From contig NZ_KQ130509.1 of the NCBI RefSeq assembly GCF_001050375.1, forward strand, positions 1-46,670: a DNA stretch of 46,670 nt, in the 5' to 3' direction. The first letter of the stretch is position 1. The number at the start of each line of letters is the position of its first letter. Made by a program: the position numbers and the translations under genes. Below, in pieces: positions 1-46,670 of the stretch. The notes beneath the pieces were generated by a model. That model ran no database searches. It was given only the letters and a program-made list of their open reading frames with translations, and was not told the DNA's origin. This DNA comes from Catenovulum maritimum. Lineage in GTDB: Bacteria > Pseudomonadota > Gammaproteobacteria > Enterobacterales > Alteromonadaceae.

Positions 1-871
1 TGATATGAATATCAGCAGCCCAAAAACGTTTAGCCTTACTTGTATCTTGGTTAGGGTGCTTAAGGCCATTTACTTTTAGTGAATCAGTTTGTGCTGTTTC
101 TATTTGTTGTATTTTCGCTAAAGTGCCGGCAGTACTCTGATACTCAAATACGTGAATTGTGGCATCATACTCGCCAAGTAAATAAACCATATTCTTATTG
201 GGATGCTCAACTAGGTGTCTAGGTCCTGTATTCGCTTCTAGTTGAAATTCACTTGGGGTGTTGGGCGATAACTGGCCTGTTTCAAGGTTTAGCTTGAATT
301 GTCTGATTTGATCAGAACCAAGCGCAGGAACGAAGACAAATCGATTGTCCTTGTTAATTAATGATGCATGCGCATTTGGCAAGTCAGTTAACACTTGTTG
401 TTGTGGTAAAACGTCACCTTGTTCAGACAGTGAGTGAACAGATAGTAGGTGCTGTGGATAAGAAGCCGCAAGTAATAGCTTACCTGTTTTATCTGTAGAT
501 ATATTCGCCATACTTGCTGGTAATGCAGTTTTACTCTTTAAGGATAATTGACCGGATTTAGCCTGAATCGAAAAGTTGAATATTACTTTGGGTTCGCCTC
601 TATTAACCACTAATAAATTTTGCTTGTTTGGTGTGATTAGCATAGGCGAGGAGGGACCTAATTTGACTAAATTGGGTAACAACTGCTGTTGTAGCTGGAT
701 TAAATTTCCAGATGACAATTCAAGCTGGAACACGCTGACACTTGGTGTGTCGCTATTTGCGACATAAATAATCGTTTTAGCCATAGTCGATAAACTCAAT
801 AAAGGGATTGCACAAAATGCGATTAACTTAGTTAAATTAGAGAATTTCTTTCGTTCTGTTCGATTTAGCAT
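1..871 (-). CDS. pgl: 6-phosphogluconolactonase-type beta-propeller lactonase, 3' end cut by window edge
   Basis: I translated this by hand from the ATG at 869-871; 290 codons are visible and the frame stays open to base 1, so the C-terminus lies outside the window. The protein resembles the seven-bladed lactonase family of E. coli Pgl (YbhE), which hydrolyses 6-phosphogluconolactone in the oxidative pentose phosphate pathway. Visible family marks are GPRHLVEHPN, a YLLGEYDATIHVFEY blade and WAADIHI at the edge, matching the conserved Pgl block of that type. Unlike the cytoplasmic E. coli enzyme, it begins with a basic stretch, a hydrophobic core (LIAFCAIPLLSLSTMA) and a plausible signal-peptidase site near residue 31, so it may be exported. 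It starts 19 bases after the upstream protease gene on the same strand and probably shares its transcript. The family is fairly certain; the physiological lactone is not. Confidence 0.85.
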   Translation of the reverse strand, partial: MLNRTERKKFSNLTKLIAFCAIPLLSLSTMAKTIIYVANSDTPSVSVFQLELSSGNLIQLQQQLLPNLVKLGPSSPMLITPNKQNLLVVNRGEPKVIFNFSIQAKSGQLSLKSKTALPASMANISTDKTGKLLLAASYPQHLLSVHSLSEQGDVLPQQQVLTDLPNAHASLINKDNRFVFVPALGSDQIRQFKLNLETGQLSPNTPSEFQLEANTGPRHLVEHPNKNMVYLLGEYDATIHVFEYQSTAGTLAKIQQIETAQTDSLKVNGLKHPNQDTSKAKRFWAADIHI

Positions 872-890
872 AATTTTCTCTAATTTAGCG

Positions 891-2996
891 TTAGCGCTTA
901 GATCTCGGATTTGCAACTAAGCACTTAACTATAACTAATAGCAGTAGCCAATAATTAAATATAGCGAGTGAACCACTACTTTTTTCATTTTCGGATTCAC
1001 TTGATGGCGCACTATTATCTGGCGTTGTCGTGACTGGTTTTGGAATAAAGCGAATACTTTTTAAGTAGGCTTTATCTTCTAGCGCTTTTTCAAACGGGTC
1101 TTTTTGATAAACCCAGCTAACTCTATTGATGCCTGCAGGTAAGCTGATTAGGTAATTAGAGAAGCTAATATCACCAGATAAAAATGCCTGTAATTCACCG
1201 TTAAGGTAAAACTCGACTCTATCGAATGGTTCATCAGGCTCTTCAAGGTTCTCTTCTGAAGATACAGACCATTCGAAACTTAAATTTCCTTCACCCTCAA
1301 TCTCTGCCATTAAGATGCTTTTCGATAAGTTATCGATTTCGCCACTCTCTAATTGTTCAAGCTCTGTATTATAGAGCCAAGTGGCATCGCCACCGCTAAA
1401 CCAGTTTACTAGCTCGCTTGGCTGGTCAGCTAAAAACAATTGATTAGCAGGCGCAATGGTTTGTGCTGAAAGTTCGATATCGCTAGTCAGAATTTGGCTA
1501 TTTGATGATGCAATCCTCACCTGCACGGTTTGCTCGGTTACAAATTGAGAAAGGTAATTAAGTGTTAATCGACAAGTTTGATTGGATTGGAGTGATTGAC
1601 AGGTGTCGCTGTTGTAACTGAATACACTATCATCACTTAACGAAAAACTTAAACTGGTAGCTTGGTTGCTATTGTTTGAGAGCTGGATGCTAATTTGGTA
1701 AGGGCTATTTTGACCAGTCGCCCCCAGTTTTATGTATGGCTGAACTTCTATTCCGCTCGATAAGGTTTCAATCCAGTTTTTATAAGCAGATGCTTTGGTA
1801 TATACCCCTAAATAGCCCTCTGCAGCACAACCTCTACCATGGCTGACTATACCGACTTGTTGATAACCTTGATTGGTATTAATGATTAACGGCCCGCCAC
1901 TATCACCTTGGCATGCACCTTTACCGCCTTGAACTATACCCGCACAAATCATATTTTCAGTCAGTCCAAGGCTACTCTGGCTATAATCTAGATCCGGATT
2001 ATCTCTATTCAGTGCTTCTCTTTGTATTTCTCGGCATTCTTGGGTATTAAATAATTCCAATTCGACCTGATTTAATTGACGAGAAGGGATAGATAGAACA
2101 TCTTCACCAGCATCGTAGCCGAGGGTTGAGCCCCAACCGATTACAGTGGCAGGTGAATTGATTGCAGCTAAAGCGTCGGTTAAGTCTAACTCTGCGACTG
2201 TGATTTTTTGATTTGTAGCCGGTAGAGAGGATAATTTAAGTAAGGCCAAGTCATTCTCAAAGCTTTCATTATTATAGTTTGGGTGGCTGTAAATTGTCTC
2301 GATTGAAATCGCATTCTCAGCGCCATCATTTAGATTAAATTCTCCCACATTCACTTTGGGTTTATTGAGTTGATCGACGCAGTGAGCTGCGGTTAAAACC
2401 CATCGATTCCCTAAATATGAACCACCACAAATTGAATTTTGTGACACTATACTTGGGCTATTGGCAACAAAAACACGAGTGGTTTGACCAAGCTTAGTTA
2501 ATAAAAATAAACCTTGGTTTTGTGATATAGCGAGAGCTGGAATTTGGTTACCACTATCCTCACCTAAGGTGCCACTGAATTCACCCTCTATATTGTTGTA
2601 TATGATTGCACCTACACCACCGCCATCTTCGCAGTTTTGTACTTTTTGAAAAAAGAAATTTTCACCACGTTCAATTAAACAAACTTTATTCTCAGCATTT
2701 TGGCATTGGGTTAAGCCCGCTTGGCAATCGACCAGTATGCCACTGACATCGCCAGATGGACTATTGTTAAAAAGCCTATGGGAAATATTAGAACCGCCCA
2801 CGGTCAGACTTGTCGCTATTTCTTCTTGGGTATAAACCAAAGCCGCTACCCAAGGCCAATCGGCTGAGTCTGCTTGTTCCCCACCTACAATTCTAAGTGT
2901 TGGTGCTAATTCGTTGGTGGTAAGCGTTTTCGCCGCAAAACCAAGACATGAAAAGCTTAGGCTAGATAAAAGTAAAAGTAGGGTGCGAGTTTTCAT
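891..2996 (-). CDS. Secreted trypsin-fold serine protease with inserted PA domain and C-terminal membrane anchor
   Basis: A 701-residue S1-family protease. Residues 1-22 are a Sec signal peptide; the activation site IVGG is at 36-39. The catalytic triad is clear: His205 in LTAAHC, Asp249 in NDLALLKL, Ser366 in GDSGGPL. Between WPWVAALV and the CGGSYLG strand, about 130 extra residues (roughly 58-185) look like a protease-associated (PA) domain, with ILVDCQAG, KVCLIERGENFFFQKV and GAIIYNN. The residue six before the active Ser, which is Asp in trypsin (position 189), is Gly360, so tryptic Arg/Lys specificity is unlikely. About 260 residues of beta-rich domains follow. The tail has a Ser/Glu-rich linker, SSGS, a hydrophobic helix and a basic end, resembling GlyGly-CTERM sorting signals of Vibrio VesB-like proteases exported by type II secretion. 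The substrate is unknown. Confidence 0.9.
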   Translation of the reverse strand: MKTRTLLLLLSSLSFSCLGFAAKTLTTNELAPTLRIVGGEQADSADWPWVAALVYTQEEIATSLTVGGSNISHRLFNNSPSGDVSGILVDCQAGLTQCQNAENKVCLIERGENFFFQKVQNCEDGGGVGAIIYNNIEGEFSGTLGEDSGNQIPALAISQNQGLFLLTKLGQTTRVFVANSPSIVSQNSICGGSYLGNRWVLTAAHCVDQLNKPKVNVGEFNLNDGAENAISIETIYSHPNYNNESFENDLALLKLSSLPATNQKITVAELDLTDALAAINSPATVIGWGSTLGYDAGEDVLSIPSRQLNQVELELFNTQECREIQREALNRDNPDLDYSQSSLGLTENMICAGIVQGGKGACQGDSGGPLIINTNQGYQQVGIVSHGRGCAAEGYLGVYTKASAYKNWIETLSSGIEVQPYIKLGATGQNSPYQISIQLSNNSNQATSLSFSLSDDSVFSYNSDTCQSLQSNQTCRLTLNYLSQFVTEQTVQVRIASSNSQILTSDIELSAQTIAPANQLFLADQPSELVNWFSGGDATWLYNTELEQLESGEIDNLSKSILMAEIEGEGNLSFEWSVSSEENLEEPDEPFDRVEFYLNGELQAFLSGDISFSNYLISLPAGINRVSWVYQKDPFEKALEDKAYLKSIRFIPKPVTTTPDNSAPSSESENEKSSGSLAIFNYWLLLLVIVKCLVANPRSKR

Positions 2997-3065
2997 GTCA
3001 GAACCTTGTGTAACTGGATTGGGTGATTATAAAGGTACGCTTAAATCCAAATTTTGGCTTATTTC

Positions 3066-3102
3066 AAATTAAAAACACAGCCGAAGGCTGTGCTTTTAAT
3101 TT
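3066..3102 (-). terminator. Rho-independent terminator after the TIGR03545 gene
   Basis: Arms 3066-3082 and 3086-3102 pair almost perfectly (one mismatch) around a GAA loop, with core CACAGCC/GGCTGTG flanked by A-rich and T-rich tracts. It lies just after the stop at 3132 on the minus strand and closes the 3132-9021 operon. The symmetric A and T tracts would let it work in both directions. Confidence 0.85.
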
Positions 3103-3131
3103 AAATCAGTAAAGCGTTTTGATTTGAACTA

Positions 3132-4913
3132 TTAAAATAGACCCTTGAGTTTATTTTTTAATTTCTCTTTAAGCTCATCTTTTTTCTCGTCTGTTACTGA
3201 CTTCAACTTGGCTTTTAGCAGATCATTTATCGCTTGATCCGTATCTTCAAGTAGGGCTTCAACCGAGGTTAGCTCAGCCGCATCTGATTGATTCAGATTC
3301 AAGCTTTGCTGCACTTGCTCATTCAGTTTGGTATTTAACTTAGCTTTATACTGATCTAGCTTGTCATCAACCTTGGCTTTCATAGTGTCTTTAACGATTT
3401 GGCTAATCCCGCTATCTATCTCCCAATCTGGGTTGGCTAATTTACCCGATAGTTGAATTTTTACTGGTATCGCGTCTTTTCTATTCAATTGAGTAATGAC
3501 GTCTTGTTGCCAACCCGAATTAGTCGAAGAGCTAAATTCTGAGTCGGTCAAGTTCAACTTGATTTGTGATGTTAAATGAGAATATTTCTGCTTCGGCTCA
3601 ATCTTATAACTGCCGCTTGATGCTAAGTTCGTTTGTTGGACCGAAAACTTCTTTTTCGATGCTTGTTTATCTGAACTTACTTTCAGGTTAGACACATCCC
3701 AATCCCCTTGGCTTAAAATATTAGCATCTTGGGTTTTATAAAATGTTAAGTCTGCACGAACCTTAGCCTTGTCTTTTTGAGTTGACGCAAGGTGGACCTG
3801 AGTCGGTAAATCTCTTAACCAGTGTTGGTTGTTTAATTCTTTGATATCAGCCAGTAACTTACCTTGCGAGGTTAAGATCTCAACCTGAGCCGCTTTTACT
3901 AGCCAGCTTGGCAGCGGATCTTGCTCTGTAAAGTGGACGAATTGCCCTAGCTCTGGGTTAGCTGGTGCTTCATCCTCTGCTTGACTGTCTTTGTCGAGTA
4001 AAGGTTTTAACTGTTGGTAAACTTTTTCGGCATAGCCATAGTATTCCCTGCCTGCTTCACCAAATAGTATGTGAGCAATATCATCTGCTTCAAAACTATC
4101 AAGCTGGTATTTGTTTTTTACTTTATCCCAATCTTGGCCAGGTGCGTCTTTTAATTCCTTGATGGCGGTTTGGATATTTTCTTTGCTTTCAGCAAGCTGC
4201 TCTTTGGCTTGTTTGACTAAAGCCTTGTCCTGCTTAATTTTATCTTTTACAACGTCGAGTGCTTCTTTTAGTTCAATTAGATCCGCCGGTGTTTTAACTT
4301 TTTTACTGGTGATTTCATTGATTTTTGCTTTGTATTCAGCAAGCGCTTCCTTGTTTGGCAAGGTATCTTTGATTTGCTTTAATTTCTCTTGTTCTGTTTG
4401 ATAAGTCGTTTTGAGCGCTTTCGCTTTTTCTGGCGTAATTAGCTCTTCTTTCGCAAGAATATCTTCAACCGAAGGTAGGCTTAATTCTTTATCAGACGTC
4501 GGGTCTTCTGAATCCTCTTCGCTTGGCTTGTCAGTTTCGCTTTCTAAGTAAACCTTACCCGGAGAACTGCGTTTAGTATGAAAAGCAAGGCCGGTTAGCT
4601 CTAAATTATTGATTATGGTTTTACCTATTAGGTATTGCCAAACATCCAGTTTGATTTCAGCGTTATTAAACTCTACTAGGTTGAATTCCGGTTCGTTTGC
4701 GTCCGTTACTTCTAGCTTGTTTAACGTCAATGTGACTGGAGACCAATCCACACTTGCTTGAGCCAAGTTAACTTCGGCGCCTAAATACCAGCTGCCACCT
4801 TTTTCTATTGATAACTTGATTAAACTACCGGCGAATAGATAAATGAAAGCGGCGAATAAAGCGATAACAGCTAAAAAGCCAACGGCACCTTGCCAACGTA
4901 AATATTTTTTCAT
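3132..4913 (-). CDS. TIGR03545 family membrane-anchored AsmA-like protein
   Basis: A 593-residue protein with one N-terminal membrane segment (about 12-32) and no other strong hydrophobic helix, so most of it is probably periplasmic. After the anchor, VNLAQASVDWSPVTLTLNKLEV and the following stretch to about 115 look like the repeated beta-strand pattern of AsmA/DUF748-type envelope proteins. Residues about 120-260 are very rich in Lys, Glu and Gln and should form a coiled coil. The C-terminal third has more beta-strand text and then a second Lys-rich helical tail. Overall pattern and partner match family TIGR03545, which is typically encoded beside TIGR03546. The stop of TIGR03546 lies 2 bases upstream, so the two are translationally coupled. 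A role in outer-membrane lipid or envelope transport is only an inference from the AsmA-like text. Confidence 0.75.
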   Translation of the reverse strand: MKKYLRWQGAVGFLAVIALFAAFIYLFAGSLIKLSIEKGGSWYLGAEVNLAQASVDWSPVTLTLNKLEVTDANEPEFNLVEFNNAEIKLDVWQYLIGKTIINNLELTGLAFHTKRSSPGKVYLESETDKPSEEDSEDPTSDKELSLPSVEDILAKEELITPEKAKALKTTYQTEQEKLKQIKDTLPNKEALAEYKAKINEITSKKVKTPADLIELKEALDVVKDKIKQDKALVKQAKEQLAESKENIQTAIKELKDAPGQDWDKVKNKYQLDSFEADDIAHILFGEAGREYYGYAEKVYQQLKPLLDKDSQAEDEAPANPELGQFVHFTEQDPLPSWLVKAAQVEILTSQGKLLADIKELNNQHWLRDLPTQVHLASTQKDKAKVRADLTFYKTQDANILSQGDWDVSNLKVSSDKQASKKKFSVQQTNLASSGSYKIEPKQKYSHLTSQIKLNLTDSEFSSSTNSGWQQDVITQLNRKDAIPVKIQLSGKLANPDWEIDSGISQIVKDTMKAKVDDKLDQYKAKLNTKLNEQVQQSLNLNQSDAAELTSVEALLEDTDQAINDLLKAKLKSVTDEKKDELKEKLKNKLKGLF

Positions 4914-4915
4914 AA

Positions 4916-5425
4916 TTAACGTCCAGATAAACTTTGGTAGACTGAATAAAATTTAGATGCTTTAAGGCTTTGGACTACCTTAAATTTCATAATGAATGCC
5001 ATGACATGCTGACGATATTTATTAATTAAATAGACACTTAGATAAGTAATTGGCATAAAGGTTATCAAAGAAATAATTAACGATCCTAACGTTGTTGTGT
5101 GATGGAAATGAGCTAGTTTAAATAAAGTAATCTGATATAGGCTAGTCCAAAAATCGTTCAAACTGGCCAAATTAAGTAAGCTAGCGCCTAGGTTTGAAAA
5201 ACTCGTGGTTAGCATGACACCTAATAAACTAAATAGAGACCATGAAACAAAAAATGTACCCAGATGAACTCGAATTAAAAAAGCGAGTATCAGTACAACT
5301 AGATTGTGTAAGCTAAATAAAGGCGTTAATCCAATAATAGAGCCAAGCGCAACTGCATAAGCAATTTGCTTAGCTGAGTTTTCTGAGTTTAGTGCAATAA
5401 ATAACTTAACTAGGGTCGTTATCAT
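4916..5425 (-). CDS. TIGR03546 family (DUF2062-like) inner-membrane protein
   Basis: A 169-residue integral membrane protein. The N-terminus ALNSENSAKQIAYAVALG followed by IGLTPLFSLHN is the signature of TIGR03546, a relative of DUF2062 proteins. Hydrophobic segments lie at about 22-53, 57-88 and 112-135, and the C-terminal 35 residues are basic and probably cytoplasmic. It is the constant partner of TIGR03545, whose start follows 2 bases after its stop. The upstream diguanylate cyclase gene ends 12 bases before its start. No catalytic residues can be recognised. Family assignment is good; function is unknown. Confidence 0.8.
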   Translation of the reverse strand: MITTLVKLFIALNSENSAKQIAYAVALGSIIGLTPLFSLHNLVVLILAFLIRVHLGTFFVSWSLFSLLGVMLTTSFSNLGASLLNLASLNDFWTSLYQITLFKLAHFHHTTTLGSLIISLITFMPITYLSVYLINKYRQHVMAFIMKFKVVQSLKASKFYSVYQSLSGR

Positions 5426-5437
5426 AGTCTGGGTTTC

Positions 5438-6349
5438 CTAGGATCCTTGATTGAACCATTCAATTCTATTTCGGCCATTTTGTTTTGCTTGATAGAGCAT
5501 TTCATCAGCTTGCTTTAACGCGGCTTCTGGTTTTTGCTCTAGCTCTGGCTGACAAATTACAGCGCCTATACTTATCGTAATTTGTTGGTGCTGGCTGAAT
5601 TCATGTTTTATGTTTAGAGCTTCTATTGCTTGTTTACAGTTTTCTAAGGTTTTCTGCGCCCCTTCAGTGTTTGTATCAGCAATGATAACAACAAACTCTT
5701 CGCCACCATATCTTGCAACAAAATCACGTGGTCTTTGTAATTGTAAATTTAACGCTTTACCGACTTGTGACAGTACTAAATCACCAGCACTATGGCCATA
5801 ATTATCATTATATTGTTTGAACTGATCGACATCTATCATAGCTAACACAATTTCAGTTTTGTTGCGTTGAGCTGCAGCCCATTCATTGGTGATTTGCTCG
5901 TCATACTTTCTTCGATTAGCGATTGAAGTTAGTGGATCAACATTGGCTAGTTCTTCTAGCATAATACATTGTCTGGCTAGGGTTAAATGTAATCTGACTC
6001 TCGCTTTGGCGATACCTAGATGAAAAGGTTTTTGGATATAATCGCAGGCGCCTAGTTCAAAACCTTTCTCTTCACTTTCTACGTCGCCTAAACCTGTGAT
6101 GAATATGACTGGAATTTGGCGAGTGATTTCGCATGCTTTAAGCTCTTTAATCACTTCAAAGCCATCAAAATCAGGCATCATGACATCGAGTAAAATAATA
6201 TCTGGTTTGAGCTCTTGGGCTTTTTTGAGCCCAAGCTTTCCGCAATTGGCTAGGCTAATTTGTGCTTCTCGTTTAAGCAAATCACTTAATATTACTAAGT
6301 TACTTTTTTCATCATCTACGATTAAAACTCGCAGCGCTGGACTAATCAT
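5438..6349 (-). CDS. Response regulator with GGDEF diguanylate cyclase output
   Basis: A 303-residue PleD/WspR-like protein. Residues 5-125 are a receiver domain: acidic pair VDDE, phosphoacceptor Asp55 in ILLDVMMP, Thr in FITG, and Lys107 in QKPF. Residues 135-298 are a GGDEF domain with DPLTSIANRR, DVDQFKQYND and the active loop GGEEF at 215-219. An RxxD inhibitory site (RPRD, 206-209) lies exactly five residues before GGEEF, so product inhibition by c-di-GMP is expected. It starts 2 bases after the hybrid kinase stop, which makes it the likely terminal receiver of that phosphorelay. It should convert 2 GTP to c-di-GMP in the cytoplasm when phosphorylated (family knowledge). Confidence 0.93.
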   Translation of the reverse strand: MISPALRVLIVDDEKSNLVILSDLLKREAQISLANCGKLGLKKAQELKPDIILLDVMMPDFDGFEVIKELKACEITRQIPVIFITGLGDVESEEKGFELGACDYIQKPFHLGIAKARVRLHLTLARQCIMLEELANVDPLTSIANRRKYDEQITNEWAAAQRNKTEIVLAMIDVDQFKQYNDNYGHSAGDLVLSQVGKALNLQLQRPRDFVARYGGEEFVVIIADTNTEGAQKTLENCKQAIEALNIKHEFSQHQQITISIGAVICQPELEQKPEAALKQADEMLYQAKQNGRNRIEWFNQGS

Positions 6350-6351
6350 AA

Positions 6352-9021
6352 CTAGACTTCCTGTAAATTGGGATTGGCTGATATTTTATTCACTATTTGC
6401 TCACATAATTCCGCCGCTTGTTCAAATTCAATCTCATGGACGAAACGTTCAACTTGTTGAATTTGAAGTTTAAGCTCATCCGACATACAAGATTTTACTA
6501 TCTCTGGTAATAAATCTTCTGCGGCAAAGTCTGAACTTTGGAGCAAGGGTAATAGTTGGCGTAAATAGTCAGAGGTTGAAAGCGCATTTTTAATCGACTT
6601 TTTATCTTTAGCTTGATCGAATACGCTTCCAAGCTCATAAAGTAAGTTTTGTAATTGTTTACAGACTAGAGTTAATAACTTGCTGTAATCTTCTTGGCTA
6701 TCTATTTTGTTTTCTATGCTTGCGCAGTTTTTGGATAACTCAAAAGCACCTATATAGGCAGAGCTTGATTTTAAGGCATGGACTTTGATAAATAGCTTAT
6801 CGGACTCGTTATTTTCAGAAAATGCTAAAAATTCACTGACACTATGCTGATGTTCTAGCACAAAATCTGCGGCTAATTTGCAATATAACTTGGTTTTTCC
6901 TTGGCAACGATTCAGGGCTGCATCTAAATTTAAGCTAGTGATCGCACTGAGTTTGCTGAGGATGTAGGAAGTGTCGTCATCTTTCTCATCTATTGTCACT
7001 TTGCTGAAAAGTGGGACAGACTCAGTTACGTTAGGAATCCATTTTAGCAAAACATCAAACAATTCGTCGGCATCGAGTGGTTTGGTTAAATGACCATTCA
7101 TACCGGCATCTAAACTGAGTTGTTTATCTCCTTCCATAGCGTGAGCTGTCATGGCTATGATAGGTAGTTTATTGTACTTATCATTTTGCTTAATCAATTT
7201 TGTCGCTGTATAGCCGTCCATTTTGGGCATTTGTACATCCATCAACACCAAGTCGTAGTGAGTGCTTAATACTTTAGCAACTGCATCTTCACCATCTATC
7301 GCGATATCGATATTGATTTTAGTGTCTTGCAAAAAGCCAGTAACCACTTTCCGATTAATGGCATTATCATCTACGACTAGGATTTTAGCTGATGAGTAAT
7401 CAAGTTGGCCTGCGTCCCATTTAGCTAGAGTAGAAGTGCCTCTTTTTCTATTTGGGGTGAGTTGTTCCGGTGTTAGGCTTTCGGCGATAGCCTCAATTAA
7501 TGTATGTGGCGTAACGGGTTTTTCAAGGTAGGCATCTATTGTACCTAACTCTGATTTTCGCTTGGCTTCATCAAGATCATATGCAGAAAGTAATAAAATG
7601 GCAGGGATATGCGTTTTGCCTAATCCATGCTTAATTTGTTTAGCCGCACTTATGCCGTCTAGCCCAGGCATGCGCCAATCCATTATGATTAAATCGTAGT
7701 CTCGACGAACTTCACTGGCTTTTTTGACCATGTTAATCGCGTCTAAGCCGCTATCAGCGCAATCAACTTGCATACCTAGTTCACTCAGCATTTCCATGAC
7801 TATGCTACGAGCAACTGCACTGTCATCTACGACCAAAGTTTTGAGCTGGGTAAAGTTGACGTAGTTATCTTGGTTTTGTTCTGCATCTTCGACAATTTCA
7901 CATTCGATATTAAAGCTAAAAGTTGAACCTTGATCGGGTTTGCTCTCTACTTGAATTCTGCCTCCCATTAACTCAACCAGTTGTTTGCTAATGGCTAGAC
8001 CTAAGCCTGAACCTTCAAATTCTCTAGTTAACGAGTTGTCTATTTGAGAGAAAGCCGCAAATAAACTTTTTTGTTCTTTTTCTGAAATGCCAATGCCAGT
8101 ATCTGTCACTGAAAAGTGTATCTTGGCGAGATTATTTTTAATTTCGTCTAATTCTATTTTTACTAATATGTGGCCTTTATCGGTAAACTTAATCGCATTA
8201 TTCGCTAGATTAACGAGAATCTGCTGTAAACGATTTGGGTCGCCGATAAGATAATTTGGGACTTGGCTAGACAAGTCTAGAATAAACTCTAGATTTTTAT
8301 CTAACGCTCTTAATTCACAAATAGTGATAGTTCTGTCGATGACTTTTTGCAGACTAAATGGCACTTTCTCTAAGGTTAAGCTATTTGCTTCAACTTTAGA
8401 GAAATCTAATATGTCATTAATAATACTAAGTAAAACTTCTGCGGAACCGAGAATTTTATCGACAAAATCCTGTTGTTCACTTGATAAATCGGTTCGGCTT
8501 AACAATTGACTTAAGCCAATCACCGCATTCATTGGTGTGCGTATTTCATGACTCATTTTAGCTAAAAACTCTGATTTGGCTAAACTAGCACCTTCCGCCT
8601 TTTCTTTTGCTATTTTGAGTTGTTTTTCGGCGTCAACGCGTCTAGTGACATCGCGTGAAATACCTAAAACCCCCATCAATTCGCCTACCTCGTTATAAAA
8701 AGGGGCTTTGAGGGTATCGACTTTTACGGTTCTTCCATCTGGGTATACGGTTGTTTCTTGCTTAGTGATGGTTTCGCCAGTCGATAGGATTTGGCTGTCG
8801 ATTGCTCTAACATTATTGATAGATGCTTGGTTTTCAAAAATGTCTAAATCAGATAACCCAGTTAAATCTTGATTAGGTTTGCCAACTAGCTTAGAGAAAG
8901 CCTCATTATGTGCTATGTAATTCAGATTTTTATCTTTAGCAAAAATTAAATCAGGTGTTGCATTTAAAAGTGCTTTTAATAAAGAGGCGAGTTTATCGTT
9001 ATTATTCATGATTGGGGCCAT
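6352..9021 (-). CDS. Hybrid sensor histidine kinase: PAS-HisKA-HATPase-REC-REC-HPt
   Basis: An 889-residue multistep phosphorelay kinase without a membrane segment, so it senses a cytoplasmic signal. A PAS domain (about 12-128) starts at LLNATPDLIFAKD. His158 in MSHEIRTPMN is the phosphorylated residue. The ATP lid and boxes follow: NLANNAIKF near 271-279, DTGIGI, and GSGLGLAI near 338-345. Two receiver domains carry Asp448 (IIMDW) and Asp595 (LVLMDV). The C-terminal HPt domain has His748 in VHALKSSSAY. The order resembles BarA/ArcB/LuxQ-type kinases but lacks their sensory membrane region. The start at 9021 gives MAPIM; an alternative start four codons later (MNNND) cannot be excluded. It is the first gene of the operon with the diguanylate cyclase and the TIGR03546/TIGR03545 pair. 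Confidence 0.93.
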   Translation of the reverse strand: MAPIMNNNDKLASLLKALLNATPDLIFAKDKNLNYIAHNEAFSKLVGKPNQDLTGLSDLDIFENQASINNVRAIDSQILSTGETITKQETTVYPDGRTVKVDTLKAPFYNEVGELMGVLGISRDVTRRVDAEKQLKIAKEKAEGASLAKSEFLAKMSHEIRTPMNAVIGLSQLLSRTDLSSEQQDFVDKILGSAEVLLSIINDILDFSKVEANSLTLEKVPFSLQKVIDRTITICELRALDKNLEFILDLSSQVPNYLIGDPNRLQQILVNLANNAIKFTDKGHILVKIELDEIKNNLAKIHFSVTDTGIGISEKEQKSLFAAFSQIDNSLTREFEGSGLGLAISKQLVELMGGRIQVESKPDQGSTFSFNIECEIVEDAEQNQDNYVNFTQLKTLVVDDSAVARSIVMEMLSELGMQVDCADSGLDAINMVKKASEVRRDYDLIIMDWRMPGLDGISAAKQIKHGLGKTHIPAILLLSAYDLDEAKRKSELGTIDAYLEKPVTPHTLIEAIAESLTPEQLTPNRKRGTSTLAKWDAGQLDYSSAKILVVDDNAINRKVVTGFLQDTKINIDIAIDGEDAVAKVLSTHYDLVLMDVQMPKMDGYTATKLIKQNDKYNKLPIIAMTAHAMEGDKQLSLDAGMNGHLTKPLDADELFDVLLKWIPNVTESVPLFSKVTIDEKDDDTSYILSKLSAITSLNLDAALNRCQGKTKLYCKLAADFVLEHQHSVSEFLAFSENNESDKLFIKVHALKSSSAYIGAFELSKNCASIENKIDSQEDYSKLLTLVCKQLQNLLYELGSVFDQAKDKKSIKNALSTSDYLRQLLPLLQSSDFAAEDLLPEIVKSCMSDELKLQIQQVERFVHEIEFEQAAELCEQIVNKISANPNLQEV

Positions 9022-9079
9022 AATACTATCCGTGTAATTTAGTCATTATTCCATTTTTGTTATCAATAAAAATTTGTCT

Positions 9080-9109
9080 GTTGAGCATTATGACTCGCAA
9101 ATGCTCAAC
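9080..9109 (-). terminator. Terminator after the DUF952 gene
   Basis: A perfect 10-bp stem (GTTGAGCATT, 9080-9089; AATGCTCAAC, 9100-9109) with a 10-base loop. On the minus strand a T-rich run follows. It separates the DUF952/GMC operon from the hybrid kinase gene, both read leftward. T-rich sequence also lies on the plus side, so it may act both ways. Confidence 0.7.
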
Positions 9110-9159
9110 TAAAGTTTTTATTTATTATGCTTAAAAGTATAACAAACCTAGGTATAGAC

Positions 9160-9786
9160 CTAAAGCAAGCTTAAGTCTATAGCGTATTCATTCGACTCAT
9201 TCTCAGCTATGGGTACAATTTTAACCACTGCATCCATATTCATTGGGCCATAAATGTGCGGATACAAACCGCCTGTAGCGGGCTCCCATTTTAATTCGGG
9301 TGTTAGTTTTGCTTTTTCAACAACCAGTATCTGTGCTTGTTCAACATCTTTATAGAATTTATTGGCGACCCTATCTAATTGGCTTTTAGGTGAGGCATGA
9401 ATAAAACCATCAGTTTCTAAACTGTCTCTGACTAAAACACCGGATGCCATGGATGTATCATATTCTGCATGAGATGAAACGACATAGATATAAGGATCTA
9501 GAACACCGTCATACATTCTGATAAACATATTGGTTACGGCTTGTTGCTCTTCGTCTTGGTAAAGATAGTCCACTCTAAATTCACCTGTTAAGGTATCGTT
9601 TTCGCGTGTTTGGCTCACAATGCTGATTTCAGCTAGGGCTAGCCAATTTTTATCGGTTAACCAAACTGGAATGTCATCAAAAAAAATACGGCTACCCGAT
9701 TTTTTGAATGGGTAGGTTTTTCCTACCTCTAACTCGTAATTTTCTTCTGTTCTTAATATAGAGTTAACTTCTATTTTGAAGCCCAT
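9160..9786 (-). CDS. DUF952 domain protein with an extra N-terminal domain
   Basis: A 208-residue soluble protein. The C-terminal half (about 98-195) matches DUF952: IYVVSSHAEY, a DGFIHAS block at 126-132, QLDRVANKFY, and LKWEPATGGLYPHIYGP at 165-181. From memory, DUF952 has been linked to the ADP-ribosyltransferase-like fold, but no enzyme activity is established for it. The first ~95 residues are a separate beta-rich segment; they faintly recall the Bacillus DUF2584 pattern (MGFKIEVNS start, then a K.GSRIF strand), which I give only as a hint. It is the last gene of the GMC operon, 11 bases after the ferritin-like gene. Its job in a redox operon is unknown. Family confidence is good for the C-terminus and low for the N-terminus. 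Confidence 0.75.
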   Translation of the reverse strand: MGFKIEVNSILRTEENYELEVGKTYPFKKSGSRIFFDDIPVWLTDKNWLALAEISIVSQTRENDTLTGEFRVDYLYQDEEQQAVTNMFIRMYDGVLDPYIYVVSSHAEYDTSMASGVLVRDSLETDGFIHASPKSQLDRVANKFYKDVEQAQILVVEKAKLTPELKWEPATGGLYPHIYGPMNMDAVVKIVPIAENESNEYAIDLSLL

Positions 9787-9797
9787 GATTAAATTCC

Positions 9798-10877
9798 TTA
9801 TTTAGCTAAAATTGGCTCGGCCCACTCAAATGAAGGTCCGCCGGTCAGATTTGGATTGCTTGGGTCAATTGGCATTTTAGCCATAGTTCTAGCAATTGGT
9901 GTTAAGTCGTGCATACCATTCATGATTGCATTGTATAAAACTCTTGGGTTGCCAGAGAAAGCTTCTTCGATTTGTTGCAGCATCAAGCTATAGTTTTGAT
10001 TGAATTGATAATTTAAGGCAGCTAAATCAGAATTAAGCTCAAAGTCCGATTGCTTACAGTTCGCTTTAACTGGGTAAACCGCGGTAAAGTCCACCGCCAT
10101 GCTATCACCCGTTGGAGGTAACAGAGGATTGTCATCAGCTTGGTAGTGGCGCTGATAGTAAATTTCACTAAATTTAAAAAAGTGAGCTAGATCGGGCGCT
10201 TGGCCATATTCATCCGCGTCTCCATCATATAAAGTCGCGGCTGCGCCTTCACCCTGATCAATAATTTGCTCCAAGGCTGTGGTCGCGGTTGTTATGTCAA
10301 TGACACCAATCGGCTTACCGCCGCCTCGCCAAAAGTAAGTTTCGGTTATTTGATTACTAGTATCTGAAGAAAACAAGCTTTCACCGTTTTGTCGGCAGGT
10401 TTTGTCTAACTCAGTTAAATCGCTAATGATACTTTGATAAAACTCACCAATACTGTAACCGCCAATTTTCATTTCATTGGTTGCTTTGGTGTTTTTATCT
10501 AGAGGAGGCATATCATCCGGCAGTTCAATTCGTCTAAAAGTTTGGATACTATCGGCTGAAAACTTTGCCAGATCAATTTCGAATTCCCGGCCTTTAAACT
10601 CTAAAGCGCAAGGGTAGCTAGGAATGTTGTCTTTGCCTAACTTGACCTGACCACCAATTGAGACCATCACATTACCAGCTAAGCATAGGTGTAGCATCTC
10701 TTCCATAAATACACTGCGGATTAAGTTCGCAGCTTCTTTATTGGTATTTTCATGAATTGAAAAATAGGCGGTTAAATAGGGTGGTAAAGTAGACAACTCT
10801 AGTTGTATCGCCTTTTGTAGCTTTTCAAAAATAGCCTGTTTTTGTTGATTAATCTGATTTGTTATTTGTTGGTCCAT
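9798..10877 (-). CDS. VioB-type ferritin-like protein, putative di-iron/haem-free oxidoreductase component
   Basis: A 359-residue soluble protein of the ferritin-like family that includes the iminophenylpyruvate dimer synthase domain of VioB. Helix 1 has Glu27 in QLELSTLPPYLTAYFSI; helix 2 has the EExxH pattern FMEEMLHL with Glu60 and His63. Later helices supply ALEQIIDQGEG (about 202-212) and AHFFKFSEIYY (about 231-241) with His232 and Glu238. These are credible metal ligands, although I cannot model the site. No signal peptide is seen. The GMC dehydrogenase gene ends 2 bases upstream, so the two proteins are probably made together. By analogy with VioB it may act on a reactive product of the flavoenzyme; this is an inference. 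Violacein genes are otherwise absent. Confidence 0.8.
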   Translation of the reverse strand: MDQQITNQINQQKQAIFEKLQKAIQLELSTLPPYLTAYFSIHENTNKEAANLIRSVFMEEMLHLCLAGNVMVSIGGQVKLGKDNIPSYPCALEFKGREFEIDLAKFSADSIQTFRRIELPDDMPPLDKNTKATNEMKIGGYSIGEFYQSIISDLTELDKTCRQNGESLFSSDTSNQITETYFWRGGGKPIGVIDITTATTALEQIIDQGEGAAATLYDGDADEYGQAPDLAHFFKFSEIYYQRHYQADDNPLLPPTGDSMAVDFTAVYPVKANCKQSDFELNSDLAALNYQFNQNYSLMLQQIEEAFSGNPRVLYNAIMNGMHDLTPIARTMAKMPIDPSNPNLTGGPSFEWAEPILAK

Positions 10878-10879
10878 GA

Positions 10880-12574
10880 TTATGCTCCCTGTGTCTCAAC
10901 AGCGTTTTCTTCTGAATTTGTTGAGTTGAGACTTTCTAGAATATGTTTGTTTAAGTACTCACCTAATCTTAAAGATAAACTAGATAGAGTTAGGGTAGGG
11001 TTAACCGCACCTAAGCTAGAGAAAGATGCATTGGAGCAAATATATAAATTATCAACATCAAATACTTTTAAGTTTTTATCTACTACACCTGTGCTTGCTG
11101 TATCACTCATTCTGGTTGTACAGGCTGCGTGATCAGCACGCCAAGAAATCGTTTTGATTTTACTTTCACTGGCATTCATAGCGGCAAATAATTTATCCAT
11201 TTGCTGCTTTATTTGCTGCAATCTCTCATCAAAGTCTGGCCCTTGGCTAAACTCTATAATTGTTTCTGGTAATCCAAAGTGGTTTTTACGGTTAGAGTTT
11301 AGAAGCCTGTTGTTTTGCTGGCTGAATATTTCAACTAAAACATGTAGCTGAATATTGGTTTTGCCTGTGACCATATCTTTGATAACTTGAACAGAATGAC
11401 CTTGCTGCATTTCTTTAGCTAGGCGTGTGCCGATACTCGATGATGGGTTAACAATAATATATTTGCCTAAAGCTTGCTCTGCTTCGCTGTCAAAGTAGCG
11501 CGAAACTAGGGTTGGAAAATCCATTTCTGGCATTAGGCCATCAGGGTTTTCTGCGAGCTCGGCTTCAAACATAATGTAAGGGTGAGTAATTAAGTTTCTA
11601 CCCACAAGATCATGATCGTTACCCACACCTTGAGGCCAGTAATCCGATTGTGATCTCAGTAACAATTTAGATGATTCCACCGCTCCAGCAGCAACGATAA
11701 CGACTTTGGCTTCGAGTGTTTGGGACTCAGTTGCTGAAATTGACTTGTCTATATATCGAACCCCTTTTACGTGGTTTTTACTCGACATAATTAAAGATTC
11801 AACAATGACATTGGTTTTAACTTCAAAGTTTGGATAATTTTCAAACTCAAGCATGGCATCGATGTAATTTGCAGCGGCATAACGGGCACCAAAAGGACAA
11901 TACTTGCAAGTTCCTGTAGTTTGACATGGTGCATGTACTGAAGCTGAATCGTTTATTCCGTGGCGCGCAATCGGCATGTGACTATAAGGAATGTTTAGCT
12001 TTTCCAGAGCTTGAATCGCAGGCTTATCTTCTAGCGTGTACGGGAAAGCTGGATATGGATAGCCTTGGCTGCGAGGCACAGTTGGATCTTCTGAATCACC
12101 AGAAACCCCTATATATTTTTCAGCTTCAGAATAATAAGGCTCAAGTTCATCGTAACTAATAGGCCAGTCTAACAAATCATAATCGCCTTTTAGCGCTGTT
12201 TGCACTGCATTTTTTGCGTTCGATTTTAATTTGAAATCTTCAGGCTTTAAACGGAAAGACCAGCCGCCCCAGTGAACAGTTGAGCCGCCATAAATCATCA
12301 ATCTAGAACCGTTCATAGGAATGAGTGTTGATCCTATGCTCTGATTTTCACCGCGAGAATCCTTGGTTGGATAAGGTTCGTCTTCACAAAATTTGTAAGG
12401 TAGGTTACCTGTGGTTAAGTATTCTTGGTGTAATGCAAAGTCTCGCATTTTTACTTTAGAACCAGCCTCCAGCATAAGCACAGACGCCTGAGGATTATTA
12501 CCAAGTATTTTTGATGCGATTGCAGCGCCTGCGACGCCTGAACCAATAATCAATACATCTGGATTATTTTGCAT
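10880..12574 (-). CDS. GMC-family FAD dehydrogenase, gluconate/glucose dehydrogenase large-subunit type
   Basis: A 564-residue flavoprotein. The N-terminal Rossmann motif is VLIIGSGVAGAAIASKIL, followed by LEAGS; GGSTVHWGG at 97-104 is the typical FAD-contact loop. The C-terminal GMC block carries His482 in DHAACTTRM and Asn525 in GAVNPTLTL, the expected catalytic His/Asn pair. Cys217, Cys223 and Cys226 form C-x5-C-x2-C just before PFGARY, at the place where gluconate, fructose and glucose dehydrogenase large subunits have an Fe-S cysteine cluster. No Sec or Tat signal is seen here or in the small partner, so the complex is probably cytoplasmic. It overlaps the upstream 170-residue gene by 11 bases. 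The substrate is unknown; a sugar, sugar acid or secondary-metabolite alcohol is possible. Confidence 0.88.
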   Translation of the reverse strand: MQNNPDVLIIGSGVAGAAIASKILGNNPQASVLMLEAGSKVKMRDFALHQEYLTTGNLPYKFCEDEPYPTKDSRGENQSIGSTLIPMNGSRLMIYGGSTVHWGGWSFRLKPEDFKLKSNAKNAVQTALKGDYDLLDWPISYDELEPYYSEAEKYIGVSGDSEDPTVPRSQGYPYPAFPYTLEDKPAIQALEKLNIPYSHMPIARHGINDSASVHAPCQTTGTCKYCPFGARYAAANYIDAMLEFENYPNFEVKTNVIVESLIMSSKNHVKGVRYIDKSISATESQTLEAKVVIVAAGAVESSKLLLRSQSDYWPQGVGNDHDLVGRNLITHPYIMFEAELAENPDGLMPEMDFPTLVSRYFDSEAEQALGKYIIVNPSSSIGTRLAKEMQQGHSVQVIKDMVTGKTNIQLHVLVEIFSQQNNRLLNSNRKNHFGLPETIIEFSQGPDFDERLQQIKQQMDKLFAAMNASESKIKTISWRADHAACTTRMSDTASTGVVDKNLKVFDVDNLYICSNASFSSLGAVNPTLTLSSLSLRLGEYLNKHILESLNSTNSEENAVETQGA

Positions 12575-13076
12575 TATCTACTCCTTGATAATCTCTATAT
12601 GGTGTTTGATCCTTAATGTTTGCACCGCCAATAAAGCCAAGCGCATTTTTAGCGCCAAAAGTTTTAAATCCGCCTATGCTGAGCGCTAGCGTAATGAATT
12701 CATTTGATACTTTTTGTCTGGCTCTAGCTAATCTGGTCGTCGGTGGTGTAATTGCAGCGGCAGGGTCGGTTAGTAGCTTGATGTAAGCTTGTTCTTCGCC
12801 AAGTTGTTGGGTCATTTCTTTTATTACACATACTGCGTTTTTATATTCAGCATAATAACTTAAGTTAAGCTTCATTCTATTTTGCATAAATACAAGCAGC
12901 TGTGATTCTTGTCCGGATTTAGGTAGCTCTAATTGCCAATGTTCTGCAATTTTTGTGAATAGCTTAAACATGCTATCAAAGGTTGTTTGATCTATATCTA
13001 AGGCATCTTCAAGGTAGGGATAAGGTGTCTCTAGTTCGTAACTAGGGGGGGTTTCCATGGCCAACTCCGTTGTCAT
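12564..13076 (-). CDS. Putative small subunit of the GMC dehydrogenase
   Basis: A 170-residue soluble, mostly helical protein. I do not recognise the family firmly. Position just upstream of a gluconate-dehydrogenase-like flavoprotein, with an 11-base overlap, plus its size and the C-terminal block FGAKNALGFIGGANIKDQTPYR, suggest a small subunit comparable in role to those of sorbitol, fructose or gluconate dehydrogenases. It lacks the Tat signal that those exported partners carry. Two starts are possible: ATG at 13076, with AAGG upstream, or the in-frame ATG six codons later (13058), preceded by GGAG at good spacing. It is the first gene of the operon, and the 285-base gap upstream holds two inverted repeats. 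Confidence 0.55.
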   Translation of the reverse strand: MTTELAMETPPSYELETPYPYLEDALDIDQTTFDSMFKLFTKIAEHWQLELPKSGQESQLLVFMQNRMKLNLSYYAEYKNAVCVIKEMTQQLGEEQAYIKLLTDPAAAITPPTTRLARARQKVSNEFITLALSIGGFKTFGAKNALGFIGGANIKDQTPYRDYQGVDNAK

Positions 13077-13200
13077 TTTTATTAACCTTTACTCAGGTCT
13101 ATTTTTTAATTTTTATTGTAGGCTTTGCTTGCGCAGTAGAAGTATAAATTAAAAAGCTAAATCGTAAATATTAATTTACATCTATCTTGCTTTTCACTTT

Positions 13201-13228
13201 ATGGTTAACCAGAGATAAGGTTAACCAT
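13201..13228. promoter_or_regulatory. Perfect inverted repeat upstream of the GMC operon
   Basis: Arms ATGGTTAACC (13201-13210) and GGTTAACCAT (13219-13228) are perfect complements around an 8-base spacer. No T-run follows on either strand, so a terminator is unlikely; the position about 125 bases before the operon start fits an operator. No matching regulator gene is adjacent. The binding protein is unknown. Confidence 0.5.
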
Positions 13229-13312
13229 ACTGTCAAATAAAGCACAAAAATTATACAAGTAAAATGATTAGTGTTTTGATAAGGGAAAAATTTTGTAGGA
13301 ACAAAGTAGAAT

Positions 13313-13341
13313 ATGCTGTTTACGATAAGTGTAAACAGCAT
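13313..13341 (-). terminator. Stem-loop after ftsX, probable terminator
   Basis: An 11-bp perfect stem (ATGCTGTTTAC, 13313-13323; GTAAACAGCAT, 13331-13341) with a 7-base loop begins 20 bases after the ftsX stop on the minus strand. The tract after it is only weakly T-rich (ATTCTACTTTG), so termination may be partial and some read-through into the GMC operon is possible. Confidence 0.5.
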
Positions 13342-13361
13342 GGCTAACTCGCTAAATCAGG

Positions 13362-14351
13362 CTAGTTAGCGTCTGGTTCGATTAGCTTTATTTGTTTTCT
13401 GACGACTAAATAAGAGCCAAGTAAACCTAAAGTCATACTGATTAGAAGTAAAACCAGCATCTCGCTAGGAGACAGCCCAGTTAGGCTAAAGTTAGATTGG
13501 TACAAGCTAGTAATTTGATTAATAGAGCCGGATAGGTAGTAAACCATTACCTCTATGGTCAACCAAGCTAGTGTGCCACCAAATAAGCCATACCATAATC
13601 CAGTAAACAGGAAAGGGCGGTGGATAAAACTATTGGTCGCTCCAACCAGTTTTAACACTTCAATTTCTTCTTTTCGGCTTAAAATAGATAAGCGTATTGT
13701 ATTACCCACAATTAAGACCACAGAAGCGAAGAGTAAAATGGTTAAACTAGACATGGCATCTTTCACCATATCTAAAATAGCATTCAGGCGGCGTAACCAC
13801 TCTATATCTAATTTACCAAAGTTGACTTCTCGGCTTTGCTCCAAAGACTCTAATAACAAAGATGCCGCTCTGGCATTGGCATGATCGGTTTGCGGCCTAA
13901 CAATTAACACATTGGGTAAAGGGTTCACATCTAGGTATTTAATTGCATCACCAAATCCAGAAAGGTTTTCAAATTCGGTTAAAGCTTGGTTTTTAGTGAT
14001 TAATTCAACCGACTCAACTTTTGAATTCAGTTCAACTTGTTTAACAAAGGCGGTTAACTGTTTAGAACTGAGTCCATCATTGAGAAATAGTGAAATTTCT
14101 GCTGCATTTTGCCAGTGTTGTTCAACAACTTGCGCATTTTTAACCACCACATGCATAGTGGCAGGTAGTGTTAAGCTGACGCCTAATACAGCTATGGTTA
14201 AAGCTGATGGAATTGGATCTCGCCAAATTTCACCTAAGGCACTTAACCATTGGCGGATATTGGCGAGCACTAAGCCGATTAGCTTTTGCCATAAGCTGAG
14301 TTTGCGTTGGCTTGCACCTGTGTTATTTCGATTGCCAAATAAAATACTCAT
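13362..14351 (-). CDS. ftsX: Cell division ABC transporter membrane subunit FtsX
   Basis: A 329-residue protein with the FtsX plan: cytoplasmic N-terminus, a first membrane segment around ALTIAVLGVSLTLPATMHVV, a periplasmic domain, and three more membrane segments (near TILLFASVVLIVG, FTGLWYGLFGGTLAWL and LVLLLISMTLGLLGSYL). ILSRKEEIEVLKLVGAT is the family's cytoplasmic coupling loop. With FtsE it activates septal amidases through EnvC in related bacteria. Its start overlaps the ftsE stop by four bases (ATGA), a standard coupling. In E. coli rpoH follows; here the next gene on the strand belongs to the GMC operon. Confidence 0.95.
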   Translation of the reverse strand: MSILFGNRNNTGASQRKLSLWQKLIGLVLANIRQWLSALGEIWRDPIPSALTIAVLGVSLTLPATMHVVVKNAQVVEQHWQNAAEISLFLNDGLSSKQLTAFVKQVELNSKVESVELITKNQALTEFENLSGFGDAIKYLDVNPLPNVLIVRPQTDHANARAASLLLESLEQSREVNFGKLDIEWLRRLNAILDMVKDAMSSLTILLFASVVLIVGNTIRLSILSRKEEIEVLKLVGATNSFIHRPFLFTGLWYGLFGGTLAWLTIEVMVYYLSGSINQITSLYQSNFSLTGLSPSEMLVLLLISMTLGLLGSYLVVRKQIKLIEPDAN

Positions 14352-15034
14352 GCAAAGCTATCCTCAGAGGCGAGGGCGTCGTTAGATAACATACGGCCTT
14401 TTTTGAGAGTTAGAGTGCGGTATTTCATTCTTGCGATCAGGCCGAGATCATGTGTTGCGATTAATACACTTGTACCGACTTTATTGAAATCTTCAAATAA
14501 ACGCATGATATCTAGTGACAATTTAGGATCTAAGTTACCAGTTGGTTCATCTGCTAATAATATAGGTGGAGTATTTACGACTGCTCTAGCAATGCCGACT
14601 CTTTGTTGCTCGCCGCCAGAAAGCATCATAGGGTAATATCTTTGTTTATCGAGTAAACCGACTTTGTCGAGCGCGGTTTCTACTCGGCTTCTGATTTGTT
14701 TTAAGCTATAACCTTCAATGACTAAAGGTAGAGCGACATTATCAAAAATAGTGTGCTCTTTTAGTAACCTATGATTTTGGAATATCATGCCGATGTCACG
14801 ACGTACATAAGGGATTTGCTTGGCTGTGACTTTGCTTAAATCATGGCCATTAATAAAAACCCCACCTGCCGATGGGCGTTCTAGAATCGATATCAATTTG
14901 AGCAGAGTACTTTTACCTGCACCAGAATGACCTGTAAGAAAGGCCATTTCACCCGGTTGAATGTGAAAGTTTACTTTTTGCAGCGCCTGATGACCACCGC
15001 GATAAGTTTTAGAAACCTGCTCAAATCGAATCAT
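14348..15034 (-). CDS. ftsE: Cell division ABC transporter ATPase FtsE
   Basis: A 228-residue ABC ATPase with Walker A GHSGAGKST, signature LSGGEQQRVGIARA, Walker B ILLADEPTGNLD and the switch His in IATHDL. MIRFEQVSKTYRGG at the N-terminus is typical of FtsE. It forms the FtsEX complex at the septum, where ATP hydrolysis drives peptidoglycan hydrolase activation (family knowledge). It lies 38 bases after ftsY and overlaps ftsX, in the usual ftsYEX order. Confidence 0.96.
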   Translation of the reverse strand: MIRFEQVSKTYRGGHQALQKVNFHIQPGEMAFLTGHSGAGKSTLLKLISILERPSAGGVFINGHDLSKVTAKQIPYVRRDIGMIFQNHRLLKEHTIFDNVALPLVIEGYSLKQIRSRVETALDKVGLLDKQRYYPMMLSGGEQQRVGIARAVVNTPPILLADEPTGNLDPKLSLDIMRLFEDFNKVGTSVLIATHDLGLIARMKYRTLTLKKGRMLSNDALASEDSFA

Positions 15035-15072
15035 GCTTGATCCTTGTTATTGTTTAATGTCTGGTAGAGTAG

Positions 15073-16395
15073 TTACTCTTCTGTGCTAAATAATGCCTCA
15101 GTAAAGTCATCCGCGTCAAAACTACGTAAATCATCTATGCCTTCACCAACCCCGATATAACGAATTGGTACTTTAAATTGATCCGCAACCGCAAAGATAA
15201 CCCCACCTTTTGCCGTTCCGTCCATTTTAGTTAGTGTAATACCCGTTAAGCCAACAGCTTCGGTAAATAATTTTGTTTGGCTAATGGCATTTTGTCCGGT
15301 CGCTGCGTCTATGACTAACATGATTTCATGTGGCGCATCGGCATCGATTTTTTTCATTACTCGAACAATTTTTTTCAGCTCTTCCATTAAGTGAGCTTTA
15401 TTCTGTAATCGACCAGCAGTATCTGCGATTAAAATATCCGTGTTTTTAGCTTTGGCAGATTCAAGCGCATCAAATACCACAGAAGCGCTATCAGCACCTG
15501 TATGCTGTGCAACAACATGTATATCATTACGCTCGCCCCAAACTTGTAATTGCTCTACAGCAGCGGCACGGAAAGTATCACCAGCCGCCAACATGACACT
15601 TTTACCTTGGCTTTGGAATTGTTTCGCTAATTTACCTATAGTTGTTGTTTTACCAACACCATTTACACCCACCATTAAAATAACAAACGGGCCTTTATGC
15701 TCGGGTGGAATGCTTAACGGTTGATTGACTTCACCTAAAATATCTCGCATTTTATTTTTAAGTAAATCATATAAAGCTTCGCCATCTTTAAGCTGACGTC
15801 GTTCAGCTGACTCAGTCACAGAGTCAATAATTTTAGTTGTGGTATCTATACCCACATCGGCCATAAGTAATTGAGTTTCTAAATCTTCAAATAACTCATC
15901 ATCAATTTTTTTGCCTTTAAATAAGCCAAATAAACCACTCCCGATAGTGAGTTTAGTGCGGCTTAAACTGCGTTTTAAACGAGCAAATAATCCGACTTTC
16001 TCTTTTTTCTCTGGCGCTTCAGCAGGCACTGGTTCAGCAGCTTGTTGAACTTCTGCAACAGGAGCTATTTCAGCTTCAGGTATTGGCTCTTCAATCACTT
16101 CCTCAGGTTCTGGTTCAGTGATGGTTTCAGGCTCTACTTCTGTGATGGTTTCAGACACAGCTTCAACAACAGACTCAGTCGGTTGCTCATCTAATTTAGG
16201 CGAATCATCAACTAATGTCGTTTTTTCTTCGGTAGGCGCAGCGATTGGTTCCGGCGTTGAGCTAGTTTCTGCTGCTGTTTTTGATTCTACAGTTTCTTCA
16301 ATTGAACTTAATTGTTCTTCTGCTACTGGTTCTGGGCTAGGTTGTTCAGCTTCTTTTTTGCCAAACCAACCAAAGAATCCTTTTTTACGACTCAT
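15073..16395 (-). CDS. ftsY: Signal recognition particle receptor FtsY
   Basis: A 440-residue SRP receptor. The start MSRKKGFFGWFGKK is a basic amphipathic membrane-targeting segment. Residues about 16-130 are the acidic A domain, rich in Glu, Pro and Val repeats. The N domain begins near LFARLKRSLSRTK, and the GTPase G domain carries GVNGVGKTTT at about 243-252, DTFRAAA, DTAGR and TKMDG. It docks ribosome-SRP complexes at the membrane for co-translational insertion. The gene heads the ftsYEX transcript and is divergent from rsmD across 170 bases, as in E. coli. Confidence 0.97.
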   Translation of the reverse strand: MSRKKGFFGWFGKKEAEQPSPEPVAEEQLSSIEETVESKTAAETSSTPEPIAAPTEEKTTLVDDSPKLDEQPTESVVEAVSETITEVEPETITEPEPEEVIEEPIPEAEIAPVAEVQQAAEPVPAEAPEKKEKVGLFARLKRSLSRTKLTIGSGLFGLFKGKKIDDELFEDLETQLLMADVGIDTTTKIIDSVTESAERRQLKDGEALYDLLKNKMRDILGEVNQPLSIPPEHKGPFVILMVGVNGVGKTTTIGKLAKQFQSQGKSVMLAAGDTFRAAAVEQLQVWGERNDIHVVAQHTGADSASVVFDALESAKAKNTDILIADTAGRLQNKAHLMEELKKIVRVMKKIDADAPHEIMLVIDAATGQNAISQTKLFTEAVGLTGITLTKMDGTAKGGVIFAVADQFKVPIRYIGVGEGIDDLRSFDADDFTEALFSTEE

Positions 16396-16565
16396 ACAAA
16401 GTTGTCTCTTACTTAGTGATTTGTATCTTATTGCTATTTTACTGCAACCAAGTCAGGTTAAACTTGACCTAGAAGCGTAAATTCTCAACATAAAGTTCAG
16501 ATTTTTGCTCAGTTTCCAGTAAAATAACAGTATCAATGTTAAAAAATACATTTTATTAGGTCGAT

Positions 16566-17183
16566 ATGGTATCACGCTCAAAGTCTAGACAAAATAAGCC
16601 AAACGCTAAAGCGAGTAAATCAGATGGATTTATTCGCATTATTGGTGGAATTTGGAAGGGTAAAAAGCTAAAAGTGCAAGACAGCCAAGGTTTAAGACCA
16701 ACAACCGATAGAATAAAAGAGACTTTATTTAATTGGTTGATGTTTGATGTTGCAGAGAAAACGGTACTTGATGCATTTTCAGGGGCTGGATCATTGGGAT
16801 TTGAAGCGCTATCTCGTGGTGCAAAATCTGTCGACTTAGTTGAACTCGCAAAACCAATCGCGAGACAACTGGAGCAAAATATAGCGTCACTGAGTATCAG
16901 TGACCCAACCCCAATTAATGTATATAACCAGAGTTGTTTAGATTTTATTGCTAATACTCAGCAAAATTATGACTTGGTCTTTATTGATCCGCCTTTTAAT
17001 CAAAACTTAGTTGAAAAAACGCTGCAAGCACTTGTTGATTCAAATTGTTTAACTGATGACGCCTTTATTTATATCGAAACTGAGAAAGATTGGTCAGTTA
17101 ACTCAATCCCAGACACTTGGGTGCAGTTAAAAGAAAAAACAACAGGGCAAGTGTGCTATCGTTTATATCGAAACCAAGGTTAA
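16566..17183 (+). CDS. rsmD: 16S rRNA (guanine966-N2)-methyltransferase RsmD
   Basis: A 205-residue SAM-dependent methyltransferase. Characteristic text: IRIIGGIWKGKKLKV, RPTTDRIKETLFNWL, the SAM loop VLDAFSGAGSLGFEALSRGA, and the catalytic DPPF in LVFIDPPFNQ. It methylates G966 of 16S rRNA during 30S assembly. The start is the ATG at 16566 with AGG a few bases upstream. Divergent placement against ftsY is conserved. The next gene follows after 15 bases. Confidence 0.95.
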   Translation: MVSRSKSRQNKPNAKASKSDGFIRIIGGIWKGKKLKVQDSQGLRPTTDRIKETLFNWLMFDVAEKTVLDAFSGAGSLGFEALSRGAKSVDLVELAKPIARQLEQNIASLSISDPTPINVYNQSCLDFIANTQQNYDLVFIDPPFNQNLVEKTLQALVDSNCLTDDAFIYIETEKDWSVNSIPDTWVQLKEKTTGQVCYRLYRNQG

Positions 17184-17198
17184 ATAGGGAAATATTTA

Positions 17199-17579
17199 AT
17201 GAGTGAATCTCGTCATCAAATCCTGAGTCTGGCCCAAATTGAAATTCAGGTCACTGACTTGCAGCAATCTTTGGAATTCTATATAGATAAGTTAGGTTTG
17301 ACATGCCATTATCAGACTGAAGAAGTAGCCTTGCTTAATATTGAAGCTGTGAATTTGCTGGTGGTAGAAGTTGAAGCTGAAACGGTTACGCCATCCGAAT
17401 ATTTAATTATTTGCTTACAAGTAAAAGATATTTTTGCGACTTATCAACGTCTGCTAGATTTACACTTAGAGTTCACCCAAGCACCACATTGTGTTAGCCG
17501 AGTTAGTGATATGTCAGTTTGGCAAGCTTTTACTAATGACCCAGATGGTCATGTAATTGGATTACAAAGCCAATTATAA
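17199..17579 (+). CDS. VOC (glyoxalase/bleomycin-resistance fold) family protein
   Basis: A 126-residue single-module VOC protein. LAQIEIQVTDLQQSLEFYIDKLGL is the usual first beta-alpha-beta unit, and the end FTNDPDGHVIGLQ has the DPDGH.IGL signature of the fold, with a possible metal ligand in the Glu/His positions. VOC proteins include lyases, dioxygenases and resistance binders, so the reaction cannot be named. It lies 15 bases after rsmD and 26 bases before the DUF389 gene, likely on one transcript. Confidence 0.8.
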   Translation: MSESRHQILSLAQIEIQVTDLQQSLEFYIDKLGLTCHYQTEEVALLNIEAVNLLVVEVEAETVTPSEYLIICLQVKDIFATYQRLLDLHLEFTQAPHCVSRVSDMSVWQAFTNDPDGHVIGLQSQL

Positions 17580-17605
17580 ATTCTTTTGTAGAAACGGAAA
17601 TCTGT

Positions 17606-19483
17606 ATGTCCAACGCCAATATTTTCTTAATTGTTGAAGATGAAAATTTAGAAGAGCTAGAAGAACTTGTTTCTCGGCATGCATCTAATCGAGACGTGTT
17701 TCTCATCAACCTAGTTGATATTCTCCGAGGAGAAACCAAGTTCTCTGAAAACCATCATTGTATTTTGTATTTATCAGATGATGCTAATAGCCAAGTGATT
17801 CCTTTGCTGGCTGAATACAAGTGTGTGATTTCTATTTTACCGCATCCTAAATCACCACAAAGTATTATAGGTTTTGGTATTCATTTTGATTTAGAAGAAG
17901 CTTTAGTTGATGTGTTTCAACAAGAAACATACCAAGTCGACATGATGAAGTGTAATGATGAAATGGTGCTTAATACCATTGAAGTTGGAGATTTTGTCGG
18001 TTTAAAACCTGTGCGTGTTACACGACCTAGTTTTTTTCAACGAATTAAAAGCTTCGGTCAAAGATGGAATGAAATAAGGCATCAAATTCCGTTTAAATTG
18101 ACGTTGACGACGCAAAAAGGCAAAAGCGTGACTACTGCAGTTACCGCGATTTCTGTTGTTCAACATTCTAGTAATACCCGTTTTGTCCAGCACTTAATCG
18201 GTGAGTCGAATATTAATGATGGTATGTTTCATTCTGTATTTTTAGCGCCAAGAAGCTTGCGCCAATTATTTTGGGGATTGTTGAAAAGCATAGTTGAGCC
18301 GCCTAAAAGATTACCTGAATTTATCGGCCATGTTAGAACCGCTATGCTAGATTTTACTTTCGCCAAAGAAATTGAATATCAAATTGATGGTCGAGAAAGG
18401 AAAGGGGAAAGTCTAAAGCTAATTACGCTTGCCAATCATTTACAACTTATTCCTGGTCGGTACTTAAAGGTTGAGCGTAAGCCGGGTAATGGCAAGGAAA
18501 TTTTTCGAACCCAAAATTTACCCACTTTAGATGCGGTACCTGAGCTGATCAGTAAAACCTTACCTTGGAATATTCACGCAGCGACCGAAGAGTTTAGAGA
18601 TATATACCAAGCCCTACGTGAAAATGCGGTCGCCTCGGCCACTTTTTTAACCCTAATGGCGCTTTCTACTATGCTTGCGACTTTAGGTTTATTTGCTAAC
18701 TCAGCACCCGTGCTTATCGGCGCTATGATATTAGCACCTTTAATGGCGCCACTAATCTCTTTAGCTATGGGGACCGTTCGCCAAGACCAAGTATTAATGA
18801 CGCAAGCAGGGAAAACTCTGCTCGCGGGTTTATTGTTAGCCTTATTCTGTGGCGCTTTGTTATCTTTAATGATACCGCTGAAAATATTAACGACAGAAAT
18901 GAGTGCTAGGGTTTCTCCTAATTTACTCGATTTAGGTGTCGCAATTATTTCTGGTGTGGCAGCTGCTTATGCTAATAGTCGCTCTGAAATTGCAAAAAGT
19001 TTAGCTGGTGTCGCCGTTGCGGTAGCACTAGTACCACCGTTAGCGACAACCGGTGTGGCAATCGCTTGGCTCGATTGGGATATGATTAGTGGTTCATTCC
19101 TGCTATTTTTAACTAACTTAGCAGGCATAGTTTTAGCGGCAGCGGTGACGTTTTCTTGGTTGGGTTTTTCTCCTTTCCAGCGGGCTCAAAAGGGGCTTGT
19201 TATCCCAGCTATTATAACCATGCTGGTTTCAATTCCATTGGCAGTAAGTTTTGTCCGAATGATGAATAATGATTCTTGGTCGAATCAAATTCAGTTAATT
19301 CACTTAGATTTTGCTGATATCAAAAATGTCAGTGTGGTTCAGCATGATCCCTTGATTGTCAGATTTGAGTTAGTCGTAACAGATTACCCAAATGCAGAGC
19401 AGCTGGCCGAAATTAAGTCTGTATTACAGAAACAATTACAGAAAGAAATTGAAATGGAAATGACCATAGTCATAAAGAGGTAA
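17606..19483 (+). CDS. DUF389 (TIGR00341-like) integral membrane protein
   Basis: A 625-residue protein. Residues 1-~330 are soluble; they include text such as PGNGKEIFRTQNLPTLDAVPELI. From about 340 the DUF389 membrane region begins with NAVASATFLTLMALSTMLATLGLFANSAPVLIGAMILAPLMAPL spread over two helices, followed by four or more further helices (GLLLALFCGALLSL, VAVAVALVPPLATTGVA, FLTNLAGIVLAAAV, ITMLVSIPLAVSF). A short soluble C-terminal domain ends the protein. DUF389 proteins are widespread and their transport or sensing role is not established. Third gene of the rsmD transcript. Confidence 0.8.
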   Translation: MSNANIFLIVEDENLEELEELVSRHASNRDVFLINLVDILRGETKFSENHHCILYLSDDANSQVIPLLAEYKCVISILPHPKSPQSIIGFGIHFDLEEALVDVFQQETYQVDMMKCNDEMVLNTIEVGDFVGLKPVRVTRPSFFQRIKSFGQRWNEIRHQIPFKLTLTTQKGKSVTTAVTAISVVQHSSNTRFVQHLIGESNINDGMFHSVFLAPRSLRQLFWGLLKSIVEPPKRLPEFIGHVRTAMLDFTFAKEIEYQIDGRERKGESLKLITLANHLQLIPGRYLKVERKPGNGKEIFRTQNLPTLDAVPELISKTLPWNIHAATEEFRDIYQALRENAVASATFLTLMALSTMLATLGLFANSAPVLIGAMILAPLMAPLISLAMGTVRQDQVLMTQAGKTLLAGLLLALFCGALLSLMIPLKILTTEMSARVSPNLLDLGVAIISGVAAAYANSRSEIAKSLAGVAVAVALVPPLATTGVAIAWLDWDMISGSFLLFLTNLAGIVLAAAVTFSWLGFSPFQRAQKGLVIPAIITMLVSIPLAVSFVRMMNNDSWSNQIQLIHLDFADIKNVSVVQHDPLIVRFELVVTDYPNAEQLAEIKSVLQKQLQKEIEMEMTIVIKR

Positions 19484-19734
19484 TACCTTTAATTAGGTTG
19501 TTTATCATACAAATGGTGTGAAAATCGTGCGTTTAAGTTTAAAATTAATTTTTCTGTCATTAAACTTTTACACACTTGGTGTTGGTGGAAAAAATTGAAA
19601 AAAAATTCATTTTTTTGCTAAAAACTGTGCGACAAATGTACAAAACTACTTTATTATGAGGCTGCACATAAGTGCAAATTTTAGAAAAATTGCCAGAGTG
19701 TTTGGTAATTTATAGTTTTAAGTAAGAGAAAAAA
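19484..19734 (+). promoter_or_regulatory. AT-rich upstream region and probable long leader of the cold-shock gene
   Basis: These 251 bases between the DUF389 stop and the cold-shock start contain no gene. They are very A/T-rich and probably hold the promoter and an untranslated leader. A possible promoter is TTGCTA near 19615 followed by a weak -10 about 17 bases on, which would give a leader of about 90 bases. The ribosome site is a purine run (AAGTAAGAG) just before the ATG. I see no clear cold-box match. Leader-controlled translation is typical of cspA-type genes and is inferred here. Confidence 0.4.
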
Positions 19735-19944
19735 ATGTCAAATCAAGTAAACGGTACAGTAAAGTGGTTCAATGATGAGAAAGGTTTTGGTTTCATTGAG
19801 CAAGAAGGCGGCAAAGATGTATTCGTACATTACTCAGCAATCGTAGCTGACGGTCGTAAAACTTTACAAGAAGGTCAAAAAGTGACTTTAAATGTCGTTC
19901 AAGGCCAGAAAGGACCTCAAGCTGAAAACGTAGTACCTGTTTAA
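19735..19944 (+). CDS. Cold-shock family RNA chaperone (CspA/CspE-like)
   Basis: A 69-residue single cold-shock domain of normal length. [19 protein letters not shown] contains RNP1 (KGFGFI), and DVFVHYSAI contains RNP2. It binds single-stranded RNA/DNA and melts secondary structure. Which Csp paralogue it is cannot be decided from the sequence. It is monocistronic, with a long upstream region and its own downstream stem-loop. Confidence 0.95.
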
Positions 19945-19966
19945 GCACGAGTAAAATCCGAATTCT

Positions 19967-19990
19967 GCAGGTTCGCACTCGCCAACCTGC
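19967..19990 (+). terminator. Probable terminator of the cold-shock gene
   Basis: Stem GCAGGTT/AACCTGC (19967-19973 and 19984-19990) with a 10-base loop, followed by TTATTTCC, 22 bases after the stop codon. Confidence 0.6.
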
Positions 19991-20073
19991 TTATTTCCTC
20001 AAAATTTCTTTTTAATTCATACTTTTCCAAGATACAATCTACCCCAATTCTGTATTCATTAGGTCTCTTTGAC

Positions 20074-20562
20074 GTGGAAAAATTTATCGAACAAGTTTTA
20101 TATTCAGCTCGCTGGTTATTAGCACCTATTTACCTTGGTTTAAGTTTAGCGCTTGTCGCATTGGGTATTAAATTTTTCCAAGAAATCTTTCATGTTTTCC
20201 CACATATTTTTGAAATTAAAGAAACAGATTTAGTTTTAGTAATTCTGTCTTTAGTTGATTTAGCCCTAGTTGGTGGCTTATTAGTTATGGTGATGTTTTC
20301 TAGTTACGAAAACTTTGTTAGCCAAATTGATATTAAAGAAGGTCAAGAAAAGTTAAATTGGTTAGGTAAGCTAGATGCGGGGTCTTTGAAAAATAAAGTC
20401 GCAGCTTCAATTGTCGCTATTTCTTCCATTCACTTATTGAAAGTCTTCATGAATGCCGAAAACATAGATACTGACAAAATGTTGTGGTACGTCATTGTGC
20501 ATTTAACTTTTGTTATCTCTGCCTTTGCGATGGGTTATTTAGATAAAATTTCTAGACATTAG
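20074..20562 (+). CDS. yqhA: YqhA family (UPF0114) membrane protein
   Basis: A 162-residue protein starting at GTG (20074). It matches the YqhA/UPF0114 pattern: [18 protein letters not shown] at the N-terminus, [30 protein letters not shown] in the middle, [27 protein letters not shown], then [20 protein letters not shown]. Four hydrophobic helices are expected, all in the inner membrane. The function of the family is not established. The gene stands alone and is convergent with the Nudix gene across a stem-loop. Confidence 0.88.
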
Positions 20563-20573
20563 CCCTCTGTATC

Positions 20574-20594
20574 TGAGCGGCTTAAAACCGCTCA
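20574..20594 (+). terminator. Stem-loop between yqhA and the Nudix gene
   Basis: Perfect 7-bp stem TGAGCGG/CCGCTCA with a 7-base loop, 11 bases after the yqhA stop and between convergent genes. The T-tract is weak. Confidence 0.5.
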
Positions 20595-20625
20595 AATATG
20601 CCATAAAAAGTTGCAGCGGACTAAT

Positions 20626-20680
20626 CGCTTAATAACCTAATATTTTTAGCTTTCTTTTTTATTTAAGCTGAAACACTAAT
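20626..20680 (-). repeat. Decayed duplicate of the 3' end of the Nudix gene
   Basis: On the minus strand this segment repeats, with changes and small insertions, the last ~48 bases of the Nudix gene and its stop (20681-20728). Both copies run from ATTAGTGTT through AAAATATTAGG to TTATTAAGCG or CTACTAAACG. The copy has an early in-frame stop and is not translated as part of the gene. Confidence 0.55.
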
Positions 20681-20683
20681 CGT

Positions 20684-21241
20684 TTAGTAGCCTAATATTT
20701 TAAGTTTTAATAAGGCAGCAACACTAATCGCATCGTGAATTTTACCTGTCATAGCGTATTCAATGGCTTCTGATAAGGGTAAACGAATTAGTTTTAAATC
20801 TTCAGTTTCTTCCGGTTCAGCTTCGCCTATTTCTATATCTGTCGCTAAATAGACGGTTGCTCTGTCATCTGTCGATGAGTTTGACAGCGACATATTTAAA
20901 ATTTCTTGGTAATTTTGTGCAACTAAGCCTGCTTCTTCTTTTAATTCTCTAATCGCACAATCCAGTGGTTCTTCATTAATCGGGCAGCCACCTTCTATGA
21001 TTTCCCAACTATATTCCTGTAGGGGGTAGCGCCATTGTCCAACTAACCAAGTATAACCAGCACTGTCTAATGGCACTATGCCGACTGCTGAGTTTTGAAA
21101 CTCAACAACACTGTATATACCATCGGTATTAGCAGGAGTGGTGACTTTGTCTTCACGTACTTTAATCCAAGGGTTTGAGTAAATCTCTCTACTCGAATTA
21201 GTTTTCCATGGGTTAGCTTCGTCAATTAATTTATTCTTCAT
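20684..21241 (-). CDS. Nudix hydrolase, ADP-ribose/ADP-sugar pyrophosphatase type
   Basis: The complete Nudix box (GX5EX7REUXEEXGU) is present: a Gly in EIIEGG, then REL, KEEAGL. VGQWRYPLQEYSWEIIEGG just before it is typical of the ADP-ribose/ADP-sugar pyrophosphatases, which cut NDP-linked substrates with Mg2+. I choose the ATG at 21241 (185 residues, MKNKLIDEANPW) because AAGGA lies about ten bases upstream and the preceding diguanylate cyclase stops 13 bases before; a longer reading from 21307 would overlap that gene by 53 bases and adds a non-conserved basic stretch. The gene is probably co-transcribed with the cyclase. Exact substrate is uncertain. Confidence 0.88.
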   Translation of the reverse strand: MKNKLIDEANPWKTNSSREIYSNPWIKVREDKVTTPANTDGIYSVVEFQNSAVGIVPLDSAGYTWLVGQWRYPLQEYSWEIIEGGCPINEEPLDCAIRELKEEAGLVAQNYQEILNMSLSNSSTDDRATVYLATDIEIGEAEPEETEDLKLIRLPLSEAIEYAMTGKIHDAISVAALLKLKILGY

Positions 21242-21254
21242 TCTTTTTCTATCC

Positions 21255-22451
21255 TTAATCGCTGACACAATTTCGGCCTGCTTTTTTGGCTCTATATAAA
21301 GCTTCATCAGCTGCTTTTAAACATTTATCAAAGTCATTGAGTTCTTTACTGCGTAAAGCATACCCCATACTTATGGTGACATTTACGGTTTTTGTTGCAT
21401 TGGCAGGGGCCGCATTTCGATCTTTTTCTGATTTTTTCGGTCGACTCTTATCCCTAACCACCATGTCATAGTTAGCGATACTTTGCCTCAGTCTTTCTAG
21501 TTCAGGTACAACTTGAGTGGGCGTTTTATTGGCAAACACCAAAGTAAATTCTTCGCCGCCATAACGATATGCTTTACCGCCTGACGATACTTCACCTAGT
21601 CGGCTTGCGACTAATTTTAATACTTGGTCGCCCACATCATGGCCATATGTATCGTTAAACTGTTTAAAGTGATCTACATCAGCCATGACAAGTATATATT
21701 TACGCCCTAGGGTCATAGCGTATCGATTAAGCGCCCGTCTGGAAGGCAGCTTAGTTAACTCATCAAAATAAGCTAATTGATAAGAATGCGACAAGGTAGT
21801 GACAATCAAAATGATAGCAATCGAAGATAAGCAAATCGCTTGTAACGGCTGATTAGGCGCCAGTAAATGATAAAACCAGCAGCACAATAGCATGATAGAG
21901 AAGTTACTCTCGATTGGATTTTGCTGCCAGCCAGATTTAACTAGGTTAACCAGCACAAATGCAAAGCAGCTAATGAGTACAAATAAAGAGATAAAGTCAT
22001 TGTCTAACGTTTGCCATAACACAACTTGAGTTAACAACTCTGGATTGAGTTTGGCTAGGGCAAAAAATATCGCGATAGGGATAAGCAAAATCGTAACTTG
22101 CATGAGCCCTTTTCGATTAAATAAACCACTTTCTCTACGTAAACAGAGATAAAAGCCAGTCAGGATTAACCAAGTAAAAGCTAACCCAGAATTTAAAGCT
22201 GGAGTAAGTTCAAGCTGAGCTAAAACAAGGGGTAAAAAGGATGCAAAAAACAAGCAGGAAACAGCGAACAAAGCGAGCCTGTTTTGGTTAAATTGCGATG
22301 CAAATAAGGCACTTAGTGGTAATAATAAGTAAGGTAGCCAAACCGCAACTTGGTTCCATCGACCAAACTGAAATAAATATAAAGTTTGGCTAAAATAACA
22401 AATTAATAAAATACAGCTTGAGAGCAGTAAAGTTCGACAGGTTGCAAGCAC
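21255..22451 (-). CDS. Membrane-bound GGDEF diguanylate cyclase
   Basis: A 398-residue protein. Residues 1-~222 contain seven or eight hydrophobic helices with short loops and no recognisable sensor domain. The GGDEF domain (about 228-398) shows DELTKLPSRRALNRY, ADVDHFKQFNDTYGHDVGDQ, the active loop GGEEF at 298-302, and ADEALYRAKKAGRN. The RxxD inhibitory site expected five residues before GGEEF is replaced by SSGG, so classical product inhibition is unlikely. A Lys/Arg-rich insert (about 328-350, KSRPKKSEKDR) interrupts the C-terminal part of the domain. The Nudix gene follows 13 bases later. Confidence 0.92.
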   Translation of the reverse strand: MLATCRTLLLSSCILLICYFSQTLYLFQFGRWNQVAVWLPYLLLPLSALFASQFNQNRLALFAVSCLFFASFLPLVLAQLELTPALNSGLAFTWLILTGFYLCLRRESGLFNRKGLMQVTILLIPIAIFFALAKLNPELLTQVVLWQTLDNDFISLFVLISCFAFVLVNLVKSGWQQNPIESNFSIMLLCCWFYHLLAPNQPLQAICLSSIAIILIVTTLSHSYQLAYFDELTKLPSRRALNRYAMTLGRKYILVMADVDHFKQFNDTYGHDVGDQVLKLVASRLGEVSSGGKAYRYGGEEFTLVFANKTPTQVVPELERLRQSIANYDMVVRDKSRPKKSEKDRNAAPANATKTVNVTISMGYALRSKELNDFDKCLKAADEALYRAKKAGRNCVSD

Positions 22452-22547
22452 AGTTTTACCGTATAAAGTTAAAGTCAGGGCTAATCATAAAGATATGCGG
22501 CATAAATACCAAGTTATTTGGTGCCTGAAAATTTTGAGGAAGATAAG

Positions 22548-23408
22548 ATGAGTGATGTTTTAGCTGAGCTATTAGATCTATTAAGTTTAGAAAAAATTGA
22601 GCAGGGGATTTTTAGAGGCCAATCTCAAGATTTAGGCTTTGGTGCTGTTTTTGGTGGCCAAGTGTTAGGACAGGCATTAGCAGCCGCGCAAGAAACCGTC
22701 GATCTTGATCGGGCCGTGCACTCATATCACTCGTACTTTTTACGCGCGGGTGACGTTCACCACCCTATATTATATAAAGTCGATGTTATTCGCGATGGTA
22801 AAAGCTTTTGCACGCGAAGAGTCGAAGCAATACAGCATGGCAAAGTGATCTTTTATTTAACGGCTTCATTTCAAAAACCTGAACATGGCCTTGAACACCA
22901 GCATGAAATGCCGAATGTTACTGGACCTGAAAACTTATTGTCAGACTTAGAAATAGCAAGAAAATTTCAGGATCAAATCCCTGCAAAAGTTCGAGATAAG
23001 TTTACTTGTGACAAACCGATCGAAATTAAACCCGTAGAGTGGATTAATCCGTTACAGCCAGAAAAAGCACCTGCGAAAAGGCATGTTTGGATGAAAACAA
23101 ACGGTGTAATGCCGAATGACCAAAGAGTTCATAAATATTTATTGTCTTACGCCTCTGATTTTTATTTTCTGGTGACATCATTACAACCGCACGGAAAATC
23201 ATTTATGGATCCTAAAATGCAAGTCGCGACTTTAGATCATTCGATGTGGTTTCATCGAGAGTTTAAATTTGATGACTGGATATTGTACGAAATAGATAGC
23301 CCTTCAGCGTCAGGCGCAAGAGGTTTAGTCAGAGGTAAATTTTATAACCAAAACGGTGACTTAGTCGCATCCAGCGTACAAGAAGGTGTTATACGAGTTC
23401 ATGCTTGA
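22548..23408 (+). CDS. tesB: Acyl-CoA thioesterase II
   Basis: 286 residues from ATG 22548, exactly the usual TesB length. This start is preceded by GAGGA at good spacing; the longer reading from a TTG at 22518 is unlikely. Double hot-dog enzyme: GQSQDLGFGAVFGGQVLGQ near the N-terminus, HSYHSYFLRAGD, and the C-terminal DHSMWFH and SSVQEG carrying the Asp, Thr/Ser and Gln of the TesB active site. It hydrolyses medium- to long-chain acyl-CoA to free acid and CoA. Divergent from the diguanylate cyclase gene. Confidence 0.95.
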   Translation: MSDVLAELLDLLSLEKIEQGIFRGQSQDLGFGAVFGGQVLGQALAAAQETVDLDRAVHSYHSYFLRAGDVHHPILYKVDVIRDGKSFCTRRVEAIQHGKVIFYLTASFQKPEHGLEHQHEMPNVTGPENLLSDLEIARKFQDQIPAKVRDKFTCDKPIEIKPVEWINPLQPEKAPAKRHVWMKTNGVMPNDQRVHKYLLSYASDFYFLVTSLQPHGKSFMDPKMQVATLDHSMWFHREFKFDDWILYEIDSPSASGARGLVRGKFYNQNGDLVASSVQEGVIRVHA

Positions 23409-23507
23409 TTTGATCTATCACACTAAAGCGCTTCAAGTGAATGACTAAACTTGATATTTGTTGCTGGATGGGATTAACTAAGCGCAATTAAATTTGAGTA
23501 AAATTAT

Positions 23508-24401
23508 ATGTCAGCTAAACATCCAATAATTGCTATTACAGGTTCGTCAGGTGCTGGGACATCCACCACTACAAATGCCTTTCGTCATATTTTTAGAAGC
23601 TTTGATATAAAAGCGACTGAAATCGAAGGCGATAGCTTTCATCGCTATACTCGGCCCGAAATGGAAGTGCAGATCAGAAAAGCACAAGAGCAAGGTCGCC
23701 ATATTAGTTACTTTGGCTCTGAAGCGAATGATTTTAATTTATTAGAAGAATTATTCGAAGGCTATGGGCAAACTGGTCAGGGGAAAATAAGACGTTATTT
23801 ACACTCTTTTGACGAAGCGGTTCCGTACAACCAAATGCCGGGTACCTTTAGTCCTTGGCATGATTTACCTGAATCTGACTTATTGTTTTATGAAGGACTA
23901 CATGGCGGCATAGTAACGGAAGAGAACAATGTTGCTAAGCATGTTGATTTATTGATTGGCATGGTACCTATAGTCAACCTTGAGTGGATTCAAAAAATAA
24001 TCCGAGATACAACAGACAGAGGCCACAGCCACGAAGCGGTTATGTCATCTATTGTTCGCTCTATGGATGATTATATTAACTACATTACGCCTCAATTTAG
24101 CCGTACGCATGTAAATTTTCAGCGTGTGCCAACTGTGGATACTTCTAATCCGTTTTCAGCTAAAGATATTCCAACACTAGATGAAAGCTTTGTCGTGATT
24201 CGGTTTAGAGGCGTTAAAGGTGTCGATTTTCCATATTATTTAAATATGATTGACGGTGCATTTATGTCACGTGTTAACACTATGGTGGTACCGGGTGGAA
24301 AAATGGGACTTGCGATGGAGTTGATTATTACGCCGTTAATCGAAGAGCTAATGCACAAAAAAGGGAAAAAAGTGAGCTCGACAGAGTGGCTACTTAGATA
24401 A
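23508..24401 (+). CDS. prkB: Phosphoribulokinase-like protein PrkB
   Basis: A 297-residue P-loop kinase close in length to E. coli PrkB. Walker A is GSSGAGTST at about 11-19; EIEGDSFHRYTRPEM and LLFYEGLHGGIV are family motifs, and the DRGHS region follows. These proteins occur in many non-autotrophic gammaproteobacteria without RuBisCO, as here, and their physiological substrate is not established. The gene is monocistronic and ends in a strong bidirectional terminator shared with deaD. Confidence 0.9.
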   Translation: MSAKHPIIAITGSSGAGTSTTTNAFRHIFRSFDIKATEIEGDSFHRYTRPEMEVQIRKAQEQGRHISYFGSEANDFNLLEELFEGYGQTGQGKIRRYLHSFDEAVPYNQMPGTFSPWHDLPESDLLFYEGLHGGIVTEENNVAKHVDLLIGMVPIVNLEWIQKIIRDTTDRGHSHEAVMSSIVRSMDDYINYITPQFSRTHVNFQRVPTVDTSNPFSAKDIPTLDESFVVIRFRGVKGVDFPYYLNMIDGAFMSRVNTMVVPGGKMGLAMELIITPLIEELMHKKGKKVSSTEWLLR

Positions 24402-24426
24402 GAATATTTATCTGAATTTTAGGCAA

Positions 24427-24454
24427 AAAAATAGGCTCATATGAGCCTATTTTT
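24427..24454. terminator. Bidirectional terminator between prkB and deaD
   Basis: A perfect 28-base palindrome whose arms (core ATAGGCTCAT/ATGAGCCTAT) are flanked by A4-6 on the left and T5 on the right, placed between two convergent stops. It should end transcription in both directions. Confidence 0.92.
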
Positions 24455-24483
24455 GTTTAATTAAGACAACTTGGTTTAGTTGC

Positions 24484-26307
24484 TTAGTTAAATGGACGTC
24501 TTTCGCGACGACGTGGTTGTGCGTCATCTCTTCTTGGTCTAAATTTTGGTGCCTGGTCAGACGATTCGCTAGCTGCTTTTTCAGCTGGATCTGCAACTCT
24601 TGGTGTCGCACGTTTGTTACGAATTGAAATCTTAGTCAATTTATCAAACACAGTTTTTGGCATACCCTTAGGTAAATCAACATATGAGTGATTATCGTGC
24701 AACTTAATATGACCGATATTGCTGCTGTCTAAGTTGATTTCGTTTGCAACTGCACCAACGATATCACCTGGTCTAACACCATCAGAACGACCAACTTCAA
24801 AACGGAAGGTATCAAAATCAGCATCGTTACGACGTGGGCGACTAGCACCGCGATCGCCACCACGCTCACCTCTGTTAGCACGCTCACCGCCTCTGTCGTT
24901 ACGATCACGACGACCACGACCTTCTCCACGTCCGCCATCTCTAGCTTCACGACGATTTCTATCACGTGGTGAATCAACTGGATCTGCTTTCGGGAATAAA
25001 GGCTGTTTTAGCTGCTGTTGGAACAATAATGCAGTAGCGATATCTTCAAGTGATTGCTCACTTTCTTCAACAAACTGGTTTAATACGCCACGGAATTGCT
25101 CTAAGTCTTGGCTTTCAATTGTTGCTTGAAGCTGAGACTTGATTTTATCTGCGCGAATTTTGCCTAAATCTTTAACGTCTGGCATTTCGAATGTTTCGAT
25201 ACGACCGTCAGTTGCACGCTCTAAACGAGACAAACCACGGATTTCACGGTAATTAGCAAATAAAATCGCTTCACCACTTCGACCCGCGCGACCTGTACGA
25301 CCAATTCTATGAACATAAGATTCAGAATCAGTTGGTAAGTCATAGTTAATAACATGCGTAATTCTTGGCACATCAAGACCACGTGCTACAACGTCAGTAG
25401 CGATTAAGATAGATAATTTACCATTCTTAAGTTGGTCTACAATACGCTCACGGTCATTCTGGTTCATGTCACCGTTAAGTGCAGAAGCAGAGAAACCTTT
25501 GCTTACTAAGTGTTCAGCTAGCATTAAAGTATCGTTACGAGTACGCACGAAAACTATCATAGCATCGTAATCTACAGTTTCAGCAATACGCTCAAGACCG
25601 GCTGTTTTACCGATTTTGCTAACACGCCAAGCTTTTTGGCTAATGTTTGCTTTTTGTGCTTTAACTGGTGCAATTTTCACGTGAACAGGAGATTTTAAGA
25701 ACTGTTGAGTTACACGTTTGATTGCTGGTGGCATAGTTGCTGAGAAAAATGCCATTTGCGTTGAATCTGGAACATGTTCCAAAATCCACTGAATATCTTC
25801 TAAAAAGCCCATGTTAAGCATTTCATCTGCTTCATCTAAAACACAAGCTTTTAAGTTATCTAGTTGTAAACGACCTTTATCAATGTGATCCATTAAACGA
25901 CCAGGTGTACCAACAACAACTTGTGGGCCTGCGCGTAAATCACGGATTTGAGGTGTATAAGACTGACCACCGTAAACGGTTGCAACTTTAAAGCCTTTCA
26001 GATTTTTACTGAAATCTGATAAAGCTTCTGCAACTTGAATTGCTAGTTCACGAGTTGGACAAACTACTAACATTTGCGTTTTACGCAAGTTAGCGTCTAA
26101 GTTTGCTAATAATGGTAAACCGAAAGCAGCCGTTTTACCTGTACCTGTTTGCGCTTCACCTAAAATATCTTTTCCTTCTAATAACGCAGGAATTGATTTT
26201 TCTTGAATTGGCGTAGGTTGCGTAAAGCCCATTGACTCAATGGCTTGTAAAATAGGTGCAGGAAGACCCAGTTCGTTAAATTGAACTGTTGATTCAGTAT
26301 TTGACAT
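24484..26307 (-). CDS. deaD: ATP-dependent DEAD-box RNA helicase DeaD/CsdA
   Basis: 607 residues. Helicase core: Q motif FTQPTPIQEKSIP, motif I AQTGTGKT at 52-59, DEAD in VLDEADEML, SAT in FFSATMPP, and HRIGRTGRAGR. The linker (about 440-495) is rich in Arg, Gly and Asp (repeats of RGG, GER and RDR). The C-terminal RNA-binding domain (about 497-570) matches DbpA/DeaD: FRFEVGRSDGVRPGDIVGAVANE. It unwinds structured RNA and helps 50S assembly and cold growth. In E. coli nlpI precedes it; here it is alone. A leader of about 290 nt is predicted from its promoter. Confidence 0.96.
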   Translation of the reverse strand: MSNTESTVQFNELGLPAPILQAIESMGFTQPTPIQEKSIPALLEGKDILGEAQTGTGKTAAFGLPLLANLDANLRKTQMLVVCPTRELAIQVAEALSDFSKNLKGFKVATVYGGQSYTPQIRDLRAGPQVVVGTPGRLMDHIDKGRLQLDNLKACVLDEADEMLNMGFLEDIQWILEHVPDSTQMAFFSATMPPAIKRVTQQFLKSPVHVKIAPVKAQKANISQKAWRVSKIGKTAGLERIAETVDYDAMIVFVRTRNDTLMLAEHLVSKGFSASALNGDMNQNDRERIVDQLKNGKLSILIATDVVARGLDVPRITHVINYDLPTDSESYVHRIGRTGRAGRSGEAILFANYREIRGLSRLERATDGRIETFEMPDVKDLGKIRADKIKSQLQATIESQDLEQFRGVLNQFVEESEQSLEDIATALLFQQQLKQPLFPKADPVDSPRDRNRREARDGGRGEGRGRRDRNDRGGERANRGERGGDRGASRPRRNDADFDTFRFEVGRSDGVRPGDIVGAVANEINLDSSNIGHIKLHDNHSYVDLPKGMPKTVFDKLTKISIRNKRATPRVADPAEKAASESSDQAPKFRPRRDDAQPRRRERRPFN

Positions 26308-26600
26308 AAATATACTCTATCGTTGGGTGAAATCACCCGATTGCTAAAATATGAGGCGGACGCACACGAAGATACCTTTTAAGGCAACTCAAACCTTGAG
26401 TTAATTGATTACCTTCACGATGGCGTTATTGATTGTTTTCAATAGTCGCACATTACATAGCTTTATCAGCTGGCGGCGTAATGCCTCTCTGTACCAGCGT
26501 GACTTTCTATAGTGACAACGTAATAGACGTTGAATTGTGACAGCGTGTGTTGCTTTTGCTTTCAAAAGCGCTGTTATATGAAAAGCCCTTGCTGGGAGAC
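26308..26600 (-). promoter_or_regulatory. Long structured 5' leader of deaD
   Basis: No gene is visible in these 293 bases. Read on the minus strand they contain several hairpins: GCTTTT/AAAAGC, CAACGT/ACGTTG, AACTCAA/TTGAGTT, and CGGGTGA/TCACCC just before the ribosome site. The length and fold potential resemble the autoregulated leader of E. coli deaD. Regulation is inferred. Confidence 0.55.
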
Positions 26601-26604
26601 GCGC

Positions 26605-26632
26605 ACTATACAGATAAAAAATAGGATTGCAA
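26605..26632 (-). promoter_or_regulatory. Predicted sigma-70 promoter of deaD
   Basis: On the minus strand: -35 TTGCAA (26627-26632), 16-base spacer, -10 TATAGT (26605-26610), followed by a GCGCG discriminator. Transcription would start near 26599, about 290 bases before the deaD start. The region from 26633 to the greB stop holds no gene. Confidence 0.7.
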
Positions 26633-26901
26633 GCGATTGGTTGAAAAATGGACAGTTATTTATGTTTTTAATCTATTTAGCCTAATTTGGATGCGTAAAT
26701 AGTATAAGTTTTAGTTTGTTATCTAAATTTTAGCTGTGACCGCAATTTAAAGTTGATTCTATATGTCACGGAACAAGCTTTATGATTAAATGAATAGCTT
26801 AGCGAGTTTATAATAAAGCCTTTTATTTATGGGGCGTAGCGCTGTTTGTTTTATAGCTGATGCACGTCAGCCAGAAAAGCTAAATGTATATATTCTAGGC
26901 T

Positions 26902-26936
26902 TTACTTTTAACCGAGTTTAAAACGGTTAAAAGTAA
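26902..26936. terminator. Stem-loop after greB
   Basis: A 13-bp stem (TTACTTTTAACCG, 26902-26914; complement 26924-26936) with a 9-base loop, 20 bases after the greB stop. T-rich sequence follows on the plus side rather than the minus side, so its activity for greB is uncertain. Confidence 0.5.
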
Positions 26937-26956
26937 TTTTTAGAGCTGTAATACAA

Positions 26957-27433
26957 CTATTTAGAATGGTAGCTTATTTGGTTAATAAACCATAATTGCT
27001 TACCAGAAGGGGTAGGAACCTCTGCTTCATCGTCGACCTGTTTTTTTAATAAAGCCCTAGCCATAGGCGAATCTATCGAAATGTAATCATTACGACCATA
27101 AATTTCGTCAGGGCCTACAATTCTAAATTTTTTGATTTCACCTGATTCATTTTCTACCTCAACCCAAGCGCCAAAAAATACCTTTCCATCTTGCTCTGGT
27201 GAGTAATCGACAATTTTCATTTCTTCTAGTCGTTTACGTAAGTACCTGACTCTTCTATCAATTTGGCGTAATAAACGCTTGTTGTACTGATAGTCAGCGT
27301 TTTCGCTTCTGTCGCCTAAACTCGCAGCCCAAGTCACTTTTTTAGTAACTTCTGGGCGCTCTGTTCGCCATAAGTGATCAAGCTCTTGTTCTAGTTTTTC
27401 GAAACCTTCACGGGTAACTAAATTTGTTTTCAT
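26957..27433 (-). CDS. greB: Transcription elongation factor GreB
   Basis: 158 residues, normal GreB length. The N-terminal coiled coil has LVTREGFEKLEQELDHLW and the tip acidic motif with ENADYQYNKRLLRQID; the C-terminal globular domain has VFFGAWVEVENESGE, IVGPDEIYGRNDYISIDSPMARALL. It stimulates RNA polymerase to cleave backtracked transcripts. GreB rather than GreA is indicated by the WRTERP and RRVRYLRKRLE features. A MITE-like element lies 136 bases upstream of its start. Confidence 0.95.
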   Translation of the reverse strand: MKTNLVTREGFEKLEQELDHLWRTERPEVTKKVTWAASLGDRSENADYQYNKRLLRQIDRRVRYLRKRLEEMKIVDYSPEQDGKVFFGAWVEVENESGEIKKFRIVGPDEIYGRNDYISIDSPMARALLKKQVDDEAEVPTPSGKQLWFINQISYHSK

Positions 27434-27568
27434 TTATTTGTTCATGCGTTGAGTTAGGCCAATTGCACTAAATTGTATTTTATAATCTGGATTTAACAAA
27501 ACCATCTTTGGTTATATTCTTAAGATCCGGTTTCGCTTTGGGTGCTTAGTAAGGTAATATTAATTAAA

Positions 27569-27780
27569 TAACCTGAACTCGGGATAAGAACTTGCTTTCT
27601 AGCAGCTGTTTTTTCTCGCTGTTTCTTCTTATTAAGGCGTTAAATTTGATTGCAATAGACTCGCTATTAGCACTCAAATTCGCCTTGTACTAAGAAAAAG
27701 TATCGAGCTAGAATAGATGAAATATCAAAAGTATATGTATTTCAAATTGTTAGCTGATTTCTTATCCCGAGTTCAGGTTA
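27569..27780. mobile_element. MITE-like palindromic element, full copy 1
   Basis: 212 bases with perfect 22-bp terminal inverted repeats at 27569-27590 and 27759-27780 (core ACCTGAACTCGGGATAAG). It carries no ORF. Flanking TA on both ends fits TA target-site duplication, as used by IS630/mariner-type transposases, which is an inference. The reverse complement aligns over its whole length with 38833-39029, sharing the internal block CAAGGCGAATTTG and a TAATAGC segment. It sits between the divergent greB and ExeA-like genes, in a 400-base gap that holds nothing else recognised. Confidence 0.8.
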
Positions 27781-27835
27781 CATATTCACGTCTACTGTTT
27801 AAAGACATCATTTAAATAAAATTGAGCTTAAAATC

Positions 27836-28999
27836 ATGTATGAAGCTTTTTACGGTTTTACTGATAAACCTTTTCATTTAACACCCGATCCAAATTTTTT
27901 CTTTGCGAGTAAACTCCATAATCGCGCTTTATCTTATTTAAAGTACGGTATTAGCCAAGGTGAAGGCTTTATTGTGATTACTGGTCAAATTGGTACTGGT
28001 AAAACAACGATTGCAAATAGCTTATTGGCAGAGCTAGAAAATGATGAAGTAAAAGCTATCCAAATAGTGACGCCAAAATTAAACCCAGAAGATTTAATTT
28101 TTGTAACGGCGGCAAAGCTTGGCTTAAATACGGATAACAAATCCAAAGGCCAAGTACTCCAGTTAATTGAACAAGAGTTAGCAAGACTAGTTTCGAGCGG
28201 TTACCGTGCATTATTAGTAGTAGATGAAGCGCAAAACTTACCAGTAGAATCGGTTGAAGAGCTGCGCATGCTGTCCAATTTCCAAATTGATGGTAAGCCT
28301 TTATTACAAAGCTTTTTACTCGGTCAGCCTGAACTGAGAGAGTTACTTCAACTACCAAACATGGAGCAGTTTAGGCAGCGAATTGTGGCATCATGCGACT
28401 TGAAACCATTGTCTCAACCAGAAACTCATGAATATATTAACTTTAGATTAGCAGCTGCTGCAGGTAAGCCAGTAGACATTATCGCTAATGAAGCAATCGA
28501 ATCAATTTACGATTTCACCGGCGGTACTCCAAGACGAATTAACACTCTGTGTGACCGAGTTTTACTTTATGGGTTTTTAGAAGACAAAACGCTATTAACG
28601 GCCGAAGATGTAGCAACCGTAATTGCAGAAATTAAGCAAGAATCTGCTGATTTAGAGCCAGAAAAACTAGTTCAAGCGAGCAATCCAAGCACTCAGCAAG
28701 AAAACCGTTCGGAAGAAAATATAACCCAACAGACAGTTGAGAATGAAAGCAAGTTAGAAGACTTAACGCCGCCAGCGCCACAATTCGGTAGTGTTAAAGC
28801 GTCAGGGTTACCAAAAGATGTTATGGATGATGTAACGCACCTGAGAAACATGCTGTCAGAAATTAAATACACCCTAGAAACATCTATAGAATATAAGTTA
28901 AAGGTAAGTCGCTACATAGATAACGTGATTAACCGCAAACTGAAACAACTTAAGCAAGTCTCGAATGTTGAAGATGAGCAAAAAGAACTAGATGAATAA
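27836..28999 (+). CDS. ExeA/GspA-like AAA ATPase (XrtA-associated ATPase type)
   Basis: 387 residues. The N-terminus MYEAFYGFTDKPFHLTPDPN is the signature of ExeA-like ATPases, including the PEP-CTERM/XrtA-associated family. Walker A GQIGTGKTT is at 50-58, Walker B ALLVVDEAQN at 125-133, and LSNF, GQPELRELL and FTGGTPRRIN follow. The C-terminal ~120 residues are acidic, Gln/Glu-rich and have no peptidoglycan-binding domain or membrane helix, unlike ExeA. There is no exosortase, EPS or type II secretion gene nearby, so it is an orphan. Probable role: ATP-driven assembly of an envelope machine. A MITE lies upstream and the Csr-type RNA gene is convergent downstream. Confidence 0.8.
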   Translation: MYEAFYGFTDKPFHLTPDPNFFFASKLHNRALSYLKYGISQGEGFIVITGQIGTGKTTIANSLLAELENDEVKAIQIVTPKLNPEDLIFVTAAKLGLNTDNKSKGQVLQLIEQELARLVSSGYRALLVVDEAQNLPVESVEELRMLSNFQIDGKPLLQSFLLGQPELRELLQLPNMEQFRQRIVASCDLKPLSQPETHEYINFRLAAAAGKPVDIIANEAIESIYDFTGGTPRRINTLCDRVLLYGFLEDKTLLTAEDVATVIAEIKQESADLEPEKLVQASNPSTQQENRSEENITQQTVENESKLEDLTPPAPQFGSVKASGLPKDVMDDVTHLRNMLSEIKYTLETSIEYKLKVSRYIDNVINRKLKQLKQVSNVEDEQKELDE

Positions 29000-29021
29000 T
29001 TAACCTAAATTCAGGTTAATT
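28998..29021 (+). terminator. Stem-loop at the ExeA-like gene stop
   Basis: Nine-bp stem AATTAACCT/AGGTTAATT with a 6-base loop overlapping the stop codon; no T-run follows. The TAACCT...TTCAGGTTA ends equal the ends of the MITE family here, so it might instead be a residual MITE end. Confidence 0.35.
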
Positions 29022-29027
29022 AAAGGC

Positions 29028-29228
29028 AAAAAAAAGGCAGTGTAAAATTACACTGCCGTATTCACTATTATCATCCATAATACAAAATTCCCAAGGGAGA
29101 TATTACTCCTTGTAAAGCTTCATCCTGAATGTCCTATGTCCATTGACTTATCCTATAAGCCTAGCTTCCTTATCCATCGATAAATGACCACTTGTTTTAA
29201 GTCCTATAAAACCATTTCTCTTCGGGGC
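29028..29228 (-). ncRNA. csrB: Csr/Rsm-type regulatory RNA (CsrB/CsrC-like)
   Basis: On the minus strand this region has ten GGA motifs in about 130 bases (complements at 29074, 29089, 29107, 29123, 29132, 29139, 29151, 29167, 29173 and 29202). Several lie in hairpin loops: GTTTTA-TAGGAC-TTAAAAC, CTTA-TAGGA-TAAG, TTCA-GGA-TGAA, TTAC-AAGGA-GTAA and TATTA-TGGATG-ATAATA. TTCAGGATGAA is the classical CsrB repeat. The RNA ends in a perfect hairpin (GGCAGTGTAA, 29036-29045; TTACACTGCC, 29048-29057) followed by eight T on the minus strand. Such RNAs sequester the translational regulator CsrA. There is no comparable ORF. The 5' end is uncertain: a GTGCGC discriminator suggests about 29225, and a weak promoter (TTGTCT-17-TAAATG) would suggest about 29260. 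CsrB versus CsrC or Rsm naming cannot be decided. Confidence 0.85.
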
Positions 29229-29594
29229 GCACTAACATGAAACCTTTACTAAATGCTATCCGTCACATTTATTAACTGATTAAAGTGTAGACAATTATTT
29301 GTATTTTGCTGGCACTTCTAATCTAAAATAATTTAATTTGTTTCGAATCTATATTTTAAAATTATTATAAATCAATCGGTTATGGTTTTTGTGGCGTGAT
29401 TGCTAAACCAATCTCTTACTATAAAAAGGGTAATATCTCACAAAATTAGTTAATGACTTTCTGGTGCTAGCGTATTGAAATTTTTGAATGGCCGAACTTA
29501 AAAGTGATTTGGTTATTATTAATTAAAATAAATAGACATTGGCTGTAAGTGATTGTAATTTATATTTTTAACAATGCCTGTCATGCAGGTAATT
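29229..29594. other. Intergenic AT-rich stretch upstream of the Csr-type RNA
   Basis: 366 bases with no supported ORF. The right-hand promoter region of the Csr-type RNA must lie at its left end. I looked for a GacA/UvrY site (TGTAAG-6-CTTACA) and found no good match. The rest is A/T-rich and carries nothing I can name. Confidence 0.5.
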
Positions 29595-29938
29595 TACAAT
29601 ATTTTTTCATGCAACAAATAGATTATCTGGACAGATACCTTTAAAACCACAAGTTAAGCTAAACGAGCAGGCGCGAAGCTTGCTGGCACGTTTTTGAAAG
29701 CAAAACCTTTGTTGAGATTAAATAGATATATTGAGTTAACCTTCACGCGTCAGCAAGCTTGACGCCTACAATATTTTTTCATGCAACAAATAGATTATCT
29801 GGACAGATACCTTTAAAACCACAAGTTAAGCTAAACGAGCAGGCGCGATGCTTGCTCGCGCGTTTTTGAAAGCAAAACCTTTGTTGAGATTAAACAGATA
29901 TAGTGATTTAACCTTCACGCGTCAGCAAGCTTGACGCC
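29595..29938. repeat. Two tandem 172-bp repeats, each containing a REP-like inverted repeat
   Basis: Unit 1 is 29595-29766 and unit 2 is 29767-29938, starting at TACAATATTTTTTCATGCAA; they differ at roughly six positions. A third unit begins at 29939 but fades within about 20 bases. Inside each unit, AGGCGCGA.GCTTGCT and its inverted partner CAGCAAGCTTGACGCCT bracket about 100 bases, so each unit can fold as a long hairpin. No ORF is present. Confidence 0.9.
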
Positions 29939-30130
29939 TACAATGTTTTTAATATGCAATATTGCCTTAGACCAAAAATCTAACCCTTAAACTGCTTCAT
30001 TCAAGCGGTAACAAATCTCAGTTAATGCCTTTCATTCTGGTCTATTTTCAACACCAGAAAGCTAGACGGCTCGATTCCTGCTTTTAGGGTTAAATTTGAT
30101 GCGGTATCATAGCGCTTTATCTTTTCGAGA
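29939..30130 (+). promoter_or_regulatory. Upstream region of hrpB
   Basis: Holds the truncated third repeat start, a small stem TTCTGGT/ACCAGAA (30035-30041 and 30053-30059) and a possible -10 TATCAT followed by AGCGC near 30102-30113. The -35 is poor. No gene is seen. Confidence 0.35.
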
Positions 30131-32608
30131 ATGATGCCGATTTTGCTGCCTGTTGAAGCCGTATTTACTGAAATACACCAAGCTATAAATGCTCACCCAA
30201 GTGTTATTTTGCAAGCGCCGCCAGGGGCAGGTAAATCAACTTGGTTACCACTGGCTTTGCTGGCGCAAGGAAAATGGCATGGCAAGTTAATTTTACTTGA
30301 GCCAAGGCGAGTCGCCGCGCGCAATATTGCACATTACTTAAGTCAACAATTAGATGAAAAAATAGGCCAAACAATTGGTTTAAGAATGAGAGGCGAAACG
30401 CGAGTCTCATCCCAAACAAAACTAGAAGTGGTGACCGAAGGGGTTTTAACGCGAATTTTGCAAAGCGATCCTGAACTCAGCGACTATCACTTGGTTTTGT
30501 TTGATGAGTTTCACGAACGGTCATTGCAGTCGGATTTAGCCTTTGTATTGGCAAAACAAGTACAAGCTGCGCTTAGAGACGATTTAAAACTATTAATCAT
30601 GTCTGCTACTTTAGATTTGGCGAGTTTAAACAGAACCCTACCAGATGCGCCTGTGATTAAAAGTGAAGGGCGTAATTTTCCTATCGAGGTTTTTTATCGG
30701 CCTTATAAAACAAATAATAATGATTGGTTTGGCTTTGAAAACCACATTATAAAAGTGATAAAAGAGAGCCTAGTTAACTCTGGCGATATTTTAGTTTTCT
30801 TGGCGGGTAGCGGCGAAATTAATCGGTTAGAAAAACAACTAAAACAAACCGAATTAAATAAGTTTGCTATTCACACTTTACATGGTCAGCTTAGTTTAAA
30901 ACAGCAACAACAAGCACTGCAGGCCGATCAACAAGGCAAACGTAAAATTGTATTAGCAACCAATATTGCTGAAACCAGTTTAACCATAGAAAACGTCAGT
31001 ATAGTAATAGACACCGGCCTACATAAAAAAGTTAAATACGATAATGTCAGTGAATTTAGCCAACTGATTACCGAGCAAATTTCACAAGATTCGGCCGTGC
31101 AACGTATGGGGCGAGCGGGACGAACTCATGCCGGGATTTGTTATCGTTTATGGCCAGAAGAAAGCCAATCCAGATTAAGAAAACATTATCCAGCAGAAAT
31201 TGAGCAAGCCGATCTATCGCAACTGTGTTTTGAAGTTTACTTATGGGGTGAAACCAATGTATTAGATCTCGATTGGCCAACACCTCCGAGTGATAATCAG
31301 ATCCGCCTCGCAAATGAAAAGCTCGCTAGGCTTAAGCTAATTGATTTATCGCCTTCTCAGCAAAAAATAACCGAATTGGGTTTACAGCTCCAAGCGAAAG
31401 GGGCTGATTTAATTGCTGGTATTATCTTAAATGTAAAACCAGATTTAGCGCTCGCACACTTATTTGCTGCATGGTTACAAGAAAATCGTCAAGTGAACAC
31501 TTGGCAGCTAAATCAAAGTTTGGTTGAACTTTGCAAGTCGAATAATCCGATTAAACAAGCGGCAGAAAAAAGCTTACAGCGAGAAATTTCCGCTGCTAGT
31601 ATCGAGCAGCAATTTGACGATTTGTATCAAGTCATAGTACCGCTTTTTATTCACCGTGTTGCCAAAAAGCTCGGTAATCAAAATGATAAGGTGAGTTATT
31701 TAATGGCTTGCGGCAGTGCGGTCGACTTGTATGCTGCCGACTCACTAAATCCGCCAGAGTGGATTTTGGTAATAGATGCAAGCATGTCGAATAAAAGCCC
31801 AAATGCCACGATTCGCTCTGCTTTTGAATTAGACTGGCAAATGCTCGAAGCTATTATTCAGCCTTATTTACAAAAGCGAACCCAAGTTGATTACCAAGCG
31901 AATCAGCTCAGTTTTTATCAGCAAACTAGTTTGCTTAAATTACCGCTTAATAAAGTTAAATTAAGCCAAGCACCCAGTCAGCAAGAGAAAACTCAAGCAT
32001 GGTTGGCTTTGATAAATAAGCAGGGAATCGAGTTATTTAATCACGCTGATGCGATTAAGTTATTTATTTATCGTTGGAATTTGGCAGCTGAAGTTAACTC
32101 AGATTTTGCATCGATTTCGTTTTCGTATTTAATTGAAACCGCCGAAACTTGGTTAAGTTTGTATTTGGCGGATATTAATTCAGTTAAGCAGCTTGCGAAT
32201 TTAGATATAGCCGCACTTTGGTTACAGCAAAAAGATTATGCGTTACAGCAAACTCTAGCTAGTTTACTTCCTACTAAGTATGAAATGCCAGACGGGCGGG
32301 TGGTTAAAATAGATTACAGCCATGAATCTGGGCCTAAGCTAAGTTGTTTTATGCAATCTTTTTATGGTTTAACTGAGCACCCAAGTATCGCTAATGGTAG
32401 AGTAAAGCTAACTTGTGAACTTTTATCACCAGCTAAAAGACCAATCCAAACCACACAAGATTTAATTAATTTTTGGTCTGGCAGTTACGACATAGTCAAA
32501 AAAGAAATGAAAGGGCGATATCCTAAGCATTATTGGCCGGACGATCCTCTGGTAGCAGAAGCTGGAACAAAAACAAAAAGGCAAAGGTCACAAACGAATG
32601 ACAATTAA
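30131..32608 (+). CDS. hrpB: ATP-dependent helicase HrpB
   Basis: 825 residues, normal HrpB length. DExH helicase: motif I QAPPGAGKSTWLPL, motif II FDEFHERS, motif III MSATLD, NIAETSLTIENV, and motif VI QRMGRAGRTHAG. The C-terminal part contains the HrpB-specific block near KYEMPDGRVVKIDY and GPKLSCFMQSFYGLTEHP. Its cellular substrate is not established. Two adjacent ATG codons (30131 and 30134) leave the exact start open by one residue. The end overlaps mrcB by 11 bases, and this gene pair is conserved in gammaproteobacteria. Confidence 0.95.
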   Translation: MMPILLPVEAVFTEIHQAINAHPSVILQAPPGAGKSTWLPLALLAQGKWHGKLILLEPRRVAARNIAHYLSQQLDEKIGQTIGLRMRGETRVSSQTKLEVVTEGVLTRILQSDPELSDYHLVLFDEFHERSLQSDLAFVLAKQVQAALRDDLKLLIMSATLDLASLNRTLPDAPVIKSEGRNFPIEVFYRPYKTNNNDWFGFENHIIKVIKESLVNSGDILVFLAGSGEINRLEKQLKQTELNKFAIHTLHGQLSLKQQQQALQADQQGKRKIVLATNIAETSLTIENVSIVIDTGLHKKVKYDNVSEFSQLITEQISQDSAVQRMGRAGRTHAGICYRLWPEESQSRLRKHYPAEIEQADLSQLCFEVYLWGETNVLDLDWPTPPSDNQIRLANEKLARLKLIDLSPSQQKITELGLQLQAKGADLIAGIILNVKPDLALAHLFAAWLQENRQVNTWQLNQSLVELCKSNNPIKQAAEKSLQREISAASIEQQFDDLYQVIVPLFIHRVAKKLGNQNDKVSYLMACGSAVDLYAADSLNPPEWILVIDASMSNKSPNATIRSAFELDWQMLEAIIQPYLQKRTQVDYQANQLSFYQQTSLLKLPLNKVKLSQAPSQQEKTQAWLALINKQGIELFNHADAIKLFIYRWNLAAEVNSDFASISFSYLIETAETWLSLYLADINSVKQLANLDIAALWLQQKDYALQQTLASLLPTKYEMPDGRVVKIDYSHESGPKLSCFMQSFYGLTEHPSIANGRVKLTCELLSPAKRPIQTTQDLINFWSGSYDIVKKEMKGRYPKHYWPDDPLVAEAGTKTKRQRSQTNDN

Positions 32609-34892
32609 TTGGAAGAATGCGCCGCGTTGGATAGTTAAAACTCTAATTAAAATTAGCATAATAGGTTTTATTTTATTAATTGCGGCAGCGATTTATTTTG
32701 ATGCGCAAATTAAAAAGAAGTTTGAAGGCACAAAGTGGCAATTACCTGCGCTAGTTTATGGCGTTGAGCACAAGTATGAGCGCTTACAGGCGTTAAGTCG
32801 CGATGAGTTGATTCGTCATTTAACCCTGCTGGACTATCGCAAAGTGTGGCAGTTAACGGCACCGGGTGAGTATAGAGTGATTAAAAATGGGGTGGAATTT
32901 ATCCGCCGCGAATACTCTATGCCGCAGCAACAAATTCCGATGCAAAAACTGCAAGTCACCTTTAGAAAAAATCGAATAGGTCAGATAAAGTCGTTAAAAG
33001 AGGGCGTGACAGAATCTGAGTTTAGTTTAGAGCCTTATTTACTCGACCGACTACAAGCAAGTAACTTGGAAGATAGAATTTTAGTCGAACTAGACCAAAT
33101 TCCCGACATTGTCAGTAAAACCTTAATCTTAGTTGAAGATAGAAAGTTTTATGATCACCATGGCATTTCACCTCTCGCTATTTTAAGGGCTTTAATGGTG
33201 AATGTGCAGGCTGGTAGAACGGTACAGGGTGGCAGTACCTTAACTCAGCAATTGGTTAAAAATATGTTTTTAACCAATGAACGCAGCTTAGTGCGTAAGT
33301 TTAAAGAAGCTATTTATGCCATTTTGTTAGATGCGAGATATAGCAAAGAGCAGGTCTTGCAAGCCTATTTAAATGAAGTTTATTTAGGCCAAAATCATAA
33401 CCGTGGCGTGCACGGTTTTGGTTTAGCGAGTCATTATTATTTTGCCAAGCCGCTAAATGAGTTAAGACCGAGTGAAGTTGCACTTTTAATTGGTATTATC
33501 AAAGGCCCTTCTTATTATGATCCAAGACGCTTTCCTGAAAGAGCCAAAGAGCGTCGAGATCTGGTTTTAAGATTGATGATGGAAAACCATCTTATCAGCA
33601 CTAATTTGTACCAGCACGAAGTTGAATTACCGATAAAAGTTCAAGATAAAGAGAAGATAGCTAAACGGCGTTATCCTTCTTATGTCGCTCAGGTAAAACG
33701 AGAATTAAAACAGGTTGTAAGTAAAGATATTCCGTTAAACGACGGCATTAAAATATTTACCCATTTTGATCCTTTAACCCAAAATCAAGCGCAAGCAGCG
33801 GTTAGCTCAGGTTTAGATTTGTTGGAATCTCAGCGAAGCCTAGCCGATTTACAGGGTGCCATGGTGGTGGTCGATAATCATACTGGCGGTATACAAGCGA
33901 TTGTGGGTGACAGAGTCGCAAATTATGACGGCTTTAACCGTGCTCTCGATGCACAACGAAATATTGGCTCATTAGTTAAACCCGCTATTTACTTAAATGC
34001 GCTGCAACAACCCGAATATTATAATTTGGCAACTCAGTTAGAAGATAAAGAAATTACTTTAACTAGCTCTTTAGGTAAAAAGTGGTCTCCCAAAAATTAT
34101 GACAAAAAGTACTTAGGTCAGGTTTCATTATTAGATGCGCTTGTCGGCTCTCGAAATGTCCCTGCGGTAAATTTAGGTATGGCGTTAGGATTAAGAGAAG
34201 TTGCCGATACATTACAGTGGCTAGGCGTTGAAAAAGAAGTGAATCCTTACCCATCTATGTTGCTTGGGTCGACCACATTAAGTCCGATGGAAGTTGCACA
34301 AATTTATCAGGTATTTGCAAATGCAGGCGTTAAGAAAAAAATCAATGCGATTAAAAGTATTAACGCACCAAACAATGAGCTGATTTGGCAAAGTAAAGTA
34401 TTTACTGAGCGGGTTATTCAGCCAGAACAAGCTTATTTGCTTAATTATGCTTTGCATCAAGTGACGCAAAAAGGCTCGGCTAAGTATTTAGGCAAAACGC
34501 TTTCAAGGATAAATTTTGCAGGTAAAACAGGCACAACAAATGACGCTAGAGATAGTTGGTTTTCTGGTTTTGACCAATCTCAACTCGCAGTTGTTTGGGT
34601 GGGCAATGATGATAACAAACCAATCAAATTAACAGGTTCTAGCGGGGCGTTGAGGTTATTTGTGAATTACCAAAAAATGCGAACACCTAGTAGTTTAGTG
34701 ATGGCAAAACCCGCCAATATAGAGATGAAATATTTCGATAAAACAACAGGCGAACATATTTTACCCGGCTGTAATAATATGATGATGCTACCAGCCATTG
34801 CACCTAGCTTAGCTAAAGCAAAAGCGTGCGCAGAAACAAAAGAGTGGCAAGAACCGAAAAAATCTTGGTTAGATAAGTTATTTAGTTGGTAA
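32598..34892 (+). CDS. mrcB: Penicillin-binding protein 1B
   Basis: 764-residue bifunctional class A PBP. One membrane helix at about 14-32, then a UB2H-like segment. Glycosyltransferase domain: catalytic Glu180 in LVEDRKFYDHHGI, and GGSTLTQQLVKNMFL. Transpeptidase domain: Ser458 in GSLVK, SRN in VGSRNVPAVN, and KTGTTNDARDSWFSG. It polymerises and cross-links peptidoglycan. The LpoB partner is not in the window. Its ATG lies inside the last codons of hrpB, so translation is probably coupled. Confidence 0.96.
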   Translation: MTINWKNAPRWIVKTLIKISIIGFILLIAAAIYFDAQIKKKFEGTKWQLPALVYGVEHKYERLQALSRDELIRHLTLLDYRKVWQLTAPGEYRVIKNGVEFIRREYSMPQQQIPMQKLQVTFRKNRIGQIKSLKEGVTESEFSLEPYLLDRLQASNLEDRILVELDQIPDIVSKTLILVEDRKFYDHHGISPLAILRALMVNVQAGRTVQGGSTLTQQLVKNMFLTNERSLVRKFKEAIYAILLDARYSKEQVLQAYLNEVYLGQNHNRGVHGFGLASHYYFAKPLNELRPSEVALLIGIIKGPSYYDPRRFPERAKERRDLVLRLMMENHLISTNLYQHEVELPIKVQDKEKIAKRRYPSYVAQVKRELKQVVSKDIPLNDGIKIFTHFDPLTQNQAQAAVSSGLDLLESQRSLADLQGAMVVVDNHTGGIQAIVGDRVANYDGFNRALDAQRNIGSLVKPAIYLNALQQPEYYNLATQLEDKEITLTSSLGKKWSPKNYDKKYLGQVSLLDALVGSRNVPAVNLGMALGLREVADTLQWLGVEKEVNPYPSMLLGSTTLSPMEVAQIYQVFANAGVKKKINAIKSINAPNNELIWQSKVFTERVIQPEQAYLLNYALHQVTQKGSAKYLGKTLSRINFAGKTGTTNDARDSWFSGFDQSQLAVVWVGNDDNKPIKLTGSSGALRLFVNYQKMRTPSSLVMAKPANIEMKYFDKTTGEHILPGCNNMMMLPAIAPSLAKAKACAETKEWQEPKKSWLDKLFSW

Positions 34893-34954
34893 CTGAGTTA
34901 GGGCGTGTTGATCTTTGTGGATAACTCTCTCTGAGAGAAAAATGTAGGTAAATA

Positions 34955-34990
34955 AAAAAGGCTCTAAGTAGATAAACACAGAGCCTTTTT
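34955..34990. terminator. Bidirectional terminator between mrcB and the bfr genes
   Basis: Stem AAAAAGGCTCT (34955-34965) and AGAGCCTTTTT (34980-34990) with a 14-base loop, ending in T5 on the plus strand and, by symmetry, on the minus strand. Confidence 0.85.
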
Positions 34991-34997
34991 CGTTAGT

Positions 34998-35060
34998 TAA
35001 GATTAACTCAGGATAGGAAATTAGATAATGCTAGGTAGTTGCTATCCCGAGCTGTGGTTA
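34998..35060. mobile_element. Internally deleted MITE-like element
   Basis: 63 bases whose ends match the MITE family: left TTAACTCAGGATAGGAAATT against TTAACTCGGGATAAGAAATT of 38833-39029, and right GCTATCCCGAGCTGTGGTTA against GTTATCCCGAATTGAGGTTA. The middle is missing. It lies just after the bfr operon stop. Confidence 0.6.
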
Positions 35061-35078
35061 GTATTTTACAACAAGCTG

Positions 35079-35546
35079 TTATAGCTGTGATTGTAAGTAA
35101 TTTGGCAAACCAAGCATTTTGATTAAACGGATTTGCTGTTCTAACCAATAAGCATGATCTACTTCAGTGTCGTCTAGAAGTTTTTCTAGCATTTCACGAG
35201 TGACATAGTCATTTTCTTTTTCGCATAACGCTATGGTTTCTTTTAGTAAAGCGGCAACCGCATATTCAACTCTTAAATCGCTTTCTAGCATCGAAGGTAC
35301 GTCTGTACCTATCACTAGTCCGTCGCGAGTCGACATGTCTGGCACGCCTTCTAAAAACAGGATGCGCTCAATGATAGCTGAGGCATGGCCTTTTTCATCA
35401 TCAAACTCATGGTCGATTCTTTCGTATAATTTTTCTAAACCCCAATCTTGGTACATGCGAGAATGTATAAAGTATTGGTCCATTGCTGCTAGTTCGTTTG
35501 CTAATAAACGATTTAAAGCATCGATTACGACTTGTTTACCTTTCAT
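35079..35546 (-). CDS. bfr: Bacterioferritin, ferroxidase-type subunit lacking the haem methionine
   Basis: 155 residues, aligned by eye to E. coli Bfr. All six di-iron ferroxidase ligands are present: Glu18, Glu51, His54, Glu94, Glu128 and His131 (one-residue shift). The haem-binding Met52 is Lys, so this subunit should oxidise iron but not coordinate haem by itself. A good GGAG ribosome site precedes ATG 35546. It follows the other subunit gene by 12 bases, and the pair probably forms mixed 24-mers that store ferric iron. Confidence 0.92.
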   Translation of the reverse strand: MKGKQVVIDALNRLLANELAAMDQYFIHSRMYQDWGLEKLYERIDHEFDDEKGHASAIIERILFLEGVPDMSTRDGLVIGTDVPSMLESDLRVEYAVAALLKETIALCEKENDYVTREMLEKLLDDTEVDHAYWLEQQIRLIKMLGLPNYLQSQL

Positions 35547-35558
35547 AATATTCTCCGA

Positions 35559-36023
35559 TTAAAGTTGTGCTTGTAGGTAGTTTTCGATACCCATATTCTC
35601 AATTTGATATTCTTGAGTTTCTAGCCAATCTACATGCTCTTCTTCATACTCTAAAATATCTTCAAGTAAATCTCTGCTGACGTAATCTTGTTGTTTCTCA
35701 CAAACCGCGATTGCTTCTTTTAATAAGCTAACCTGTTCGTGCTGAAACTTCATATTGCAGCTGATAATTTCACTGGTTTCTTCGCCAATTTTTAACGCAC
35801 CTAAGCGTTGTAAATTAGGTAAACCTTCTAATAATAAAACGCGTTCGATAATTTCATCCGCTTGTTTCATGTCTTTAATAGATTTTTTGTAATTCGCGCT
35901 ATTTAATTTTTCTAATCCCCAGTTTTTAAACATGCGAGCATGTAAAAAATATTGGTTAATAGAGGTAAGCTCCGCAGTGAGAACTTTATTAAGATATTCA
36001 ATAACTTGTTTGTCGCCTTGCAT
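35559..36023 (-). CDS. bfr: Bacterioferritin, haem-binding subunit with degenerate ferroxidase centre
   Basis: 154 residues from ATG 36023, which aligns with the E. coli Bfr start; an upstream in-frame ATG at 36050 adds nine residues with no family match. Met52, the haem ligand, is kept, with QYFLHARMFKNWGLEKLN and WLETQEYQIENMG close to E. coli. Three ferroxidase positions are changed: Glu51 to Asp, His54 to Gln and Glu94 to Gln; Glu18, Glu127 and His130 remain. The subunit should bind haem but have little or no ferroxidase activity, complementing its neighbour. Confidence 0.92.
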   Translation of the reverse strand: MQGDKQVIEYLNKVLTAELTSINQYFLHARMFKNWGLEKLNSANYKKSIKDMKQADEIIERVLLLEGLPNLQRLGALKIGEETSEIISCNMKFQHEQVSLLKEAIAVCEKQQDYVSRDLLEDILEYEEEHVDWLETQEYQIENMGIENYLQAQL

Positions 36024-36130
36024 AATTGTGTCTCTGTATTGATCTTGCATTTAGCAAATATTGAAAACACTATAGACTAAAAAATGGGTTTTATCAAACT
36101 AAAAACCTATATATATCAATGGTTTGAGTA

Positions 36131-36145
36131 GGATAATCATTCGCA
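36131..36145. promoter_or_regulatory. Possible Fur box upstream of the bfr genes
   Basis: GGATAATCATTCGCA matches the 7-1-7 pattern TGATAAT-N-ATTATCA at about 11 of 14 positions, and lies about 110 bases before the first bfr start. Iron control of bacterioferritin is usual, but the match is imperfect. Confidence 0.4.
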
Positions 36146-36232
36146 TTTAGACTTAGTTTTATACTAAAACTTGCTATGCTTTTTGAACTCTAAGATTGAA
36201 CTAGAGTTAAGCATAGCCAATTTTTGAAATTT

Positions 36233-36276
36233 GACTGACTATCAAGATTAAATTGTGTTGGCTTGATAAGTCAGTC
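36233..36276 (-). terminator. Stem-loop after the phosphatase gene
   Basis: Long stem GACTGACT-ATCAAG (36233-36246) with CTTGATAAGTCAGTC (36262-36276), one bulged base and a 15-base loop, directly after the phosphatase stop at 36285 on the minus strand. The T-rich tail is modest. Confidence 0.55.
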
Positions 36277-36284
36277 GCTAGCTT

Positions 36285-36788
36285 TTAAGCCATTTTTTGA
36301 GCTAGTTGTTCAAGGTAGTTAACGTGTGGAGGTAAAGTTAAGCTATTTGGTCGTAACGCTTTTATCGCTTTGCTCGCGTCTGCTAATGACCAACCTCTTT
36401 CTAATAATATTTGTGCTGATACTAATCCGGTTCTGCCTGTGCCGCCTTTGCAGTGAACCGCTATTTTTTGATTGCTATCAAGCAGTTGGTGGACTATTTT
36501 TCTAGCTTGTTGCCAAGGCGTTTGAAACATTTCTTCTGGCGCTTGATCGTCTTGAATCGGTAAATGAAACCACTGTATGCCAGCTTGCTCACATAGTGTC
36601 TTAATTTCAGTCACATTGTTTTTTTCTAATTCAAATTGCTGCATAAAGGTTAAAACTGCAACGGCACCAGCCTGCTTTAATTGGCTAATTGATTCAGCTA
36701 AAGGCACGTCTTTAGTTCCCGGACATGGCGTAATGATAATTTCAGCGCCGAGTTCATTGACCTTTAGGGGGAAAGTAGGGTGTTGCAT
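36285..36788 (-). CDS. KAP/CDKN3-like dual-specificity phosphatase
   Basis: 167-residue cytoplasmic protein. The active-site loop is HCKGGTGRTG, with Cys113 and Arg119 in C-x5-R spacing, and Asp80 or Asp81 in LPIQDDQAP is the candidate general acid. The N-terminus (ITPCPGTKDVPL) and ALRPNSLTLPPHVNYLE match bacterial members of the CDKN3 group of tyrosine/dual-specificity phosphatases. The substrate is unknown. It is monocistronic, with a stem-loop behind it. Confidence 0.82.
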   Translation of the reverse strand: MQHPTFPLKVNELGAEIIITPCPGTKDVPLAESISQLKQAGAVAVLTFMQQFELEKNNVTEIKTLCEQAGIQWFHLPIQDDQAPEEMFQTPWQQARKIVHQLLDSNQKIAVHCKGGTGRTGLVSAQILLERGWSLADASKAIKALRPNSLTLPPHVNYLEQLAQKMA

Positions 36789-37021
36789 AATAAGTATATC
36801 TCTATTGATTTTGTTAGTTTAATTAGTTGGATGAAAGCTAATATACGGCCAATAATATGTCAAATGACAGTTTATTTAAGTCGGGCATAAATTTGTATTG
36901 AAGCGGAGTTGGTTCTTTTCATTAAAAATGTAGTTAATTGTTATTAGGGTGAACTCTTTTCGGTGATTTTGTTCATAATGAGATGCATCAAAGCAAATAT
37001 CGTTCTAGATTAAGGGTTTCT

Positions 37022-37786
37022 ATGTTTAAAAAGATCAGTTTAGTATTACTTTGTATTCCATTTGGTTTACACGCAGCGCCTGAATTAAAAGGGACGCCAA
37101 AAGAATTAGAGCAGTATTTTCATCCACAACAAAAAACCATGCATTTGTCTGAACAAGCAGAAAAAACCGCTTATACAGACGTCGCTATTATTGATTTGGT
37201 GATTAAAACGGAAGACAAAGCCTTAGCGCGTTCCATTGAAAAAAATGATCAAATTCAGCGGTTAATCTACAAATCATTAGTCAATTCGGGTGTTGATGCT
37301 GACTCTATTCAAAACGCTAAATTTTCTTCATCTCCTGAGTTTGGCTGGTTTGGCGATAAGCCAAAGAGTTTTAACGTAGTTAATCGTATGTCAGTTAAAA
37401 TTAATAATGCCGAACATTTACAAAAATTAGCTCAATTATCCGATCAACATGATGAAGTTAGTTTAGCTTCCACTGAGTTTGAACATTCAGAAAAAGAAAA
37501 GTTTGAGCAAGCAGTTAAAAAACAGGCGTTAGATAAAATTATGGCGAAAAAAGCCTTTTACGAGGCAGCACTAGGTTTAAAATTAACGGCTATCTCTTTC
37601 CACGAATCTAATATCCAGAACCAACCGACTATGGCTGCAACTATGTTGCGTCAAAAAGCTAAACCAAGTGTGAAAAATGCGGAAGCGTTTGTCAGCTATA
37701 GTGCAGAACAATCCCATCAACGCGCAAATTCATTTGATGAAGTAAAGTATAAAGCAAGTATTACGGTTGAATTTAAAGTGGAGTAG
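37022..37786 (+). CDS. Exported SIMPL-domain (DUF541) protein
   Basis: 254 residues from ATG 37022, which starts a signal peptide (MFKKISLVLLCIPFGLHA); a reading from 36983 would add 13 residues in front of it and is unlikely. The mature part has the SIMPL pattern: VAIIDLVIKTEDKALARSIEKND, LVNSGVDADSIQNAKFS, NRMSVKINNAEHLQKLAQL, and ITVEFKVE at the end. The family occurs in periplasmic and outer-membrane proteins, without a firm biochemical role. The gene is convergent with 6S RNA, whose 3' end lies 9 bases after its stop. Confidence 0.8.
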   Translation: MFKKISLVLLCIPFGLHAAPELKGTPKELEQYFHPQQKTMHLSEQAEKTAYTDVAIIDLVIKTEDKALARSIEKNDQIQRLIYKSLVNSGVDADSIQNAKFSSSPEFGWFGDKPKSFNVVNRMSVKINNAEHLQKLAQLSDQHDEVSLASTEFEHSEKEKFEQAVKKQALDKIMAKKAFYEAALGLKLTAISFHESNIQNQPTMAATMLRQKAKPSVKNAEAFVSYSAEQSHQRANSFDEVKYKASITVEFKVE

Positions 37787-37794
37787 AGTTGGTG

Positions 37795-37978
37795 GTGCTT
37801 CCCGAAGTGTCGATTAGGGTATAGCCCTTGAACCGTAAGGTTCAAGGCGGAAAATACCACTCGGCCGTAGGCTTCTCGGTACATGCCGAGCCTGCTCAAT
37901 AGCCGAGGCGGTATCATCCTAAAATAAAATTATCGGCTCAGGGACATAACCCATAGGCGAACACTTCAGGAAACATAA
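37795..37978 (-). ncRNA. ssrS: 6S RNA
   Basis: About 184 nt on the minus strand. Text matching the conserved 6S RNA blocks: GAAGTGTTCGCC at the 5' side, GTCCCTGAGCCGATA, GGCTCGGCATGTACCGAGAA in the apical part, CCTTGAACCTTACGGTTCAA, and a closing arm CGACACTTCGGGAAG that pairs with the 5' arm. 6S RNA binds the sigma-70 holoenzyme and downregulates many promoters in stationary phase. It lies beside ygfB, as in E. coli (where ygfB, zapA, ssrS and ygfA cluster), though zapA and ygfA are absent here. A promoter is predicted about 40 bases upstream, so the 5' end is probably matured. A small ORF overlapping it is not a gene. Confidence 0.95.
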
Positions 37979-38024
37979 TATTGAAACTAAGTTGTTAGTA
38001 GAATTGCGCTAACAACGGGCGCGC

Positions 38025-38053
38025 ACTATAAAGCTGAAATATCGCTATTGCAA
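38025..38053 (-). promoter_or_regulatory. Predicted promoter of 6S RNA
   Basis: Minus strand: -35 TTGCAA (38048-38053), 17-base spacer, -10 TATAGT (38025-38030), then GCGCGC as discriminator. It is nearly the same as the deaD promoter. The start would be near 38018. Confidence 0.75.
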
Positions 38054-38133
38054 CCATATGCGTCTAGTTAGTTTCATTTTAGTGTTTGCTTGCTGTTTTT
38101 TCCACCATTTAAACGCTTAAAGTTGCAGACTGT

Positions 38134-38162
38134 TTGTCGCTACTAGGACTCAGTGTTAGGAT
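38134..38162 (+). promoter_or_regulatory. Possible promoter of ygfB
   Basis: TTGTCG (38134-38139), 17-base spacer, TAGGAT (38157-38162), followed by AGCGC; start near 38168, about 30 bases before the ATG. Both hexamers are 4 of 6. Confidence 0.4.
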
Positions 38163-38198
38163 AGCGCAATATACATAAATGAATTTTGGTTACGTTAA

Positions 38199-38777
38199 AT
38201 GACTGAACAAAAACTTCCTAACTACGATGATTTTGAATTATTTTTGCACAAAAATGAATTACCTTGCACCGCGGCAGAAATACACGCCATTATCAGTGGT
38301 TGCCTATGTGCAGGAATGCCTTATAAACAAGCTGACTGGCGCAAATTCGTCAGTGAATTCGCAATGCAAAATACAGAAATTGCAGACGATGTATTAGTTC
38401 AGTTTACTGAGTTATATAAAGTTATTTATCAGCAGTTGTCAGATTCGGACTATAGTTTTGAACTCTATATTCCTACCGAAGACGATATTCTGTTAACCGA
38501 AAAAGCAGAAGTGCTAGTTGAATGGTTAGCCGCATTTGTTGCTGCTTTTGGTGCTGTCGTTGGTGAAAAATTTAATCAGGTCGATGCTCCAGTTAAAGAA
38601 GCTTACCAAGATTTAATCGAAATAAGTCAAATGGATAGTGAAATGGATGATTCAGAAGAGAATCAAATTTCTTTTGAAGAGATTACCGAATATGTCCGCA
38701 TGACAGCCATTACTTGCTTTGGTGAATTAGGTGATCACTCTGGTAGTGAAGACTATAAAAAACCAACGTTTCACTAA
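38199..38777 (+). CDS. ygfB: YgfB/YecA family protein (UPF0149)
   Basis: 192 residues, typical length. PNYDDFELFLHKNELPCTAAEIHAIISGCLCAG is the family N-terminus, and VLVEWLAAFVAAFG with EEITEYVRMTAITCF completes the pattern. It is a small helical cytoplasmic protein of unclear molecular function. In E. coli it precedes pepP, ubiH and ubiI in one transcript; here a MITE separates it from pepP. Confidence 0.9.
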   Translation: MTEQKLPNYDDFELFLHKNELPCTAAEIHAIISGCLCAGMPYKQADWRKFVSEFAMQNTEIADDVLVQFTELYKVIYQQLSDSDYSFELYIPTEDDILLTEKAEVLVEWLAAFVAAFGAVVGEKFNQVDAPVKEAYQDLIEISQMDSEMDDSEENQISFEEITEYVRMTAITCFGELGDHSGSEDYKKPTFH

Positions 38778-38832
38778 CCTCAAAAATAAAAATAATAAAA
38801 ATCTAAATTTAGATTCTAATTTAAGTTTAGAT

Positions 38833-39029
38833 TAACCTTAACTCGGGATAAGAAATTAGTTAACCCCATTAAGCTATTGGTATTATTAGTTTTTTATTTC
38901 TTGAAAGGTATTTTTTCTTAGAACAAGGCGAATTTGCGTACGTAATAGCTGGCTATTACTAGTGAATTCAACGCAGTTATCAGGAAAAAGGCCCTCAAGA
39001 AAGTAAGTTGTTATCCCGAATTGAGGTTA
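38833..39029. mobile_element. MITE-like palindromic element, full copy 2
   Basis: 197 bases between ygfB and pepP. The ends are TAACCTTAACTCGGGATAAG and its near complement at 39010-39029. The interior aligns with the reverse complement of 27569-27780 through ACAAGGCGAATTTG, TAATAGC and TTTTTCTTAG. TA flanks both ends. It is non-coding. Its right end stops 17 bases before the pepP start, just outside the AAGG ribosome site. Confidence 0.8.
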
Positions 39030-39046
39030 GATTAATAAGGTTATAT

Positions 39047-40366
39047 ATGATTAGCTTAGCTGAATACCAACAAAGAATAGAAAATGTTTTAAGCCAAATG
39101 GCGGATAATAGTGTCGCTATTATTGCAGCTGCTTCCGAGCAGACTAGAAGTAATGACACTGAGTACCCTTTTCGTCAAGACAGTGACTTTTTTTACTTAA
39201 CCGGATTTAACGAGCCAGATGCTTTTTTAGTGTTGAGTAAAAAGTCGGAAACGAGTCGATATTTATTTTGCCGAGCGAAAGATAAATTTGCTGAGATCTG
39301 GAATGGCAGAAGAGCGGGTCCAGAGCAAGCCAGCCAAAATTTAGGGCTTGAACAAGGATTTGCAATTGAAACTTTTGATGCAGAAGTGCAGCAAATTTTA
39401 AATGGCGTTGAAACTATTTATTGGTTGCAAGGTAAGTCTAAGCAAGTAGATAAACGCATTTTTAATTTAGTGCAGCAAATTAGAGATCAAGGCAAACTTT
39501 CTTTGCCTCCGTACCGTATGTTTGATTTACGACAAATCATGCATGAAATGCGTTTAGTAAAATCAAACGCAGAGTTAGAAATTATGCAACAAGCAGCTGA
39601 TATCAGTTGTAAAGCTCACAAAAGAGCAATGCAGCGCAGCCAAGCTGGGGTGATGGAATATCAGCTAGAAGCCGATATTTTACATGAGTTCGCTCAACAC
39701 GGTGCTAGGTTTGCTGCGTACAACACTATAGTTGCCGCGGGTGATAATGCTTGCATTTTACATTACACAGAAAACGCCGACAGAATTGAAGATGGTGATT
39801 TAGTTTTAATTGACGCAGGTTGTGAACTGCATGGTTATGCCGCCGATATCACTAGAACTTTCCCTGCAAATGGCAAGTTTACCCCAGCACAAGCTAAGCT
39901 ATATCAATTAACTTTAGATGCTCAACTCGCATCAATGCAGTATTTAAAGCCGGGTAATACCCTAAAACAAGCAACAGATGTTGCGGTCGAAGTTATCACC
40001 AAAGGCTTAATCAAACTTGGTTTATTAACCGGTAGTTTAGAGCAAAATTTAGCGAGTGAAGAAGGTAAGCCAGCCGCATATAGACAATTTTTTATGCATG
40101 GTTTAGGTCACTGGTTAGGCCTAGATGTACATGATGTTGGTTTATATAAAGTTGCAGGCCAAGACAGACCTTTAGAAGCCGGTATGGTGTTAACGGTAGA
40201 GCCTGGAATTTACGTAGCGCAAGATGCTGAGGTAGACGAACAGTGGCGTGGTATCGGCATTCGGATTGAAGATAATGTTATTATTACCCAAGATGGTTAT
40301 CAAGTTATTACCGATGCCGCTCCTAAAACAATTTCAGAGATAGAAGCCTTAATGCAAGGCAAATAG
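39047..40366 (+). CDS. pepP: Xaa-Pro aminopeptidase PepP
   Basis: 439 residues from ATG 39047 (E. coli 441); AAGG lies just upstream, whereas the longer reading from 39008 runs through the end of the MITE. N-terminal domain with SNDTEYPFRQDSDFFYLTGF; C-terminal pita-bread M24 domain with metal ligands in LIDAGCELHGYAADITRTF (two Asp), HGLGHWLGLDVHD (His), VEPGIYV (Glu) and GIRIEDNV (Glu). It removes N-terminal residues before proline, using Mn2+. ubiH follows after 15 bases, as in E. coli. Confidence 0.95.
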   Translation: MISLAEYQQRIENVLSQMADNSVAIIAAASEQTRSNDTEYPFRQDSDFFYLTGFNEPDAFLVLSKKSETSRYLFCRAKDKFAEIWNGRRAGPEQASQNLGLEQGFAIETFDAEVQQILNGVETIYWLQGKSKQVDKRIFNLVQQIRDQGKLSLPPYRMFDLRQIMHEMRLVKSNAELEIMQQAADISCKAHKRAMQRSQAGVMEYQLEADILHEFAQHGARFAAYNTIVAAGDNACILHYTENADRIEDGDLVLIDAGCELHGYAADITRTFPANGKFTPAQAKLYQLTLDAQLASMQYLKPGNTLKQATDVAVEVITKGLIKLGLLTGSLEQNLASEEGKPAAYRQFFMHGLGHWLGLDVHDVGLYKVAGQDRPLEAGMVLTVEPGIYVAQDAEVDEQWRGIGIRIEDNVIITQDGYQVITDAAPKTISEIEALMQGK

Positions 40367-40381
40367 GCAAGAAGCATATAA

Positions 40382-41599
40382 ATGGGAAAAACTACCCCAA
40401 TTGAATTTGATCTAGTTATTGTCGGCGGTGGCCTAGCGGGTTTAAGCATGGCCAATGCCTTGCTATCAAATCCTGTTACGTCTAAGTTGAATATTGCAAT
40501 TGTTGAAGCTTTTGAAGCGAAAAATAGTTTACATACTAGTTTTGACGCTAAGGCAATTGCGATCGCTTACGGTTCTGCAATGCAACTTGCTAACTGGCAA
40601 GTATGGCCTTACCTAAAAAATCTTTGCCAGCCAATCCAGAAAATTGAAGTTTCCGAATTAGGCAGTGCCGGTTATAGTTTTTTAGATTGCCCTGAAAATC
40701 AATCCGCTTTAGGTTTTGTGGTTGAAGCTCAGCAGTTTGGCGCAGCTTTAACTCAGAGTTTGGCTGATCTGAAGAACGCCGATAGTCAGCTTACTTGGTT
40801 TTGCCCTGATGAGTTGGTTAGTCTCGCGCAATCTTCTGCTGGCAATTTGCTTCAATTAAAATCAGGGCAAGTGCTCAGTACAAAACTGGTCTTAGCTTGT
40901 GATGGTGGCAATAGCCAGTTGCGTCAATTGATTTCACCCCGTTTTCAGCAAGACGATTACAGTCAGTTTGCCTTAACTGCGAACATCGCAGTGGATAAAG
41001 CACATCAGAATATTGCTTACGAGCGTTTTACAGAAAACGGCCCTTTGGCTTTGCTACCAATGGCTGATGATAGATTTGGTGTGGTTTGGTGTGGTGAGCA
41101 AACCCAAGTTGCAGATAGAATGGCTTTATCCGATGCTGATTTTATCCAAGCTTTACAGGCTGCTTTTGGCTATCGAGCAGGGCGTATCACGCAATTAGGA
41201 GCTAGAGCTAGTTATCCATTAAAGCGCTCTTGGGTATCTGAAAATTATCATCAAGGTGTGGTGTTTTTAGCGAATGCTTCACACACAGTGCATCCAATCG
41301 CTGGGCAAGGATTTAATTTAGGCTTAAGAGATATAGCTGCCGCTACTAAATCGATAGAAGCAGCGGTTTTACACAAGCAAGATTTATCGAGTTATCAAAC
41401 TTGGCAGGGTTATTTACAGCAAAGGCAAGGCGATATTCATTTTGTACTGAATTCTACGGATAATTTAGTTCGCTTGTTTTCAAACCAAAATCCTTTGCTT
41501 AAGCTTGGACGAAACATAGGTTTACTTGGCTTAGAATTTCTACCGCCTGTAAAGCGTAAGCTTGCGCAATCTGCTATGGGCTTAAACTCAGGCGTTTAA
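40382..41599 (+). CDS. ubiH: 2-octaprenyl-6-methoxyphenol hydroxylase UbiH
   Basis: 405-residue FAD monooxygenase. FAD-binding start FDLVIVGGGLAGLSMANALL, DG motif LACDGGNSQLRQL, and HTVHPIAGQGFNLGLRD for FAD ribityl contact. Close match in pattern to UbiH, which hydroxylates the ubiquinone ring (C4 position in the accepted pathway). Second gene of the pepP-ubiH-ubiI series, 15 bases from each neighbour. UbiH is separated from UbiI by the operon order and the shorter HPIAGQGFNLGL text. Confidence 0.93.
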   Translation: MGKTTPIEFDLVIVGGGLAGLSMANALLSNPVTSKLNIAIVEAFEAKNSLHTSFDAKAIAIAYGSAMQLANWQVWPYLKNLCQPIQKIEVSELGSAGYSFLDCPENQSALGFVVEAQQFGAALTQSLADLKNADSQLTWFCPDELVSLAQSSAGNLLQLKSGQVLSTKLVLACDGGNSQLRQLISPRFQQDDYSQFALTANIAVDKAHQNIAYERFTENGPLALLPMADDRFGVVWCGEQTQVADRMALSDADFIQALQAAFGYRAGRITQLGARASYPLKRSWVSENYHQGVVFLANASHTVHPIAGQGFNLGLRDIAAATKSIEAAVLHKQDLSSYQTWQGYLQQRQGDIHFVLNSTDNLVRLFSNQNPLLKLGRNIGLLGLEFLPPVKRKLAQSAMGLNSGV

Positions 41600-41614
41600 T
41601 AATAGGTATTTAAT

Positions 41615-42826
41615 GTGATAGACAAATTTGATCTCGTAATAGTTGGCGCTGGTATTGTTGGTTTAACTGCTGCATTAGCGGTTGCCAAAGAAGGTCACCA
41701 AATAGCGATTGTTGCGCCTAAATTAGCAGAGGAAGCTTTACCTGAACATGCACAGCGAGTGAGTGCGATTAATTTGGCGAGTGTTAATGCTTATAAAAAT
41801 TTAAATGTTTGGCAAGGGTTGCTCAATAGTCAAAGGTTAAGCCCATATAATCAGATGCAAGTCTGGGATAAAAACAGCATAGGCAAAATCGGATTTTCGG
41901 CAGCAGAACAAAATTTATCTGAACTTGGCTATATTATTGAAAATCAGTTAGTTGAAAATGAGTTAATCAAGGCATTGGCTGAGTTAGATAATTGTCGTTT
42001 TTATCAGACAGAAGTTGAACAACTAGATCAAGATATAGAGCAAGCCTTACTCAAATTGGCAACAGGTGAGTTATTACAAACCAAATTATTAATTGGTGCC
42101 GATGGCGCAAATTCTAAATTAAGGACTTGGTTAGATATTCCGTTAACTTTTTCTGATTATGGCCAAACGGCAATAGTGGCAACTGTTCAAACTGAGCTGC
42201 CGCATGAATTAACGGCAAGGCAAGTCTTTACCCCAGACGGCCCGCTGGCTTTTTTACCTTTGGTCGATTCAAATCTGTGTTCTATTGTTTGGTCGCAAAC
42301 GCACCAGCAAGCTGATCAATTACTGGCATTGTCAGATAGTGAATTTAATAACAAATTAACTGCGGCGATTGACGGTAATTTAGGCCAATGCCAAATTGTT
42401 AATTCGCGAATGAGCTTTCCATTAACCATGCGTTATGCGCAAAGCTTTATTAAAGACACTTGTGTTTTGATTGGCGATGCAGCCCACACAATTCATCCAC
42501 TAGCAGGGCAAGGCGCTAACTTAGGCATAATTGATGCTCTAGCTATCGCAGAAGCCGCCAATCAACAACTTTCTGAAAATGGTCAGATTAACTTGGTTAA
42601 GCTCAAGCAAGTGATGCGTTGGCGACAAGCAGATGCGGTTGAACGAATAGCGGCTATGTACGTTTTCAAAACTGGCTTTAGCAATGATTTATTACCACTT
42701 AAAATTGCTAGAGCTGCCGCATTGAACTTAGTCGATTTAATTGGCCCAGTTAAATCTAAATTTATTCAAGCTGCTTTAGGTAATACAGGGCGATTACCTG
42801 AACTTGCAAAAACTAGCCTAACTTAA
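41615..42826 (+). CDS. ubiI: 2-octaprenylphenol hydroxylase UbiI (VisC)
   Basis: 403-residue FAD monooxygenase with FDLVIVGAGIVGLTAAL, GADGANSKLRTWL and DAAHTIHPLAGQGANLGIIDA. In E. coli this homologue (VisC) performs the C5 hydroxylation in ubiquinone synthesis. The start is GTG 41615; the overlapping ATG two bases earlier is followed at once by a stop. It closes the pepP operon; a stem-loop lies behind. Confidence 0.92.
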   Translation: MIDKFDLVIVGAGIVGLTAALAVAKEGHQIAIVAPKLAEEALPEHAQRVSAINLASVNAYKNLNVWQGLLNSQRLSPYNQMQVWDKNSIGKIGFSAAEQNLSELGYIIENQLVENELIKALAELDNCRFYQTEVEQLDQDIEQALLKLATGELLQTKLLIGADGANSKLRTWLDIPLTFSDYGQTAIVATVQTELPHELTARQVFTPDGPLAFLPLVDSNLCSIVWSQTHQQADQLLALSDSEFNNKLTAAIDGNLGQCQIVNSRMSFPLTMRYAQSFIKDTCVLIGDAAHTIHPLAGQGANLGIIDALAIAEAANQQLSENGQINLVKLKQVMRWRQADAVERIAAMYVFKTGFSNDLLPLKIARAAALNLVDLIGPVKSKFIQAALGNTGRLPELAKTSLT

Positions 42827-42851
42827 CCTGAAGCTGGGTTTAATTTAATTG

Positions 42852-42877
42852 GCGAGATTAGGTTAGAAAAATCTCGC
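42852..42877 (+). terminator. Stem-loop after ubiI
   Basis: GCGAGATT (42852-42859) and AATCTCGC (42870-42877), loop of 10, followed by TTTCTGTT. Weak terminator. The preceding TAACCT...AGGTTA (42824-42865) resembles the MITE ends and may be a small remnant. Confidence 0.5.
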
Positions 42878-42943
42878 TTTCTGTTACCTTCTTTTCTGTT
42901 AGTTTGGTAAACTCGCGGTGCATTTAATTCTGGGTAGAGTATT

Positions 42944-43714
42944 TTGTTCCGCTTCTTTCATAAAATTATAATTACGAGTTTTACAACGATTCTTTGCTTA
43001 CTGGCCTCTGTTCAGTTTGTTAGCGCTGATATTGCGATTATTATTGATGACGTTGGTTATCGTTCGTCGGATGCTCGTTTGTTAAACTTACCAGCCGAGA
43101 TAACACTTTCTATTTTACCTAACACTCCATTCGGGAAAAATATTGCCAATAGAGCGGTTGCTGAGGGCAGAGAAATAATGCTGCATCTGCCGATGGAGTC
43201 GAGCAGTGGTATTAAGCAAGAGCCCGGCACTATTTTAAGTACTATGACCGCAGAGCAAATCAAACAAACTTTGAAGCTAGCGCTAGATGATTTTCCTCAT
43301 ATAAGTGGGGTTAATAACCATATGGGCAGTAAATTAACCCAATTAGTTCAACCTTTAGAAAGCATTATGAGTGTGCTCAAACAAAGAGATTTGTATTTTG
43401 TGGATAGTCGCACGAGTAAATCTTCTCAGGCTTTAAGCGTTGCTTTGTCTCATGGATTAACCGCACATAGACGACATGTTTTTTTAGATAATGAAATAGA
43501 TCAAGTCGCAATTAATAGACAATTGAACAAAGTGCTAAAAATGGCGACTAAACAACAAAATGTTATTGCTATTGGTCACCCTCACCCTGAAACCATTGCT
43601 GTTTTAGAGGCTTTTTTCGCTAAATATACAGCCAATGCAATTATGTTAAGAAGAGTATCTGAGTTGCAAACTAAGCCATATCAGACATTCGCGAGCAATA
43701 CCCAAGTTAAATAA
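42944..43714 (+). CDS. Divergent polysaccharide deacetylase, YibQ-like, exported
   Basis: 256 residues from a TTG start at 42944, with GGGTAGAG upstream. Signal peptide to about residue 28 (TTILCLLASVQFVSA). IAIIIDDVGY is the first metal-binding Asp pair; LPMES, GVNNHMGSKLT and FVDSRTS follow, and AIGHPHPETI near the end carries the last His pair. These match the divergent deacetylase family COG2861 (E. coli YibQ). It may act on peptidoglycan or another envelope glycan; the substrate is unknown. No yibP/envC neighbour is present. Confidence 0.85.
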   Translation: MFRFFHKIIITSFTTILCLLASVQFVSADIAIIIDDVGYRSSDARLLNLPAEITLSILPNTPFGKNIANRAVAEGREIMLHLPMESSSGIKQEPGTILSTMTAEQIKQTLKLALDDFPHISGVNNHMGSKLTQLVQPLESIMSVLKQRDLYFVDSRTSKSSQALSVALSHGLTAHRRHVFLDNEIDQVAINRQLNKVLKMATKQQNVIAIGHPHPETIAVLEAFFAKYTANAIMLRRVSELQTKPYQTFASNTQVK

Positions 43715-43735
43715 CCTATTCAATATAATAATAAA

Positions 43736-43761
43736 TTTGTTTAAGCGCCTACTTAAACAAA
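43736..43761 (+). terminator. Stem-loop between the deacetylase and protease genes
   Basis: Perfect 10-bp stem TTTGTTTAAG (43736-43745) and CTTAAACAAA (43752-43761), 6-base loop. No strong T-run follows. Confidence 0.4.
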
Positions 43762-43786
43762 ATAACTGAATGATTAAGGAGTTTTT

Positions 43787-46588
43787 GTGAAACTTTCATT
43801 TTGGACTATCGCACTGGTAGCCAGTTTATTAACTGCCTGTAGTGCAACCCAAACAAGCCAGCCTAAGTCACCAGCCAAAAAAGTTGAAAATATAGTGATA
43901 AATAAAAGTCCGACAGATGATAGAGAATATGAATATTTAACTTTAGCTAATGGCTTAAGGGTTATTTTAATTTCGGATAAAAACTCAGAAGAGTCGACAG
44001 CGTCGTTAGCGGTTGGCGTCGGCAGTCACCAAAACCCTGAATCACAATTAGGCTTAGCGCACTTTTTAGAGCATATGCTGTTTATGGGAACAGAAAAGTA
44101 CCCAGAGCCATCTTCTTTTTTCAAGTTTGTTCAAGCTCGTGGTGGTTTTAGTAATGCTTACACAAGCTTAGATCACACGAACTATTATTTCAGTGTAAAC
44201 CAAACCCATTTTGATGAAGCCTTAGACCAGTTTAGTGATTACTTTAAAGCGCCATTGTTTGACCCTAAATATGTTGATAAAGAACGTACCGCAGTTGATA
44301 ACGAGTGGACTCGAGGCCGCCAAAATGATGGTCGAATTTTACAACGTGTACGTGGCGAAACAGGCAACCCAGCACATCCATTAAAGCACATGAGTGTGGG
44401 TAACTTAGAAACCTTAAGTGATAAACCAAATTCTGAATTACTAGCTGAAATGAAGCAGTTTTATCAAGCCTACTATTCAGCCAATATTATGAATTTAGTG
44501 CTTGCTGGTAAGCAAAGCTTAGCGGAATTAAAGCTGTTAGCTGAAAAGCACTTTTCGACGATTAAAAATAATCAAATCAATAAACCTAAAGTGGTAGAGC
44601 CTGCTTTTACAGCTCAAACTTTAAATCAGCATATTTACTACAAACCGCAAAAAGAAAGTAAACAGCTGATTATTGAGTTCCCTATTGCAGATAACTCAGA
44701 TAACTGGCGACAAAAAGTAAATCAGTACGTTTCATATTTAATTAGTTCTGAAGAGCCAGGTACGCTAGGTGAATACCTACGAATACAGCAATTGGCAAAT
44801 TCTAGTACAGTTAGAATTTCTCCATCTTACTATGACAATTCAGGCCTTTTACAAGTTTATATTGAGTTAACCGATAAAGGTATTGTCGAGCAAGATCAGG
44901 TGATAGCAGCCACGTTAAGCTATATTAATTTGATTAAAAACCAAGGGATTAAATCAAGTTATTTCAATGAAATTAAAGCCATGGCAATAGAGTCATTCAA
45001 TAATAACTCTAAAGCGAATTTAACTCGTAAAGCGACTCACTTAGCGGCTAGTTTATTTGATTTACCTGCTCAGCATATTTTGGATTCGAGCACTATTTTT
45101 AACGAATTTGACCCAAATGCTATTAGCCAATTTATGCTGCAATTAAACCCAAATAACATGCGGGTTTGGCATATTTATCCAGAAGCTAAAGTAGAAAAAG
45201 AGATCCCTTATTACTTTGGCCAGTATTCAAATAAAGCGATTACTCAGCAAGAGATAAATACTTGGACTGGCTTAGCGGCAAACATTCAAATGCAGTTGCC
45301 ATCTGCGAATGAATTGTTTAATCCTGAATTAGATAAGTTGGTTGAGAAAAGCTTAGCGCAGCCAACTCAGATTTATAATGAAAATGGTATCGAGGCTTGG
45401 TTAATCCATAGTGAAAAATATCAGGCTAAAAAGGGTTGGTTAGAAGTATTAATTAACACAGATTTAGCGGATATAGATGCACAATACACAGTGACTTCAT
45501 CTGTGTTTAAAGAAATGTTCAGCCGTAACCTAGTTGCTTTAATGGATAAGGCTGGTCGCGCTGGTACCTCTGTTAGTATTTCTAATTATTGGGGCGGTAG
45601 CATCAGAGTTAGAATGCAAGGTAAGAGTGGTAATCAAAGCTTATTACTAGATAAAGTATTAGACACCTTAGCTAATTTTGAATTAAGCCAAAAGCAATTT
45701 GAGTTGTCTTTACAAAAGTACCAAGAGCAAAAGCGTAATAAAGCAAAACAAACTCCAGCGGATCAGGCGGGCTCTGTATTTAACCAGTTAATGTATCAAA
45801 CCTTTACTGACGAACAGCTATTAATGGCTAGCGACTATGTAAACTTAACTATGGTTAAAAACTTTAGAAAACAGCTACTAAAGCGTAATCGTGTTTTGAT
45901 TTTTGCTTACGGCGCTTATGAAGTCGATACAGTAAAAAATATGGTGTCGATTACCAGTGCTAAATTGCCAGTAGAGCGTGATGTTATTGAAAGGTACAAA
46001 CGCCAAATTATGCCAATTCATAAAGGTGAGGTTTTAAACTACAAGCAAAAAGTTGAGCATACGGATGTCGCTGTGTTAGACGCATATGTGTCGCCTAAAA
46101 AGTCGGTTAGAAATTCACTTGTGTTAGAGCTGATTAATAGCCAGTTTAGTAGTGAGTTTTTCCGCCAACTTAGAACCGAAGAACAATTGGGTTACCAAGT
46201 CTCTAGCATGGCATTTGACTATGATCAGCATCCTATTTTTATGATGTTAGTGCAAAGCAACAATGCTTCTTATAAAGACTTAAAGAAACGTTTTGATAAA
46301 TTTAAGCTGGACTATAAAGCAAAACTGGCCACATTAACTGATGAAGAATTTAACCAAGCTAAACAAGCTATGCTTGCCGGTTTGAATCAGCCAGCAGATA
46401 ACCTGTATACCGAAGCTCGACCTTATCTAATTGATTTTATTGATAATGTTTTAGACTTCTCGACTAAACAAACAAAAATTGAAACGCTTAAGCAGATTGA
46501 GAAACAAGAGCTAATCGATTTATACCAAAGCATGTTATTGAAGAAGAATAACATGGAGTTATTGATTCAGTTGAAAGGTAGCAAATAA
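43787..46588 (+). CDS. M16 zinc metalloprotease, protease III/insulysin-like lipoprotein
   Basis: 933 residues from GTG 43787 with AAGGAG at ideal spacing. The N-terminus is a lipoprotein signal: LLTAC with lipidated Cys18. The inverted zinc motif HFLEH is in LAHFLEHMLFMGTEKYP, and the third ligand Glu lies downstream in TAVDNEW. The C-terminal half has the inactive M16 domains with LRTEEQLGYQVSS, typical of protease III and insulin-degrading enzyme. It degrades small peptides in the envelope (family knowledge). E. coli PtrA is soluble periplasmic; this one should be membrane anchored. Monocistronic. Confidence 0.93.
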   Translation: MKLSFWTIALVASLLTACSATQTSQPKSPAKKVENIVINKSPTDDREYEYLTLANGLRVILISDKNSEESTASLAVGVGSHQNPESQLGLAHFLEHMLFMGTEKYPEPSSFFKFVQARGGFSNAYTSLDHTNYYFSVNQTHFDEALDQFSDYFKAPLFDPKYVDKERTAVDNEWTRGRQNDGRILQRVRGETGNPAHPLKHMSVGNLETLSDKPNSELLAEMKQFYQAYYSANIMNLVLAGKQSLAELKLLAEKHFSTIKNNQINKPKVVEPAFTAQTLNQHIYYKPQKESKQLIIEFPIADNSDNWRQKVNQYVSYLISSEEPGTLGEYLRIQQLANSSTVRISPSYYDNSGLLQVYIELTDKGIVEQDQVIAATLSYINLIKNQGIKSSYFNEIKAMAIESFNNNSKANLTRKATHLAASLFDLPAQHILDSSTIFNEFDPNAISQFMLQLNPNNMRVWHIYPEAKVEKEIPYYFGQYSNKAITQQEINTWTGLAANIQMQLPSANELFNPELDKLVEKSLAQPTQIYNENGIEAWLIHSEKYQAKKGWLEVLINTDLADIDAQYTVTSSVFKEMFSRNLVALMDKAGRAGTSVSISNYWGGSIRVRMQGKSGNQSLLLDKVLDTLANFELSQKQFELSLQKYQEQKRNKAKQTPADQAGSVFNQLMYQTFTDEQLLMASDYVNLTMVKNFRKQLLKRNRVLIFAYGAYEVDTVKNMVSITSAKLPVERDVIERYKRQIMPIHKGEVLNYKQKVEHTDVAVLDAYVSPKKSVRNSLVLELINSQFSSEFFRQLRTEEQLGYQVSSMAFDYDQHPIFMMLVQSNNASYKDLKKRFDKFKLDYKAKLATLTDEEFNQAKQAMLAGLNQPADNLYTEARPYLIDFIDNVLDFSTKQTKIETLKQIEKQELIDLYQSMLLKKNNMELLIQLKGSK

Positions 46589-46601
46589 AGCCTAATTGGA
46601 A

Positions 46602-46626
46602 TTAGCTAGGGTCAAGCCCTAGCTAA
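46602..46626 (+). terminator. Stem-loop after the M16 protease gene
   Basis: Perfect 10-bp stem TTAGCTAGGG/CCCTAGCTAA with a 5-base loop, 14 bases after the stop. No T-run follows, so termination is plausible but not proven. The last 44 bases of the window contain nothing I can name. Confidence 0.55.
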
Positions 46627-46670
46627 TGCAGACTCAAGCCCAGCAAGCGTTGACCTTTATAGAGCTAAAT

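Follow-up and report, generated by a model that had tools for sequence, protein, structure and literature searches.

The gap between an ATPase gene and hrpB in Catenovulum maritimum raises the question of whether it encodes a small RNA that sequesters CsrA. A first-pass annotation of the 46,670-nucleotide stretch of DNA analysed here (the window) placed a Csr/Rsm-type RNA on its minus strand. We conclude that this locus is probably the gene of a CsrA-sequestering small RNA of that type, which would be the third in this Catenovulum genome. Its features are a GGA array, a terminator, an operator-like site whose spacing is right and a likeness to a GGA-rich RNA beside dksA, and the genome has matches to CsrA and UvrY. 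The annotation is thereby upheld on GGA density, operator, dksA-side likeness and protein partners, but neither a match in Rfam nor conservation of the array at the hrpB locus came to its support. The features are collected in Table 1.

Table 1. Features of the candidate RNA and its upstream region, in window positions.
Feature	Position	Strand	Basis and remarks
Probable CsrA-sequestering small RNA	29028..29262	-	Operator, eleven GGA and terminator, without a credible ORF; length ~235-250 nt, depending on the 5' end
GGA array (10 GGA), including TTCAGGATGAA at 29129-29119	29074..29204	-	GGA counts and shuffles
Intrinsic terminator with eight-T tail	29028..29057	-	Terminator scan; stem GGCAGTGTAATTTTACACTGCC at 29057-29036, then TTTTTTTT to 29028
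Core TGTTAGTGCGCC common to hrpB-side RNAs of G004 and G006	29226..29237	-	Alignment; variants TGTTAGTGCGC in G003 and TGTTAGTGC in G002
Stretch resembling the host's own GGA-rich RNA beside dksA	29116..29170	-	Local score 45 against a maximum of 35 in 1000 trinucleotide-preserving shuffles
UvrY/GacA-type operator TGTGAGATATTACCCTTT	29425..29442	-	Matrix score 15.0, the window's best on either strand; next 10.2
Candidate -10 CTACACT	29284..29290	-	152 nt from operator start; CTACACT or CTAGACT in other hrpB-side RNAs; putative
Alternative -10 TAATAA	29269..29274	-	168 nt after operator start; read from the sequence; putative

GGA array, terminator and coding content

The ten GGA in about 130 bases reported by the annotation were recounted as ten in 131 nt, and an eleventh GGA lies upstream at 29261 on the same strand. 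When both strands were scanned, ten GGA per 160 nt was the window maximum and fell at the candidate RNA; the next separate cluster had six (near 19256, minus strand) and the plus-strand maximum was five. A density of ten was reached in 1 of 300 dinucleotide-preserving shuffles of the whole window (both strands) and in none of 2000 such shuffles of the minus strand of the gap 29000-30130, where the shuffle maximum was eight. Like Csr/Rsm sequestering RNAs, the window RNA carries many GGA beyond chance (11 in all).

The terminator and eight-T tail were also recovered on the minus strand, and no ORF of at least 80 aa is found between the ATPase gene (which ends at 28999) and hrpB (which starts at 30131). 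An intrinsic terminator and the lack of a protein gene again agree with a Csr/Rsm RNA. The gap between the RNA and hrpB also contains two head-to-tail copies of 172 nt (29595-29938), which are 97% identical and have an inverted repeat inside.

Predicted folding of the GGA sites

At least five GGA had been assigned to hairpin loops. In local hairpins of at least 4 pairs, 8 of the 11 GGA can occupy a loop (control mean 4.2; 48 of 2000 controls reach 8), and at 5 pairs or more four of the 11 do so (control mean 1.5; 116 of 2000 as good). In these controls the GGA were held fixed and the remaining letters were shuffled. The picture was less clear in folding of the whole RNA, where the mean unpaired probability was 0.52 for GGA, 0.43 for other G and 0.40 for all other positions, and where the GGA at 29109 was nearly fully paired. 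The folding energy of 29028-29228 had a z of -1.62, with 10 of 200 shuffles equally low. The GGA are predicted to be only mildly more unpaired than the rest of the RNA, a point against the Csr/Rsm reading.

Database searches

At gathering score no Rfam Csr/Rsm model matched the window RNA, so the check suggested by the annotation was negative and the RNA falls outside the Csr/Rsm sequence families (clan CL00106) at that score. The sole match in the window was 6S RNA (37795-37975, minus strand, 118.6 bits). A permissive scan gave CsrC at 9.9 bits against a gathering score of 61, over the terminator only. RsmY, RsmX and RsmZ of Pseudomonas have a GGA array, GacA control and a size near that of the window RNA; however, the window RNA did not match them at gathering score (RsmY RF00195, RsmX RF02144 and RF00166, which we take to be RsmZ).

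The CsrB model (RF00018) matched none of the eight Catenovulum genomes, with 28 of 51-97 first-look candidates scored per genome, and CsrB therefore goes unrecognised in Catenovulum. Across 40 genomes it matched 20 at E 0.001 and five above the cut-off. One relative carries a run of five CsrB matches, each exceeding the gathering score, packed into 3.2 kb (G031:C1:4533806-4536939).

A nucleotide search with the window RNA hit a single one of 39 other genomes, with a match of 42 nt at the terminator, and plasmids gave no match. Synteny around the ATPase gene (five loci) revealed nothing. Among the papers searched, none pairs Catenovulum with CsrB or with CsrA, and two mention the genus along with small RNA.

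GGA-rich RNAs beside folA and dksA

Searching for patterns around TTCAGGATGAA led to two further GGA loci. The first is found downstream of obgE-folA in all eight Catenovulum genomes, in two of which (the host genome G000, and G002) it was located through the obgE gene. It has no match to Rfam CsrB. It reaches up to 17-21 GGA per 200 nt in the six genomes first examined, and its dense stretch (at least 9 GGA per 200 nt) covers 411-804 nt in six genomes, a measure of GGA density and not of transcript ends. At the other locus, a small RNA with 9-14 GGA in 166-200 nt separates yceI from dksA in seven of the eight genomes; none was seen in G002. GCAGCTAACCGT precedes the terminator in 7/7 dksA-side RNAs, and that of G007 scored 27.2 bits against RsmY (gathering score 57). 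A TGTRAGANAT.. box stands upstream of all 15 folA- and dksA-side RNAs. At dksA loci L140 and L152, weak intergenic GGA clusters were seen (6 and 7 per 160 nt).

We compared these RNAs with the window RNA by local alignment, against 1000 shuffles that kept trinucleotides and all 11 GGA. No shuffle was as good as the alignment with the dksA-side RNA of the host genome (Table 1) or with that of G005 (score 40, shuffle maximum 34), and two were as good for G007. The remaining dksA-side RNAs showed no excess over chance (G004 97, G001 177, G003 421 and G006 433 shuffles as good), nor did the two folA-side RNAs tested (G000 814, G007 365).

We built a covariance model from the seven dksA-side RNAs and searched 171 kb with it. 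The window RNA was not among the places listed, of which two fell elsewhere in the window, and the best matches were folA-side RNAs (17.3 and 14.5 bits). Applied to 4 kb without filters, it gave the window RNA 7.5 bits (E 0.039). That the model missed the window RNA is weak evidence, because its RNAalifold structure seems to mispair the terminator; one hairpin of the model (columns 113-131) covaries. The window RNA thus shares box, spacing and GGA array with the dksA- and folA-side RNAs and resembles three of the seven dksA-side RNAs in its body, but differs from the latter in its locus, in having no GCAGCTAACCGT tail and in being missed by their model.

Operator and 5' end

The operator was scored with a matrix of 18 boxes (8 folA-side, 7 dksA-side and 3 hrpB-side) chosen by the half-site TGTRAGANAT. 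The window site was excluded from the matrix, unlike an earlier pattern that had been shaped with this site in view. The window operator scores below all 18 training sites (range 17.4-26.9) and its right half is imperfect. In nine other Catenovulum stretches, 12 of 233,210 positions score at least 15.0, true boxes counted in. The box of the host's own folA-side RNA is TGTGAGAGATCTCCTACA. In E. coli, the csrB UvrY operator is TGTGAGAGATCTCTTACA, centred at -183/-182, and the csrC operator, TGTGAGACATTGCCGATA, is less symmetric (PMC4682653, in excerpt). The window operator agrees with this csrC site, taken from the same excerpt, at 13 of 18 letters, counted by eye.

From the operator start to the first GGA of the array is 181 nt in the window RNA, compared with 193-197 nt in the eight folA-side and 179-194 nt in the seven dksA-side RNAs; these distances skip scattered earlier GGA. 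An operator about 180 nt upstream is what a Csr/Rsm RNA would have, although this site is weaker than the 18 training sites.

The annotation probably set the 5' boundary, at 29228, too far downstream: the distance from the operator, together with the eleventh GGA (29261), would place the start near 29262-29277. A sigma-70 promoter scan found nothing at the proposed start, and two candidate -10 elements are given in Table 1. The counterparts of the CTACACT element lie 171, 187 and 187 nt from the operator start in three hrpB-side relatives, against 152 nt in the window. In all 15 folA- and dksA-side RNAs a TANNWT hexamer occurs 163-179 nt from the operator; the same scan of the window gave one hexamer only, at 184 nt, which is not the TAATAA.

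CsrA and UvrY

A CsrA match was present in 24 of 24 genomes searched, including the host (G000:C8:22039-22194). UvrY matched in 8/8 Catenovulum genomes, and the host match (G000:C26:5609-6244) is 70% identical to E. coli UvrY. Both proteins that go with a Csr/Rsm RNA are thus present in the genome. The uvrY match of G006 (G006:C23) covers residues 1-129 of 218 only and has an internal stop, which may reflect either a true disruption of the gene or an error in the assembly.

Csr/Rsm RNAs act in trans on a diffusible regulator that serves the whole genome. The annotation had tied the RNA to the phosphorelay and c-di-GMP genes of the window (a response regulator-GGDEF and a hybrid kinase, 5438-9021), which lie 20 kb from the RNA. 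With a diffusible target and at this distance, the link is unsupported.

The hrpB locus across species

The window RNA adjoins hrpB and points away from it. Four other genomes (G002, G003, G004 and G006) have a predicted RNA with a terminator at the same place and in the same direction, and share TGTTAGTGC with it. The boxes are TGTAAGATATTGCC in G003 and TGTAAGAGATCGCC in both G004 and G006; none was found for the RNA of G002, so that the operator is common to four of the five hrpB-side RNAs. In G001, G005 and G007, the 1.5 kb upstream of hrpB contain neither box nor core, and by eye another open frame is there. The five RNAs can be aligned with confidence only in the core, -10 and terminator. 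By locus, direction, operator and core the window RNA belongs to this group, but the core match alone is weak and the other members have no GGA array.

Indeed, the RNAs of G002, G003, G004 and G006 contain 2-3 GGA only, and in the three with a box the first GGA lies 268-301 nt past it. The GGA array is therefore not conserved at the hrpB locus, and this speaks against the simplest reading. Loop conservation in relatives, whose absence the annotation named as a refutation, thus fails at this locus in four species, while arrays recur on the folA side (8/8) and the dksA side (7/8). A GU-rich stretch, seen by eye, precedes the core in all four relatives and is missing from the window RNA. These GU-rich predicted small RNAs that share TGTTAGTGC are possibly base-pairing RNAs. 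An identity with GcvB (RF00022) was dropped for the hrpB-side RNAs, as only that of G002 scored (23.1 bits, gathering score 42); the host genome has a single GcvB match at E 0.001, which lies on a different contig and falls short of the cut-off.

The window RNA thus appears to have a body like that of a dksA-side RNA, most of all the host copy, and the place, core and terminator of an hrpB-side RNA. These likenesses do not distinguish between duplication, conversion and a common descent of all the RNAs.

Alternative explanations

The RNA could instead act by base pairing, as the UvrY-controlled product of the hrpB locus whose hallmark is the shared UGUUAGUGC(G); the GGA array of this species would then be secondary or give only a side activity. 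It would then have a dual function like McaS, which is named as CsrA-binding in PMC11882849 (in excerpt). This reading draws on the common place and direction at hrpB, on the box in three and TGTTAGTGC in all four of the other species, on a terminator stem resembling that of G003 and on the GU-rich stretch of the relatives. The window RNA, however, has no such GU-rich stretch and its core is predicted to be mostly paired in whole-RNA folding. The shared stretch is also short, and the likeness is equalled by 8, 10 and 16 of 1000 shuffles for G003, G004 and G006 and by 265 for G002. We regard this reading as rather unlikely. A related suggestion, which we make tentatively and hold to be unlikely as well, is a chimera, in which the promoter, the 5' core UGUUAGUGCGCC and the terminator of an old UvrY-controlled, possibly base-pairing hrpB RNA have been combined with the GGA body of a dksA-side sponge.

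It is very unlikely that the locus lacks a function, whether as a copy of the dksA-side RNA in decay or as a chance GGA-rich stretch beside a terminator. Such a stretch might show what is seen here: an operator weaker than the others, and a nucleotide search that across 39 other genomes reached no further than 42 nt at one terminator. But GGA density and operator spacing are preserved, where decay should erode GGA as readily as any other letters, and the eight-T tail falls on the minus strand. Least of all do we favour a short translated gene whose AGGA are Shine-Dalgarno sequences, which is extremely improbable: AGGA does stand ahead of ATG in places, but the single ORF of at least 20 aa that overlaps the RNA reads through the terminator, and eleven consecutive GGA would be left unexplained.

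Proposed function and comparison with known systems

On the preferred reading, that of a CsrA-sequestering RNA, we infer for C. maritimum that the RNA is transcribed under UvrY control, binds CsrA and has an effect by doing so. Phosphorylated UvrY (GacA) would bind the operator and activate minus-strand transcription from the proposed start to the terminator. The RNA would offer its approximately eleven GGA sites to CsrA dimers and draw CsrA off its target mRNAs, which would be freed. It would join two such RNAs of the same genome, a larger one at folA and a small one at dksA. This scheme is modelled on the BarA-UvrY-CsrA pathway as described elsewhere (PMC4682653 and PMC3171408, in excerpt). 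A caution comes from Shewanella, where a predicted CsrC with four motifs is transcribed yet not under BarA/UvrY control (PMC3171408).

Like CsrB and CsrC of E. coli (RF00018, RF00084), the window RNA has a GGA array, a far-upstream UvrY operator and a terminator, and CsrA sequestration would be the shared function. Those RNAs have 22 and 14 GGA (PMC11882849, in excerpt), compared with 11 here. Portions of the same paper describe three RNAs of Pseudoalteromonas fuliginea, Pf1, Pf2 and Pf3, which have 25, 21 and 9 GGA and coexist in one genome. Pf2 and Pf3 bind CsrA by gel shift, all three are among the top CsrA pull-down peaks, and for Pf1 and Pf2 the authors report there no matches beyond Pseudoalteromonas. 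Catenovulum likewise has several predicted GGA RNAs per genome, a likeness at the level of description.

Most likely, then, the locus adds a new case to a familiar type of switch and has an unusually hybrid appearance. The Catenovulum RNAs would fill a gap, as matches to CsrA and UvrY are found in 8/8 genomes of the genus and to Rfam CsrB in none, and a testable Csr circuit for a marine bacterial genus would result. If the chimera were true, a single molecule would combine CsrA sequestration with mRNA pairing, and the series of species would display a base-pairing RNA becoming a CsrA sponge, or the reverse. Within one genus, the hrpB locus has an operator-driven RNA with or without a GGA array, which bears on the origin of sponge RNAs.
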